Shown here: positions 1 through 64,000 of the stretch, in pieces
Layout of the letters: each line of letters begins with the position of its first letter
Numbering within the stretch: position 1 is the stretch's first letter
Source: Hysterangium stoloniferum
Taxonomy: Eukaryota > Basidiomycota > Agaricomycetes > Hysterangiales > Hysterangiaceae
NCBI GenBank assembly: GCA_015178975.1
Contig: WHVD01000001.1
Location: 1,612,001 to 1,676,000 of the forward strand
DNA length: 64,000 nt
Direction: 5' to 3'
Made by a program: the position numbers and the translations under genes
Notes under the pieces: model-generated
The model's database searches: none
Told to the model about the DNA's origin: nothing
The model's input: the letters and a program-made list of their open reading frames with translations, nothing else

Positions 1-2
1 TC

Positions 3-1346
3 GCCATTGCTGCAGCAATGGACATGGAAGCCTGGCAAATTGACTACGTTGCAGCATACCTGAATTCACACCCACAAGCAATCATATACATTGAACTTCC
101 AGATGGAGCCAAAGAGGAGGGGAAAGTGGGGCAATTGAACAAGACATTATATGGAACAATGGATGGTGCGTATAATTGGGCAGAAGCATTGAATAAGGAG
201 ATGGGGGAATTGGGGTACTATAGGTCAAAGGCAGATCCAGCCATTCGATCCAGACATGCGAACGGCGATGTCACAATAACAAGCACGTATACAGATGATA
301 CAACAGGAGTCTCATCTTCGAAGGAGGAGGCAGAGCGGGCAAAGGAGGAGTTGGGTTGGACATACAAGATGAAGGATCTAGGCGATGCAAATCTCGTTCT
401 TGGAATTTGCATTGACAGAGACAGAACAGCTGGAACCATTACCATTTCACAACGTGCATATCTCGAACGGGTTTTGGATAGATTTGGAATGAAGGGGTGT
501 AATTTGCGTGGAACACCCTTACCACCTGGCCTGGTCCTTACAAAAGACATGGGACCACAGACAAAGGAGGATCGAGTTTTCATGGCTGACAAGCCTTACC
601 GGGAACTATTGGGTTCACTCATGTACGCTCAAATTGCAACGCGACCAGATCTGTCATACGCAATATCTACTCTCAGCAAATTCACATCGAACCCAGGGCG
701 AACGCATTGGAATGCTCTCACACACGTTCTGCGATATATTCAAGGGACCCTAAACTACAAGATCACATATGGTGGTGACTATACAGACCTCAAACTGATA
801 GGTTATGTGGATGCAGATTACGCTGGGGACACGGACAGTCGCAGGTCATGTTCGGGACACATATTCATTCAAGCAGGTGGACCAACTGCATGGGGAACAC
901 AACATCAGCCCACAGTTGCACTATCCACGACCGAGGCTGAGTACATGGCACTCACGCGAGCGATGAAACAGATCTTATGGATGTACTCAGCTATGGACGA
1001 AGTTGGTTACCCACAAACGAGGCCTGCAACTTTGTGGAATGATAACGCTGGAGCAGTGTCACTAACAAAGAACTCTAAACATCACTCACGCATCAAACAC
1101 ATTGATATACGTTATCACTACATTCGAGAGCGTGTAGAATATGGCGATATCGAAGTACTCCATATCGCATCAAACGATAATCTCGCCGATATGTTCACTA
1201 AGCAGCTCACCCGCATTAAACACGAACAACAATGTATTGCCCTTCGTTTATGCCCAGGAGTACACTCAGCCAGGGAGTGTTGTAAATTGAGGCTCACGTG
1301 TACTCACAACGACTCATCACGACTCATCACGACCCTTAACGACTAA
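3..1346 (+). CDS. Ty1/copia polyprotein, 3' part (reverse transcriptase and RNase H)
   Basis: The frame is open from base 3, so the polyprotein continues upstream of the window and no true start is present. Visible order: reverse transcriptase fingers/palm (copia hallmark LNKTLYGTMDGAYNW, the usual LYGLKQAPRAW region), catalytic YTDD where most copia elements have YVDD, the SLMYAQIATRPDLSYA connection, then RNase H (GYVDADYAGD, STTEAEYMA, WNDNAGAVSLTKN) and the closing HHSRIKHIDIRYHYIRE and ADMFTKQL motifs. No stop or frameshift interrupts 448 codons, so this copy was probably coding recently. In the family, protease, integrase and RT/RNase H come from one polyprotein and make a cDNA copy that is inserted elsewhere. 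The final ~23 codons read into the 3' LTR, which is normal for copia elements. Whether the whole element is intact cannot be judged because gag, protease and integrase lie outside. Confidence 0.93.
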   Translation, partial: AIAAAMDMEAWQIDYVAAYLNSHPQAIIYIELPDGAKEEGKVGQLNKTLYGTMDGAYNWAEALNKEMGELGYYRSKADPAIRSRHANGDVTITSTYTDDTTGVSSSKEEAERAKEELGWTYKMKDLGDANLVLGICIDRDRTAGTITISQRAYLERVLDRFGMKGCNLRGTPLPPGLVLTKDMGPQTKEDRVFMADKPYRELLGSLMYAQIATRPDLSYAISTLSKFTSNPGRTHWNALTHVLRYIQGTLNYKITYGGDYTDLKLIGYVDADYAGDTDSRRSCSGHIFIQAGGPTAWGTQHQPTVALSTTEAEYMALTRAMKQILWMYSAMDEVGYPQTRPATLWNDNAGAVSLTKNSKHHSRIKHIDIRYHYIRERVEYGDIEVLHIASNDNLADMFTKQLTRIKHEQQCIALRLCPGVHSARECCKLRLTCTHNDSSRLITTLND

Positions 1347-1590
1347 TCATGGATCATAACGACAATAAGCTTGAAGTGATTCAAGCTACGATAAGATTAC
1401 GATAAGGTCATATTTTACGATCATGTCTTGCAACCATTTTACTTTTATGTCTTACTACTCCTTACCCTCGTGTTAGATGACTTTATACTTCTTGTTCCGA
1501 TACAGTATAAGTACTAGCTACGCAACATAACAATATCTCAGTCGATTCTTACCAAGCGTGTCGACTGAGATATTATATTTGTTATATACA
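1278..1590 (+). repeat. 3' LTR of the copia element
   Basis: Begins TGTTGTAAATTG directly after the purine-rich AGGGAG and ends in ATATACA, giving the TG...CA ends expected of an LTR of about 313 bp. A TATA-like ACAGTATAAGTAC lies near 1500-1512. The 5' LTR and target duplication are outside the window, so the right edge is inferred from the CA ending. Confidence 0.65.
1533..1573. repeat. 13-bp perfect stem-loop inside the copia LTR
   Basis: ATATCTCAGTCGA (1533-1545) is repeated as its exact reverse complement at 1561-1573 around a 15-nt loop. It lies about 30 nt downstream of the TATA-like box, so it would be at the start of the transcript and also near its 3' end. A role in polyadenylation, dimerisation or strand transfer is possible but not shown. 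Confidence 0.8.
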
Positions 1591-1794
1591 TGGGTTAAAT
1601 CATGCATTAACCTCTTCCAAGATTTTATAGTTAGAAGCGGATGTGGTAGTTTTCCAAATTTGGAATTCCTGCACGTGACCACCCCGTGTTGAATGCAAAC
1701 CGCGCACAGTTACTAGCAAATTTAATTGCTTTAGATTTCCTCACGACTACGAGTTCTCTTATAGATTTTTTTTAATTGTTTGAATTTCCAAATC

Positions 1795-2314
1795 ATGGAC
1801 AGCGCTGAATTTCACGCTCTGGTGAGCACCCTACATTTATATTTTACATACGATGCCAGATGCGAAAACAGTGAATCAGGTTTATCATGTTGTACGTCAG
1901 ATTCCGTATGGAAGGGCGACAAGTTATGGTAAGGTCAAATCAAACACAATAATTGCAACAGCAACGCTAATATTAACTCACGAGAGCAGGCCATATAGCC
2001 AAGTTGATAGGAATGCCCAACCACTCACGGCACGTTGGCCAAGGTACATCTTGACTTCATAAACATGTACCCTGAATCTCGGTCATTCTTTTCCAATTCT
2101 AGCGTTGAAATTCCTGGGTCCAGATAGTGACGTTCCGTGGCAACGCGTCGTTTCCACCTCTGGCCAAATCTCATCCCGTGGACCACTAACGGAGGGTGCT
2201 GAAAGACAACGACAAGAATTAGAGTCGGAAGGCGTTACTGTGACAAATATGCGAGTCTCGTGGAGAGAATGCGGGTGGTTTCCTGAGAGTGTGAATCTTG
2301 AAATAGAGGCTTGA
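1795..2314 (+). CDS. Alkyltransferase-like protein (ATL, MGMT-type DNA-binding domain)
   Basis: Four exons: 1795-1821, 1880-1928, 1990-2043, 2103-2314; all introns (58-61 bp) are GT-AG and phases agree, giving 113 aa. The protein has the winged-helix part of O6-alkylguanine-DNA alkyltransferases: VVRQIPYGRATSYG, the HIAKLIGMPNHSRHVGQ recognition region, then VPWQRVVSTSG. The reactive Cys of the PCHR motif is Trp here (PWQR), the hallmark of ATLs. Family knowledge: ATLs bind O6-alkylguanine, flip it out and hand the lesion to nucleotide excision repair, without alkyl transfer. The length matches the family (about 100-130 aa). Start chosen because MDSAEFHAL precedes the conserved helix. It stands alone between a copia LTR and a decayed region. 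Confidence 0.9.
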
Positions 2315-3767
2315 GTTATCATTGGCTTGGTGTGTATCAATAATAGTCTTAGCGGTCTCTGATCGAGGAAATATAATGTACTACTACTATCCAATATTGG
2401 CAGGAGCTTGAGACAGGGCGTTGTCGCACCCGGGCAGTCGCTATGAATGAAGCAGGTCATCGAATAGACTGTTAAAACGTCATCTGATCGTGTTTGCTGC
2501 GACACAGTCAGAATTAGAAATCCTCGCGGTGAGTGTAACAACTGAGGAAAAGAAGAAAGAACAAAATAGATAAATAAACGATCTCAAAGAATCGAGATCA
2601 GTTGTTGTCTTGTGATTGTGACTGCTGGGCGCGGTGAACTCACTTTGTCGAAAACTTATTTTCCCAGAGTTCGGATCGATCAAATATAAGATCCGCAGGC
2701 ACCGCCTTATCGTGCCTTCTCTTCGTCGGAGCCTGCGCGGGCGACGCGGGTGTTCATGAAGAAATCGAACAAGGAGTATCGGATTTTGAAAAGTACCTTA
2801 CCATGTGCGTTGTATGTAGTTTTGGGGTGTTATTTCTGAGTTATCTTCTATTCATGGAGACTCAGTACTTGTACTAATATATGAGCAATTTTGAACGTTC
2901 AGTAAGTTTTTACTCCCATATGCCTTATAAAAATTATCTGTCTTGATTCTCGTCTCCCTGCTTAAAAAAACATCCATACTTCCAATGCACCGAGTTTATG
3001 ATTCCGCTGTCATTTCTCGCGCACTGCTGCATGCGCCCGACTTCCGAGACCACCGGCATGGACTCGGATCATCATAAGCTTGTTAAGCCCAACAAGTCAC
3101 ACACTTAATGTACTCCTAAATGTGTAACAGAATAATTATCGAGGTATCTGAAATTACTCTCGCTATATACATTGATACTGAATAGATATCCATTAGCAGT
3201 CAAAACTCCATCGTATGCTCCCCGCAGACGCTAAACACTTACCTACATTTTTATTAATATTTTTAAGGAGAAAACCTGCTGGAGGGTTCATACCGATTAA
3301 TATAATACACCCACATGGCATATACACTGGAGCGTCTGGACGGCTTACAGAAAAGTCAGATCGCCTGCCACCTTTGAGGTGACTCTAGGAACTCAGTCAA
3401 TTGTGTCTCTTTTAAATCCTGCATTATTCTAGGTGATTTTGATGTAATACATATGACTATAATCTAATCTCGACTCGCGTGCAACCACGTGGCTTCTGAT
3501 CTCGACTTCGTCATTTCAAGCCCAAGTACAACTGACTCGGTGAAAGGCAAGCTCAAGCTACGTTGTCGACTTCATGAGTATGTACGTCCGCAACAAATGC
3601 CTTGAACTTATATTACTCTCAATATAACAATAAATATCCATAGAATTTTGAAATGGGCTCCTTTTGAACATCATTTGTTAGATTAAGAGAACATTGGTGG
3701 CAGCTTTGGTTAGTATTTAGTGCACCAACTATGGAGAAGATTTGCTCTTGGGCTTATTTCGTTCAAC
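2315..3767. other. No recognisable gene
   Basis: AT-rich sequence with many stops in all frames. A short open stretch on + near 2690-2813 is followed by a possible GT donor, but I match it to no family. Confidence 0.5.
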
Positions 3768-6700
3768 TTCGAGAGGCGTCCGAAAGGTCCACCACTTCCG
3801 GCACCTCTTTCTTTCGATACTGTAAATGCCATGCCTCTTAACAAGGCGTCCTGATGGAGCATGCTCATTCTTACCTGGTTCACGCCACTTATCACTTTGG
3901 GCTATCAACGTCTCCTGCAAGTTATCGAATACCAAGGTCAAAGCTGGGGTAACTCAACCAACTTGGACCGAGAAAGGTTTCTGAGTTGTGAAAGCATTGA
4001 GTGGGGTTTTGAGCGAAGGGTGGCGGGCCAAGTATACAATTTGTATTGACAAATGGAATCACCGAGAGGCCAGCTTCGTTTGGGTACTGAATGACACTTT
4101 CGGTCGGCAATTTCGGATCCATGGTAGGTTGTTTTTTTTTCTTTCTTTTGGCATATACAGTCTTTACATGTGCCGATATTAGGCACAGTTAAGGTGTTTA
4201 GCGATGCTGTTCAACTCATGGGACCGCTGCTTGCAAAGGTTATATATATCCATGAGATCCTCACGGTACATTCTATAATTAGTGAATTCTACAGGCAATC
4301 ATCAATTTCGCTAAAGAACAATTTGTTGCACGAGAATCTGGTGAACCCGGACCCAAAATTGGACGAGGAATCGGTTTGGCCATTGGGTTATTATGTATTC
4401 CTTGTACTTTTGTTGTGATGCAACAGCAGGTGAGTCGGACATGTAGTCTACAGGTTTTTGGAATGTTTTACGACCATCGATTATAGTCTTTATGGTGCTC
4501 TATGAGCACCGGTTTACTCGTCTCGGCTCTTAATGCTTCAAAAGAAAGGGGTTTTTCTTGCTCCTGCCGCCCGTCCTGCACACCCAAACTCTTCTCTTCT
4601 TAACCACATGAGTACTGATGTCTTCAGGATAATTTTTGTGCCCGTGGTTCCGTGCGTCATTTTCACATATAAGCTAGGAAATAATATAATTAATAATTTC
4701 TAAGCGTATGAAAAATTTCTCTTGGACAGCACCTATCCAAATCATAATTTGTCCTATCATTCTTCTAGTGCAGGTATGTCTAATAGATATATAATTCTAT
4801 TTTAATGTAAACTTTCACCAATCAATGCTCGTAGCTTGGACCATCTGCTCTCGCTGGATTCAGTCTCTTGATTTTCATGATCCTATCCAAGAACGAGCCA
4901 TGGTATACCAATTCAATATATCCTATCTCCGCGCTGGAAAGGGTGTATATACCATGCCCTTCGTGATCGTTTTAATTGTTCTCATGAAAGGTATGTCGTA
5001 GATCACCCTTCATTCCTTAATATTGTGTCAACTTTGACAGCCAGCTCAGTCCTCAACTCACATCTTTTGGTATGGTGGCAAGCAGAGTCAATAGTTCCTC
5101 CGATGGCAGAACGAATGGACTGACATGATTATTGAGTACACTTCGTCGGAGCCAAGCATTCTACATGACAGTGCTCATCACCCCTGCACGATAGACTATG
5201 CCTTCGGATACACCGAGAATAGATATACAAATGTCTTGATCTTTCACGAGCCTTCTCTACCTTGGCACTATGTGTAGATGCTTCCTAGGACTATTTACCA
5301 CATTAACATCCTGTCGTTTAGCGGTACCTCCCTAAGTTGGTTGTCGATATTAGCCTCTAAGAATCTTCATTGGGGCGACATATTGGCCAGTAGTCGCATT
5401 CAGTCATGATTACCAGAGCCCCATCTTCGTTCGCTCCTTTATTCCCATTTCTCTGAATCGCTGAGCAGACTGCCAACTATTCGTTCCCATGGGGAAATAT
5501 CCCGTTACTTAGCGGACAATGAGTACTACACAGATCTCGAGAACCGCGCTCTTTATCCCACCATAACCAATCAACAATGGCTAGCTGTCAGACTGGAATT
5601 TTTGAGCGCAATTATGGTACTTGTTGTTGGGTGAGTACAAACAACTTTATCACTCATCACAACCATATTTCTCACGACATCATAGCATTTTAGCAGTTGT
5701 CGGTAACAATGGGATAGCACCGGGCCCAAATCAGTCTGGTCTTGACCTGCACTAGTAGGTGATCTCCTGGTCGTTCGCGAGAATACTCTCACTAATTTAT
5801 CGTGCAGCCTCCTTGGCTCAACTCTTGAAATCACAACGAAGCAAAGCGCTGAAGTGGAAGTATGGTCTTTGGAACAACTTCGAAACCACTTCCATTGACG
5901 TGCCATGTGTCCGAAAGAACTTCATGAATAGCGTTGAACGCGTGGTTCATTATAGCAATACTGATCTATTAGAGCAAGAAGCGGCACATACACACAAAGG
6001 GATCAGTCAAGCCACCGCAAGGGTGGCCATCCGAAGGTACTATCAAATTCAAGGATGTTGTCATGAGCTATCGGCCTGGACTGGATCCTGGCCTGAAGGG
6101 CATATCTATGAGCATACGGTCTAGGGAAAGATAGGTGTTGTAGGCAGGTGCGCTAATTTTCGCTTTATTTCTCATAATTTTGAGAACTGATAAATTTCTG
6201 CTGCAGAACGGACGCAGGTAAGGTGAAAAGAATTGCTCGCCTTCGACCCTTGCCATTTACTTACTTTTGACTGTTCCTCAGAGTTCCCTCATGGCAGCTC
6301 CCTTCGTCTTGTAGAACTGACGCTCGGGAAGTATTCATATCGAAGGAATCGACATCTCCTCGGGACTTCGCGACCTACATTCAAAGATAGCTTTCATACC
6401 CCAAGAGCCATTACTATCCTCCGGAACCATTCAAACAAACCTCGACCCCTTTTCTGTCTACGGCGATGCCCAACTGTAGGAAGCTCTTCGCCGAGCGTGT
6501 CTCGTTGAGACTCGAAGTTGCTCCTCAGATGAGTAAGTTCTACACAAGAAAGTGGGTGACATGGATAGAGTTGAAGATCCCGAAGGTAGTGGGTCATGCA
6601 CTATGTCGAACGGATTCAGCTTAGAGACTGTTGTTGAAAGCGAGGGGGCAAATTTTTCAGTCGGTGAGCAATCTTTGCTCAGTCTTGCCCGGCTCTTGTG

Positions 6701-7165
6701 AGTGTTTCAGTCATTGTTTTCAAGCTGCATACTTAAGCTTCAATTTTATGTCAAGGTAAATTCAATTAATATATAACCAACATATATGAGATCTTTAAAC
6801 TGGAAACTTTCTAAGATGCAGAGGTTATTGTTCTTGATGAAGCGACGTGCGTATCAATTTCTCAATTAAATATTTCTCTTACGCTGAGTCTTTCCCCTTT
6901 CTTTCTATAGTGCATCTGTAGACTTGAGAGACAGATAGCAAAACACAGGCGACTGACTATCCGAGAGGAGTTTAAGACCAGAACATTTCTCACAGATTAC
7001 GAACCATCTTGGCATATGACTGAATTTGGGTCATGGATAAGGCCCAGATCTCTGTAAGTTCTGATTGAAATGCCAAGGAATTGATCCCCGGCTGATCGAA
7101 AAACAGGAGTTTGGACCTCCTGTTGACCTTTTCAAGACAGAGAGTAGCATTTTTTACAGTATGTG
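3768..7165 (+). pseudogene. ABCC/MRP (YOR1-like) ABC transporter pseudogene lacking NBD1
   Basis: Exon-sized blocks in order match full-length fungal ABCC exporters. N-terminal FERRPKGPPLPAPLSFD (3768) is followed by an in-frame TGA (3852-3854) and then LTWFTPLITLGYQRLL. Next come TMD1 pieces (ASFVWVLNDTFGRQF, VFSDAVQLMGPLLAK at about 4190, AIINFAKEQF at about 4296, LNHMSTDVFR at about 4600, LGPSALAGFSLLIFMI at about 4836) and TMD2 pieces (SHLLVWWQAE, FMNSVERVVHYSN at about 5920). NBD2 follows (DVVMSYRPGLDPGLKGISM at about 6056, IAFIPQEPLLSSGTIQTNLD, signature SVGEQSLLSLAR near 6660-6693, Walker B EVIVLDEAT near 6820). There is no NBD1: TMD1 passes straight into TMD2 near 4905-4925. Several frame breaks also occur in NBD2. 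Intact relatives export drugs or conjugates using two ATP sites; this copy cannot. Confidence 0.85.
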
Positions 7166-7609
7166 GTTGAAATCAAACATAACGCTTCCTGATAATGAAA
7201 AGAGTTCCCTTTAAGAAGATGCTACATTGAGCGGGGAGATTAGGTGTGGCAACTTTTTGGAAATGTCGAATTCAATCTGACATATGCTGACACTCCGTGG
7301 AATAGTCGAAAACTTAGTAATGACTCAGATGATCTGAGAATTCGTAGTTTTCAAACAAATTTATTATTTTAATTATGAGCTGGCGCGTCATTTTTATGTG
7401 TGAATTAGGTATGGCTGACCAACACAGCGCGAACCGTAGTTCACCAACCACCAACGTATCGTATCACCTCTTCCTACGTCGATCAAGTCTTCCAGCCTTT
7501 TCCTACTTACATTACACAATCTGGCCATGTCATCTTTTTTGAAGGGTGGGTCTTTTCCTGTTGGCGGGGGAGTGCAGGTTCTGATCGTAGCCAGCTAAAT
7601 AGAGAGGCA
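7166..7609. other. No recognisable gene
   Basis: The spacer between the ABCC remnant and the TPR/kinase remnant. No open frame with recognisable homology. Confidence 0.5.
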
Positions 7610-8480
7610 GACATGCTGAAGGTCCAAACTAAGGAACATCTTCTAGGACATGAACATCTAGAGACCTTGAGTGTTACGCCTTAGCGAACTTGGCAGACAT
7701 GCTTGTCAAGTTGGGTAGATGCCGAGAGGCCAAACTGATGAGTCCAGGTGCTGAATACCCGGGAGTGTTTCTTAGGACCTCATCATCTAGACACCCTGAG
7801 GGCCAGGATGTCGCATGGCACGCTGCTGTGCTATATCGTTCATAATCCAGAGATTGATCCAATTCACCTGGTACATATGAAAGCCATTGTGACGGGAATA
7901 CCTAATATTGATGCCTCACTCGGGAATATCTAGCGCTCTTGTATTTTTACATGCTCATAATCCTCTCATTGTTCATGGAGATATTCGTGCAGTATGTTAC
8001 TGATGCTATACTTGATTATTCAACTGAACATGTTTTACAGGGCAATATTTTAGTTTCCGATAAAGGGGTCCCTTTTTTGACAGATTTCGGACTATTCAGG
8101 CTTGTGGATGATATTACAGAACCACATCCTCCAATGTAGATGGTTCATTGCGTTGGATGGCCCCGAGATGCTTCACAACGAAACACGGACAACCACCAGA
8201 AAAAGTGACGTATGGGCATTTAGGATGACTATACTGGTACGTTAAGGAAATGATCACCTTCAGTATCCAACTTTCAAAGGCAATGCTTACCGAAAAACCA
8301 CCTTATTGTGAGATGACAAATGACCCAGCAGTCATCATAAATGTCATAAGTGGGATAATACCATCTCGCCCTGAACTCTCTACTGCACCCTTTTTTTCTG
8401 AGTATTTATGGGACTTGTGGGGACAATTATGGAGGTTAGATCCGCATGAGTGACCTTTAATACGACAAATTGAGTCGTAA
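7610..8480 (+). pseudogene. TPR (kinesin-light-chain type) and protein-kinase remnants, joined
   Basis: 7610-7800 reads as two decayed TPR units of the kinesin-light-chain type (LLGHEHLETLSVT, LANLADMLVKLGRCREA, then FLGPHHLDTLRARMS), typical of STAND/NLR-like fungal proteins. From about 7945 it reads as the C-lobe of a TKL-like kinase: SALVFLHAHNPLIVHGDIRA, a 53-bp GT-AG intron, GNILVSDKGVPFLTDFGLFR, then LRWMAPE, KSDVWAF, MLTEKPPY and WRLDPHE. Single-base losses shift the frame near 8128 and 8165. TGA at 8451-8453 stands where kinases have Arg (HERP), and the remaining frame PLIRQIES ends at TAA 8478-8480. The kinase N-lobe is missing. Whether the TPR and kinase parts were one gene is not decided by the sequence. 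Confidence 0.75.
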
Positions 8481-9982
8481 ATGGTGAATACCCACTTTTC
8501 TTTCTTTTCTTTTTCTTTTTTGATAATTTGCGGTGTGTGACCCTAGAGAGTCGACAGTTCGAAAAACTTGATTAATATACTTGTTAATCAGTGGCTGGTT
8601 TTTGGAATGCGCATAACATTTAATAATTTGAAGTGCTACCCCCGACCTAACAGCACTACACGCAAAGCAATGCCACACTCCCTCCACACGCAGTGGGTAT
8701 GGCCCAAAAAATGAGATGAAATAAAGCTCACGAAAACGATCAATTTTCCTAAACATTTACAAGAAACAGGATATCGGATGTCGTATCACCGCATGTAAAA
8801 CTGGCTGAATTGGTAGGGCCGGTGAAAATATGCGGAGCAGTCCAAGGGAAGTACTGCAGAAAAGCTCCATGTTCAGAAAATCAATACATTTCTAGTCCTA
8901 AAAGTTGAGGAATGAAAGAAGATAGAGAGCTGAGGGTAATACATAAGAGTCCTTAATGTCACTGCTGTGAGCCTTTTCATAAGGGCCTTTTTAGGACAAG
9001 TCATAAGATATCTGCTCCCTCTCTGATTAAATTTGTTGATCGTCCCAAAAATCGACATATTAATCGCACTCTAGAATATCCGCCGATCGCGGTGTGGTCC
9101 TCAGCGATTCAGAGACCGTTTGGCCAAACTGATCATACCTTAACTAGCCAATTCTTTCATAATGATTCATTATATTAGGATAACAATCTACAACTTCCAA
9201 AAAGTTGTGAGTGAAGAGCCCAACACGTCACAGGAAAACCTGACAGGACTGTCTTGCATTCGGTGCGTTATACAATTCGAGAGCAACTCAGGCTAGTCAT
9301 GATTCCCGGAAGGCAAGACAGGATTAATATTCAAGTTGGACCTGACGTATGAGTCGGCGGTCAAAGTAGGTGCAAGAGCCTGAGAAGTTGTGCTATGAAC
9401 TCGAAGTGCGTGAGTACTAGATTGTTTGGTTTCCTGTGACAGTTATAACAAGCCTCGATTTTAAAGATCAGATCTCCATTTATTCCAACACTGAAACTAT
9501 GCTTCTATGGAGTTTTAGGTTCTGACCATGGGTTATAATCCTACTGCTGTCTGCCATCCTCACTTTTCATTTCTCGGGGGGTATTGGGGCCGATTCCCAT
9601 GGCGAATCAGATGCGGTATGATCATCCTTAAATACGCCCATTTATTCCTTAAATCGAATGTTTCTACAGAATGCTCAGGTGGTCATTCACAGTTCCAGTG
9701 GAATCTACTGGATTCCATGATCAGTTGCGTCTGGTGGCAACCTGAATCACTGATATCCAATAGATATTTGGGGTCATGTATAATATCGAATCACCTACGC
9801 GCGCCAGAGGAGTGATGTCACAGTCGGTAAACTACCATGCGGGCACAACGTCATAAAAGAGTCCTACATATATCGCTGCTCGCGCTGAATAAAAACCATT
9901 GGAGCAGAAGGTTTTTCTGGGGCTTCGGAGTGCGTAGCTACCATGTTAATTAAAAACTTCAAATTCGTTGAGATCCCCGTGG
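8481..9982. other. No recognisable gene
   Basis: Intergenic or decayed sequence. A 95-codon open frame on + (9528-9815) has no motif I recognise and no clear splice partners. Confidence 0.5.
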
Positions 9983-11551
9983 CTAATAGGTACGACAGAA
10001 TAGAAATTCACTTACTTTAACTGGCTCCAAAGGAATGGTTTCTCTGGGAGTCGAGCCTATGAATGAATCTACCAAAGATATATTGTTCCCTTGGTCACTG
10101 ATTTCACCAGACATCGCATCTCGGAGACGAGATCCGCATAACTGTGGTGCGCGCCCCCTTGAGTCTATGGAATCCGGGCGAACACGAAGATATATGCGAT
10201 TGTTGAAAACAGCCATTAATGTGTTACTGTATCTATCGGAGCGAAATAATTAGATCTGGCATATAACAAGCAACGCAACTAGGACGCTACAATTTGCCAA
10301 GGATAAGCGCACTAATTGAAATTTGTAAGTCCAGTGTGAGGAGCACTTAAAGAGGATACAGACGGGCAGAGGTGAAGATTGTTATTCTGAGAGTTTCTTT
10401 ATCAGTTTCGGTATGTTCTTTTAGTCGCTTTTATTACTGCCAACCTTAAATAATAGGAAAAGACTCAGGTCGACTACGCCCACTGCGGCTAAGTGGTCCC
10501 ACCACAGCCATCAGCTAAAGCGGATATTGGCGATGCACACTGATGTACCTGTTATACTCCCCGTTTCCACTGTCATTTTTACAAGCCTCTCGAGTAGGTA
10601 ATTGGTCCCAGCATAGCTACCCTTTGCTCTCATAAGCTATAATCGCCCATATTCAGGTAATGCAATTGACACATGACAAATGAGACGCACTAAACATGTC
10701 ATAGTGATGGCAATTATTATATCAACACTGGCACTACCTACGTGCCAAATCTGGGATGGATGCCATTAGAAAATGTCGAGGCTTGACTTCTGCTCTGAAT
10801 GCCATTACCGTGACTGATGAAGATAGCATCCCAATTTGGGCAAAACTTGGGAGTTGGCGTAACTGAAAGATAGTAAGAATACATCATAAAGTACAGGATG
10901 GCAAGTCCCAGATACCATTATTCCGGATGCAATGGCAGCAGTGCTCTGCATAAGCGATATCTGCAAATAATAGGTCGACAATAGTTCGGAAATTTGGTCG
11001 GTCATTCTCACCAGGGTGATAAAACATGGAACAAGCCATGACTTTGACAACAGCCAGATACGCCAAGCGAAAAACATTTGCACGATACCGGACATGATGC
11101 CAACAAATACCGGAACGTCAAACCAATCCAAATGATATGCTTGAAGTTGCTCGGGATGGCCCCAAGCAGATATTAACCACTGCCATCCATCACTTGAGAG
11201 GATGCAGGTTTGAGCGATCTCCAGTACCAAAATAGTGTAAACTAAACAAGCTACTGTATTAATCGTGGCGTCCACTCGTAACAAGCCAAATCAACATACC
11301 GATGCCCTTGATATAACGAGCATCTTTAGGAAAGCACAGATAGTACACGTCTGTAAGACGGCTTTGAATCTCTATCACAGTGACCTAGATAGTTAAAGTG
11401 ACGCACATACTTGGTTCACGAGCAGACCAAGGAGACCCCAATTTAGGAAAATGCCAACGAGCTAGTGCGAATAAATGACCCGACGTCAGGCAACAAGAAG
11501 TTATAAGAAAGCTGGCTCTGACCACTGGTCCAAGTCTACAGTCTGCCCCAT
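9983..11551 (-). CDS. DUF6534-type multi-pass membrane protein
   Basis: On the minus strand 12 exons join in phase: 11551-11540, 11461-11407, 11350-11300, 11253-11012, 10960-10916, 10862-10809, 10750-10691, 10636-10549, 10488-10445, 10386-10364, 10311-10291, 10232-9983 (945 nt, 314 aa); all introns are GT-AG, 46-78 bp. The product has about seven hydrophobic segments (GIFLNWGLLGLLVNQVYVYY, VACLVYTILVLEIAQT, VFVGIMSGIVQMFFAWRIW, VTIWHVGSASVDIIIAITM, TGSITAAVGVVDLSLFLLF) and the family signature NYLLERLVKMTVETG ... KLYSNTLMAVFNNR, followed by a polar tail. This family is expanded in mushroom genomes and has no known function. The 12-nt first exon (MGQT) is the least certain part; a different upstream start exon is possible. 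No disabling change was seen. Confidence 0.85.
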
Positions 11552-12005
11552 TAGTTGTACAGCTAGGATACGCACAGCCACATACATGGTAGGAAGATTG
11601 GATGGGATAATGATAGTAACCGTCTGATTGCTGTTAGCACTCGCAGTTTCAATGGACGACATTTGTACTTGTCACAAACAGCGGGGGATTGAGAGGAGAA
11701 ATAAAGAAAGACCGTGGCTAAAGCTGCTTTTTGTAACAGTTTAAGAATCTGATCCACTATCAGAAACCTGGTTGGAGCTTACCGCCACAGAGTCCGGATA
11801 ACCCAATAGGCTAGAAAGTATTTGCAAAGTCATAGCAAATTAAATTTGAATGTCAGGGACCAATTCAGTTTATTAGTATTTATTAGTTGCAAATACTCTC
11901 TATTAAATGATGAAAGAAACAAATGATGCGCGCGGTGATACCTTCGTGAGGAGATTATGTAATCTTGACAAGACGAAGGTTCAAACCCCGCCTCAAGGAA
12001 AACAT

Positions 12006-15000
12006 ATGTCGAATACTTTATACACTTCATATGCTCATGTGTACTACTCGTTCAAAGAGTCGGATAGCAACCACAGAGCCCTTAACAATGTTGACGGTTT
12101 TGCACCGCGATTACGCAATGCTTGTCAAAAAGCGTAAGTGGCTCCCATCTTCCCAACTTCATATGTTAACCAACTTTGTACATTAAGGCTTCACGACGCT
12201 CAGAGCCACGGAAGAATATCTCGTGAGAATGCAGAGGATATTGATGCCTTAAAATTGGAGAGGGACACATGGGATTTGTTGCAGAACATGTACGGGTGAG
12301 TTGGCCCAGTTCGTAGTCCACTCCATTTTGGACCTTCATTTAATTGCTATCTAGTGCTAGGAAGGCAGTTAGATCCGACCTAAAATCTCCGAATGAACTA
12401 CTACAGGAGAATCCATATGTCACGCCGAACACGCTCGTTAACCACCTCGTCCACAATTCACCCGCCCTCACTGAACTTCTCGTTACGCGCGAATGGCTAC
12501 AAGACAACGCGCCATCGCCACAGATAATTGAAAGCGCCACTGCGTACCGAAACTTCACGCGTCTAAGTATGATCCATAATCAACGGTTAGGCGAAGGTGG
12601 GGCACGTGTAAACCTGGTCAAGGAGTTGGACCCAGATGTCTTGATTCGAGAATCAGGGAGTGTAATTGCTGCAGAGGATGCCGTGAGTACAAGATGTTTA
12701 TGTTATGTGACATAATTTGATATCAAGCGTTGTTTCCTCTAGGCGTACGAAAAAGCTTTAGCGCATTCCTTATACACCTATATTCGTGCCGGTCAGAGTG
12801 ATCATGCCATGGATGTATGTCGATCCGCTCATAGACCATGGCTCGCCGCTGTATTGCAAGGTTACAAGTTGTACGATTGGACAGCGATTTGTACGTATTG
12901 TATTTATTTCTTGTTGACCGAACTTTTACCTTTGTTCCCAGCCAAGGAAGATGATGCAATGTATGATGATTCGGTGGCAGAGGTGACAGGAAATAAGCGA
13001 CGACGGTTATGGAAAAAGTCGTGTACAGCTGCCGCTCTTGACGTGAGGGAGATTCCAAATCCAACTCAGTATCTATCATATTTAACGGACCTACAGAACC
13101 ATATGCCCATTCCCGAACGTATTTTGAACGCCGCCTTAGCCCCTTCCAGGAAAACTCTAGGGGTTTTGGTAAAAGAAGCCTGCAAGACATGGGAAGACCA
13201 CCTTTGGGCTCGTGTTGCTACTCTACTCGAAGAAAAGGTGTCTGAGGGCCTGATTCTCCTTGGGCCAAACTTCTGGGAGCGAAATGGGAAGGGGGTCCAT
13301 GAAGCTAATGTTATCTCAAAGGACGGCAATTTCGAGGGTGGGACAATCGATGAAACGAGAGAAGTGTTGAGTAAAATGGCAGATTTGAACGTTGAAGAAG
13401 GGTGGGTCAAACAAAATATCTGCAATGTATCTACTGACATACCCTAAGACCAGGGGCTGGTGATCCCTTCCACGTGACTCAATTACGAGTGATTTTGGAC
13501 CAAGCAGATTCATTACTCGAGGACTTTGCCGTTTACCTGGGCTCACCGGAACTGCCCCGCAATTCTTACGAGTAAGTATTGCACTATTTGTGTTGTTTCC
13601 GCTTTCCTGAAAGATGCACACAAAGATATACACGCCTCACGCGTTTTTTTGCCCATCTTTGCCTATTTTTTAACCACATCGATGTCCCTATATCCCCCTT
13701 AGCTTCTCAAAAGATTTTAGAAGCCTATGTGACCGTCCTCGAGGTTGATAATCACTATTTCTTTCAATTTACATTCCTACTCACTTTCACACTCTGGAAA
13801 TAGCAACAAGGCCAAACCGATTTAATCGCTCAATACGTTGCAGCCCTCGGTGACAATGCCGTCAGCCGTTATGCCCTATTTTTGGCAGAAATCCCCGTCT
13901 CGGCTTCATTTCACGAGCGACGGGATACCCTATTCCGCGCTCAAGAGTTCGGTTTGAATGTGGCGCATGTGGCCCTCAGTACCGCCGATATATGCATCGA
14001 GCGAGCGTTCAAGGTTATTAGGATATGTCATACCATGTAGTACTATTGAACTTACTGATGTTGCTCCTTCAGGCCCTTCCCAAGCCTTCCACTCCATACC
14101 CTTTCATTGCCTCAGATCCCAAGCAGCTGACAGATTCTGAAAGCGCCCTAATTAACTCAATCGATTGGCTTGGATTCCAAGAAGAGACGTACCGTACCGC
14201 TGTCGTACGGTATAACTCGGTAATACGGTATTTTCTCTGTGAGTCATCTTTCGTTTTTTCCTTTTTCCTTTTTTGGCTAATGCCCGCATAAGGCACCGGA
14301 AATTTGCACGCGTGTCACGAGCTGCGAGAGCGTCGACCTGTAGTTTTACGTGACGATCCCCCTGGCGAGTCGACGGACCGTTATGAATACCTTCATTTGG
14401 AGCGATTCTTTATCGCCTGGGCGGCCCTTGGACTGGCTACGCATTACGCTACAGAACTCACTCGTCCGACGTCGAATGCCCAGTCTCGCCAAGGAGACAC
14501 AGAGAGATACGGGGCCTCGTTGCGAAAAGCTCGTGAACAGATTTTGGACTTACTCACCAATAGCTGGCTTCAAACAGAGCAAATTACCGAAGACATCGGT
14601 ATGTATCTCATTAATGAGTGTTTTTTCTTACGGCTGATGGTAGTTGGTAGATAATATTAGGTCAGCGGAGTTGATGAGAATTAGGGAGATGTATGTGCCT
14701 GAACTCATCATCCGGCTTCATCGAGCACTCTATGAGTCGCGTCGTTTGGTTCCTCAGTAAGTTTTCTTATCTTATATTTCCGTTGTCCTGCTTCCAATCT
14801 GAAAAAAAAAACAATCAAATTATAGCCATATTAAGTCTGCGCTTCTTCTGGCAAACACCGTCTCCGACTCCCGTTTCGAACTCTACGAGGCATTTCAGAA
14901 TCCTCACGGCAACCGGTTAGGTGAATACCTCCAGAACATTAAAGAAGCGGTCTTAGGAAGTTTAGAAAATGGCGGATCCGATCCATTCCGAGTGGTAGCA

Positions 15001-15006
15001 GCTTAA
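12006..15006 (+). CDS. NUP84: Nuclear pore protein Nup107/Nup84
   Basis: Thirteen in-phase exons: 12006-12133, 12188-12295, 12355-12682, 12743-12890, 12942-13042, 13097-13401, 13449-13571, 13614-13743, 13804-14013, 14073-14238, 14293-14598, 14666-14756, 14826-15006; 774 aa, near the family's usual length. Recognised by YEKALAHSLYTYIRAGQSD, AHRPWLAAVLQGYKLYDWTA, GNKRRRLWKKSCTAAALD, RILNAALAPS and CKTWEDHLWARV. The C-terminal half is alpha-helical (DNAVSRYALFLAEIP, YLHLERFFIAWAALGLA, YVPELIIRLHRALYESRRLV). Family knowledge: this is a helical-repeat scaffold subunit of the Y-complex (Nup107-160/Nup84) on both faces of the pore, needed for pore assembly and mRNA export. It ends FRVVAA at TAA 15004-15006. 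The intron at 13043-13096 has no stop and is a multiple of three, so retention would add 18 residues. No damage seen. Confidence 0.93.
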
Positions 15007-16209
15007 AATGAATCACGTTGACCCCGGCTACATGGCTTAAATCGTTTGCCTTTTAAACCTTTGAATGTTCCGCGAATTAAATACATTTACGATGACTCAC
15101 AGAGACATAATTGGAAGTTTGAAATCCCACTGAGAGCTACATAATAATGTGAATATTTATTATAGATTTCTTATTATCAGTAATGGTTTACAGGTGGGCA
15201 CGGGACTTGGATACTTACAGTGTACCTATACCAGTGGTCCTGCGAAGTGACGTTTAGTGTTACTGGTGAGAAAGTCCGCTGGCATATGCCTCCTTTTGGG
15301 CTATCCCCTACTTTTTTCCTTTCAATAGTGTATCAGAGTAAATCTCAAATAATGATTTTAAAAATTGTGAAATTGTCACGCGACCAGAGGCCAGACTGCA
15401 TGGCTGGGACGGATGGATAGACCGTATGGTTAGAAAATACTCAGGCATGTCTATATGACAAATTTAATTAATCTGACTGCAATGATTAAAGAGTCAGCAA
15501 GATAACTGATTAATAAGACTACCTTCCGGACTTGTGCTCTGCACTGCAGCCTAGATCGCGCTTATCAAGCGCATTGTTCACTCGATAGGCGCCCTGTATG
15601 GCGCTTATATAGTAGTGCTCTAACTTTGTAATCGTTCGCGGAGGTTTGGCATTGTCATCCGCTGTCCGCGCTAAACTCGTTGGGGATGTCAGGGTTAGCG
15701 GACTTCCCCATTCTGTCGTTTGAGAGTTAACCCGATTTCCAAGTCACATATGATACGACTGCACATTAGTATACTAATATTTGTACTGTGCTGTGTGTGG
15801 AGGCTACACTGGGCATACATGACCTACCTTAGCCTTTGGAAACGATCGTGTAATTAATTTAAATTATTATCTTATGTAAGCGTCTCGGGTGATTTTCCGT
15901 GCTGGTGGCGTGATTTTTCGTCGAGTAGTAAGCGTATCTCGCAATTCCGACGCATAATTCATTGTCTTCTGGAAACCCCGCTGACAACATCGGGTTTTCC
16001 CCGGAGTCTCGAGAGTTTTCGGGTTTTCGATAAGTAGTTCGAAACCGACCATTGACGCAGTTTCAAAGTAAGCCCTAGTCTGATATAAGCCTGCTTTACT
16101 TTCGTCTTCATACCACCCCCCCGTAGCAGATCTAACCAGACCTCACTTTCATTCCCATTCGACGTCCTCCATATTACTCCTCTCGTACAGTGGCTCTCAT
16201 ACCAACCTA
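15007..16209. other. No recognisable gene
   Basis: Intergenic; contains the likely promoter of the downstream dioxygenase gene but no clear box could be assigned. Confidence 0.5.
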
Positions 16210-17678
16210 ATGGCACCTGCGCCTTTTTCTCTCTTGGGCTCATTGTCAGAATTCGAGTCTCGTGATGAGACCACTGCTATCGGCACTGTGTTCCCAAACC
16301 CTGATACACAGCTAGCGGATATCCTCACTCGTACAGACTCTGATAGATTGCTGCGCGACCTCGCAATTCTCGTGTCTCATCGGGGAGTGGTCTTTTTCAA
16401 AAATCAAATCTTGTCACCCAGGCAGCTGAAGGAAGTCGGGAGACGACTAGGAGAACTTTCTGGTAAACCCAAATCAAGCACATTGCATAAACACCCGATC
16501 TCCGAGGATACGCCAGAACTAGGTGCAGATATCTCTGTCATATCTTCTGACGGGTATGTATTATAAGTAAATCTGTCCCTCGGCCAAGCGCACCAATATT
16601 ATGAAACAGGGGCATCTCTCGTGCAGACTATGTGAATGGCAGCCGAGCGAGCAATGGATGGCATACCGATATCACATTTGAACACGTTCCTGCAGACTAC
16701 ACGGTAAGCATTCGTTTTACACAATTTACCAAAATTTATTTTTTTAACAGCTTCTGCGCATGCATACCCTTCCAACTGGTACGTTCGATTTGTCACAAAG
16801 CGAACCAATCTGTCTGATCCCTAGTTACGTTTTAGTTGGAGGTGATACCCTGGTAAGTTAATATGTCCTTGTCATAAGATGTAACTGACTTCTTTTTACT
16901 TAATAGTGGGCAAGGTATGGATACACGATGGTCAATTGACATCTGCTTATATACGGCTATAGCGGTTACGCAGCTTATGACCGTCTCTCTCCGGCCCTTC
17001 GAACCTTCTTAGAAAGCCTTACCGCCATTCACAATGCAGACTTTTTTATTCACGTACGTCCACTTCATAACGTTGAGTCCCTGATTTTTACACAAATAAT
17101 CCAGTACGCAATGCGAGAGGGATTGACCATTCAAGACCTTAGAGGCTCTCCTGAAAATACTGGATCAGATTTGACAGCTATACAGTGAGTCAAGGTTGGG
17201 CTATGTGAATTTCGTGCTTTAATGTCCGTGAGATAGCCCTGTTATCAGAACGAACCCTGTTACCGGTTTCAAGTCTTTGTTTGTCAACAAGACGTATGTA
17301 GTTTGTATAATGCGCGCCTTGAGACACGATTTTCAGCGGTTGACTCTTCAGATTTACCAAGCGGATCGTGGAATTACAGCCCGAGGAATCGGATGTTCTC
17401 CTGGACTTCCTTTTCCGTCACATCTCCGAGAACCATGATATGCAGGTGCGATACCGTTGGGATCTCAATGATGTTGCTATTTGGGATAACCGCAGCACGT
17501 ACCACACCGCAACGTGAGCATGTCTAAGTATTTCTTGCTAATCATTGTGCTGACAAATTACAGTAATGATTATGGCAACGATCGAAGGAGTGGTGATCGC
17601 GTGGTCAGCATTGGCGAGAAGCCCTTCTTCGATCCAAAATCCCGTTCTAGACGAGAAGCTCTAAATTTGCCGTATTAA
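16210..17678 (+). CDS. TauD/TfdA-family 2-oxoglutarate/Fe(II) dioxygenase
   Basis: Ten in-phase exons: 16210-16553, 16610-16703, 16751-16778, 16836-16852, 16907-16914, 16963-17053, 17105-17184, 17237-17293, 17352-17513, 17564-17678 (331 aa). The iron ligands are visible: HxD at about residues 133-135 (SNGWHTDITFE) and the distal His in NRSTYHTAT (about residue 291), followed by an Arg (about 306) in SGDRVVSIG placed to bind the 2-oxoglutarate carboxylate. Other family landmarks are GVVFFKNQ, TVGGDTLWASGYAAYDRLSP and HPVIRTNPVTGFKSLFVN. Relatives oxidise taurine or other sulfonates, releasing sulfite as a sulfur source, but others act on unrelated substrates, so the substrate is unknown. Exon 5 is only 8 nt; without it the conserved WASGY block cannot be formed. 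Confidence 0.92.
16907..16914 (+). other. 8-nt microexon of the dioxygenase gene
   Basis: TGGGCAAG between AG at 16905-16906 and GT at 16915-16916. It supplies Trp-Ala and the first two bases of Ser in WASGY. Reading on instead meets an in-frame TGA within 12 codons. Confidence 0.8.
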
Positions 17679-19270
17679 CGACTTCTTCTTCTCACCCTGC
17701 TTTGCTCCAATTTTTCTGTTCATTTTTTTTGCAATACCTCGCTTTCACATATCACATTCATATTACACTTGTGTTATCAAGTGCCTGTCTCAAGAGCAAA
17801 AGCTCTTCGTCTTACCTAACTACTGGAGACATTCAATGGTCACATGACTCGTGATGTCGCCATCGTGTGTATATAAAGCTCTGAATCACACCATATCCCA
17901 AGAGAATCGATCGTTGATTGTGCCACCGTTTATTGTGAAAAACAAACAATAATTGACCCTGTCTCGAGGTAACCACTAGCGCCGTTCATGCCTCTTGTTA
18001 ATGTTAACTTATCAGGCGGCTTTCTAGTTTTAGCTGGATGAATAATAGTGTCCGTCGGATTTCTCTCTATCTCTATACTTTATTGAATTTCCAGGAAAAA
18101 TACATTGTATACAGTATACTTACTCGTTTCAATTTTTTTTTCTTTTGCTCAAGCTTTGCTCAGGGCGAGGTGTCAAAGTGGCTTTCACGTTCAACGCGTG
18201 GCGCTTGCGTTGTATGTTTGGCCGCACTTTGCGGGGGACATTCCCCTGTCAGCCCGCCCTTCTGAGGCGCGCGGATCGATCCTAGGCTTGGCCTCAAACA
18301 GATGCCACAATAATCCACTTCCCATAGACTTTGAGCCGGTCTTCGACTCAGTGCTGCGCATCCAAGATTGTTATTTTCAGGCGCTTCAAATATGCGCAGC
18401 TATTATCGCTATTTACATAAGGCGGTGATGGAGGCGATAGAAAAAGCCTTATTGGTGGCAATAACAGCTATGGAATGGAGGCATCTGTGTGTCGACGAGT
18501 GTTGTGCTCCTGGACTGCAGGGTGGCCGCTCATGGAGGAAGACCACAGTGAATGCAAGATGATTCTTGTTGACCCCGACTAATAATTATCTCATATTCAT
18601 CTGCTCAACTGGGGGGGCATTCATAAATCAGCGCCAGAGCCTGAATAATTTTGATACACTCCCCGTAGCACAATAGACCACCGTCGACCGAATCTGATCA
18701 GCGTAGCTTCGATTCGGAGAGCGGCCTACCTGAAGCCACCCGCCCCCCTCGAATTCCACATGATCATCCGAGACCGAACAATGCCCTCAAAAAAAAGCAC
18801 CGTTATACTTCATTCACTTATAATATTTTTTCGGGTCACTGACCTTTAACGCCGTTCAGCTAAGGGAAAAGTATAAGAGCCAAGGGTTTAAACGTCCGGG
18901 TCCTGGCTCATATTCATCGCCATTAGCTATCCCAACTGATGTCCCTTCTGTGCCTCCCACAGGGTGCTGGGCAACGCCATGAAACTCTACATGCAGCCAA
19001 TGGAAAGTTGACCATCATGAGCGTGCCCTTCGTGAATTCCATCAGAGTTGGAGATATAAATCTTGTCTGAATGGCCGCCAATGCGTCTTCTTCGGCCTTT
19101 GCCCTGTCAAGATCCAAAAGGCTTCTCAAGATGCAGACGGTACATGATTGAACGTTTTCTCCAATATAAACTCAGCTGATACTATTTCCACCTGCTGCTT
19201 GACCTGCTGTTGTCGGAGACATGCACAACCGTATGTTTCATCAGCGCGATTAGGATGAGGTCACATTGCT
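17679..19270. other. No recognisable gene
   Basis: Open frames at 18038-18428 (+) and 18923-19129 (-) have no recognisable domains. The minus frame is even in composition and could be an exon, but I could not connect it to anything. Confidence 0.45.
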
Positions 19271-19590
19271 GGAATTTTGACGTCCAACGGGGTTGGAATC
19301 GATGATTTGATGGCAAACGATGGGGATGTATTATTGTGGGAAGTCATGTCGCGTCTGTAAGTTGGCAGCGCAGAGTTCCCATGTTGAACATTTTCTCTCT
19401 ACTACCGATTCATCCGCAGCTGCTGCCCTAACGCCAACGTCTGCTTTGATCTTTCGACCTTGTCGTTCAAACTTCGCACTGCTTGTGATATACTTCCCGG
19501 TGAAGAGATCACCATATATTACTGTCGCCTCTGCGAATATTCTGCCGACAGGCAAAAAAAAATTGTCCTGGACCTATTGAAACTTGAATT
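19271..19590 (+). pseudogene. SET-domain (SMYD-like) methyltransferase remnant
   Basis: Two blocks match the core of SET methyltransferases: GILTSNGVGIDDL near 19271, then SCCPNANVCFDLSTLSFKLR ... CDILPGEEITIYYC (about 19420-19525). The first corresponds to the region before, and the second to, the pseudoknot NHSCxPNA...GEEI.xY. The Asn-His of NHS is missing, the two blocks are separated by a possible intron, and no N-terminal or post-SET Cys cluster could be joined. The family methylates lysines on histones or other proteins. Most likely a gene fragment. Confidence 0.6.
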
Positions 19591-21272
19591 ATGTACGACG
19601 TTTGCGGGTGACACGACGACTTTCAATCCGATCCGTATCTGGTTGATCAAATTGTCGAGTCCGTTTGTGAAATGTATTCCCTGTTGGGACGAGAAGGGAT
19701 GTTTTGAACTCGAATCACATCCTCACCGCCGTTGTTGTGCAGGCTGAATTGATGGAACAATAGGAGTTGCAAGTCACAAATCACAGATAACGGGGTACAT
19801 ACTAAAAAGCATACTAGGTATGGGGAATTGCGTTAGGCACATGAAATGAATAGCAGTAGTGGCATAATTTTGTCAGAGGTATCAATGACAATCCTTACTG
19901 GATTATCGGCAATGCCTTGGGTACGGTTGTCACTCAACCTATTGTTACCATTATTAATGTCTCTTGCTTAAGCTCGTCTACGATCAGAAGATATTTTCCC
20001 CAGCTATTCCAAAATAGTGCCTTTTTTGTACACATGCTTATTCTGTCTTAGCTCGTATAGCTGATAAAGAAGCACAATAAGAAACTACATACTCGCTCAC
20101 CTGCATAGCTTCAATTAGGGTGGTATGTTTCTTTATATCGAGCAATCATCACATGTTATTTCATATGAAATTATGTTCGTTGCTATTTTTTATAATTTCA
20201 ACAATGTAGATAACATCAAGAACATGAAATATGCGGAAACCTGTTCAAGATCTCTAGCGTCGCTTTCTCCGATTTAGCACACCAGACAACTTCAAGTTCA
20301 CTCCTATATTCGATTTGACCAGTGAAACCGCTCATGATTGAACCGCAACAACCAATCCATTGAACATATTGCCATTTTTAGTTTGGCATATGTGGTCTTC
20401 AAGACTATTCAGTTTCGATGTACAGTGGGTAGTGGATGGCTTTAAAGGTTCATCGTGATTCCTTGTGTGTGTGTGACTTGCATGTGTGTATTGCAATATA
20501 GCATTCTTGATTATCCACCTGCTGTCTCATAAATAGTAATAGTAATGAATATAAGGTGTAATCATAACTGTGGCTGAATATAACGAGAAGCAATCAATTT
20601 ACAACTATTCCAGTTGCGCTACCTCAACAAATCCTGTGTTTCCCAACCGATAACGCTATTCCCGGGTTTCAGACGCCACCCACAAAAGGTTAGAGTCCCC
20701 CCCAGCAGACGGTAAATGTGAAATTATCAGACGGCGGTGTTGAAATATACGGCAGTTTTCTTGCGGGGGAAGGGGGTGACAAAGTCTTTTTTCATTATAA
20801 CTGGCTACTAAGCTACTGTAAAGTATCACATAGCGGAGTGCATTGAATTACTTGAATATACCACTTGCTAATATAGTATAACCTAAAAGAGCACAGCAAA
20901 ACCGCGAGCGTCCTTAACGGCCAACACAAATATCAATAAATACCACCAGGCGATTCACCTTCTAGCGATTGATAACATTTCCTTCAAATTAAGGTCTGAG
21001 GGTGAGCGGCTGGATTTTGGCCCCACAACTTTGAAGACAGCATATAGATGTGGACGGAAGAGAGCGCTCATGAAACGCGAAGAAGGCAATTTCGCATCTT
21101 GGGAGTTCAAAACTGTATTCACTTGTTCACTAAAATGGCGCCGGTCTTAAGCACTGGGATCGTGTCCCAACGTTCCAGGACGTCTATGACGTCCAGGAGC
21201 CTCTTGAAGACCGTTTGAAGATGCACTCCGTAATTTTGACACTACTGACTTCACTGTAGGAAGAGATTGCTG
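19591..21272. other. No recognisable gene
   Basis: AT-rich, stop-dense sequence in all frames. Nothing recognised. Confidence 0.5.
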
Positions 21273-21485
21273 TAATCCCGTCGTCAATTGGGATCACTGG
21301 CGGTCACACAAGTTAACAGGACCACGGTGTATTGTCCAGAGCAGAACAAGATACAGGCAAGTGCAGCATACGGTAAGATCTAAGGTCCTGAAAACTTCCC
21401 GGCTACTTATACCGTACAACACGGTGATTATGTAATCACGTAAAACTAAAGGGTCCGTGCGTAAGACTGGGGCACCAGGATTACA
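21273..21485 (+). mobile_element. Solo LTR, family 1, copy A
   Basis: 213 bp with perfect 8-bp inverted ends TGTAATCC / GGATTACA, flanked by the 5-bp direct repeat ATTGC (21268-21272 and 21486-21490). It matches a second copy at 29803-30056 along most of its length. TG...CA ends and a 5-bp target duplication with no internal region mark it as a solo LTR left by LTR-LTR recombination. Confidence 0.85.
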
Positions 21486-22272
21486 ATTGCACTTCATTTA
21501 AGCCCATAAGGAGCTTTCACTGGGACGTAGTGCAAACTGGAGCGACATCTAAGAGCACAGTATTTTTATTTTGTAAAAAAAAAAGGCACTTTTTTGAAGA
21601 GCGTGAATACACTGAGATAAAATCCCTTCTGAAGGAGCTTGTAGAAAGGTACATGAGGCACTTATATGAAGTTCCTGAAATGCTTGCAAACTCGACCGTC
21701 TACCTCTGCATCACAATGTAAATGGGTGAATGTAGCAGAGGGGGTATCAGCTATTTGTCATTGTCTTCGGGATCAACAAATACTGTGTGTGCTGTACCAC
21801 CATTGCGGTCAATAATGAACCAAACCTGGGCACGCTCAACTCAACCCACAACACATTCAATTGTCTGAAGATCAATGTAAATAACTGTGGACATCCTTTT
21901 GTATGATGTCACTTCAATGGTGGCGTCTTTGCCATTGGTGATGCAGGGTTTCACGCATGCTAGAAGGGTTCGACAGGCATGCTGGACATTGAGTTCTTGC
22001 GATCGAGGGAGCTTAAAATCCAGAATATACTGTAGCTGGCCATAGAACACTTGACGGATCTCGGCTGGTTCGTGGGCACCACAAGTTCATACTGTGCTTT
22101 TGTGTCAGTAGATATTAAAAATATAAGAGTGTAAATGATGACTGACTCATACAAAAGATGAATCACGAATCTTCGAGGATTGGGCCAACGTCACAGCACT
22201 GCTAGATCGGATACAGTCATTATTGCTTCCCAGATGAACTTTGCCCCACCGATTCATGTGGGCAGGGAGAAT

Positions 22273-24881
22273 TTAAAATATATCCTTCCATTGGCATCTG
22301 TAGACAGCTGCAAAGTATTTTGATATACGTCTCCGCTCAGTTGTGTAAGGCTTATATTGCAGGTTTCGAGGGGGTTTCAGAATGTATTCTTCATCTGAAT
22401 AAAATGTTGGATATTCAGGGTGAACTAACTTGAGAAAGACTGCAACATAACACTCACATCCTTTGTATGTTTTTCCAAACCACATTTGGGCACCATCCAC
22501 TGCATCTGTTGACAGATGATTCCATACAACTGAATATTGAGTTTTAATCTGAGATAACTGAGCTGTTCTCTTGATATATTGTGATAGTGTAGCATAAGGA
22601 TGGAGGTGTGAAGTGATTCATGCACCAAGCATCCCGCAAAAACGCTCCATAGGGAAGGCCCATGCAGTCCATGCAGGTCCAGCAAGTCAGATATATGCAA
22701 CAATGTGCAGCAATGCATGCAAGTTGAACGTGCAAGCAGGTAGATGATCTTCCTCGTATTTGTAATACCAGCTGAAAAAGACATATTAGTTACACTCAGG
22801 CAAAAATTAAATATGGGACTACCGTTCATACTGCTCAACCCACTTAATAATATTTTCTTCAAGACTATCCAGCTCTTCAGTAGTGATTGACAATTGAATT
22901 GTCTGCTTGATGATGTCCACCAGGAGGAGAAAATGTGTATAGTACTTTGGTTTCGGGAAGCGATACTGGAGGAGTGGGGGGGCAAGATAGATTGCCCAAA
23001 AAGACCAAAATTCAGCTTTATAGCTTGACTGGGTGATGTCGGGCATTGCTCCAATGAATTGTGAGGGAATGGTGTGGTAAGCAGCAGCCGTTTCAACCCC
23101 AATCTGGGTCCAAATATGGGGGGCAATTCAGTATCCAAGATCACTGGGTTCTTGGAAGATTCCAATTCCAGTCCAGTGTTTGCTCATCATGGGAAGTATG
23201 TTCTCAAATAATAAATGCATGATATCATGGGGAAATGATTGTGGGAAGTGGAGGGATGGTATCTCTAGAACTGTTGAATGGCCATTAATGCTGTAGAGCA
23301 TGTGGAGATCATCATGCTGAGTAACAGTTGTAGCATTAGCAATTTGTTCTAGTTGTTTGGTGAGATTTTTGAAAGTACGGGAGGGAAGATTCCAGGGATC
23401 CCAACCATCATTGTCATTATTAGCAGATAGAGGTGCATGCAATGGGACATAGTAAACTCTGTTTGCATTATGAGTCATCTTCATCCCAGAGATAAGGCAG
23501 AAGTGGCAGGGACGGAAACCATTATGGCCTTTAAGACAGAGAAGCTTTGACATTGCAGGAAGATCACCAAACACAGTGATTGGATATGCATTCTTCAATG
23601 AAAGGAATGAAGAACGAGTCAAGGGATTTGGGGGAGTGGGGACCAGGGATTACACCTAAGGGGATAAGGTTTTCTGTGCACATTTGGATGGTGGGAGGTA
23701 GATTGTAGTTAATAAGGATAATTGGCCATGCAGAGTTACTTTTATTCTTCCCCTTGGCCGGTCAAATTGTGAATATCTATGGATATATGTTAAGGGTTGT
23801 AATTACAGCAAATACATGTGATAAATATACCTGAAAGCCATCTGTTGAGACACCAAGTGCAATGTCTCTTTGTCCCTCGAAGAATTTAAACCCCATTCTT
23901 ACTCCCTTGACAATCACATATTCCTCACATAATGCCCAGTAATTTTCACTGTCAAACACATCATTAACCTGTCCATCTATAAAGGTGTAGTTGTGTCGAT
24001 AGTTCATCTGTTGGACCATATCTGTCACTCGAAATATCCTTGTAGATGTGGAATCAGGGGCAGATATGAGAAGCGAGTAATTGGTTTGCCATTGTTGTGA
24101 AAGCAGTGTGCATCACAAAAGTCACATGTATCACGATCAGCCCGTTCACCACTGAATAAACAGCAAGAGTTAATACACATATCTATCAAAATTGGCTTGA
24201 CATTGGACAGAAAGTCTATGCATCGTTGTATGAGATATTCTGTGTTGAGATTGAGCTTATGACGAAAGAATTGTCTATTTATAGAATGTTTGTCTTGAGA
24301 TGCCTGATCTGTCCACACGGAGTGCAAACACACTGATATTGTCTAAATCCTCATCTGTGATCTCTTCTGAGCCTGTGGCAGGTGTGCATAAGCTAAATAT
24401 TATGATTAAATCTGGGCTTACGCAGGTTATGGAGTAGCTGTTGCCATTCATCTCCAAAACGTTCCTCAAGTACTTTCACCAGATCATCCATTGTCACTTC
24501 ATCATCAAATATTTCACTTTCATCATCACTATCCTCTATCTCACAACTGGAGACAGTTCCATTATCTCCTGGAGAATCCTCATTCATATTAGCATCTACG
24601 TCTGATAGGATCCCACCATCTTGCTCGTGTTCATGCCTTGAATAAGTGGGACTCATTATTTCAAAACCTAGATCTGCTTCATCTTGCATATAGGGAATGT
24701 TCCTATCCTTGGTGGTAGGTTTCCTACTGGCACAGCTACTAGCTGATGTCTCTGAGTCAGATGAACTTCCTGATATGCATGCTGCTTGTCTTTCAGCTAT
24801 TTGGCGATGTTGTCGGCGTTGTTGACTACTAAGTTTTTTTGTGCAAATTGATTGACACAAGCAAAGCTCAGGCTCGGACAT
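22273..24881 (-). pseudogene. Plavaka transposase, broken
   Basis: Blocks on the minus strand follow the usual Plavaka order. A Cys-containing N-terminus and acidic linker (MSEPELCLCQSICTKK, 24881) lead to GVSTDGFQ, WPIILINYNLPPTIQM, IPLGVIPGPHSPKSLDSFF, YPITVFGDLPAMSKL and LKGHNGFRPCHFC. Then come LHFPQSFPHDIMHLLFENIL, YKAEFWSFWAIYLAPPLLQY, FPMERFCGMLG and HPYATLSQYIKRTAQLSQIK. Damage: about 25 residues are missing with a frame change between the SFFIPFIEE and AYPITVFGD blocks (about 23600), another shift follows near 23140, and TGA stops lie at 22689-22687 and 22620-22618. Intact relatives carry an RNase H-fold DDE catalytic core that cuts and pastes the element. This copy cannot encode an active enzyme. 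Confidence 0.88.
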
Positions 24882-25009
24882 GCTGGTTACTTTAGCAGCT
24901 CACACATCAAATTCCTAAGTCAGTTCAAGCTCCAATGGTAGGGTCCTTTCTTCCCACTACGACATACATATATATTACTACCTTGTGCCCACAACTTCTC
25001 AATAGTGAC

Positions 25010-26575
25010 ATGGGATCCTCTCAGGGATATGAACATGAATTCACAGAGTTCTTAGGTAAGCTGGAGTTCTCGCTAGTATTCCAACAGCTTCATACACTTG
25101 ATCTCAATTTTGGCATTGGACAGCTTTTAAAAGATGACAGAAGGCTCAAGGAACTGCCTCATTTCAATCAGATGAAGTTAATGGTATGTGGCAATGTTAT
25201 TTTCACATATTTATGTATTAATAGTACTGCCATTTGATGGCACCTTTCCCAGGCTACAGTATGATCGCAATACAAGCTATGAAGATCACAGTGATAGCAA
25301 TGAAGAAGATGTATGGACTAACTTTGAATTAGAAGAACTCTATCAACAGAAAAGAATGGGTGAAGATGTCCCCAAGATCAATAAACCTCAAGGTAGTGGT
25401 GGATGTGACTTCAATATCCAGATATACATATATGGGGCTCGAGAAGCAGAATATATGGTATAAAGATATTCTTGTGAGTGTTTACAATACCCCTTACATG
25501 TAATGGATGCTAATCACTTTCAGCGCTCTATACAGATGTGGTCTGGAAAGTACTTGGACATTCGTTGTTCACTTAGAGGACAAGAGGACAAGCTGCCCGC
25601 AGTGGAAAACAAGGTATGTTGTTATTTGCTTTATTTTAATCTACGGCAAGATGATGCTATCTATACAGGTCTGCCTTGATCACCTGAACTTTTGCTTTTT
25701 ACCAGTCAGTGGCCTATCCGTGCCCTTGTCCGTCAATATCTCAAGAATATGTCTGAACACTATCATGCATCAGAGTCTCGACATTCAAAGCATAATGGTA
25801 CTGAGCATGAGATCAAGAAATGAATTGGTAAAAAACAAGTAAAGGAACTCAGGAAAAAAAAGAGGTCGGGCTTGCAAAAAGCAAAAATGCGTGAGTACTT
25901 GAATATTTATTTATATATTGTATATCATGATGTAATTTGGAAATTACAGAGTGCGTTGGAACTGTGACCAAATCTAAGGATAGTGGAAGTATGAGCAGGA
26001 CAGACAGAGATAGTGACAATGATACCGGAACTGAAAAACATATGTTATATTTCATTATTTTGTCATAACAAATGATAATGATTATTTGATATTTTATTTT
26101 AGATGTATTTGGCATTTACTAGTACGTATTTTCTATGTGATAACATTACTACAGACAGCACCCCCTCGTTCATGTCCCAAACATCACCAGAAGACACTCA
26201 AGTTGATGAAGAAGTACACCCAGAAGAGGTGCAAAGAGGCATGTTATATTAGATTATTTCGTTGTAATAGATTATAATGTTTATTTCTTGTTTTATTTTA
26301 GATGTATTTATTATTCCATTTATTTGTCACAGACACCATAATGTCACTACAGGGACGCTCTCGTCTGCACCCCAAACGTCACCAGAAGATCCACATTCAA
26401 GTTGATGAAGAGAATGCTTCTGAGGAGTCACAAGAGGAGCGGGACCAGGAGCAGGACCTTGAACTGGATTGTCTCGAAGATCAGCCCCCTCTACAACATG
26501 TGTCTGCCCAACTGCACTCTTCCAAAAGTATCAAAAGGAAGGAACCACCCACCGTGCCTGAACCTCCTGTAAGTC
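25010..26575 (+). pseudogene. Uncharacterised acidic open-frame cluster, divergent from the transposase
   Basis: Starts MGSSQGYEHEFTEFLGKLEF at 25010, 129 bp from the start of the transposase, so the two share an intergenic promoter space. Further exon-like blocks are acidic: YEDHSDSNEEDVWTNFELEE at about 25277 and VDEENASEESQEERDQEQD at about 26402. Intron-like GT-AG pieces separate them, but I could not join them in one phase. No domain recognised. Position suggests an accessory gene of the transposon; it could also be unrelated or dead. Confidence 0.4.
26042..26430 (+). repeat. Imperfect tandem duplication, about 199-bp unit
   Basis: ATGTTATATTtcatt... at 26042 and ATGTTATATTagatt... at 26241 begin two diverged copies. 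Each holds an AT-rich intron-like part ending TTTTATTTTAG and a coding-like part containing CCAAAC(A/G)TCACCAGAAGA and CAAGTTGATGAAGA. Indels put the coding parts in different frames, so only one copy can be read through at a time. Confidence 0.75.
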
Positions 26576-27439
26576 ATATGTTCACGGCAGTATTTTATTT
26601 ATTTATATCAAATGTAGCCAAAACAATACAAGACTGTCAAAGATGTTACTTTAGTAAGTGTATTTAATCTTATTATTCACCAACTTACAAGATACTCAGC
26701 CGAAAAATGCAAACAAGGTATGTGTCAATCAAAATATACTATACATATGTATGTGGTCACACATCGGAGCTTCAGAAGATAGTCAATCTGCCAGGGAAAA
26801 CTGTGGTGTTACATTGGCCTGCGGCTACAGTGGTGAGTACAACATAATCTATCCTATTTACTGTATATACATAGGCATCACGCATTACTTCAGGTGACCG
26901 CAATCAACTCTTCTGGTTTGGTGGCCCAAAAAAAGGTATGCACTGTTCGGTCATTCAAATCCTTCACTGATATTTCGCTGAGGTCTCGAAAGTGAAGGCT
27001 TCCAAACCAAAGCCGGAGAAGGGCCATGTTACAGAACGGTATTTCCAGTTATTAGCTAGTATGCAGCATTGATTATTTTTATTATAGTTGATGCAAAAGC
27101 CTTAACCGATTACACTACGTGCACCTGTACATCTTGGTGCTACATGCTCCACAAGACTGCATTTTTTCTTTCTTTTGTTATGCTGTTCTGTCTCATTCCC
27201 CCATCCCGATCATTGCCAAGATTGGCAACTGCCTCAATTCTATGCTAGTCAACAGTCGCATCCAATTTTCACTACTTTTTCGTCACGAACACATCATCGC
27301 CTAAGGCTTCTGGCCTTCAAGTATCTGACTATTTATCATTGCAATTTGGGACGTTCCAGATAGAGCCTTAGGGTATTTTTGCTGTTTATTATACAGGATA
27401 TACATATTCGGAGTGAATGCAAAATCAGTGTAAAAAGTA

Positions 27440-27690
27440 CTTTTTTTTGAAGTGCGTTGCACTTGTAATAAGTGCGGTTGGAGTACAAATAGATGCAAAT
27501 GGAGTTCGGAGAAGTGCTAAATTGCGCATTTTCGGACATTATTACTACTAGAAATCAGTGCATTTTCGAAAAGATACAATGCAAATTGCAAATTGAATTG
27601 ATCAATCGTTGAGAACATTGTTTTGAAGCACTTAAATAAAGTTCCTTTTTTCCCAAAGGTACTTTTATTAAGTGCGAAAATCACTTTATT
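27440..27690. repeat. Cluster of AAGTGC/GCACTT motifs
   Basis: At least six occurrences in both orientations within 250 bp (GAAGTGCGTTGCACTT, AATAAGTGCGG, GAAGTGCT, GAAGCACTT, TTAAGTGCG). Subterminal clusters of short motifs are typical transposase-binding regions of CACTA-like elements, so this may be the right end of the Plavaka element. Confidence 0.45.
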
Positions 27691-27919
27691 TCGACTATTT
27701 TAAGGGAGCATGTGAAGTCCCTTCTCTTCCTACAGTGCTTCATGTCTAACCTATTGGTAGCAGAGAAAATTTTCACTCAAGATGAGTCGGAAATTTATTG
27801 AGTTTACATTATTTGATCAGGAAATGTGGGAAATACAAACTGCTTTCCTATATACTCAGCTAGTCCGAGCTATAAGCACAACTACTTAACAATGCTGAAC
27901 TCACAGGTCAGATGGATTG

Positions 27920-28933
27920 TCATAGATCACGCTGTCCTTTCCATCCTAATAATCGCTCCGCTTTACCACAGTCAAAAAATCCTTTAACTTTGATATCGGC
28001 TTTGACGGGAACATCCTTCCATTCTTCCAGAAGGACCTCGATAGTCTCATCACTGGCAACATCAGGTTCAACGATGAAAAATGATTCGTGCCCTGTTTGG
28101 AATGATGTTTTTGACACAGTGACGGCAAGCAAAAATGCACGTGCAGCGCTGGATTCTAGCGTGTATCCCCACAGCTGTTTGCGGGCCCCTACGGGGGCCA
28201 TGTTGACAGGGCGATCGCGAGAGGGGGAAACCATGTGGAGACGAAGAGAAGCGATCCGCATTTGAGGATATCGACGTGCGATAGAATCGGCCTGAATTTC
28301 ACAAATTCTAGTATAACCCTGTATATAAGTAACAATTTTGCGAATGGAGATCTTTATGGCTTACACTTTGGACGCAGAATATGAGTCATCGGGACGGCGG
28401 GGGTGGGCTTCATCAAGTGGGAGGTAATCCAAAAGAATGGGCGAGTGGTTGAAGTATAAGCCTATTACGTTGATACTAGAAGCTTGTGCAACACGAAGGA
28501 TTCCTAGCTATAGTGGACAAATTATCAAACAAACAAACAAGCATATACCAAGTGCGATGATACCTGGGCCGCTGCTTCCATTACGTTCCAGGATACAACA
28601 ACGTTGCTTTCGGATCCCGATCAGTATATTGTAGGATTAGGATCGCATGGGCAGATAAGGTTCTTACTCGTTATGGGTATTGTAAGTAGGGAAGATCAGA
28701 GCAGCAAGGTGGATTACAGCATCGCATCCCTTCAAAACATCAACAACTTTGTCAAAATTCTTCAGATCAGCTTGGATGAAAGTATATCTTTGAGGATCGC
28801 AGGTGGCCAGGGAATCTTTCGAGTCGATGGGGCCACGAACATCTGTTGCAACGATTTGATGTCCACATTCAAGGGCATGAGCGACAACACGTCGTCCTAC
28901 TGTGCCTGCTGCTCCCGTTATTGCTATCTTCAT
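27920..28933 (-). CDS. NAD(P)-dependent epimerase/dehydratase (extended SDR)
   Basis: Four minus-strand exons: 28933-28668, 28606-28564, 28507-28365, 28307-27920; introns 56-61 bp, GT-AG, phases agree; 279 aa. MKIAITGAAGTVGRRVVAHA carries the Rossmann TGxxGxxG motif, an acidic residue (ATDVRG) at the end of beta-2 suggests NAD preference, and YSASK is the catalytic YxxxK. Further landmarks are GCDAVIHLAAL, NVVVSWNVMEAAAQ and IASLRLHMVSP. Relatives reduce, epimerise or dehydrate nucleotide sugars or small carbonyl compounds; the substrate here is unknown. An in-frame ATG nine codons upstream (28960) is an alternative start, but MKIAITG is the usual beginning. The gene is intact despite sitting between a broken transposon and a solo LTR. 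Confidence 0.92.
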
Positions 28934-28960
28934 GTTGTTGGTAGACGAGTAGAGACTCAA

Positions 28961-29797
28961 AGCGTCCCTTCAACTAGCATCAGCAGGTCACCTGCTTTGC
29001 GGGCCGCTGCTTTCCTACCGGAATCGGCGCTCCACTTATTGGCTACTTCCGAAATGACTTTTTACTTGTTATACACTGTGGCAACAGACTCTCTCACTAT
29101 CAAATACTCACAGGACAGGTATATTTCAAAAATGCAATCTTTTCATAACTATCACGCTAAGCTTTGGGTCAACTCCGAGTGCTAGTGGGCCTCCTTCATG
29201 ATGTCTTTATGAGAAATAAATTTGATGGTCATTGGGAATTCCGAACAAATTTGTCTACTCATTATAGTTCCGTTATTGGACTAAAATAAATATAACTTCA
29301 GAGATACCTAACAAGAAATAAGCGACATCTATCATCAGATTTACAAACATTTCCTAAAATCAATTTTTCTACATGCAATCATTGGGAGAGAGACCTTCTC
29401 CTTGCTTTGTTTACAGTGTTTCACCACTGCTTAAAAAACCTTCAATAAAGAGATGGCGCTGTACTATGAAATGAGAAGGGAGGCAAGCGAGGAGGAACTT
29501 ACGCTGACGCGAGAGCTGAGGAACGCCGTCAGATAGCGAGGAAGGCATAAATAAACTATAGTTGAAAATTGGCTAGGCCTATACTTATAAATGCTTCACT
29601 GATGTAAGTAAAAGGTGATGTCAGCGTACCCCCTTTCAACGGCTGTTTCAGTAGTTTTTCGAACGCCAGCCCAATTACAAAAGATCACAATATAAGTTTT
29701 CAAAAACATTTCAAGGAGGGGTCACACGGAGTTTTTTGAGATGGGTGTGTCTCTATCACGTAGCAGAAGACCCTGGCAATGAGAGGGTTGCAAAAGA
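28961..29797. other. No recognisable gene
   Basis: Upstream region of the epimerase gene. Open frames here on + overlap the gene and are its shadows. Confidence 0.5.
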
Positions 29798-29802
29798 GTA
29801 GG

Positions 29803-30056
29803 TGTAATCCCATCGTCAATTGGGATCACTGGCGGTCACACGAGTTGACAGGACCACGGTGTATTGTCCAGAACAAGACAGGATACAGGCAAGTGCAGCG
29901 TACGGTAAGGAAAGAGAAGGAAAACTACCTAGGCTTTATATGCTGTGATCACATGGTAGAACAAAGGGAGTGGAACAAGGGAGTGGAACAAAAGGACAAT
30001 GAGAACAAGGAGTGGAACAAAAGGACAATGAGTAAGACTGGGGCGCCAGGCTTACA
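29803..30056 (+). mobile_element. Solo LTR, family 1, copy B
   Basis: 254 bp, TGTAATCCC ... GGCTTACA, flanked by GTAGG on both sides (29798-29802 and 30057-30061). It is similar to copy A at 21273 but longer, because GGAGTGGAACAA-type units are repeated at about 29967-30030. Confidence 0.85.
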
Positions 30057-30061
30057 GTAGG

Positions 30062-31029
30062 ATAGGATTGCGTGGCATTGCAACTCCGAAAAGAAAAAAG
30101 GTAGGATTGTACAGTGCTACGCCCTTGCAAACCATTCAGTTGTCCTATATTTCAAACAAGTAGGGATTTAGCATATTTTAGGGAACTGAAACTTTTTCGA
30201 ACAGTATTAGTTAGGTTAGGATTATTGTGTTGGAATTGGTGATGAAACCACCCTTTTCTAGGGGCGGTTCACCCATTTCCTCACTTTTTCATAGGAGGAT
30301 GTTAATTGTGGACCATGTTTTCTGAGGTTAATGCATGCCAGAACCAGTGTACACCTGAACTAGCATCCTACCTATCATCATGTCAGAAGGTGATTCACTA
30401 ACTGATACATTGATTGACAGACAAGTACTATTATTACAAGTCTATTACCCACTTGTAGATTGTGTATTACAATAAGTCAACTCATACTATTTTTAATATA
30501 TTGGGGCTGATAAAATTCCAAGATTAGTGTGTGGGACAGATAGTAGACAAGTCTAAGTGGATATTCAGATTGGCTGGTAACTATGGTTTCTATATGTAAT
30601 AGAGATTTTTGAGTTATTTGTTCTACCAATCCAAACATACAATAAACAGTCTTACTAATAGGGAGCATAATAAGAGATGAGTTCAAATTGACTTCAAAGA
30701 CAAATTGATTTTGGCTGCTCTTCATTCCATCACCCCAGGCCCCTTTGTTCTTTTTAATCTGAACAAACTCAAAGTTGAAGCCTTTAGGAGTGACCACACC
30801 ATCAGAAGAGGTTGGCCCTCCTTTGCAACAGGATTCATCAAAGGGATAGCAGGTCAAGTTCCCAGTCAACAATTACAGAATGCTGGTGAAGGTTGCCATC
30901 CTTTGCCTATAAATGAAAACCTTTTAAGAGGACCTGACAATTCATCTGGTGGTTCAGATGACCAGGATGTGGCAGAAACCAAGGAAGTGGAGGGCAGAGG
31001 CTGGGGACTTTTAAGGTTCTGAACCTTCC
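30062..31029. other. Unassigned sequence
   Basis: Open frames on both strands (30477-30872 minus, 30705-31022 plus) are mutually overlapping and match nothing I recognise; probably retrotransposon-derived. Confidence 0.35.
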
Positions 31030-31771
31030 TGTTAAGTTCTGAACTGAAATCTGGAAGTTTCATGGAGTTTTCTGGTAATTATTCCAAACACTTTCCAGGA
31101 ATGTCCTACAGAGTCCCCAGGTAATAGTCCAGGGAGTTTCTGGGGATTAGTACAAGGAGTTATCAGAATAATTACCAGAAGTACTGAGATGGACTTGGCT
31201 TCAGCTTATGTGCTGCACCCTCATACACTCATTTGGGTGTCCATATTTTGAGCTGACAGAATGCCTACAAGGAAGATGTAGATTCCGGAGTTCCTATGGG
31301 AGTTCTGGGAATTGAGTGTGCAGACAGACAAGAGGAGTAGAGACTGGATCAGGATGTATTTGGGTTGTAACTAGTTCAAGATTCAAACTAGAGAGTAAGT
31401 ACATGAGTATGGAAGACTTATATAGACTTTAAAATGTAATAATACCAAATCTGGTAATAATGAGGGACAGAACTATTAAACATAAAATGAAACAAATAAC
31501 TACTAAACTGGGAATTTGGGACGGGATGGAATGGAAGTGGAGAATGAACTAGACAGGTCATTTGACCATAATGGGAGTGGGGTTCTATGCTCTGTTAGAG
31601 GGGTTCTGGGAGTCCAGTCAGAGTCCGGTGACTCCCTTCCATCTCCTCACATTAGCCAGATACTCCTGAGTTTGATTCACCTGTTCAACTCCCAATCATA
31701 GAATGTGGTGCCATCCTTCTCTTTCCAACTTTTAGCTCCTACTGCATGTATGCATGGTGTTCCATTATCAC
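31030..31771 (+). repeat. Gypsy LTR-like fragment interrupted by the LTR element at 31772
   Basis: TGTTAAGTTCTGAACTG resembles the start of the LTR at 43963 (TGTTAAGAACTGAAAACTG). It also contains GGACTTGGCTTCAGCTTATG, which is shared with the LTRs at 43963, 49640 and 61953. Its far end is not defined. Confidence 0.5.
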
Positions 31772-32189
31772 TGTAAAGAGTCGTGTATTCGGACTGCTCT
31801 GTATACGAAGAATATCGACTATTGCAGTGCGATATTAGAGAGAGTGAGAGAGAGAGAGAGCTAGATGATGAGTTCAAAGCCTGAGATATTAGTTAGCTCA
31901 GATAGTTCAGATAATGCTACTTATGTAGTAGCTGGCACGTTACCCTAATCACCACTCGTAGTAGACTTAGTTTAGTGTCTTACGAGTGGTGGTTTCTGGG
32001 TAAAAAGTGTGTCTCTCTATTTGGTGCTGAGTGCACCCACAAGTATACACAGCACTTCGAACTAATGAAATGGTGCACTATTCGAAGAATGTAAAGAATA
32101 GGAAAATATGAGTGAAATATGTAAAATATAAATAAAATAAAAGGAGTATTTTACTTTAATAAAACCATGGCCAGGGCATATCCCTCACA
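31772..32189 (-). repeat. LTR family 2, 3' LTR
   Basis: 418 bp, TGTAAAGAGTC ... CCCTCACA as written on +. It differs from its partner by eight substitutions and one 8-bp change in a GA run. Confidence 0.9.
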
Positions 32190-32557
32190 GTGCCCCCCCA
32201 GTTCAAAGGGATGTGCTATACCAAGAACCGGGAAGTCTCTGGAATGCTCCCCAGGCATCTTGTGTGGACCCCCCCCAAACCGCAAAGTGCCAAGATCCCA
32301 GTGCTCAAAGAGAGGTTGGTAGGTCTAGAGGCAGTAAGGGAAGATGTCAATGTAGAAGGAGGGGTGGGGAGAAAAAAAATGGATCCATTCCTTTCCTTCT
32401 GGTCCCTAATTGAGCACTCCTCTGGTCCTGCAATCCTTCAAACAGCAAGTAGGCCACACGATAGCCTCCTAGACACCATCAGAATCACCTCCTCCTTAAA
32501 TAAGCACTGGAGGAGGTTCATAATGCTTCACTGCAGCCAGGTAGTATAAGGCTCAGG

Positions 32558-32853
32558 ATTAGGATCTTGCCATGCTGCTAGTCTATGGGACTTAGCAGCA
32601 TACACGATTTTGTGAGCCTTCCTGGCTGGGATGTGTACCCTACCATGGACCACTCGATAGCCTCCTGGACACTGCCACATTGTCTCCTTCCAGGGCATGA
32701 GGTGTTCTTCATAGTAGATGTCCTGTAGGCAGACAGGCTGTCACATAACTTTTGGGCAGTGTGTCTTGGGATTAGGATCCTTCCATGCTGCTAGTCTATG
32801 GGACCTAGCAGCATGCATGATGCTGTGAGTCTTCCTGGCCGGGATGTGTACCC
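32558..32853. repeat. Direct repeat pair inside the LTR element
   Basis: 32558-32641 and 32769-32853 share most bases (CATGCTGCTAGTCTATGGGA, TTCCTGGC, GGGATGTGTACCC). No function recognised. Confidence 0.7.
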
Positions 32854-33279
32854 CATACCCCCTATACCACCCCCCTAATTTTTGTTGTGATATTGCTGTT
32901 CCGCAACAATCTCACAATAAAAATTTCTTCACACATGGTCAGGTTGCAGCCCATGTTCCCAAAAGGTCTAGCCTATTGCAGGTCTAGAATGTGTCCAGTA
33001 ATGCTTCAAGTAGGTGGGTGAGTCTGAAGGAAAAAGAAAAAATCATGGAATCAACTGAGTTCAGTATGATTGTGATAATAGACCTAAATATGGCACCAAG
33101 GTTGGGTCACATAGTTCTGTCCAGACATATCTGATCTAGGTGCTACCCTCCAAGTTATTGAACCTTTGCAGCTAGTCGACCACTGACAAAAGTAAAGCAG
33201 AGGGGTGGAGGGGAAAGGGTCCATGTGCATTGGCAAGAAGTTGTCAGGGCACAGTGTTGCACAACCAGGGGGCTCGCAA

Positions 33280-33674
33280 ATATGACTGCGAGTGACAAGC
33301 ATGTTGGTGTGCCTCAAGCGTTTGACCACGAGTGACGAGCGCATTGGCGCACCTCATGAGTCCGACCGTGAGCGACGAGCGTGTTGGCATGCCTCACAGG
33401 TCTGACCGTGAGTGACGAGTGTGTTGGCGTGCCTCGTGGGTCTGACCGTGAGTGATGAGCACGTTGGCGCACCTCGAGAGTTTGACCACGAGTGACAAGC
33501 ACGTCGGTGCACCTTGTGGGTCTGACCGTGAGCGACGAGCACGTTGGCGCACCTTGTGAGTCTGACCGCAAGCGATGAGCACATTGGCATGCCTCGCGGG
33601 TCTGACTGTGAGTGACGAGTGCATTGGCGTGCCTCACGAGTTTGACTGTGAGTGATACATTGGTGTGCCTCATT
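33280..33674. repeat. 40-bp minisatellite, about 10 copies
   Basis: Units start (T/C)(C/T)(T/C)GACCGTGAGTGACGAGC and end GGCGCACCTCGNGNG; about ten consecutive units of exactly 40 bp, the last one shortened. It is GC-rich compared with its flanks. Because 40 is not a multiple of 3, three units (120 bp) make a 40-residue repeat, and on the minus strand all three frames are open across it. Confidence 0.9.
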
Positions 33675-33739
33675 GAAAAGTGTCACGCGCCGAACCTGAA
33701 CCAACCAAACCTGAACTTGTGGACGCCCTGTTGCAAGGC

Positions 33740-33990
33740 ATCACACACCAAACCTGAATCTGTGAATGCCTCATTGGAAAGTGTTGCACGCTGAGCCTGA
33801 AAGTCGCGAAGGTCCAGAAAGGCAAAGCTCCAACTTTTTCTGTGCGAAGCTTTAACCCTGGGGAAGGCTAAGAGTAGGTGATGTTGAACAGTGTGCGCCG
33901 AACCTGTAAGTTGCAAAGGTCAGGAGAGCAAAGCTTCGACTTTTTCAGTGCGAAGCTTTAGCAGAGGAGAGGGCTAAGACTAGGTGAGGA
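33740..33990. repeat. Two-copy repeat of about 110 bp
   Basis: Both copies contain GCAAAGCT(C/T)C(A/G)ACTTTTTC, GTGCGAAGCTTTA and GGCTAAGA(G/C)TAGGTGA. It follows the 40-bp array directly. Confidence 0.7.
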
Positions 33991-34159
33991 TGAAAGTAAG
34001 GACGGTGTGAAGGCTTCATTGTGGGGTGACACAGCCCTACATCCACATGCATCCACAAGTTTTGGAGGTCAGTCCTTTAGTCTGTTTTGCGCTTGACTGT
34101 TGACCTCACGTCCTTGTCATTTGGAAGGACTGGGGTAAGGTACGTCCACCTCTTTGGCA

Positions 34160-35110
34160 TCACCTTGCTCAGTGATGCCGTCCACACACTGACTTTGCAC
34201 ACCTGCACAGCATACCCTCAACCCGCCATACAGCATGCTCTCAGACCACACCCATGTCACACTGGTGCACCTGCACACTCATGCACTCCACTTGCACACT
34301 TGCACATCTTCAAACTGCACCCAAACACCTTCAAACCATGCCCACACACTGTACTTGCACACTCGTGCAGCATGCCCTCATCCACACACATGGACCACAC
34401 TTGCGTACCTGTGCAGTGTACTGGCATACCTGCGCGGCGCAGTCGTGCACCCATGTAGTGTAGTCATGCCGTCGTACACCTTCGTAGTCACGCCATCATG
34501 CACTCGTGCAGTTGTGCGTCACGCACTCATGCAGTTGCGGCTTCGTGCACTCGTGCACCTGCACAGCATCCTCATGTACCCATGCGGCATACTCGTGTGC
34601 CCACGTGGTGTCCTTGTGCACCTGCACGGTGTCCTCACACGCTCATGCAGCATTGTCGCATGCCCACGCAGCGTTCTCATGCACCCGTGCATCGTCCTCA
34701 GGCACCCATGCAGTATACCTTCAAACCCCACCCACACACCTTCTAACCACACCTTCTAACCCTGCCCACGCACTGCGCCCTCAAACTGTGCAGTGCACTT
34801 GTGCACTCTCGCAACTTGTTGCACGCCTGCACACCTGTGCACCCATGTGCCTGCACTGCCACACCCTCATCCTCGCATGCATCATGTGCTGTGTGCCACA
34901 TACCCACATCCACGCACTGCTGACCCACATCCACACACTGCACACCCATACACCCACACCTACTGCACACCCATACACCCACACCTACCGCACACCCATA
35001 CACCCACACCTACCGCACACCCATACACCCACACCTACCGCACACCCATACACCACACCTACCGCACACCCATACACCTGCACCTACACAGCTACATGCT
35101 CACGCACTGC
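34160..35110. repeat. CAC-rich low-complexity block ending in a 25-bp tandem repeat
   Basis: Degenerate CACxCATGCAGC/GTGCAC units run from 34160. From about 34945 a clean array follows with unit CACACCCATACACCCACACC plus TACCG, about five copies. Long open frames on both strands here are by-products of the repeats and should not be taken as genes. Confidence 0.85.
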
Positions 35111-36397
35111 ACCCATCTCTCGACCGTTTCATTGGTGAGACTGGTGACACAGTCGTTTGCATGCTCTTGCTGGCTGTAGGTGATGATCCATATATCCCTT
35201 CTCCTATACCCCCCTACTGCCCCCCACACCACATAATTCTCAAGGGAGCATCCCGGGTCAAATGGGAATGTATCCATCCTCGGCTTGGTCCATTGAGGGG
35301 TATCCAGTGTGGTGTGCCATGCCAGGGTCCTCTGCGAAATTGGGATGCAGAGAGCCTTGGAAATCCAACTCACATATCCTGGGCCTTCCTTATCATTGGA
35401 ACCATCGTCACTTCTGACTGCACTATTGTATAACTTGGCCAATGGGGAACTGGAGTCAACTTTGACTGGGAGATGGTGAGTGTCGTTCAGATCTGATAAT
35501 GATGTTTTATTGACACTCATATCATTAAGCAGTTCAGTATGCATCTTCTCACATTCTCTGTGAAAAGGACCAGACCTGGAGGACAAGGGCATTTGTGCTG
35601 GCTCATTGAACCTACTGAGCAATTCCTCCATCATCTCATTGCATCTCTCCAGGTTTTGCATCAGTCTTGCTTGGAGAGCAAAGTAGGTGAAAGGTGCATT
35701 CAAGGATTTATGGTATAAGGATTCCTCCAAAGTTCAAATGTACATGAAGTTCGAGTCGACTTTTGGCAGGCTGCAGTCCCCTCCAAGTAATACATGAAGA
35801 ATCTGTAGCAGATCATCGTGCATGCGAAGCAAATCGGTGAACAGGATGAACAGCCACCTTGATACCCGCTATTCCTTTTTCTTGGAAAGATATCACTTCA
35901 TTTGACCACTCTGGGATTGACCTTGTCACCTCATCAAGAGTTCCAGGCCAAGTGAATAAGTTGTGTGCTGATATGATGCCATGATACCGACCTAGCCAAA
36001 CTGTTACTGTTGTAGGCATGGATGGATACCTCATCCTATAATCCTTCATGGCAGTGGCAACTTTGTTCCTCGAGATTCGTGAAGCATAATACATGTCCCA
36101 CTGCTCATCGATGGGTTCCTCATAAAGTGGTTGGCCATAGTGTTTGAGCATAGCTTGTCTTGGTGGGAAGACCAGGGGATCCTTTGTGAAACTGCAAGCA
36201 TTTTGCCTTTCCAAGGGACTCGACTGCTCGAAGGTCGAGTTACCTTCCATTTGACCAGATTCATGATGCTCAGTATATGAGGAGTTCCAGCTAGCATTCT
36301 GTGAAGTCATGAGTGTTGACACCCTCACGGCTGTGTAGCTGGATCCATTGAGCGTTTTCGTGAATTTCTCCATATCAGTGGAGCTTTTGTACTTCAA
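35092..36397 (-). pseudogene. Gag-like open frames of the short LTR element
   Basis: Two minus-strand frames in series: 36397-35813 (194 codons; includes WDMYYASRISRNKVATAMKD) and 35730-35092 (212 codons; includes LMQNLERCNEMMEELLSRF, a possible coiled coil). The second frame also reads upstream to about 35830 except for a TGA at 35736-35734. They lie where gag is expected, just inside the 5' LTR. I do not recognise a capsid or zinc knuckle, so 'gag-like' rests on position. Confidence 0.5.
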
Positions 36398-36436
36398 ATT
36401 TGATAGTTAAAATAAAATTTTCTTCATAGGGAAAGA

Positions 36437-36457
36437 ATGGTCTGGCTCGGATCACCA
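36437..36457 (-). promoter_or_regulatory. Probable primer-binding site of the LTR element
   Basis: Read on the minus strand immediately after the LTR, the sequence is GTGGTGATCCGAGCCAGACC. The TGG start is what pairs with the CCA end of a tRNA primer; the tRNA was not identified. Next to the other LTR the same strand ends in a G-run suited to be the plus-strand primer. Confidence 0.5.
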
Positions 36458-36458
36458 C

Positions 36459-36868
36459 TGTAAAGAGTCATGTATTCAGACTGCTCTGTATACGAAGAAT
36501 ATCGACTATTGCAGTGCAATATTAGAGAGAGTGAGAGAGCTAGATGATGAGTTCAAAGCCTGAGATATTAGTTAGCTCAGATAGTTCGGATAATGCTACT
36601 TATGTAGTAGCTGGCACATTACCCTAATCACCACTCATAGTAGACCTAGTTTAGTGTCTTACGAGTGGTGGTTTCTGGGTAAAAAGTGTGTCTCTCTATT
36701 TGGTGCTGAGTGCACCCACAAGTATGCACAGCACTTCGAACTAATGAAATGGTGCACTATTCGAAGAATGTAAAGAATAGGAAAATATGAGTGAAATATG
36801 TAAAATATAAATAAAATAAAAGGAGTATTTTACTTTAATAAAACCATGGCCAGGGCATATCCCTCACA
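36459..36868 (-). repeat. LTR family 2, 5' LTR
   Basis: 410 bp, partner of 31772-32189, followed on + by the ATCAC target duplication. It contains the inverted repeat described separately. A third family member is at 59836-60235. Confidence 0.9.
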
Positions 36869-36873
36869 ATCAC

Positions 36874-37844
36874 TCTCTGCCATTTTTGCAAAGTCCATCC
36901 ATTTTTCTCCAGGGGAAGGGGAAATAGTCACAGTCAAGATGTGGCCTTCTCAAATTCATTCCTCCCTTCTTTGTGCCTTTGAGGGTACACCCACTCGTGC
37001 TCCTCTTGCTTCATGGTCTCAAAGAAATTCCTCTCTCCTTTCTCTTTTACATTTCTTGTGCTCCTGTTGACTTCAAGCATTGCATTCTTCATTTTGGTGA
37101 TACTTCCACACTTCTTCTTCAGGGGAGGGGGTTGGGAAGACTTGATCGAGAGGTCCTTTCCAGGTAACTTCCATTGAATCCCAAGGTCTTGAAGGGGAAT
37201 GCTAAGAGTCTGAGGGGGAAGTCTCATAACAAGGGGCAGCGGACTTGACCCTTTCAGTGTGAGGTGACTCTTGAGAATCATAAGCTGCTCTCGAGGAGGT
37301 ATCCACAGACTCCCTAGATCTCAGAGAAGAAGACTGGGGGTTAGAGAAAGGGGCCTCATGATAAGAGATGACATACTTGACCTTTTCAGTGTGAGGGGGC
37401 ATTGAGAAGTAGAGGCAGCATCTACCAGGGGCTCAATGGCAGGTACTCACAGGATTCTCTTGAAGTTAAGGAATTTGGATCTTGTGTTGGGTGGTTGTGA
37501 CATGTTGCAAGTGCACAAGTGATACATGGTGGTGATAGTTAAAGAGCAAGAAGAGGTTAGGAATTTTTTTAAGTGATTTTACATTTTGTATCCTTAGGGA
37601 TTTGTACTCCACTCAGTTACCAGAATGAGGCAGTGAGGTAATGGGTCAAGGATTGGTGGTCATGAGATTACAGTGAGGTAGCTAGATCCAGATCCAAAGG
37701 AAAAGAAAGAGAAAGAAAAATTAAAATAATATAATATAGAATAAGATAAACCATGACTTAGAGTTCTTGGAAAGGGAGGAATTCCTGGTTGTTGGCGGGA
37801 CTGCATACATTCACCATTTAGATCCAGTACAATGCCTTGCATGC
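36874..37844. other. Retroelement-derived sequence, unassigned
   Basis: A 115-codon minus frame (37281-36934) and overlapping plus frames are present. Sequence on both sides of the 31772-36868 insertion belongs to the older element. No domain recognised. Confidence 0.35.
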
Positions 37845-38460
37845 TCTGAGTAGAGCAGGAGCATTTCAGAGGTCAGTGTCCTTCAGCCAGGAATCCTCTT
37901 CCAGTCCATAACCCTTCCATCTGATTTGGAAAAGCAGATGATTTCAAAGTTTCTTGTGGCCAGTAATGACTTCAACTTCATATTCTTCCTCATTCAAATT
38001 CAGTTTTCTTAAGCAATTCTCTTTGACCAAATTCCTCAGGGAAGAATGGTAGATGCCAAGGTAACTCCTTTTTTGAGCAAATCCATGGTGGTTTGCTGAT
38101 GCTCACCCAAAATGAAAGGCATATCTTTCCACGTCAGTGATAATAAATGATGAGATATCTCAGTGAAACACTCAATAAAATTCTGACAACATCATACATA
38201 AGTTCCTCCAGCATGTTGAAGTCTATAGAATAACATGATTAATGTCCTGAAAATGTTCCCAAACAAACCACCAAATGCCAGGATTATCTGGAATAGTGTT
38301 GTAAGTGCTATCTGGTCATTCATAATGTGTCTTTAGCCCAAGCACTGGGATATCATCAAGGAATGGTGGGGTGACATCAATATCATCCTGCAAAATAAAG
38401 GTAACATGTTCCTGAAGAACAATTGTGATGGTGGTTGAATTCAAAGGGGAGATATAAAAG
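37845..38460 (-). pseudogene. Gypsy pol C-terminus with chromodomain, decayed
   Basis: On the minus strand 38030-37845 reads as the integrase tail and chromodomain of a chromovirus-type gypsy element: LNLNEEEYEVEVITGHKKL, stop, NHLLFQIRWKGYGLEEDSW, LKDTDL, stop, NAPALL. The aromatic and charged pattern (YEVE, IRWKGY, DSW) is that of chromodomains, which guide integration to marked chromatin. Both stops are TGA (37946-37944 and 37868-37866). Upstream sequence to 38460 has scattered similar frames (DMPFILGEHQQTTMDLLKK) in several phases. Confidence 0.65.
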
Positions 38461-38463
38461 CAT

Positions 38464-39405
38464 GTCAAGATGACAGATCTTGGAGAGCTACATTGGTTAT
38501 TAGGTATTGAGGTCAAGCGAGAACACGAAGCATGTACTCTTTCGCTCTCGCAGCGCTCATGCAGCACTTATACATCGACGCCATCCTCCATCAATTTAAT
38601 CTTGAGGATGGAATGCCGATTTTGACACCCATGGACACCCATGTTAATCTCTCAACTTCCCAAGCTCCTGCTTCGACAAAGGCTTTTGCAGCTATGCGAG
38701 ATGTCCCATATCGAGAGGCCATTGGATCATTATGTATGCCACACTTGCTACGCATCCAGATATTCCATTCGCGGTGACCACCCTCTCGAAGTTTTCGAAC
38801 AATCCTGGTATTCCGCATTAGGATGCTGTGAAACGAGTTTATCGTTATTTTAAGGGCACAAAGGACCCGCGGTTGACTTACAGTGGTAAGGAATGAGTGT
38901 TGTCTGGATATGCGGATGCAGATGGCAGCATGTCAGAGGAGCGACATGCAATTTCAGGATTCGCGTTCATAGTTGATGGGAGCAGTTTCGTGGTCATCCA
39001 AACGGCAGGAAATAGTGTTGTTGTCGAGAAAGTGAGTGCGTGGCAGCTACCCATGCTGTCAAAGAGGTGCTCTGGATTCGGTCTCTATTGGCCCAACTCT
39101 TCGGTGTCACTTTCGGCACAGACCTCGGCACACAGCTCCCAAATGGTGGATCTGACCATCAACCCCCTCCTAGAACCGTATTCTGCGACAACCAGTCAGT
39201 GATTGCACTCACTAAAGACAAATATCATGCACGAACGAAACAATTGATATTTATTATCATTTTATTCGCTGGATTGTAGAACAAGGCAAAGTTCGGCTCA
39301 TTTTTTATCCAACAGACGACATAGTGGCGAACACTTTATAACAAAAGCTTTACGATCTCCCAAGGTAAAGCACTTGCTGTCGAACTCGGACTGCGCTCGG
39401 CTTGA
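38464..39405 (+). pseudogene. Copia reverse transcriptase/RNase H remnant
   Basis: Begins in the RT connection (MTDLGELHWLLGIEVKRE), then after a one-base shift IDAILHQFNLEDG and DVPYREAIGSL. Another shift gives LATHPDIPFAVTTLSKFSN, then RNase H pieces SGYADADGS and FCDNQSVIALTKD, and finally FYPTDDIVANTL ... LRSPK before the LTR. Several frameshifts rule out function. The 5' two thirds of the element are missing. Confidence 0.88.
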
Positions 39406-39410
39406 GGGAG

Positions 39411-39632
39411 TGTTGGAATTACAAGTCTGTGCGCGTTCCGTCAATCGGTCACCAAAATGGGTTTCACAAACATTTATTTCCATTTGTGATCGCTTCGTCA
39501 TTCACCCCCAATTATCTCATATACACAGCATGACATATTTATTGGAGCTGTATTTTATATATATATACCTCAGATATTGAACTTTGAGCACTGCTTGTTT
39601 TATTTCGATCTTCGCGTGCACCTTTCGTAACA
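39411..39632 (+). repeat. 3' LTR of the copia remnant
   Basis: 222 bp, TGTTGGAATTACAAG ... CTTTCGTAACA, directly after the purine stretch TTGAGGGAG. It has a TATATATATAC box near 39557-39567. It is unrelated in sequence to the copia LTR at 1278, so it is a different copia family. Confidence 0.75.
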
Positions 39633-39928
39633 AAACCATAAGTTCTACAAAGGAGGTATGACAAAAGAGGTTATCGTCGTTCACTTCTTCCGTCTGTACT
39701 GATCTCCTCTCGTATCACCGCATAATGTTGCGAATTATTTATTTCCAGATTTCCATTGTCGCGGATCTTAGGCAATTCAGGCATTACATCATGATAGTCG
39801 GCAACTTGGATCCTCGACGATAATGGGAACAAAGATCAATCCACTTCTCAACGGCACGTCGGCAATCGCGGCTTGATCCTTAATGGTGGTCACATGATTA
39901 TGGAAAATGCCGAACATCTTTCGGTTTC

Positions 39929-40641
39929 ATGGGGCAAGAATGTGAACCTCGAATGCCAATCCTGCAACTGAAACGCCAACCTATTAGCCTTAAAGTCGAA
40001 TGGAAAGCCAAACAATATACTGTTGTCCGTGTGCTGCAACAGAGACCTATCTCCATTGTCCTCCTGGTCGAATGGGCTCATGATACTTATCGCGTTATCA
40101 AATTTGTGAGTTAAAGAAAACCTATTCGTGCCAATGCAACTCTCCCACTTAATCACATGTAGTATCCCAAGCGTGATGAACGACACCTGTATAAAAGAGG
40201 CTTTGAAGTTGAGAGAAAAGTATATCGTATCCTTCGGGATGCCCGATGTAAAGTCGTACCCTGGTACCATGGTTCTTGTCATTCAACCAAGCTGGTTTAT
40301 CCGCCTAACACCACCATCCTACCTGAGGATCGCTTGTGTGGAGTTCATCCAGCTATCATGCTAGAATATCTAGACGGCGATCTTGTCATTCCTGGCAACA
40401 ACAACTTCACCTTACTTGTGGCTCAAAAAGCCCTCGAAGCCCTCCATGATATCCACAAACTCGGTATCTGTCATGGAGATATCTATGATAACCGATTAAT
40501 TCGTAACCTCATGTTTTTGAAGAATGGGGAAGTGGCGTGGTTCGACTTCGAATATAGCGAGATTAGCGACGAACAGGATGCTCTTTCATTTGAACAGGGA
40601 CTGGCGGAGGAACTCATGGGCGAAAATAGCCATTTATACAA
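39929..40641 (+). CDS. Kinase-like protein (atypical, HGD/RN/DFE motifs)
   Basis: Exons 39929-40105 and 40163-40641 join in phase (intron 57 bp). A likely third exon starts at 40705 and would run to TAA at 40868-40870, giving about 270 aa. N-terminal strands (VEWKAKQYTVVRVL, SIVLLVEWAHDTYRVIKF) precede the FEVERKVYRILRD helix and AIMLEYLDGDL. The catalytic-loop-like HKLGICHGDIYDNRLIRNLM and WFDFEYSEI correspond to HxD...N and DFG of kinases. The glycine loop is unclear and DFG is DFE, so activity is uncertain. Proteins of this short kinase-like type are common in mushroom genomes. The 3' end is uncertain because permease remnants follow at once. Confidence 0.65.
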
Positions 40642-40829
40642 GTGTGTACTTAGCTGGGTTGAATCTTATCTTCATTCTATCTCGTGTGAACATTTTAAAT
40701 TTAGGACAGCGAAGACGAAACAGGAGCAAAATGCAAGGCCCTTTAGCTTTGACCGTTGGGTGAGTGTGAACTTGTTTGGTTCCTGGACACGATTCGAATA
40801 TCCTACAAGCTTGCATTACCTAGTGTTGT

Positions 40830-41132
40830 CGTCATATTTTTCACGACGCTCTTTAGTGTCATACCCGTAAGCCTGATGACTGCTTCGAATATCGTCCAAG
40901 GCATGAATTACCCAGGCTAGTTACTTTCCAACTACTCCACACGTCACCCTTATTAATATAATCTTTCGTTTCAGCTGTCGTAATCTGTAGCATCATGATC
41001 CTCACGGTCATGTGGCTTGTTTCTCAATTTATGAAGCGCATGCTAGGACTAGATCCGACGATGAGACCATCGTTGATATTCAGAAGGAAAAATGAGCCTG
41101 CGAGCCCGGAAGCAATCGGACATGCTAGATAA
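40830..41132 (+). pseudogene. C-terminal remnant of an amino-acid/GABA-type (APC) permease
   Basis: FFTTLFSVIPVSLMTASN, QGMNYP, then after a GT-AG gap AVVICSIMILTVMWLVSQFM resemble the last two membrane segments and the 'MNYA' motif of fungal APC permeases. A short tail ends at TAA 41130-41132. The rest of the permease is absent, so this is a fragment. Confidence 0.5.
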
Positions 41133-41915
41133 GAGAGACGTGACGGTGAAGTTACGAGCTCTGACCTTGGTGTGTATCACCGCTGTTGTGGGCATAGAAA
41201 CACTGTCTTGTGTGTTCTTAAGCACTGAGTCTATTATCGAGAGGCGGCAGTTTAATGACGTCCTGCAAGGGGCATAATTATATGCCATCACGTTCAAATG
41301 TTCCCTAATTTGCCGGCGCTTTCATTCGGGTATCGTCATGAGTGAATATCCTATGATAGATGCTGGGCTTGGTTGACCGTACTTTGTCTATCTGCTGGTA
41401 CATTGCAAGCTCTGTACGGTTCTTTGAGGCCGTATGGAAAACAGCGGGTTCTGGTTTTCTACCCTTTCGTGCGTTGGGCAAGCAAGCAAATATTTATTTA
41501 TGTTGCCAACGCTCTCTCTCTCGCACGGTCGGAAAGACTCGGGCCGTGCCCAAGCCGGCAGAAAAAAAGTACACTGAGGAGCCAACAAGAAAAAAGAGAC
41601 AAAGAACGAGGTAATGGGAGGTAAGAGTGGGTGCATATGAAATCCAACTCGAGGTCTTTCAAGACTATCGAGTGTGCACCTAATTTCTCACCTGATAAAG
41701 ACTACAGACTTCACGTTTCGTCCATTTCACACTTTATACGCTCTCTCGGTCTCTTCGGCCGACTCGACCAAATCATCGCATGCATTCCCATTGTCTAGAT
41801 TATAATCACCTTATATTCCATTCCATTCTATTTCTCATCCCAGAACTTTCCTGTACTCGTTTGAAAGAGTTAGCAATAAAATAATCGCTCCTGATTTAGG
41901 TACGGCTCCTTCCAA
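41133..41915. other. No recognisable gene
   Basis: Short overlapping frames only; probably intergenic. Confidence 0.45.
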
Positions 41916-42560
41916 ATGTATTTAATCCCGAGCCTTGAACCGAAAACGAACACTTTTTTCACCTTGCAATTATTCGCTCGTGCCCATTCACTCGTAAGCA
42001 ACGACTCGCGGTCTTACACACTTGTAGATCAACGATTCGTTCTACGAAACCCTTTGCTAACGATCCGCTCTCGACAAACCTTGTCCCTCTACTCTTTACT
42101 GATTCTACTTCCATTCACTTGGTGCAGTATTTTTACGAACCTTCGAAGGATAGCCGGATCTTCGACATTGGTTGACGTTCTAGAAGTCCTCAAAGGAAGT
42201 GATCAATTCATTCATCTCTTTAATTATATCATGCAAAGCAAAGCAACTAATAACAACATGTCCAAAAACGTTTTCAAGGCTAATGAAGGTGGTGAAGCTA
42301 ATGATTGTAATTCCATAAGATCCTTTCCCCTCGTAGACCGTATTCCTCCCGCACCTCGATTTCCTTCGGGCAGTACTCGGTCAAAACTTCATCCCGGATA
42401 TCTTGAGCCTCAGTTACAGGCATTATATGATCTCCTAGAATTTTTTGACGATTCTGATAGTATTGAACTGAGTTGTTCCTTACGACGAAAATTCGACGAA
42501 CGGACGAAATCAATTTCAAATGACGGCCACATGCCTTTCGCCTGGCGAAGGAAGGGCTAG
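41916..42560 (+). CDS. Hypothetical protein, 214 codons
   Basis: A single open frame with no introns seen and no recognised domain. It has a hydrophobic stretch near codons 57-75 (LSLYSLLILLPFTW). The C-terminal half is polar, with YLEPQLQALYDLLEFFDDSD. The frame is long for a chance ORF in this AT-rich area and lies outside identified elements, but nothing else supports it. Translation may start at an internal Met (for example MSKNVFKAN). Confidence 0.4.
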   Translation: MYLIPSLEPKTNTFFTLQLFARAHSLVSNDSRSYTLVDQRFVLRNPLLTIRSRQTLSLYSLLILLPFTWCSIFTNLRRIAGSSTLVDVLEVLKGSDQFIHLFNYIMQSKATNNNMSKNVFKANEGGEANDCNSIRSFPLVDRIPPAPRFPSGSTRSKLHPGYLEPQLQALYDLLEFFDDSDSIELSCSLRRKFDERTKSISNDGHMPFAWRRKG

Positions 42561-43422
42561 TCCTGAAGTCACCTCACAATTTAAGCCGATCCAGGCCAGA
42601 AAACGTTTCCTAAGGTGCATGAGTATTTAAACCACCCCTCGCAGGGCTCTATTCTCTGTATCCCTCTTCACTCGGACACCTTCATCAGGGATTTGGGAAT
42701 GTCTACAACCAGTGTATAGACTCCCTAGATCTATAGTAAGCTTTTATACCGACTAGTAAATAGGGATCTCGCGAAAGTAGGGTGTCTAGCCGAGTCTAGC
42801 TAGTTCTCCTAGATGGCTCTAGACAATATAGATGGCATACTTACTGACTTTCCCACTTTCCTGTTTATTGCCATGGATATGCCTAAGTATCAGATACTCA
42901 CTCTGCCATAAGTAACACATCTGAAATTTGCTCAAGTCTCATTCAAAACCTCAGGAACTGATTTACCAGTGTGTCCTCTTTGGCCAGGAGACTCTGAGAT
43001 ATTTTATACAGAAAAGGACTTTGAGATTTTTATTATCAAATATTGTGAAGACGTGGAGAACTCCCTAGCCTTTCTGTTTAACCATAACAATTCCAAGGAA
43101 GGATATCCCTACCACCCTACCACCCTACTACCACTAAAAAAACAACCCCCTAGGGGTTCTCGATGCACCCCACAGCTTACACTTTGATACATCTAGAGAT
43201 AAGCCACCCAACCATAGTGGAAACCAGAAGTCAGCTACTTGCTTCTGATGGTCCAGACACACCTACTAGGAAATTTGCACCTGATGACAACACTGGATTT
43301 CTAACATACTTGAAAGACCCAGTATCTCGACAGTCTGAAGGATTTTGGAGCATTAGCGGTTTGATAGGAAATCCAACTGACCTCATTACTACCTCACAAG
43401 TGTTAAAAGTATAGAAAATGAA
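42561..43422. other. No recognisable gene
   Basis: No gene recognised; includes a short C-rich CTACCACC repeat near 43110-43135. Confidence 0.45.
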
Positions 43423-43504
43423 TGGCCAGACTGGGGATTGAACCCAGGGCTTCTGCATATATAGCAGGATATAGCAGGGGTGTTAACCATTACACCACCT
43501 GACC
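43423..43504 (-). tRNA. tRNA-like sequence, copy 1 (probable pseudogene or SINE head)
   Basis: Read on minus: GGTCAGG acceptor strand, A-box TGGTGTAATGGTTAAC, T-arm CTGGGTTCAATCCCCAG (perfect 5-bp stem) and TCTGGCC acceptor return. A short duplicated insert (ATATAGCAGG-type) in the anticodon arm breaks the cloverleaf. A and B boxes of a polymerase III promoter are intact. Confidence 0.5.
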
Positions 43505-43716
43505 CTGGGAAAGCACTGCTAACATTGCTCAATCTAACACACTCCCTTAATGCTAGCACTCAACAATATTATAAGCAGATATAGGTCCTCTCTGGCTCTT
43601 TTGTCCAGACTTGTCCACTATACCACACACAAATATAGTTGTTCACACTACATGCAGGAACCATGCCCTATAGCACACAGTGGGGCCCATAACCTGTTAA
43701 AAGTGTAGAAAATGAA

Positions 43717-43789
43717 TGGCCAGACTTGGGGATTGAACCCAGGGCTTCTGCATATATAGCAGGGGTGTTAACCATTACACCACCTGACC
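43717..43789 (-). tRNA. tRNA-like sequence, copy 2, 73 nt (probable pseudogene or SINE head)
   Basis: The same arms as copy 1 without the anticodon-arm insert, giving the canonical length. The anticodon stem is CCTGC/GCAGA with loop TATATAT. Position 33 is A rather than the invariant U, and the T-stem carries an extra A, so a working tRNA is unlikely. Similarity to copy 1 extends about 20-40 bp beyond both ends (GTTAAAAGT, GGGAAAGCACTGCTA), so the repeated unit is larger than a tRNA. Confidence 0.5.
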
Positions 43790-43962
43790 CTGGGAAAGCA
43801 CTGCTAGCATTACTCAATCTAACAACAAGTTCACAGGAAGTGAATCAGATGACCACAATGATCCTATACCTAACAGAAGAGGGGCAGTTCCCAATCACAC
43901 TTATCGGCCACATTTTCACATCAGATTGAAATCCACTGATGTACTGGAATAGGATGGGGACT

Positions 43963-44685
43963 TGTTAAGAACTGAAAACTGACTAAATGTCGGTGGCCGA
44001 CAGGGACCGATCGGAAGGACTTGGCTTCAGCTTATGTGCTGCGCCCTCGCAAATATCCGTAGGGTGTCCTTAAATTTTGGGCGGGCGAAGACTAATCCTA
44101 AAGAGCTCCTCTCGGCGAGATACTGATCGGAACCAAAGGACAAGTCGAGCATCGGGCCAAGGGGGTTGGGGCCGGGAGTGGGCGAGCACACGCAAAGGCG
44201 GATGGAAGATTCTTAGTATGAGACTGTTACAGATGTATGAGGGTATTCTGAGTCGATATTCTGATTGCCTAGTAACTACAACTACAGCGGGTTCATATAC
44301 AAGTAACAGGCGTCTAGAAAATACTAATGGGGAGAAGGGTGGAAAATGGTATTAACAATAAGCTTGACTAGGAATGGGAAGTTTATGATTAGTTCGGGGG
44401 CCGATGATAACCGAGAGCGGGATTACGATAAAAGGAAATAGTTCAAGGACTACAAATATAGATAGACATATGTGAAACATAAGATTGAACGGATCAACAT
44501 AATAAAGGGGACGTATCAAAGTTTGACCAGACAATACGAGTTACTTTGACGTGGGTGTAAACAGAGTTTGATCTTCGCGAAAACATATGTCAGCTTTGGG
44601 GCCGATGGTTTCCGAGATGGTGACTTGAAGCGTTGATAAATGGCGATAACCTCGGGACCGATAGGGTTGCGACACAGTCGTAACA
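43963..44685 (+). repeat. Gypsy LTR, family 5 (5' LTR)
   Basis: 723 bp, TGTTAAGAACTG ... CAGTCGTAACA. It carries the GGACTTGGCTTCAGCTTATG motif shared with several other LTRs here. The following GTATCTCCCCTTTTGGCTG is like the sequence after the LTR at 61953-62774 (GTACCCTCCCTTTATGCC), and a gag-type ATG follows at 44860. Confidence 0.7.
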
Positions 44686-44859
44686 GTATCTCCCCTTTTG
44701 GCTGAAATCCCAAGGAGGCCAAAAATCTAGATCCTGTACGTAAAAACTTGTCGGGTACGGCTGGGTGTGTCAAAACATCATGTGACTCGGCAAAATGTTA
44801 CATATAAAAATTCGAGGGGTCCTGGCGCTTGAAATTTTACTTCTCTTCCCTTAACCACC

Positions 44860-47100
44860 ATGACCATAGGCTCAGGGTCAAAACCCTTCCCAGTTAGGTT
44901 AACAGTTGCGCCCATGTCGGTGCCAAGTGGTACGGCGAACACGAAGGAGCGTCGGCGTGTACTCGAGCAGAAGAAAAAGGCACGTGAAGAGGAGGAGTGG
45001 TCCACCAAGAGGGAAATATTTTCTTTGCCAAAACTGATGGCCAGGCCTCCCGGTTGTGCTTTCCTTGGAGCACAAGCCACTTCCACTCAAGGATGGCTTG
45101 GAAGTTATGGCAAAAATCCTACAAATATTATAGTGGATTCTGGTGCAGATATTTCATTGATATCTCACTCTACATTATCTCAACTCGAAAATCCTCCAAA
45201 AATAAAAAATGGACAGAGAATCAATTTAATTCAAGTAACTGGAGCCTCTACAATATCTGGGTTTATTTCCCTGCCTATTTACTTTGATACAAGTGAAGGG
45301 CCAGTCGAATTAATCATTGAAGCTTATGTAGTCAAAGGAATGACTACTCCATTCATTATTGGAAATGATTTTGCAGACCAATATGCAATCTCAGTGATCC
45401 GAGGAGAGGAAGGTTCAATATTGAGCTTTGGCTCTAGTGGAAGGTCTATCAAAGTTCAAAATTCTATTGGACCTTTATTAAAGGATGAAAGAGGTGAAGC
45501 TTTCCAAGTTAATGTCACTCCAAAGCTCTCGGATCTAGCTGGAAAAATTAAGGCTCATAGGAAGAACAAAAAAATAAAGAAATCAATTCAATCTAAGGAA
45601 ACTGAGAATTCAGTTAGGTCTAGCATTAATATAACCATTTCTCCAGAGTCTATAAGTGCTATACCAGTGACCCTGTCCTTCCCAAAGGGATCTGATATAG
45701 CATATATAGAGAAGATATTCTTATCTAACAGAGGAGACCAAGATTTCTATGCAACACCTGATTCTATCATTACTCGGAAAAATCCTCGGTTATATATCTC
45801 CAATTTCTCAAGTTTCCCAGTGCATATACATGAAGGTCAAATACTAGGCTACTCCCATAATCCGGAAACATGGTTAGATAGCCTGGAACATCTAGACAAT
45901 GAGCAACTATCCCATATAAGTGCTCATTCCTATTTGATCAAGAGCATTGCTAGCCAACTTCTCAATCCGAAATACAATTCTATTGATCAGCCTAATACTC
46001 AAGGAGAATCAGAAGGTGGCCCAAAGACAGCAGAAACTCCTCCTGATGATATTAGCTCTGATAAATTCTTTGAAGAGATTGATATCAATAAGGATTTATC
46101 ATTGGAGCAGAAGAATCAACTAAAGGCTATCTTATGGAAGAATCGATTAGCCTTTGGATTAGATGGAAGATTAGGCCACTATCCTGCCAAGGTGGAGATA
46201 AATCTTAGAGAAGGAACAAGAGAAATTTCCCGACCTCCATTCTTTGCCTCACCTAAGAATAGAGAGATTATTAATGAGCAGATGGATAAATGGGTCAAAT
46301 TACAAGTTATTGAGCCTTCCAAAAGCCCTTGGGGTGCTCCTGCATTTATCATTTATCGGCAAGGAAAGCCCAGGATGGTAATTGACTTCAGGCAACTTAA
46401 TGCTCAAGTGATTCCAGATGAATTTCCACTGCCTCAGCAAGATGATATATTACAAGCATTAACTGGATCTCAGTGGTTATCTACACTAGATGCATTAGCC
46501 AGTTTTACTCAATTGGAAATGGCATCAAAAGATAAAGAGAAAACAGCTTTCAGAACACACAGAGGGCTTTATCAATTCTTGAGAATGCCCTTTGGATTCA
46601 GAAATGGCCCAGCAGTCTTCCAGAGAGTGATGCAGAATATCCTAGCCCCATTCCTCTGGATATTTGCTTTGGTCTACATTGATGATATAGTCATCTTCTC
46701 TAAAACCTTTGAAGATCATTTAATGCATACAGAATCAGTCCTCAAAGCAATCATTGCTTCAAAAATGACCTTATCTCCCTCAAAATGCCATTTTGCCTAC
46801 CAATCACTTCAATTATTAGGACAGAAAGTCTCTAGACTTGGCTTGTCTACTAATAAGGAGAAGATAGATGCTATTCTACAATTAGAAGAACCCCGAAATG
46901 TTCATGAGCTTCAAACATTCTTGGGAATGATGGTCTATTTCTCAGCATTTTATGCTTGGATTGTCAACCTGTTATTCTCATTACTCAAAAGGCATTTGAA
47001 GAATGCTCCTGCAATTCTTTGTGACTGGAAAAACAAAAGAAAGAGTGCACAGCTGCCATCCGAGACTCATGGAGGTCTCACTGGCCGACTTGGCCTCTAA
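44860..47100 (+). CDS. Gypsy gag-pol open frame, chimeric and truncated
   Basis: One 746-codon frame. Residues 1-55 (MTIGSGSKPF ... EQKKKAREEEEWSTKRE) look like the charged gag start found after family-5/family-3 type LTRs. From about residue 65 it is a pol polyprotein: retroviral-type protease (NIIVDSGADISLIS, about 88-100) and NDFADQYAISV. Reverse transcriptase follows (WGAPAFIIYRQGKPRMVIDF, STLDALASFTQL with a catalytic Asp, LRMPFGFRNGPAVFQ, catalytic YIDD at about 607, FLGMMVYFSAFYAWI). It then runs into an unrelated C-terminus and stops. RNase H and integrase are absent: only about 470 bp remain before the next LTR. Protease and RT look undamaged. The product could make cDNA at most, and integration would need help. 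Confidence 0.88.
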   Translation: MTIGSGSKPFPVRLTVAPMSVPSGTANTKERRRVLEQKKKAREEEEWSTKREIFSLPKLMARPPGCAFLGAQATSTQGWLGSYGKNPTNIIVDSGADISLISHSTLSQLENPPKIKNGQRINLIQVTGASTISGFISLPIYFDTSEGPVELIIEAYVVKGMTTPFIIGNDFADQYAISVIRGEEGSILSFGSSGRSIKVQNSIGPLLKDERGEAFQVNVTPKLSDLAGKIKAHRKNKKIKKSIQSKETENSVRSSINITISPESISAIPVTLSFPKGSDIAYIEKIFLSNRGDQDFYATPDSIITRKNPRLYISNFSSFPVHIHEGQILGYSHNPETWLDSLEHLDNEQLSHISAHSYLIKSIASQLLNPKYNSIDQPNTQGESEGGPKTAETPPDDISSDKFFEEIDINKDLSLEQKNQLKAILWKNRLAFGLDGRLGHYPAKVEINLREGTREISRPPFFASPKNREIINEQMDKWVKLQVIEPSKSPWGAPAFIIYRQGKPRMVIDFRQLNAQVIPDEFPLPQQDDILQALTGSQWLSTLDALASFTQLEMASKDKEKTAFRTHRGLYQFLRMPFGFRNGPAVFQRVMQNILAPFLWIFALVYIDDIVIFSKTFEDHLMHTESVLKAIIASKMTLSPSKCHFAYQSLQLLGQKVSRLGLSTNKEKIDAILQLEEPRNVHELQTFLGMMVYFSAFYAWIVNLLFSLLKRHLKNAPAILCDWKNKRKSAQLPSETHGGLTGRLGL

Positions 47101-47567
47101 ATAACCAAAACATCAATATATGCACCCTATATGCGCCATTATTTCTTTCATTCTTATATATTCAAGTAAAAGAAAACGTTTCCACATCAAAAAAGTTTAA
47201 AATTTCATATGGAACTCTCCCCAGTCACCGAATTGGACTACTCTATTAAAATCATTGAAGGGAAACCTTCTCAAAATGAAGTTCCAGCTTCTCATATGCT
47301 CCATCCAGCTCTAAAACCAACAGTATTTTCAATTTTTCCCCACCTAGCGATCAAGCAACGACTTCATCGTCAATAATTAATCAACAGGAAGAAATAGTTG
47401 ACATTATTCCTATTTCTCCTGATTATGATAATTGATTAGATTAGTGTCTTATTTCTTTTATCATTTAAAACAAAAGTATTATTTATTTTTCATCTAAAAA
47501 CAAAGTATTATTTAATTCTCAGAAAGCGATTGAGTATTATGACTCAGTCAAAAGGAAGAGGGGATTT
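47101..47567 (+). pseudogene. Residual pol tail and polypurine tract
   Basis: A frame ending NFSPPSDQATTSSSIINQQE ... ISPDYDN looks like the end of the polyprotein after a large deletion of RNase H and integrase. AAAAGGAAGAGGGGA at 47550-47564 is the likely plus-strand primer next to the LTR. Confidence 0.55.
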
Positions 47568-48849
47568 TGTGAGGTATCAGCTTTATCTCATAATTTTCTC
47601 TTAATTTTCTTTGAATTTATTAATATTTTCTCGAATTTATTGTATTTTTATTATATTTTTATTGTGAAATATAGGCTCTATTCCTTTTAACTTCGCATAA
47701 TAATAGCATATATGAACACATATTATGCTATTATATCTTAGTTAATTTATTATAATTTTTGACTAATTATTTATATTTTATTTACTTAGTTATTACCTTT
47801 CAGCACCTTGTTTGCGCATTTTTGGAGTCATGTGACTTATTACATAAGCCTCCAGTGTGTCGGGAAGTCACAAAGGTCACAAATGTGACTACCCGAGTCA
47901 CACAAGTCACAAACGTGACTACCCGAGTCATTATTAGGTTCCGCCGACTCATCGTTTGCTTCCGTCCCGGGACCGCGGCCTTGAACCTTCATGTTCAAGC
48001 AAGAGGTTAGAACCCTTGTCTCAGAGAAGGGAATCACATGTTAAACAAAGGGTAAATAATGAGTAGAATATGAGGTCATTATGATCTCACTAATGACCTC
48101 ATAAACTAAATAGTTAGCTAATCATTGTGTTATCAAAATGTATATAAGGAGGGCCAAGTTTCCAATAAAACCAATCTATCTCACATATTTGCAGCACAGC
48201 ACCAGCTTATCTAATCATCCTAAGGACAATAATAGCCTTAGTCTGATACACTCACTGCAAGCACCTACACTTGCAGCATCTTGAATCTTTGTCAGCAACT
48301 CTTGGACTTAGCTAATCATCTAAGTTCCCCAGCCTCACAGCTACCCTTGAGGCTTATTAATTAGATAATAAACCTAATAAGTATCTAAGTATCCTTACTG
48401 AAATCCCTGCCAATACTAGATTACTCAAGGCCCAGCCCTAAGTTTATTGAATTAATCAAGTACAAGCACTCAGATAATCCAATACAATTTACTTTCTCTA
48501 TTAATAAATTATTTAACACCTTGTTAAATAACTATTAATAGTTACAAATAAGCATACAAGAATCCGAAGCTCTTATATCAAGTCTCTGCCAAGTTACTGC
48601 ACATATATTCAGCTTCCAGCCCCTATTCTCAAGGAATAGTTCTTGTATTTGCTAAAAGAGTCATACACAGTTCTATTGAACCTTTCAATAATCAAAATAA
48701 GCATTGATTTGAGTTGTTTAAGCTTCATAGTGCAGCTCATTAATCTATCAGTATTTAAATTACTGGACCTTTGCTTGTTTTATTGTTGAAGCTCTGTGAC
48801 ACTATAGCATATATTGAGCTATCTAAGAGAATCCCCTGAATACATTACA
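47568..48849 (+). repeat. Gypsy LTR of about 1.28 kb (3' LTR)
   Basis: TGTGAGGTATCAGC ... GAATACATTACA, preceded by the polypurine tract. It is AT-rich and unlike the 723-bp LTR at the left end of the same insertion. Its right edge falls exactly where an opposite-strand gag reading frame is cut, which confirms position 48849. Confidence 0.8.
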
Positions 48850-49603
48850 GGCAGACTGGCGTAGAATTGGTGGCGGAGAGTGGGATTGCCCCACTGAGAA
48901 CGAGCTGGAAGATTATTGAATTGGACAATGTAGTCCGTGATGCACTGCATGTCCTTCATACAAAAATTTGTGAGACTGTTCTTGGCTTCTCCTGTTGGGT
49001 CATATGGGCCAAAGTTGGTTTCAAGCTCCTCAACAAAAGCATCCCAATCTTCAAGCCAAAGCGGCTCTTCCTCAGAAAGTCCGTACTAAAAGCCAGTTCA
49101 AACCATTTCAATGCGGATCCCGACAAGTACACAAGTGCATAGTTGACTTTTTGGGAGTCCATGGAGAATGCGGTGGATCGATCGGGGAAATTGAAGTGAC
49201 ATTGCATGAGGAAAGTAGAGAGTTTGTTTGGGTTGGAACCCGTGAAGGGTTCTGGAGCATTGACCTTTGACTGTGGGGGTTCCAGATCTTTCTTTTTGCC
49301 TTCTCTGAGCATATGATTTATCAACCTTTCCAAAGTGATTGCTAAATACTCAGAGGCAGGATCCAAAAGCAGCGGTCGATCGCTGGACAGAGGATTTTCG
49401 ACACCTTTTCCCTTGTCAGGTGCCACAGATTCGTCCTCGTGCTCAGATTCGTCCTGGTTTTCTGGGACTTCTTCAATACAGGCTTCTTCCATGGGTTCTG
49501 GCTGGTCCAAGAGTGTCTAACTGGTATACAAAGTTAATGGGGAATGAAGAGTCGACGGTCCAGGTAATGATGCCTGTGCGTGCACTTTTCTTCTTGGTGG
49601 CAT
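48850..49603 (-). pseudogene. Gypsy gag, truncated by the neighbouring LTR
   Basis: On the minus strand it starts MPPRRKVHAQ at 49603 and has a TAG at 49519-49517. It continues LLDQPEPMEEACIEEVPENQ, then KVNAPEPFTGSNPNKLSTFL (the gag capsid start typical of gypsy) and CHFNFPDRSTAFSMDSQKVN. After one shift near 49010 come FGPYDPTGEAKNSLTNF, CITDYIVQFNNLPARSQWG and LRHQFYASLP. There it is cut by the LTR at 48849, mid-gene. Gag would form the particle in which reverse transcription occurs. The rest of gag and the zinc knuckle are missing. Confidence 0.85.
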
Positions 49604-49639
49604 ATTGAAAACAATCTGCGAGTCTTAGTCAAAAAATAC

Positions 49640-50521
49640 TGTTAGGGTACATACATGGCAGGTCTCCAGAGAAACCCGCAGAATATCCGGTAGGACTTGG
49701 CTTCAGCTTATAGGCTACACCCTCGCGAGATCGTGTTGTCCAATTTCAGACAGGTGGATGGGAATCCCGGGAAGTCCAGGTTCATGGGTCAAGGGGTTGT
49801 AGGTTGGAGGTCGTGGGTCGAGAGGTCGAGAGTTGAGGTACATCAGTAAGAGAGATAGATATGCCGGAGCCCATGGGCTCCGACTAGCATGAGCGGTGTG
49901 ATTCAAGTAGGAGTTTAGAGTGGAAAATGTATTAGGTTACTGGGGGGAATCTAAGCCAATTTTCTGACTGGATTGTATGTACAACATCTGCCAGACTATA
50001 TAGACCGTGGAATGCATGACATACTAAATCCAGTAATAATGAAACGAAACTAGCAAAACATAAAATGAGAATAGTAAACACCAAATTTGGTGTTAGGAAT
50101 GGGATGGAACAGAGTGGAGTCCGAATTGTGACAAATTATAAACCATAACGGGAAATGGAGCGGGAGCGGAGTCTGAATCATGATAGGTCATTTGACTAAA
50201 ATGGGAATGGGGCTCTGTCAGAGGGATGATGGGTTTTCTGAGCGGGGTCCAGTGACTGATGCGTGGGACAAGGTTGGACATACTGTAGACAGGGACAGAG
50301 TCCAGTGGGTATTCCGGTGACTGAAACACAACATAACAAAGTCGAATGTAGACAAGTCTGATGTACAGAGTCCGGTGGGAATTCTGATAACAAAGTCAAA
50401 CGTAGACAAGTCTGATGTACGGAGTCTGGTGGGAATTCTGGTAAACTGACAATTGGTGCATATAGGGTGCGGGTGTGTATAAGTTAGTGCCCAGAGTCCA
50501 GCAGGAATTCCAGTTGTAACA
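49640..50521 (+). repeat. Gypsy LTR, family 3, copy A
   Basis: 882 bp, TGTTAGGGTACATAC ... CCAGTTGTAACA, closely similar to 61953-62774. The flanks do not show a clean 5-bp duplication, so it may be joined to other element fragments. An LTR-like fragment in the other orientation (GCACATAAGCTAAGTCAAGT) begins at 50541. Confidence 0.8.
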
Positions 50522-51211
50522 CATTTGTGTAGTAGTGCAGCACATAAGCTAAGTCAAGTCCTGACCCTACCCAGAAGTATCTGAGTTCCTGGTTATTTCC
50601 CAATAGTTATGGAATAAGTCCCAACATGGAACTTAACATCACTTCCAAATCATCTCAAAGGAATTCATCCCATATTTCACATTTCAATGTTAGAACCATT
50701 CCATCCCAATACTTTTACTAATTGAATACATTAAGGATTTGATGAGTGATTGGCAAAGTTTATATAAAATAAGTCTTTACTGAGGATCCTAAAAATTTTT
50801 GGAGCTAAGGCTTTTCCCGGTTAATTCCCGTCCTATCTACATGAAATTTTGAGGGCACATACTTGCGCAGATCAGAATTCTGAACATTCATTCCATTCCT
50901 CCCAACCAAGTTCTCGGAAACTCGATGGAATACTACGCGAATAAAGATTGACCGTGTACTTGACGCGGATGGTAGCCTTGGGTCCGGGCCACGCTTGGGC
51001 AGGAACCATCGCGGTTGTATTTATATGGTGAAGAGACGTGTAATTGGGGTCCATAAAAGGCGTTATTCTTACTTTTTCAAACTGCTTCTAACTGGCGGTT
51101 CAAAAATCCAAACTCCGTTTAGCTGATAACTTCAATCAACCCCGCAGCTTTGAACTCTCCATCTCAGAGAATTTCCAGACATTTAGCTGAGGCAACCACT
51201 CCTCATTCATT
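50522..51211. other. LTR-like fragment and cyclophilin upstream region
   Basis: The first ~150 bp resemble a reversed LTR. From about 50870 composition changes to the more balanced host type that continues into the cyclophilin gene. Confidence 0.45.
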
Positions 51212-52065
51212 ATGGCGACTCCCAATGTGTACTTTGAAATTAATGTTGCCGGCAAGCCAGCGTAAGTCGACGCTTACCGTATCAAACTCGGTTGGTGATA
51301 TGGCTTTAGGGGTCGTATTACCTTCAGACTCTTCGATGATGTCGTACCCAAGACTGCCCGAAATTTCCGTGAGTTAACCACTGGTCAAAACGGCTATGGC
51401 TATAAAGGCAGCCTTTTCCATCGTATTATCCCCCAGGTGATTAATTTTTAATCTTGTGATTTATATTAAAGCTCATGCACTCTGCTAGTTCATGATTCAA
51501 GGTATTTTGTTACCCCATTTTTTAAGTATAAACACAGCTGACAATTATTGTAGGCGGTGATTTTGACAAACACAACGGAACTGGCGGCAGATCAATCTAT
51601 GGCCAGAGCTTTTTAGGTTAATGTCACTCATGTTGTGGAAATATCGATCTATATATCAATCACGTCCTTTTTAGACGAGAACTTCAGGCTCAAGCACGAA
51701 AGGCCTTTCCTCCTCTCCATGGCTAATTCGGGCCCTAACACGAACGGTTCTCAGGTGCGTCATCCGGCCGTCGCATGCCTCGCAATGTCGCACACCATCC
51801 AGTTTTTCATTACCACCATTGCTACCAGTGTAGGTTACCCACTGCTGTATCTTCATTAGTAGAACCAACCTCTAATATTTTTAGTGGCTCGACGGGAAGC
51901 ACTGTGTGTTCGGAGAAGTTGTTGAAGGCCGAGAGGTATATTCATTCTCAATATCACCCGAGATATTAAGTCGTTTTACAGCTCGTGAAGCAAATAGAGG
52001 CACTTGGATCTGGACATGGCGCCCCCAAGGAAACAGTAGTCATTACCAACTGTGGAACCTTGTAA
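51212..52065 (+). CDS. Cyclophilin A-type peptidyl-prolyl cis-trans isomerase
   Basis: Eight in-phase exons: 51212-51261, 51310-51436, 51489-51501, 51554-51616, 51675-51754, 51803-51829, 51885-51935, 51982-52065; 164 aa, the size of single-domain cytosolic cyclophilins. All family landmarks are present: [47 protein letters not shown] (catalytic Arg, with Phe, Met and Gln of the pocket), [18 protein letters not shown], the Trp of [15 protein letters not shown] that gives cyclosporin sensitivity, and the C-terminal [15 protein letters not shown]. It catalyses proline isomerisation during protein folding and is the cyclosporin A target. No signal or targeting sequence, so cytosolic/nuclear. Exon 3 is 13 nt. 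The gene is intact although surrounded by decayed sequence. Confidence 0.95.
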
Positions 52066-52399
52066 CAACTGATTATCTGATTATGACTAAAATGCCATCT
52101 CAAGGAATAAAACAAAGGATAATACCATCTTGTACCTTTCTTATTCTGTCTTATTAATTGTCCTGCTGTGACGTCTGTCAAACCTTTTATACTTATGAAT
52201 ATAATAATGTTTGTGGTGATTGCTCACGATATATATATCAAAAACGCATTAACCCATTGTGGCTTAGATAGTATGAGTGCTAATTAAACAAACTTGAAGT
52301 ACTGTTTATACACCCTCACGTCACCTGCACATAGAGCTTGGAGCATAGGTCGACGGGGGGAGCATTCTGCATCATTCCTAATCCTTTAGTGTGTGGCAT
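52066..52399. other. No recognisable gene
   Basis: Presumed 3' region of the cyclophilin gene. Confidence 0.5.
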
Positions 52400-54210
52400 T
52401 TCTCACCCACTGCGTTTGTGCGTTTTCCTCTGCTCATCCAACAGAAATATGTTCGAACTGGGGCCGTGACCAATAGATGAAGCTTGATGGACAAGGCTGT
52501 GCCGTATGATTCTGAGTAACATTGCACAATACGTGTCAAATTCTGACCTGAAACCAAAATTTTTGGGGCTACAGTAGACCGAGCACAGACAGCTGAAACT
52601 ACACCAGCTACTGAATGAAACCGAATCTCGACATTCTTGTGGGGGTGTGTCGCCCCAAAAATAACACAAAGTGTGATACATGATAAAGAGGCCAACGCTA
52701 CAGCTGAAAGAACAATACACTTAAGACATTAGCGACACCCCACCTCAACTATGTAGTCATTTCTTCACATGAAAACTACTTGTATGATGCAGAAGTGATG
52801 GCAAAGAGTATACCCATCCTGGTCTGTAAAGGGGAGAGGTCACCGAATGGGAAGACCCAGATGACAGAAAAGCAAAGGTACAGATACACCTCGTAAGATT
52901 CTTGGAAATTGTCTGGTTTGATTCAAGGGACATAGAGGTGGAAAGGACGGGCGAGACGTGAAACCGAACCAAAGGAGGCCATAAACAGCACTGAAGTTGA
53001 AGAAAGCACCAAGACAGACAGAAGGATCAATAACCAACATCTAGATCCCCGCCCTCCGCTCCTGATGACCTCGCACTGGGGGAATGAAGTGGATTCCTAC
53101 TATCCCCAATAGCCAAGTAAGTAGTAAGGTTACTACCACTCAATACTGGCCTAGAAAAACAATGGGACCAAAGTAACAACACCCAACATCACTCTCACCC
53201 CTTCACTACGAAGACTGGAATACATGAGCGTCACCGTATAGACTATCTCTACAAGGCAGAAAAGCATGAGGACCTCCGAGATTAGAAAATCTGAAGGACA
53301 GATTGTTACGTCACATTTTGGATTAATCAGGCACGCATAAACAACATTACGCTCATTACGTTCGAGAAGCCAGCAAGCCATGTATGAAGGGAAGGTCGTT
53401 ACAGTGGTTCGATGAAAGAAGCAGCACAGACCGGTCCAGTTTGTCTCAAGGGCATCCATAGTAGCATGCTACAGGTAAAAATGCATAATCAAAAGGAGAT
53501 GAGAGTCATAAGCGTTGAGAAAATCGAAAACTCGTACTAAGCGCCCGGGTACGTATCTGTCTATACAGGCTTCTTTGTCTCGTCTGCAGCACAACAGAAC
53601 AGTGCGTCGCAGCGACGGATTTGCGATCAGTAATGGGCGCCGCACCCTACACAATATATGGGCAAAAGTCTTGACGGAATGATGGGAGACGACGTCGGCG
53701 CTTGTATCGAAAAGTGGGGATTCTACCAGGGCTTGATGAAAGAAGTGGAAAACTAGGCCAGTTTGTCTCAAGGCCATCTATAGAGTGTAATTCAGGCGAT
53801 ACTGCATATTCAAAAGGAGATGAGAGTCATAAACGGTGAGAAAACCGAAAAGCCGTACGAAGCGCCTGGTCACTTATTTGCCTATACACAAGTTTCCTCG
53901 TCGTATCCATAGTCAAACAGAACAGCGACGGAACTGTAGCGGTATTCAGCGCCCCACGCTACACTGTAGATGGGTGATAATCTTGACGGAAGGATGGAAA
54001 TGACACAGTAAGGTAGAGCGCTTATTTGTCGAAAAGTGGGGTTGAACTGAGTACAATTGTAAAAGTCAGGCATGGATGACGGTGTAGGGACATTGACATT
54101 GCATGTACCGCTATGAAGCCGATTATGTCCCTAGCTGCGAATCTGCCGCAACCTATTGTAGGAATCTTGAGATTACCTCGGTAACGGCTATGCACCATAC
54201 TCAACAAGGT
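52400..54210 (-). pseudogene. Multi-pass membrane protein exons, possibly DUF6533-type, decayed
   Basis: Minus-strand frames in series are hydrophobic and look like pieces of the expanded basidiomycete membrane-protein families. They include VAVLFDYGYDEE near 53900, WLLERNERNVVYA and FLISEVLMLFCLVEIVYTVT near 53270-53370, and LGAFFNFSAVYGLLWFGFTS near 52980. I could not join them in one phase. Part of the region is duplicated (see the repeat at 53375-54050), which suggests decay. The function of this family is unknown. Confidence 0.35.
53375..54050. repeat. Tandem duplication, unit about 350 bp, diverged
   Basis: CCAGTTTGTCTCAAGG(G)CATC(C/T)AT at 53436 and 53758, AAAAGGAGATGAGAGTCATA at 53492 and 53812, GTCTTGACGGAA/ATCTTGACGGAA at 53668 and 53983, and TCGAAAAGTGGGG at 53707 and 54030 recur in the same order. 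The copies differ by many substitutions and indels. Confidence 0.8.
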
Positions 54211-55849
54211 CAGATCAATGTCAAATAGAAACGTCGGCCTGGTCCGCGAACAATTTGCAACCCAAACAAGATATGAAATCGCGTAGTCAATGAATGGTGT
54301 CAGGATTTAGCTTTTGCCCCTTGAGACATCGGCTGTGTTGGATAGGGATAATCGGGTTCATGAATGCGTGATCCCGAGGTGATTATTGGATTTAGAAACT
54401 GCCAGGAGGTTTCCAAGCAGCGACCTCTTACTCGCTTGAAGAAAGCAGGATCTAAACGTACAACACCCTGTTGAGCAAAGCAGAAATGCACGAAGAATAA
54501 ATGGGATGTGTGGGCCTGGTCAATTGCCATATGATTATAAACCTCTCAAAATTATGCCGGCTGGGTGCATCCAAAGCCATGGCGATCGAGAAATGATCGA
54601 TTGGGATACCCACTAAGTACTGCAATTAGCCCCGGAACAGCCATGAGCACGAATCCGCTACAGTCAGATGAGTAAATGTGTGGCTTTATTTAGACGGAAA
54701 TGAATACCGACCAAAAATTGCGCTGTCTACAGATATAGCGAGTCAAAACATAAAGTCGCTGAAAACTTTTAGACGGCGTGAGAAACTAAGATTGTTATGT
54801 AAGGCTCACGCGTTCGGAAAAAAATTCATATTTAAACATCTTACTCTGATAGTCCATGTCAACAAATCGCACCAGTTTTATTGTCTCGGCTATGTTTGTT
54901 GACAACAATGTAGGAATTTCATTTGGAACCCCTCCCATTGTGAGGTGCCCTAACATCCAACCTGTCATATAATATCTTTGGATAAGGGGACTTCCCTTTA
55001 AGGGAAGAAAGAGTCCTAATAAGGCAAAACCCGAGCCTTGATAGGGAGAAGAGTCGGCTGCACCACGGGATTGACAGGTCCCCTTTAAAATTGACCCAGA
55101 ACGTTCAAAACATGAGGTCTAAGCATGGAATCATTCCAAAGATAGAGCCTCCAGTGCATAGATGGGAGTGAGTTTTGAACGTGACTGTCAGAGTTGGTTT
55201 GAAGTTGTGCTTCACCATCGATGTCAACGGTGAGAACCGTGGTACGTCTTAAATTAATTATGTTCGAAGTGGCTCCAATTCATAATCACAAGCGGTCCGA
55301 GTGCCGCCCCAACGCACGACTTGGTCATTACTAAGCAAAGCTGCGCGTATAAGGCGTGGTAGGATTTGTACAAGGGCAGTCCATGTCAGTACTCGGAATT
55401 GGTGAAAGTGTACGAATCTCCCACTTTCCTACTAGTTTTTATATTGTTAGTTCCCAATGTCCGAGTTTATGGTTAGGGTTCACGTTCAAGGTCTTTGTGG
55501 TATATACGAGTAGAAAGAAAAACTTTATTGTTGGGCGCCAGTTGAAAAACGACCTTTTCATTTTCACCTCTTCGTTTGTGTCACCTTGCGTAACGTCATC
55601 AGGATAATGACACCTGGTGTCTTTTCCCAACCTAATTCAACCCCGATTCAGTTGCTTCCGGCCTGTTGCCCAAAAAAACATTGAATTGTCCTTGCACACA
55701 CAGGCAAGTCAGTTTTGTATCCATCAATCGCATTACTAACTCGTTCCCAGTTGATGATAATGAGGTCGTTAAAAGTCCAGCGAATCGTGCCATTCTCATT
55801 GTCGTCCTTTACCTATTCTTTTATCCCCGTCCTTTTACGGCTCTTTCAC
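54211..55849. other. No recognisable gene
   Basis: Short frames only; probably the upstream region of the gene at 55850 plus decayed sequence. Confidence 0.45.
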
Positions 55850-56864
55850 ATGTCTAGATCTACAGCCGAAATATCCATAGGGTGCCCCGGCGAAGCGGAC
55901 GTCGAGTTTTGGTATAAACATCTCTGCGATTCTGCCGCTTCAGCAGACGACGGCCATGTGATAGCTGGTACGAGAGTAGTAGAGCTACGGCGGATGAAGG
56001 AAAAGAATACGTCCTCAGAGCATGAATACCTCATTGCTAAGCTTTCCCATGCTGACGGCAACACTCGCTATCTTCGCATCGAGCGATTTGCGGAGGGCTA
56101 CAATCCCGCCACTGCCGGCCAACAATTCAGGCATCACGTCTCGCCGTCGATAGATTCATTCAAGACGCGTCCAGCTGCAGACATGGTATTCACGGCCGAC
56201 GGGTGGCCAGGTCGCGACATCGTCCTCGAAAGAGTAGACATCAGCAAGGCGAATATAACCATCCTCGACCTCGGTATAGCTGCATTGGTAGTCAGGCTGA
56301 ATAATGAAGACTATCAGCTCCTCAAGAGACAATGCTATTGGTTCTCTGACATGGTCTTGAGAGTGTTAGAGAAGGCACACAAATTTGACGTGAACAGGTC
56401 TTTGTCTAAGGCTGTCGAGGAGGACAATACCTGGCTCAACCAACAATTCAGTCCCGGTGGGACGTGGGCCGGGTTTCCCCTGCACCAACGAAGAAAGGAC
56501 CATGTTGACGCTCTCGCGAAGAAATTTCAGGAGGAATATGAAAGAGTTCATCATCAAGTGCGTGTCGTGGATATGGGGATTTGTTGTGGATGCTTATAGC
56601 TGGTGACAGATCCGCGAAGCACAGGAGCGCCGCGAGGATGAGCGTAGAGAAGTTAGGGAAGAAGGTAGGGAAGAAGGTAGGGAAGAGGGTAGGGAAGAGG
56701 GTAGGGAAGAGGGTAGGGAAGAGGGTAGGGAAGAGGGTAGGGAAGAGGGTAGGGAAGAGGGTAGGGCGGAGGGTAGGGAAGAGGGTAGGGCGGAGGGTAG
56801 GGAAGAAAGACGACAATTGCAGGCCAAGATAGAGGAGTTACAGAGGGCTAACCATATGAAGTAA
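55850..56864 (+). CDS. Uncharacterised protein with C-terminal (GREE)n repeat
   Basis: Two exons, 55850-56557 and 56610-56864, intron 52 bp, in phase; 320 aa. The N-terminal 236 residues look like a globular domain (DVEFWYKHLCDSAA, YLIAKLSHADGNTRYLRIERF, ILDLGIAALVVRLNNEDYQL, VEEDNTWLNQQFSPGGTWAG) that I do not recognise. The C-terminus is IREAQERREDERREVREEG followed by repeated Gly-Arg-Glu-Glu, then LQAKIEELQRANHMK, which should form a highly charged helix ending in a short coiled coil. Start chosen at MSRSTAEISIG; the frame is open upstream to an ATG at 55715, but the added 45 residues are hydrophobic and unlike the rest. No function is proposed. Confidence 0.7.
56650..56806 (+). repeat. 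12-bp coding minisatellite
   Basis: GGGAAGAGGGTA and close variants (GGGAAGAAGGTA, GGGCGGAGGGTA), about 13 copies in frame, encoding Gly-Arg-Glu-Glu (or Gly-Arg-Ala-Glu). Because the unit is a multiple of three, copy-number change alters length without a frameshift. Confidence 0.92.
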
Positions 56865-59454
56865 CGTCAGTGTTCATGGCCTTTCTGTATGTTTTTTCTT
56901 CTCCTTGTCACATTGTTGCCTGATACACTTAGGTATTATTTCAGCCCAATACCACGACTTCGAAATTGTCGAAAGCCATCACGCACCCGTCGGAGCTCAT
57001 CTTCTCAGTGCTATGATATTTGTCTCTGACCCCAGTATGCTCATCCTCGTCTTCACCTCTCGTTGTCAGATATACTATTGCTTTTCGTCAAATACCAGCC
57101 CGTGTTACACATGCCAAGCCATGTTGTTCTTAATTTACCCATGTACTTAATGTGTTGACGTATGCTGAGCAACCTTTCGAAATCCGTGTACCGAAATCTA
57201 CAAATTAAATTCATGGATCATCTAGTAAAATACACAAAAATATGTTGCTTTGCCTTTTCTTATTTGAAGGCAAATCGGCGAGCTACGCGTCAATTTATCA
57301 CTGAAGTTCTTCAAGTATAACTCCTGAAGTTTCATCTTTAAATTCCGGCTGCTCAGTGATTAATACTTAGATCTTCGAGAGAGTATATAGTGAAACGAAA
57401 TCCAGTTCAATGTGAGGATATTATCCCTATCTCCACGACTAGCAAAGAACCATTGCTACTTTCTCTTGTCCAAATGATGTCCCAAGAAGTTTAACAGATA
57501 CAGCAGCAACAAGACAAACTCGTGCCAATTGAGAGTACTATATGATGGATAAGGATTGGGATCCAAGGGTCCAGAGTCAAGGTCAATGTCAGGTCCTAAC
57601 AAAAAGAGAAAGGCTAACGGTATATAAAATGTAAGCTATTCATCAGCTGGAAGTATGTTGCAAATGGTAAGTTAGAGAACAGTGTGCAGTCGAATTGTAG
57701 GTGTATGTGCCGGCGGGCATCAATGTGGTAACCATGTCGAAAAGCATTTTTGTACACTATTCTGGAGTAATAGTATTAGTAGTGGGGTGGTATGCATGGG
57801 TAATTCGTGTAGGCCTGGCAACTATGGCTGTCGGGCTTAGCTTAGAGATGCTGGGCCGTGAACTGCAGATCCGCATGAGCTTCAATAACTATTGCCTGGA
57901 CATCCAGACCTCGGGAGCCATTTTTCGCAGACCAACGGACTGGCGATTGGGCTCTCCAACCTCTAAAAATGCCAACTTCAGTAAAATCAACTATGAAAAT
58001 CGGTACTATTCTCGTCGATGGAGTATTGCATGTATTTTATTTTGAGTACAAAATGTCTCATCACCAGTATTCACTCAATGTCTCGAACAGCGATCCATCC
58101 GCCTGTCAACAATTTTTCCATAGAACCTCTCGGACCATCGCTAGAACAGCAATTAAGCAATAGCAGCGGAAGTGGGAGAAAAGGTGATAGTCAACCGGAC
58201 GGAGAAGCATCTGTAAAACCCCCTGCTGTCCCACAAGATCCAGTCTTACACGATCACGACCACTCGTATCCTCGCATTTACTCCACATATCCTGCTCGTC
58301 CAAGCCTTGAGAGGAGGCAGAGCCCCTATGTTGTCCTTCGGGGTCTCTTTGCCGTCCGTTGTGGGATTTTCTCAATGGATACAGCCCAAAACGTAAATGG
58401 AGAGGAAAAAAAAACCAGGTGAAAGATCGCAGTTTCACTTGGGCCTCTTGCAAGCATTTTTTTGGAATGGCTTCAGGCTCTGGAGCAAGAATAGGTTGTG
58501 TTAATGACTGTGTTTCTGAGGAGTTCCTGGCAGGCCACAGGGAGAAGTCTAAGTTGTAGGATGGTCTAAGTCTCAAACTTGAAGACTAAGGTACAAGGGT
58601 AGGGATAATACTAAGAGTGGGACAGTGGCGAATTAAGTTGATATTTGAAATATAGAACAATACAAGGAGGAGTCTGCATACTAAGTTGGAAACAAAAAAT
58701 AGAATGGTTTGGAATGAGACAGAGCTCTGAAGATGGGATCATGAACAGTGAGAGAAGAGTGAAGTGGAGAAAACAAGTAATGGATCAAAATGATGAATAT
58801 ACAAGGTAAACATAAAACAATAAGAATTTAGGAAATGCAAATAAGACAATGGAAAGATACAAGGAATAATGGAAAGCCATTGGGATGGAAATGGAAGAGC
58901 ATGGCTAATGAAAGAAAACACTTAAAAATGAGTTGTCAGGTCACTATCATTGTGGACACCAGTGTCAGAGGCACCCAAGGGCAGGTTCCCAGCAAGGTGA
59001 ATTCTACAAGTGGGGTTCCAAAAAGGTGGTTCCAACCTTGAATGCCAATGGGACTCAGTATTTTGGTGTTTGAGGAGAGGGTGCAGGATTCTGTTGCAGA
59101 GGCTTATGATCCCATTGAGTGGAAATGGTAAACATGATCCAACTTTTTGAGAAAAAAACCAGTTGGCCTTTGTTTTCCAACTAATATGAGCATTTGAAAC
59201 AGCTTTACAAAATAATACTCATCTGTAGACTTGAATAAGACAGCATTTGCTCAAAATTTGTTGCTAGATCTGAGGCCAACAATAAAATCCATACTATTTG
59301 GCAAGCTCACAGTGGGGTTTGAGCCTAAAACAGGTTGTGGGGGGTCCAAAACAATGGGATCCTCACAAGCACCCTCACACAATTGTTATATCCAATTTTT
59401 GACAGAGCAAATGGGAAGTTCAGGGGGTCCAGGAAGAGGTAAGGATGACGAGTA
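56865..59454. other. Unassigned region with two open frames
   Basis: 57701-58045 (+) has a hydrophobic segment (SGVIVLVVGWYAWVIRVGLA). 58018-58422 (+) is polar and Pro/Ser-rich. Neither is recognised; they overlap in different frames and might be spliced exons. 58560-59454 is AT-rich and probably element-derived. Confidence 0.35.
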
Positions 59455-59694
59455 CAGTGACTTCCAAAACATATCCAATGTTTTGCAGTTTCAACTTGTA
59501 TAGCTTATACCCCAGTAGATAAAATCATAAGAATCACCAATATATTTGCCAACATGCTCTATCATGTATAGTCCAAGGCACCATAAGGTCATTATGTGAT
59601 ATCCATATATGGTAACAATATGAATATTTTAATAGAGAGGGGTCATTGGATACCTTTTGTCACTGACAGACTTTTGGCAAGAAATTACTTATAT

Positions 59695-60340
59695 TCAGTA
59701 CTTGGTATAGCCACCCTTTGCCTTTAATACATCTTCAACCCTCCTAGGCATACTTTCAATCAAATCCTGGCACACCTTTGCATCAATCTTGTACCATTCC
59801 TCCACCACCCTCTCCCAGAGCTCTTCCATCCCCTGTGTGAAGAGTGGTGGAAGTTCTGACCATTCTATATATGAAGAAATGAGTAGAAGGGGAAGAATGA
59901 TTTGAGTGGAGGCCTCAACTGTTATAGTTTGAGGCCAGAAGTGTCTGTTAGCTCAGATAATGCTATCTATGTGGTAGCTGAGACATTACCCTGATCACCA
60001 CTCGCTGTAGACCTAGTTTATGTCTTACGAGTGGTGGTGTTTGGGTAAAAGTGTGTCTGTTCCTATTTGGCGCTGAGAGCACCCACAAGTATACACAGAG
60101 CTTCGAACTAATGAAATGGTGCAATAGTTGAAGAATGTAAAGGATAGGAAAATGTGAGTAAAATATGTAAAATATAAATGAAATAAAAGGAGTGTTTTAC
60201 TACAATGAAACTGTGGTAAAAGCATACTCCTCACACCCTGGGGTGTATTCTCATACCCTTCCAACCTCCACTTCAGGTGATTCCATAAGTGTTCAATGGG
60301 ATTCAGGTTCAGGTGACTGTACTGGCCATGAGAGAACCTG
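59695..60340 (-). pseudogene. Tc1/mariner transposase, C-terminal fragment split by an LTR
   Basis: On the minus strand, 60340-60236 reads WPVQSPEPEPIEHLWNHLK and RLEGYENTPQGV. After the inserted LTR (60235-59836) 59835-59695 continues MEELWERVVEEWYKIDAKVC then LIESMPRRVEDVLKAKGGYT-KY and stop. This is the end of the DDE domain; the SP(E/D)xxPIEHLW motif holds the last catalytic acidic residue region. The N-terminal DNA-binding domain and the first catalytic Asp are deleted, so it is inactive. Confidence 0.9.
59836..60235 (-). mobile_element. Solo LTR, family 2, copy C
   Basis: 400 bp, TGTGAAGAGTGG ... CTCCTCACA, a diverged member of the LTR family at 31772/36459. It is flanked by CCCTG (59831-59835 and 60236-60240) and inserted in the Tc1/mariner transposase frame. 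Confidence 0.88.
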
Positions 60341-60469
60341 GTGGTTTGGACTAGACATGATAAAGTATGTTGGAAAATATTTCAGTGATTTTTACAATTT
60401 TATCTACTGGGGTATAAGCTATACAAGTTGAAACTGCAAAACATTGGATATGTTTTGTAAGTCACTGTA

Positions 60470-61610
60470 TCAGTCACCGGAACACCTGCCAGAACCTGCT
60501 CCTGTCTATTGCCGACCTTGTCCCATGTATCAGTCACTGGACCCCACTCGGAAAACCCAACAGCTCTCTAACTGAGCCCCATTCCCATTATGGTTAAATG
60601 ACCTGTCACGATTCAGACTCCACTCCTGCCCATTCCCATTATGGATCTACGACCTCTCATGTTTCGGACTCCACTCTGCTCCGTTCCATTTCTAACACCA
60701 AGTTTGGTGTTTATTTATCTTGTTTTATGTTTGCTAGGTTAGTTTTCATTATTACTGGATTTGGTATGTTATTGTCACGAATCGAATTTTACTCAATAAA
60801 GTCGAATAAACAATTGAAGAATATTCAACAATATCGAATAAAGATGCCTCATTCTATGAAGTATTAATTTGTCCTGTTGATAAAGCATGAGGCAAAGATA
60901 GGACACAGAGGCTCACGAATAATTAAGTCAAAGAAAATCTCAGAGAAAGTTTGATGATTATATAATACAGTAATAATATAATATAATACAGGTTTTCTGA
61001 CTGACTTCCTTCGTTCCTATCATCATCCTTATATACTATATATCATTTACCTATAATGATAATATGATATCAAAGTGAAATCATCAATGACATCAAAATG
61101 AGACAAGTCGAAGATATTGTCAAAGAATAGTCAAGTCAGAAGTCAAGTCGGAAATTGAGTCAGAAAGTTGAAGGAATGTTGAAGAAATGTCGAAGAAATA
61201 TTAAATTGAATATTATCGAAATTTGAGTTTGTACATTCGTGACAGTTATTCATTCCACAGTCTATATAGTCTGGCAGATGTTGTACATGCAATCCAGTCA
61301 GAAAATCAGCTTAAATTCCCCCAGTAATCTCAAGTACATTTTCCACTCTAATCTCCTCTTTGAAACACACCACTTTACCTTGTCGGAGCCCACAGGCTCC
61401 AACCCATCTATCACTCAACCTCCAACTTAGCTATCTCGACTCCCTGACCTCTTGATGCACGAACCTCACCCGGACTCCCTGGGATTCCCATCTGCCTGTT
61501 TAAAATTGGACAAGACGATCTCACGAGGGTGCAGCCTATAAGCTGAAGCCAAGTCCTACTGGCTTTCCCATAGGTTTCTCTGGAAACCCTCTGTGTACAC
61601 ACTCTTAACA
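60470..61610 (-). repeat. Gypsy LTR, family 3, copy B (reversed, truncated)
   Basis: Reverse-complement match to the family-3 LTRs, ending ACTCTTAACA at 61610. Its left part is missing: similarity starts at the Tc1/mariner edge (CAGTCACCGGAACACCTGCC). It is split by the solo LTR at 60773-61244. Confidence 0.8.
60773..61244. mobile_element. Solo LTR, family 4
   Basis: 472 bp, AT-rich, with perfect 10-bp inverted ends TGTCACGAAT / ATTCGTGACA and the 5-bp duplication GTTAT (60768-60772 and 61245-61249). Removing it restores the family-3 LTR sequence around it. Confidence 0.9.
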
Positions 61611-61952
61611 CAAACTCATATCAAGTCTTGATGTGTTGAGAGACAAGAAGGGGTCTTTTGGCCTTCACCACAGCCTTCAAATTCTCCTTCTTCAATGCAT
61701 TGTGAATTGTCTGTGTGAAGACATTGAGGGAGGTGGGACTTGGCCTGAGGGGCATTATCTGTAACATTTTGAGACAAGAATATGAAAGGATTGAGTCTGT
61801 ATATGCAGCTCAGTGAGTGAATAACTTTCATTGTACATTATAGTACCTGTATATGCAGCTACAAGGTGTTTTATAAGTAATAGAATAATAGTAAATGATT
61901 GCACACATACCTCAGTGAGTGAATAACTTTCACTGAGGTATATGGTGAATTT

Positions 61953-62774
61953 TGTGTCCTTACACGGTGGGTCTCCGGAGAAACCTGTGGAATATCCGGT
62001 AGGACTTGGCTTCAGCTTATAGGCTACACCCTCGCGAGATCATGTTGTCCAATTTCAGATAGGTGGATGGGAATCCCAGGGAGTCTGGGTGGGGTTCGTG
62101 GGTTGAGGGGTCATAGGTTGGAGGTTGTGGGTCAAGAGGTCGTAAGTCGAGATAGGTAAGAGAGATAGATGTGCCAGAGCCCATGGGCTCCGACTAGCGT
62201 GAGCAGTGTGATTCAAGTAGGAGTTTAGAGCGGAAAATGTATTAGATTACTGGGGGGAATCTAAGCTGATTTTCTCACTGGATTGTATGTACAACATCTG
62301 CCAGACTATATAGACTGTGGAATGAATGACATACTAAATCCAGTAATAATGAAATGAAACTAGCAAAACATAAAATGAGAATAGTAAACACCAAATTTGG
62401 TGTTAGGAATGGGACGGAACAGAGTGGAGTCCGAATTGTGACAAATCATAAAAACCATAATGGGAAATGGAGTGGGAGCAGAGTCCGAATTGTGACAGGT
62501 CATTTGACTAAAACGGGAACAGGGCTCTGTTAGAGGGATGATGGGTTTTCCGAGTGGGGTCCAGTGACTGATGTGTGGGATGAGGTCGGACATAGACAGG
62601 GACAGAGTCCAGCGGGTATTCCAGTGACTGAAACACAATGTAACAAAGTTGAACGTAGATGGGTCTGACGTACGGAGTCCGGCGGGAATTCTGGTAAACT
62701 GACAATTGGTGCGTATAGGGTGTGGGTGTGTATAAGTTAGTGCCCAGAGTCCGGCATGAATTCCGGTTGTAACA
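61953..62774 (+). repeat. Gypsy LTR, family 3, copy C (5' LTR)
   Basis: 822 bp, TGTGTCCTTACACGG ... TCCGGTTGTAACA, highly similar to 49640-50521. It is followed by a leader (62775-62987) and a gag frame, so it is the 5' LTR of an element leaving the window on the right. The left edge is chosen from alignment with copy A. Confidence 0.78.
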
Positions 62775-62987
62775 GTACCCTCCCTTTATGCCAAAGTCCC
62801 AAAGAGGCTCTAGACCTCAATAAGGTTCTTGTCAGCTATGCGCATGTGTCAAAAGTCATGTCAGTTACACGTATGTATGTGTCAAAGAGTCAGGTGATCT
62901 GGAAGGTAAGGTTCAGATGCGACGAGCCTATATAAAAATTTGAAAAAATGAAAATTTCTTCTTCTTTATTACCCCCCTCTCGCCACA

Positions 62988-63950
62988 ATGGGACCCAAAC
63001 CAATGCCAAGATGTCCCATGCTGACCGCCAGGCCTTCCACAGCCACTCCATATCGGGCACCACTCAGCACAGCCCAAATACTGGCACAGCGAGAGGAACA
63101 GCACCGACAATGTGAAGAGGCAGAAAAGGAGGCGAGGGAGGTGGAGGAAGCCCTTGAAAGGGAGTACCAGGCGGCCTTGGCCCCTGAGGAAGAGGTGGAG
63201 AGGCAGAGGAAGAGAGATGAGGAGGAGGCTGCATGGGTGGCCACAGAAAAAGCCCAGGCAGCTGCGGACAGGGCCATGGTTACCGCGGGCAAAGTAAGTC
63301 CCAATGTTTCAACTTGTTGAGTTTAACTGACTTAGGATTTTCAGCACAAAGTGACAGAGGTCGAATCGGAGTCCGAGGGGGAGCCAGAGAGCCTCCAAAA
63401 GGTAAGTATCGGGTCTGTGGGAGCCTCCGGGGAACTAACCACATTAACAGAAGGCAAGGAAGGCGGCACCAGTCCACCTACCAACATGGAATCATCCGCA
63501 GTGTTCCAGGTGCAATGACTGGAACACAGAGTGCAATTGAAAGTCCGGGTGGGGACCAGGATGCTACCAGTGTGCACACCTCAAGGCAAGGTGCTCACTC
63601 GTCCACGAGCAACCCACAGGATCCAGGGCATGGGACATTAGTGGGACAGATGGATGTCCGGGTTGGATGACATGTTGGGGCAGATCACCGAGGGCATCGA
63701 GGCCCAGAATGAGTTGCTCCAAAAAAGCAACAAGGTCCAAATTGTAGTGGTGAATGAGCTCCATGGACTCCACTCAGAGTTTTGGAAGTTCCTCTGGAGT
63801 TCAGTGGGTATATTTATGAGGAGCTGCAAGCTGGGAGTTCCGAGGACGCTGGGTCAGATGAGGATGGGGTGCCCGTGGAGGTAGCAGAGCTTCCTCAGGA
63901 GATGGCTGAGGTTGGGCAGAAACATAGCCCCATAAATGTAGATTGAGGAA
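62988..63950 (+). pseudogene. Gypsy gag with zinc-cluster-like Cys motif, interrupted
   Basis: Exon-like segments 62988-63293, 63345-63401 and 63451 onward are in phase with GT-AG introns (51 and 49 bp). The N-terminus is MGPKPMPRCPMLTARPSTAT followed by a long charged helix (REEQHRQCEEAEKEAREVEE). The third exon has HPQCSRCNDWNTECN, a TGA at 63538-63540, then GPGCYQCAHLKARCSLVHE; the CxxC...C...CxxCxxxKxRC spacing is like a fungal binuclear zinc cluster. Beyond 63654 the next open stretch (QNELLQKSNKVQIVVVNEL) is in another frame. Gag would bind the element RNA. The element continues past the window end. Confidence 0.7.
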
Positions 63951-64000
63951 ATAAAATAAAAACTTAATAGTAATAATTTTTGAAAGTAAAAGTAAAGCGT

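Follow-up and report, generated by a model that had tools for sequence, protein, structure and literature searches.

Structure and orientation of the element

The window, the whole DNA stretch of 64,000 nucleotides that was analysed, contains a 5.1-kb element on the minus strand with two LTRs, a broken Gag-like reading frame and several tandem repeats. Its features are as follows, in window coordinates.

31767..31771, no strand: target-site duplication, left copy, ATCAC
31772..32189, minus: the element's 3' LTR, 418 bp
32190..32204, minus: polypurine tract, minus-strand reading GAACTGGGGGGGCAC, abutting the 3' LTR; also in the gag-pol relative
32470..32870 (approximate limits), minus: 3' region, where 14 related copies hold an integrase C-terminus relic
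33262..33735, minus: 474-bp segment holding the 40-bp array, with TGTTGCA at both edges
33255..33261 and 33729..33735: TGTTGCA repeats flanking the 474-bp segment
33283..33655, minus: 40-bp minisatellite, 9.3 units (TRF)
33815..33994, minus: two-copy repeat, 74 nt, spacing 106
34180..34900, minus: CAC/TGC-rich block with diverged 21–23-bp repeats, variable from copy to copy
34940..35087, minus: 25-bp array, 6 units (TRF)
35092..35730, minus: broken ORF, second part (tail of the Gag-like protein)
35813..36397, minus: broken ORF, first part, an N-terminal Gag domain common to gag-pol Ty3/gypsy relatives
36444..36458, minus: primer-binding site region, minus-strand reading G-TGGTGATCCGAGCC, abutting the 5' LTR; assigned by position and conservation
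36459..36868, minus: the element's 5' LTR, 410 bp
36869..36873, no strand: target-site duplication, right copy, ATCAC

Both LTRs have TG...CA ends; with the 5-bp target duplication, the primer-binding site and the purine tract, they identify the element as an LTR retrotransposon. An earlier interpretation made from the letters alone (the sequence-only reading) had noted the LTRs and the ATCAC duplication, and its coordinates proved exact. The positions of the primer-binding site and the purine tract both indicate the minus strand, ruling out the plus-strand element that had been implied. The LTR pair differs at 8 of 410 aligned bases, all by transitions (6 are CpG<->TpG/CpA), and by one 8-bp AG-repeat indel.

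The repeats noted in the interior (4,269 bp) were recovered: the 40-bp array, previously put at about 10 copies (TRF score 291, 76% matches), the CAC-rich block, the 25-bp array (TRF score 268), and the two-copy repeat, which had been taken as ~110 bp long and has copies of 74 nt (80%) at 33815 and 33921. A second two-copy repeat of 85 nt (89%) was found at 32556/32769. The contrast noted between GC-rich repeats and AT-rich LTRs was also present (GC 0.59 in the arrays and 0.57 in the CAC block vs 0.38 in the LTR). The description 'mostly minisatellite' was too strong: the arrays and CAC block amount to ~1.3 kb of the 5.1-kb element, the stretch 33262–35090 to 36%, and repeats overall to 25–36%. 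A coding repeat was rejected because none of the unit lengths (23, 25 and 40 bp) is divisible by three, and an RNA-gene-derived element because no Rfam match was found at gathering scores. A plasmid search led to nothing.

Among the matches listed, the LTR family of the window has at least 42 matches in the genome (40 of 1489 candidates were scored). The primer-site junction could be aligned in 28 of 29 copies (all but L065), reading TGGTGATC in 27 of them and a variant in L047, and the purine tract was seen at 27 of 29 loci, with its G run interrupted in some. The exact LTR–primer-site pattern had 499 matches in the genome; the reversed control had 0. Target duplications of 5 bp were recognized by eye at four of six other LTR loci (L002, L003, L004 and L007) and copy C75 has CTGCT, while no exact target duplication was found at the flanks of C521.

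A Gag N-terminal frame without enzymes

The absence of pol motifs from the interior was confirmed: a tblastn search with a relative's capsid-like, protease-like, RT and integrase proteins gave no match in the window element at E 1. It thus lacks the capsid, protease, RT and integrase of an autonomous element. Capsid-like, protease-like and RT matches were likewise absent inside six copies recovered in full or almost in full (window, C521, C548, C43, C66 and C540). The interior is nevertheless not devoid of coding sequence, as had been supposed, since it holds the broken Gag N-terminal ORF (35813–36397, minus strand). The two longest minus-strand ORFs had no Pfam match except one chance-level row (E 0.073), the Gag-like domain matched nothing in Pfam or PDB, and a single-sequence fold of the window ORF (mean pLDDT 42.9) was too poor for use.

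The origin of the family was indicated by a gag-pol element just beyond the window (primer-binding site at C1:1678540). Its Pol domains are RVT_1, RNase H, Integrase_H2C2, rve and SH3_Tf2-1, with RT, RNase H and integrase following one another in this order. Its Gag N-terminal domain is 38% identical to that of the window element (226 aa, E 8e-53), and its primer site and purine tract are those of the window family. Because these three features are shared, the family can be placed in Ty3/gypsy even though the window element has no RT itself. The linker beyond the Gag N-terminal domain is also kept in C66 (E 1e-7) and C540 (E 4e-4).

Of 30 targets, 15 gave a match to the integrase C-terminus, corresponding to 14 distinct copies that are related; this relic was always in sense, at 29–39% identity (E 3e-6 to 0.013); reversed and shuffled integrase queries gave no match at E 0.1 in the 30 targets. 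The relic was not detected in the window copy itself. The integrase tail of a second relative gave no match as query; this tail does not span the matched part. Descent by internal deletion is supported by these relics, though more weakly than the Ty3/gypsy affiliation is by the shared features.

We conclude that this minus-strand element is probably a non-autonomous LTR retrotransposon of the Ty3/gypsy type, and that its family, present in multiple copies, probably originated through an internal deletion. The non-autonomous LTR family proposed by the sequence-only reading is supported, with the window element as one of several copies. Capsid, protease, RT and RNase H are missing, along with almost the whole of integrase; what remains is the LTRs, primer site and purine tract, which a parasite of a sister element would need, and the first ~220 Gag residues. 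A gag-pol relative would copy the element in trans; we infer this step, because no gag-pol element bearing the window's LTR subfamily was found. Gag-pol was present at 2 of 3 sampled primer sites. When 100 listed primer-site places (of 499) were compared with 80 of the 300 listed RT places, those reaching as far as contig C56, no listed gypsy-type RT lay in the 9 kb downstream of any of them; L076 also has an RT, with a score below those of the RT places listed, and this RT is therefore absent from the comparison. A copia-type place lies 5.2 kb from one listed primer-site place, and another is 8 kb off.

Alternatively, the Gag N-terminal protein could be the working part, the family being selected as a Gag donor or interfering element with the repeats as bystanders. 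In 20 kept relatives the frame spans 371–567 aa from stop to stop, with a median dN/dS of 0.31 over the first 240 codons, and given this constraint the family may be more than a passive deletion. However, the constraint was possibly inherited from autonomous ancestors, the domain is without a match as noted above, and the frame is broken in the window copy, C521, C548 and C75 (open in C43). We regard this alternative as unlikely.

Arrays at one place, differing between copies

Of the 26 copies resolved, 3 contain the 40-bp array. It sits at the same place in C521, and in C42, which is more distant, as in the window copy. In the other 23 the 474-bp segment is absent and a single TGTTGCA forms one exact junction. 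Arrays with 21–25-bp units lie downstream of the ORF, and their units differ between copies. In five copies with single anchors, the repeat block between coding region and 3' LTR varies in both unit and length (~878, 1252, 914, 2138 and 1903 bp), and C66 also has such an array between the same anchors. That other copies also hold arrays in this position, with units and lengths of their own, is thus supported; a fixed set of arrays as a family trait is not, given the rarity of the 40-bp array and the differing 21–25-bp arrays.

These observations bear on whether the window copy is merely a decayed gag-pol element that received one private insertion of unrelated minisatellite DNA, as its broken ORF and the 7-bp repeats edging a segment absent from 23 of 26 copies might suggest. 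The shared place of the 40-bp array in three copies, the shorter-unit arrays between common anchors in six, and the six copies devoid of capsid-like, protease-like and RT matches largely refute this explanation, which we consider very improbable. In the copies fetched whole we did not see the outcome that the sequence-only reading had named as fatal to it, a normal gag-pol interior elsewhere with arrays private to this copy; overall, its interpretation is partly supported.

Relation to known elements

Macas et al. (2009) reportedly described the tandem-repeat regions of plant Tat-lineage elements. In the relevant passages on the plant Tat-lineage Ty3/gypsy elements Ogre and Retand, tandem repeats lie between pol and the 3' LTR (PMC7004042, PMC11963269). 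As described there, they resemble the window family in having arrays of variable unit and length 3' of the coding region and before the 3' LTR, and in being in some cases non-autonomous; in contrast, they mostly retain gag-pol, whereas the arrays of the window family occupy the gag-to-integrase gap. The hosts also differ (plant vs fungus-like), and the likeness is one of way of working only. By this analogy, the window family is likely a parallel to the plant repeat-breeding retrotransposons.

Plant TR-GAG elements are said to have been reported by Chaparro et al. in 2015. They are described, in the relevant passages, as having a gag-derived sole ORF and being copied in trans (PMC8704663). So described, they share with the window family the LTRs, a sole ORF from gag and the need for copying in trans; the window family differs in its large repeat block and in a Gag limited to the N-terminal part, which includes neither capsid nor zinc knuckle and whose frame is interrupted in the window copy. 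A complete Gag ORF of the TR-GAG kind is excluded by the absence of capsid-like matches in the family loci.

In the strict sense, a LARD combines LTRs several kb long with a non-coding interior that is conserved; the LTRs of the window element measure 410–418 bp. LARDs and TRIMs are non-autonomous LTR elements, and LARDs are listed for the mushroom Laccaria bicolor in a paper whose relevant passages leave internal arrays unmentioned (PMC3411680). As outlined there, they resemble the window family in lacking pol and in being copied in trans (presumed for the window family), and differ from its LTRs of only 0.4 kb, its Gag ORF in many relatives and its tandem arrays.

No report of a fungal LTR element with such arrays was found among the open-licence papers listed. 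With this family, a route to new minisatellites that is best known in plants would also operate in a fungus-like genome. A bolder proposal, which we find quite doubtful, is that gag-N-only fungal Ty3/gypsy parasites keep and rapidly renew their arrays (e.g. as a cis-acting packaging signal or a target for methylation), forming a genome-wide minisatellite nursery independent of plant Tat.

Age and growth of the arrays

The element occurs in numerous insertions whose LTRs allow dating and whose arrays differ. It can therefore be asked which of the two, reverse transcription or the chromosome, is the setting of repeat growth. In the few copies examined there is evidence that arrays are inherited through transposition, and one of these copies also holds evidence of growth once inserted. 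In the window copy the 40-bp units differ by 25% per site, compared with 2% for the LTRs. Because the units appear far older than the insertion, the arrays would pass through an RNA stage; judged by these divergences, they are carried along by transposition. The order or register of the 40-bp units could not be matched between the window copy and C521.

The arrays might instead be born at reverse transcription, through strand slippage or switching from one packaged RNA to the other, a mechanism proposed for the Tat elements of plants, rather than in the chromosome. The greater age of the window units fits this possibility, as does the TGTTGCA junction of 23 copies, the expected trace of a jump between 7-bp repeats. 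In copy C66, however, 17 units of 23 bp are identical to one another, whereas the LTR parts of this copy show differences at 11 of 261 positions (4.2%; for no change, P 0.0003), which calls for growth after insertion. We therefore lean against reverse transcription as the birthplace. In our preferred explanation, internal deletion, the arrays would travel within the RNA and could also grow in the chromosome. The C66 array looks younger than its insertion, although the LTR divergence could stem from LTR exchange and the identical units from assembly. C540 shows the opposite (units 10%, LTRs 8/284).

Deamination of methylated CpG may have turned GC-rich units into TG/CA-rich DNA, producing the 'CAC' look. 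Transitions account for 344 of 366 unit differences, and 308 of the 366 fall in columns with CG in some unit. CpG is not depleted in the 40-bp (1.07) and 25-bp (0.94) arrays, so such decay is at most partial there.

Structure of the window element

The boundaries proposed in the sequence-only reading proved exact to the base, with LTRs at 31772-32189 and 36459-36868 and ATCAC on either side. Both arrays (9.3 units of 40 bp and 6 units of 25 bp) were found within the element, together with the two-copy repeat and the CAC-rich block. Its description as mostly minisatellite was an overstatement, the arrays and CAC block making up about a quarter of it. Comparison of the two LTRs shows 8 differences in 410 bases; all eight are transitions, and six lie in CpG context. 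The insertion is therefore fairly young, and the divergence looks mostly like methylation-type decay.

Features of the window element (window coordinates)
36868 to 36459, minus strand: 5' LTR; G-TGGTGATCCGAGCC comes directly after
36397-35813 and 35730-35092, minus strand: ORF, two broken parts
31772-32189, minus strand: 3' LTR; GAACTGGGGGGGCAC comes directly before

The junction of the 5' LTR with the primer-binding site (PBS) aligned in 28 of 29 copies (not L065), reading TGGTGATC in 27 and TGGTTATC in L047. That of the purine tract with the 3' LTR aligned in 27 of 29 loci (not L032 or L038), three of them being one copy (C43) and a few having an A interrupting the G run. Genome-wide there are 499 exact matches to the 16-base LTR-PBS junction, TTYACAGTGGTGATCC, a count that takes in gag-pol relatives; the reversed control gave 0. 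No tRNA that would prime at the PBS was found.

Copies in the genome

LTR, 3' region, repeat block and ORF region each served as query against the genome (111,116,353 bases, 554 contigs), in which the window occupies C1:1612001-1676000; the best 40 of 1489, 277, 174 and 381 candidates, respectively, were scored, and each count is a lower bound. The closest copies among the scored matches were those on contigs C521 (L069), C548 (L070), C43 (L071) and C75 (L011, L072, L043). The C75 copy has the target duplication CTGCT and a gypsy element nested within its repeat block; the second LTR of the C548 copy is truncated, and the five bases flanking the C521 copy differ (CTTTG versus CTTGT), without a matching target duplication. 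Fourteen of the 40 scored ORF places, the window among them, are accompanied within 15 kb by a 3' region whose side and strand are as expected; the remaining 26 may still have one, the two lists holding different top places. Four of six other loci from the LTR search were judged by eye to be solo LTRs with 5-bp duplications. The nested gypsy-like element of C75 (from L072 position 861 to L043 position 1444; C75:96460-104552) carries two LTRs of ~840 bp (95% alike) and an open frame of 1327 aa, and parts of it are similar to window 48850-50390 and 60458-63962.

A Gag-like ORF and its gag-pol relatives

For selection tests, 20 of 34 frames with the domain motif were kept (at least 300 aa, MEGN present, one per copy), 371-567 aa from stop to stop. 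The median dN/dS was 0.31 over the first 240 alignment columns (190 pairs; range 0.16-1.26) and 0.54 over the remaining columns (189 pairs; 0.20-2.36). A comparable set of 20, with L045 in place of L054, yielded only chance rows in Pfam and no match in PDB. The family domain is the Gag N-terminus of a Ty3/gypsy lineage, because it was present at all three fetched PBS-junction sites outside the ORF list (L073, L074 and L075), and two of these, L074 and L075, come with gag-pol parts. The L074 ORF is 38% identical to the family domain over 226 aa (E 8e-53); its PBS lies 2.5 kb past the window end, with RVT_1, RNase H, Integrase_H2C2, rve and SH3_Tf2-1 in pieces downstream, and its purine tract is identical to that of the window element. 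This gag-pol element (C1:1678540 to about 1688230; L074, L076, L078) has its coding region split over several frames. L075 with L077 has RT and RNase H parts and a weak zinc knuckle (E 0.0087, under Pfam's cut-off).

L075 and L074 have a common ORF (54.6%), which we take to be capsid-like; a further ORF is presumably protease-like. Both are named by order and motifs, and neither matched Pfam. L073 has the Gag domain and linker, with no capsid-like match within the 3.6 kb fetched. The L075 linker was recognisable in C66 and C540, ending before the capsid-like part, and no capsid-like, protease-like or RT match was found inside the six copies fetched completely or almost completely (window, C521, C548, C43, C66, C540). 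Matches resembling RT or integrase in L048, L064 and L019 fall outside the LTRs, and rows in L069 and L070 (E 0.39 and 0.59) are at chance level.

Probable origin by deletion

With the integrase C-terminus of L076 as query, 15 of 30 targets showed a decayed relic in their 3' region (29-39% identical, E 3e-6 to 0.013), in every case in the same sense as the element. These represent 14 distinct copies (L012 and L013 being one), which are related, so that the matches are not independent. Reversed and shuffled queries gave no match at E 0.1. The same query detected no relic in the window piece, nor did the tail of a second relative, which is without the matched integrase part, find one. On the plain reading of these alignments, the family would be a gypsy element minus everything from capsid to integrase end.

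The arrays lie downstream of the Gag ORF, at the place of the deletion. Between two conserved anchors the repeat block measures ~878 bp in the window, 1252 bp in C521, 914 bp in C548, 2138 bp in C43 (~0.7 kb without match to the window) and 1903 bp in C75 (nested element subtracted); 694 bp in C66 and 688 bp in C536 are minimal values to the first second-anchor, with the anchor repeated or more arrays beyond.

Unit lengths found by TRF
Window: 25, 23, 21 bp
C521: 24, 21 bp
C548 and C43: 24, 21/42 bp
C75: 21 bp
C66: 23 bp
C540, C536, C42: 21 bp

The one gag-pol relative traced to its 3' end had no TRF array from integrase to purine tract. The 40-bp array stands at the identical place in the window, C521 and C42, and in 23 copies its flanks are joined at one TGTTGCA (22 by script, C75 by sight; L014, L037 and L038 left out). 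Fragments were also found at C49, C546, C475 and C530; at C49:123088-123505 a 40-bp-array-like one lies beside a 25-bp-array-like one on the opposite strand.

Age and decay of the arrays

The 40-bp units of the window are older than the insertion and would have been carried through RNA, because they differ by 25% per site versus 2% for the LTRs. C66 has 17 identical 23-bp units, against 11 differences in 261 positions between its LTR parts; this array should be younger than its insertion, barring LTR exchange or units evened by assembly, because ~8 changes were expected in it (P 0.0003). Such growth after insertion would be a single case and no rule, since the 21-bp units of C540 are 10% different (LTRs 8/284), and C75 has 5 identical units and 32 others that are 15% different.

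Transitions make up 344 of the 366 differences between the window 40-bp units, and 308 of the 366 lie in columns (24 of 40) that belong to a CG in at least one unit. CpG is depleted in the 3' region (0.13), the ORF region (0.33) and the CAC block (0.62; TpG 2.54, CpA 2.04), and not in the 40-bp (1.07) or 25-bp (0.94) arrays. Because of these transitions and regional ratios, the CAC-rich appearance is best explained by partial decay of GC-rich units.

Proposed mobilization and known systems

The proteins would most likely come from a gag-pol relative, with LTRs, primer site and purine tract most likely recognised in trans, a step that we infer; the arrays would most likely be copied along with the element, and their length may change at copying and later. 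The RT places listed yielded no gag-pol element belonging to the LTR subfamily of the window element; the L076 RT scores below those listed.

Plant Tat elements (Ogre, Retand) are described with arrays between pol and 3' LTR (PMC7004042, PMC11963269), and plant TR-GAG elements as moving with Gag alone (PMC8704663). Laccaria LARDs are on record, with no arrays mentioned in the passages on them (PMC3411680). Our literature search found no fungal counterpart of such an array-bearing element.

Other features

At C35:921821-927058, a PBS junction of the window element's lineage is followed 5.2 kb downstream by a copia-type RT place, probably by chance or nesting. Other retrotransposon parts occupy window 18-1346 and 44860-47100 (copia-type RT, RVT_2, and gypsy-type RT, RVT_1, within a 746-aa ORF), a 12-bp array of TAGGGAAGAGGG lies at 56654-56806 (12.8 copies, 93% matches), and one ORF has a Nup84_Nup100 match, which together with genome size and element content points to a probable fungal source. 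The genome is very retrotransposon-rich (1270 RVT_2 and 3086 RVT_1 first-look candidates), and open frames of equal length recur among its RT candidates (e.g. 1416, 1373, 1302 and 1304 aa).
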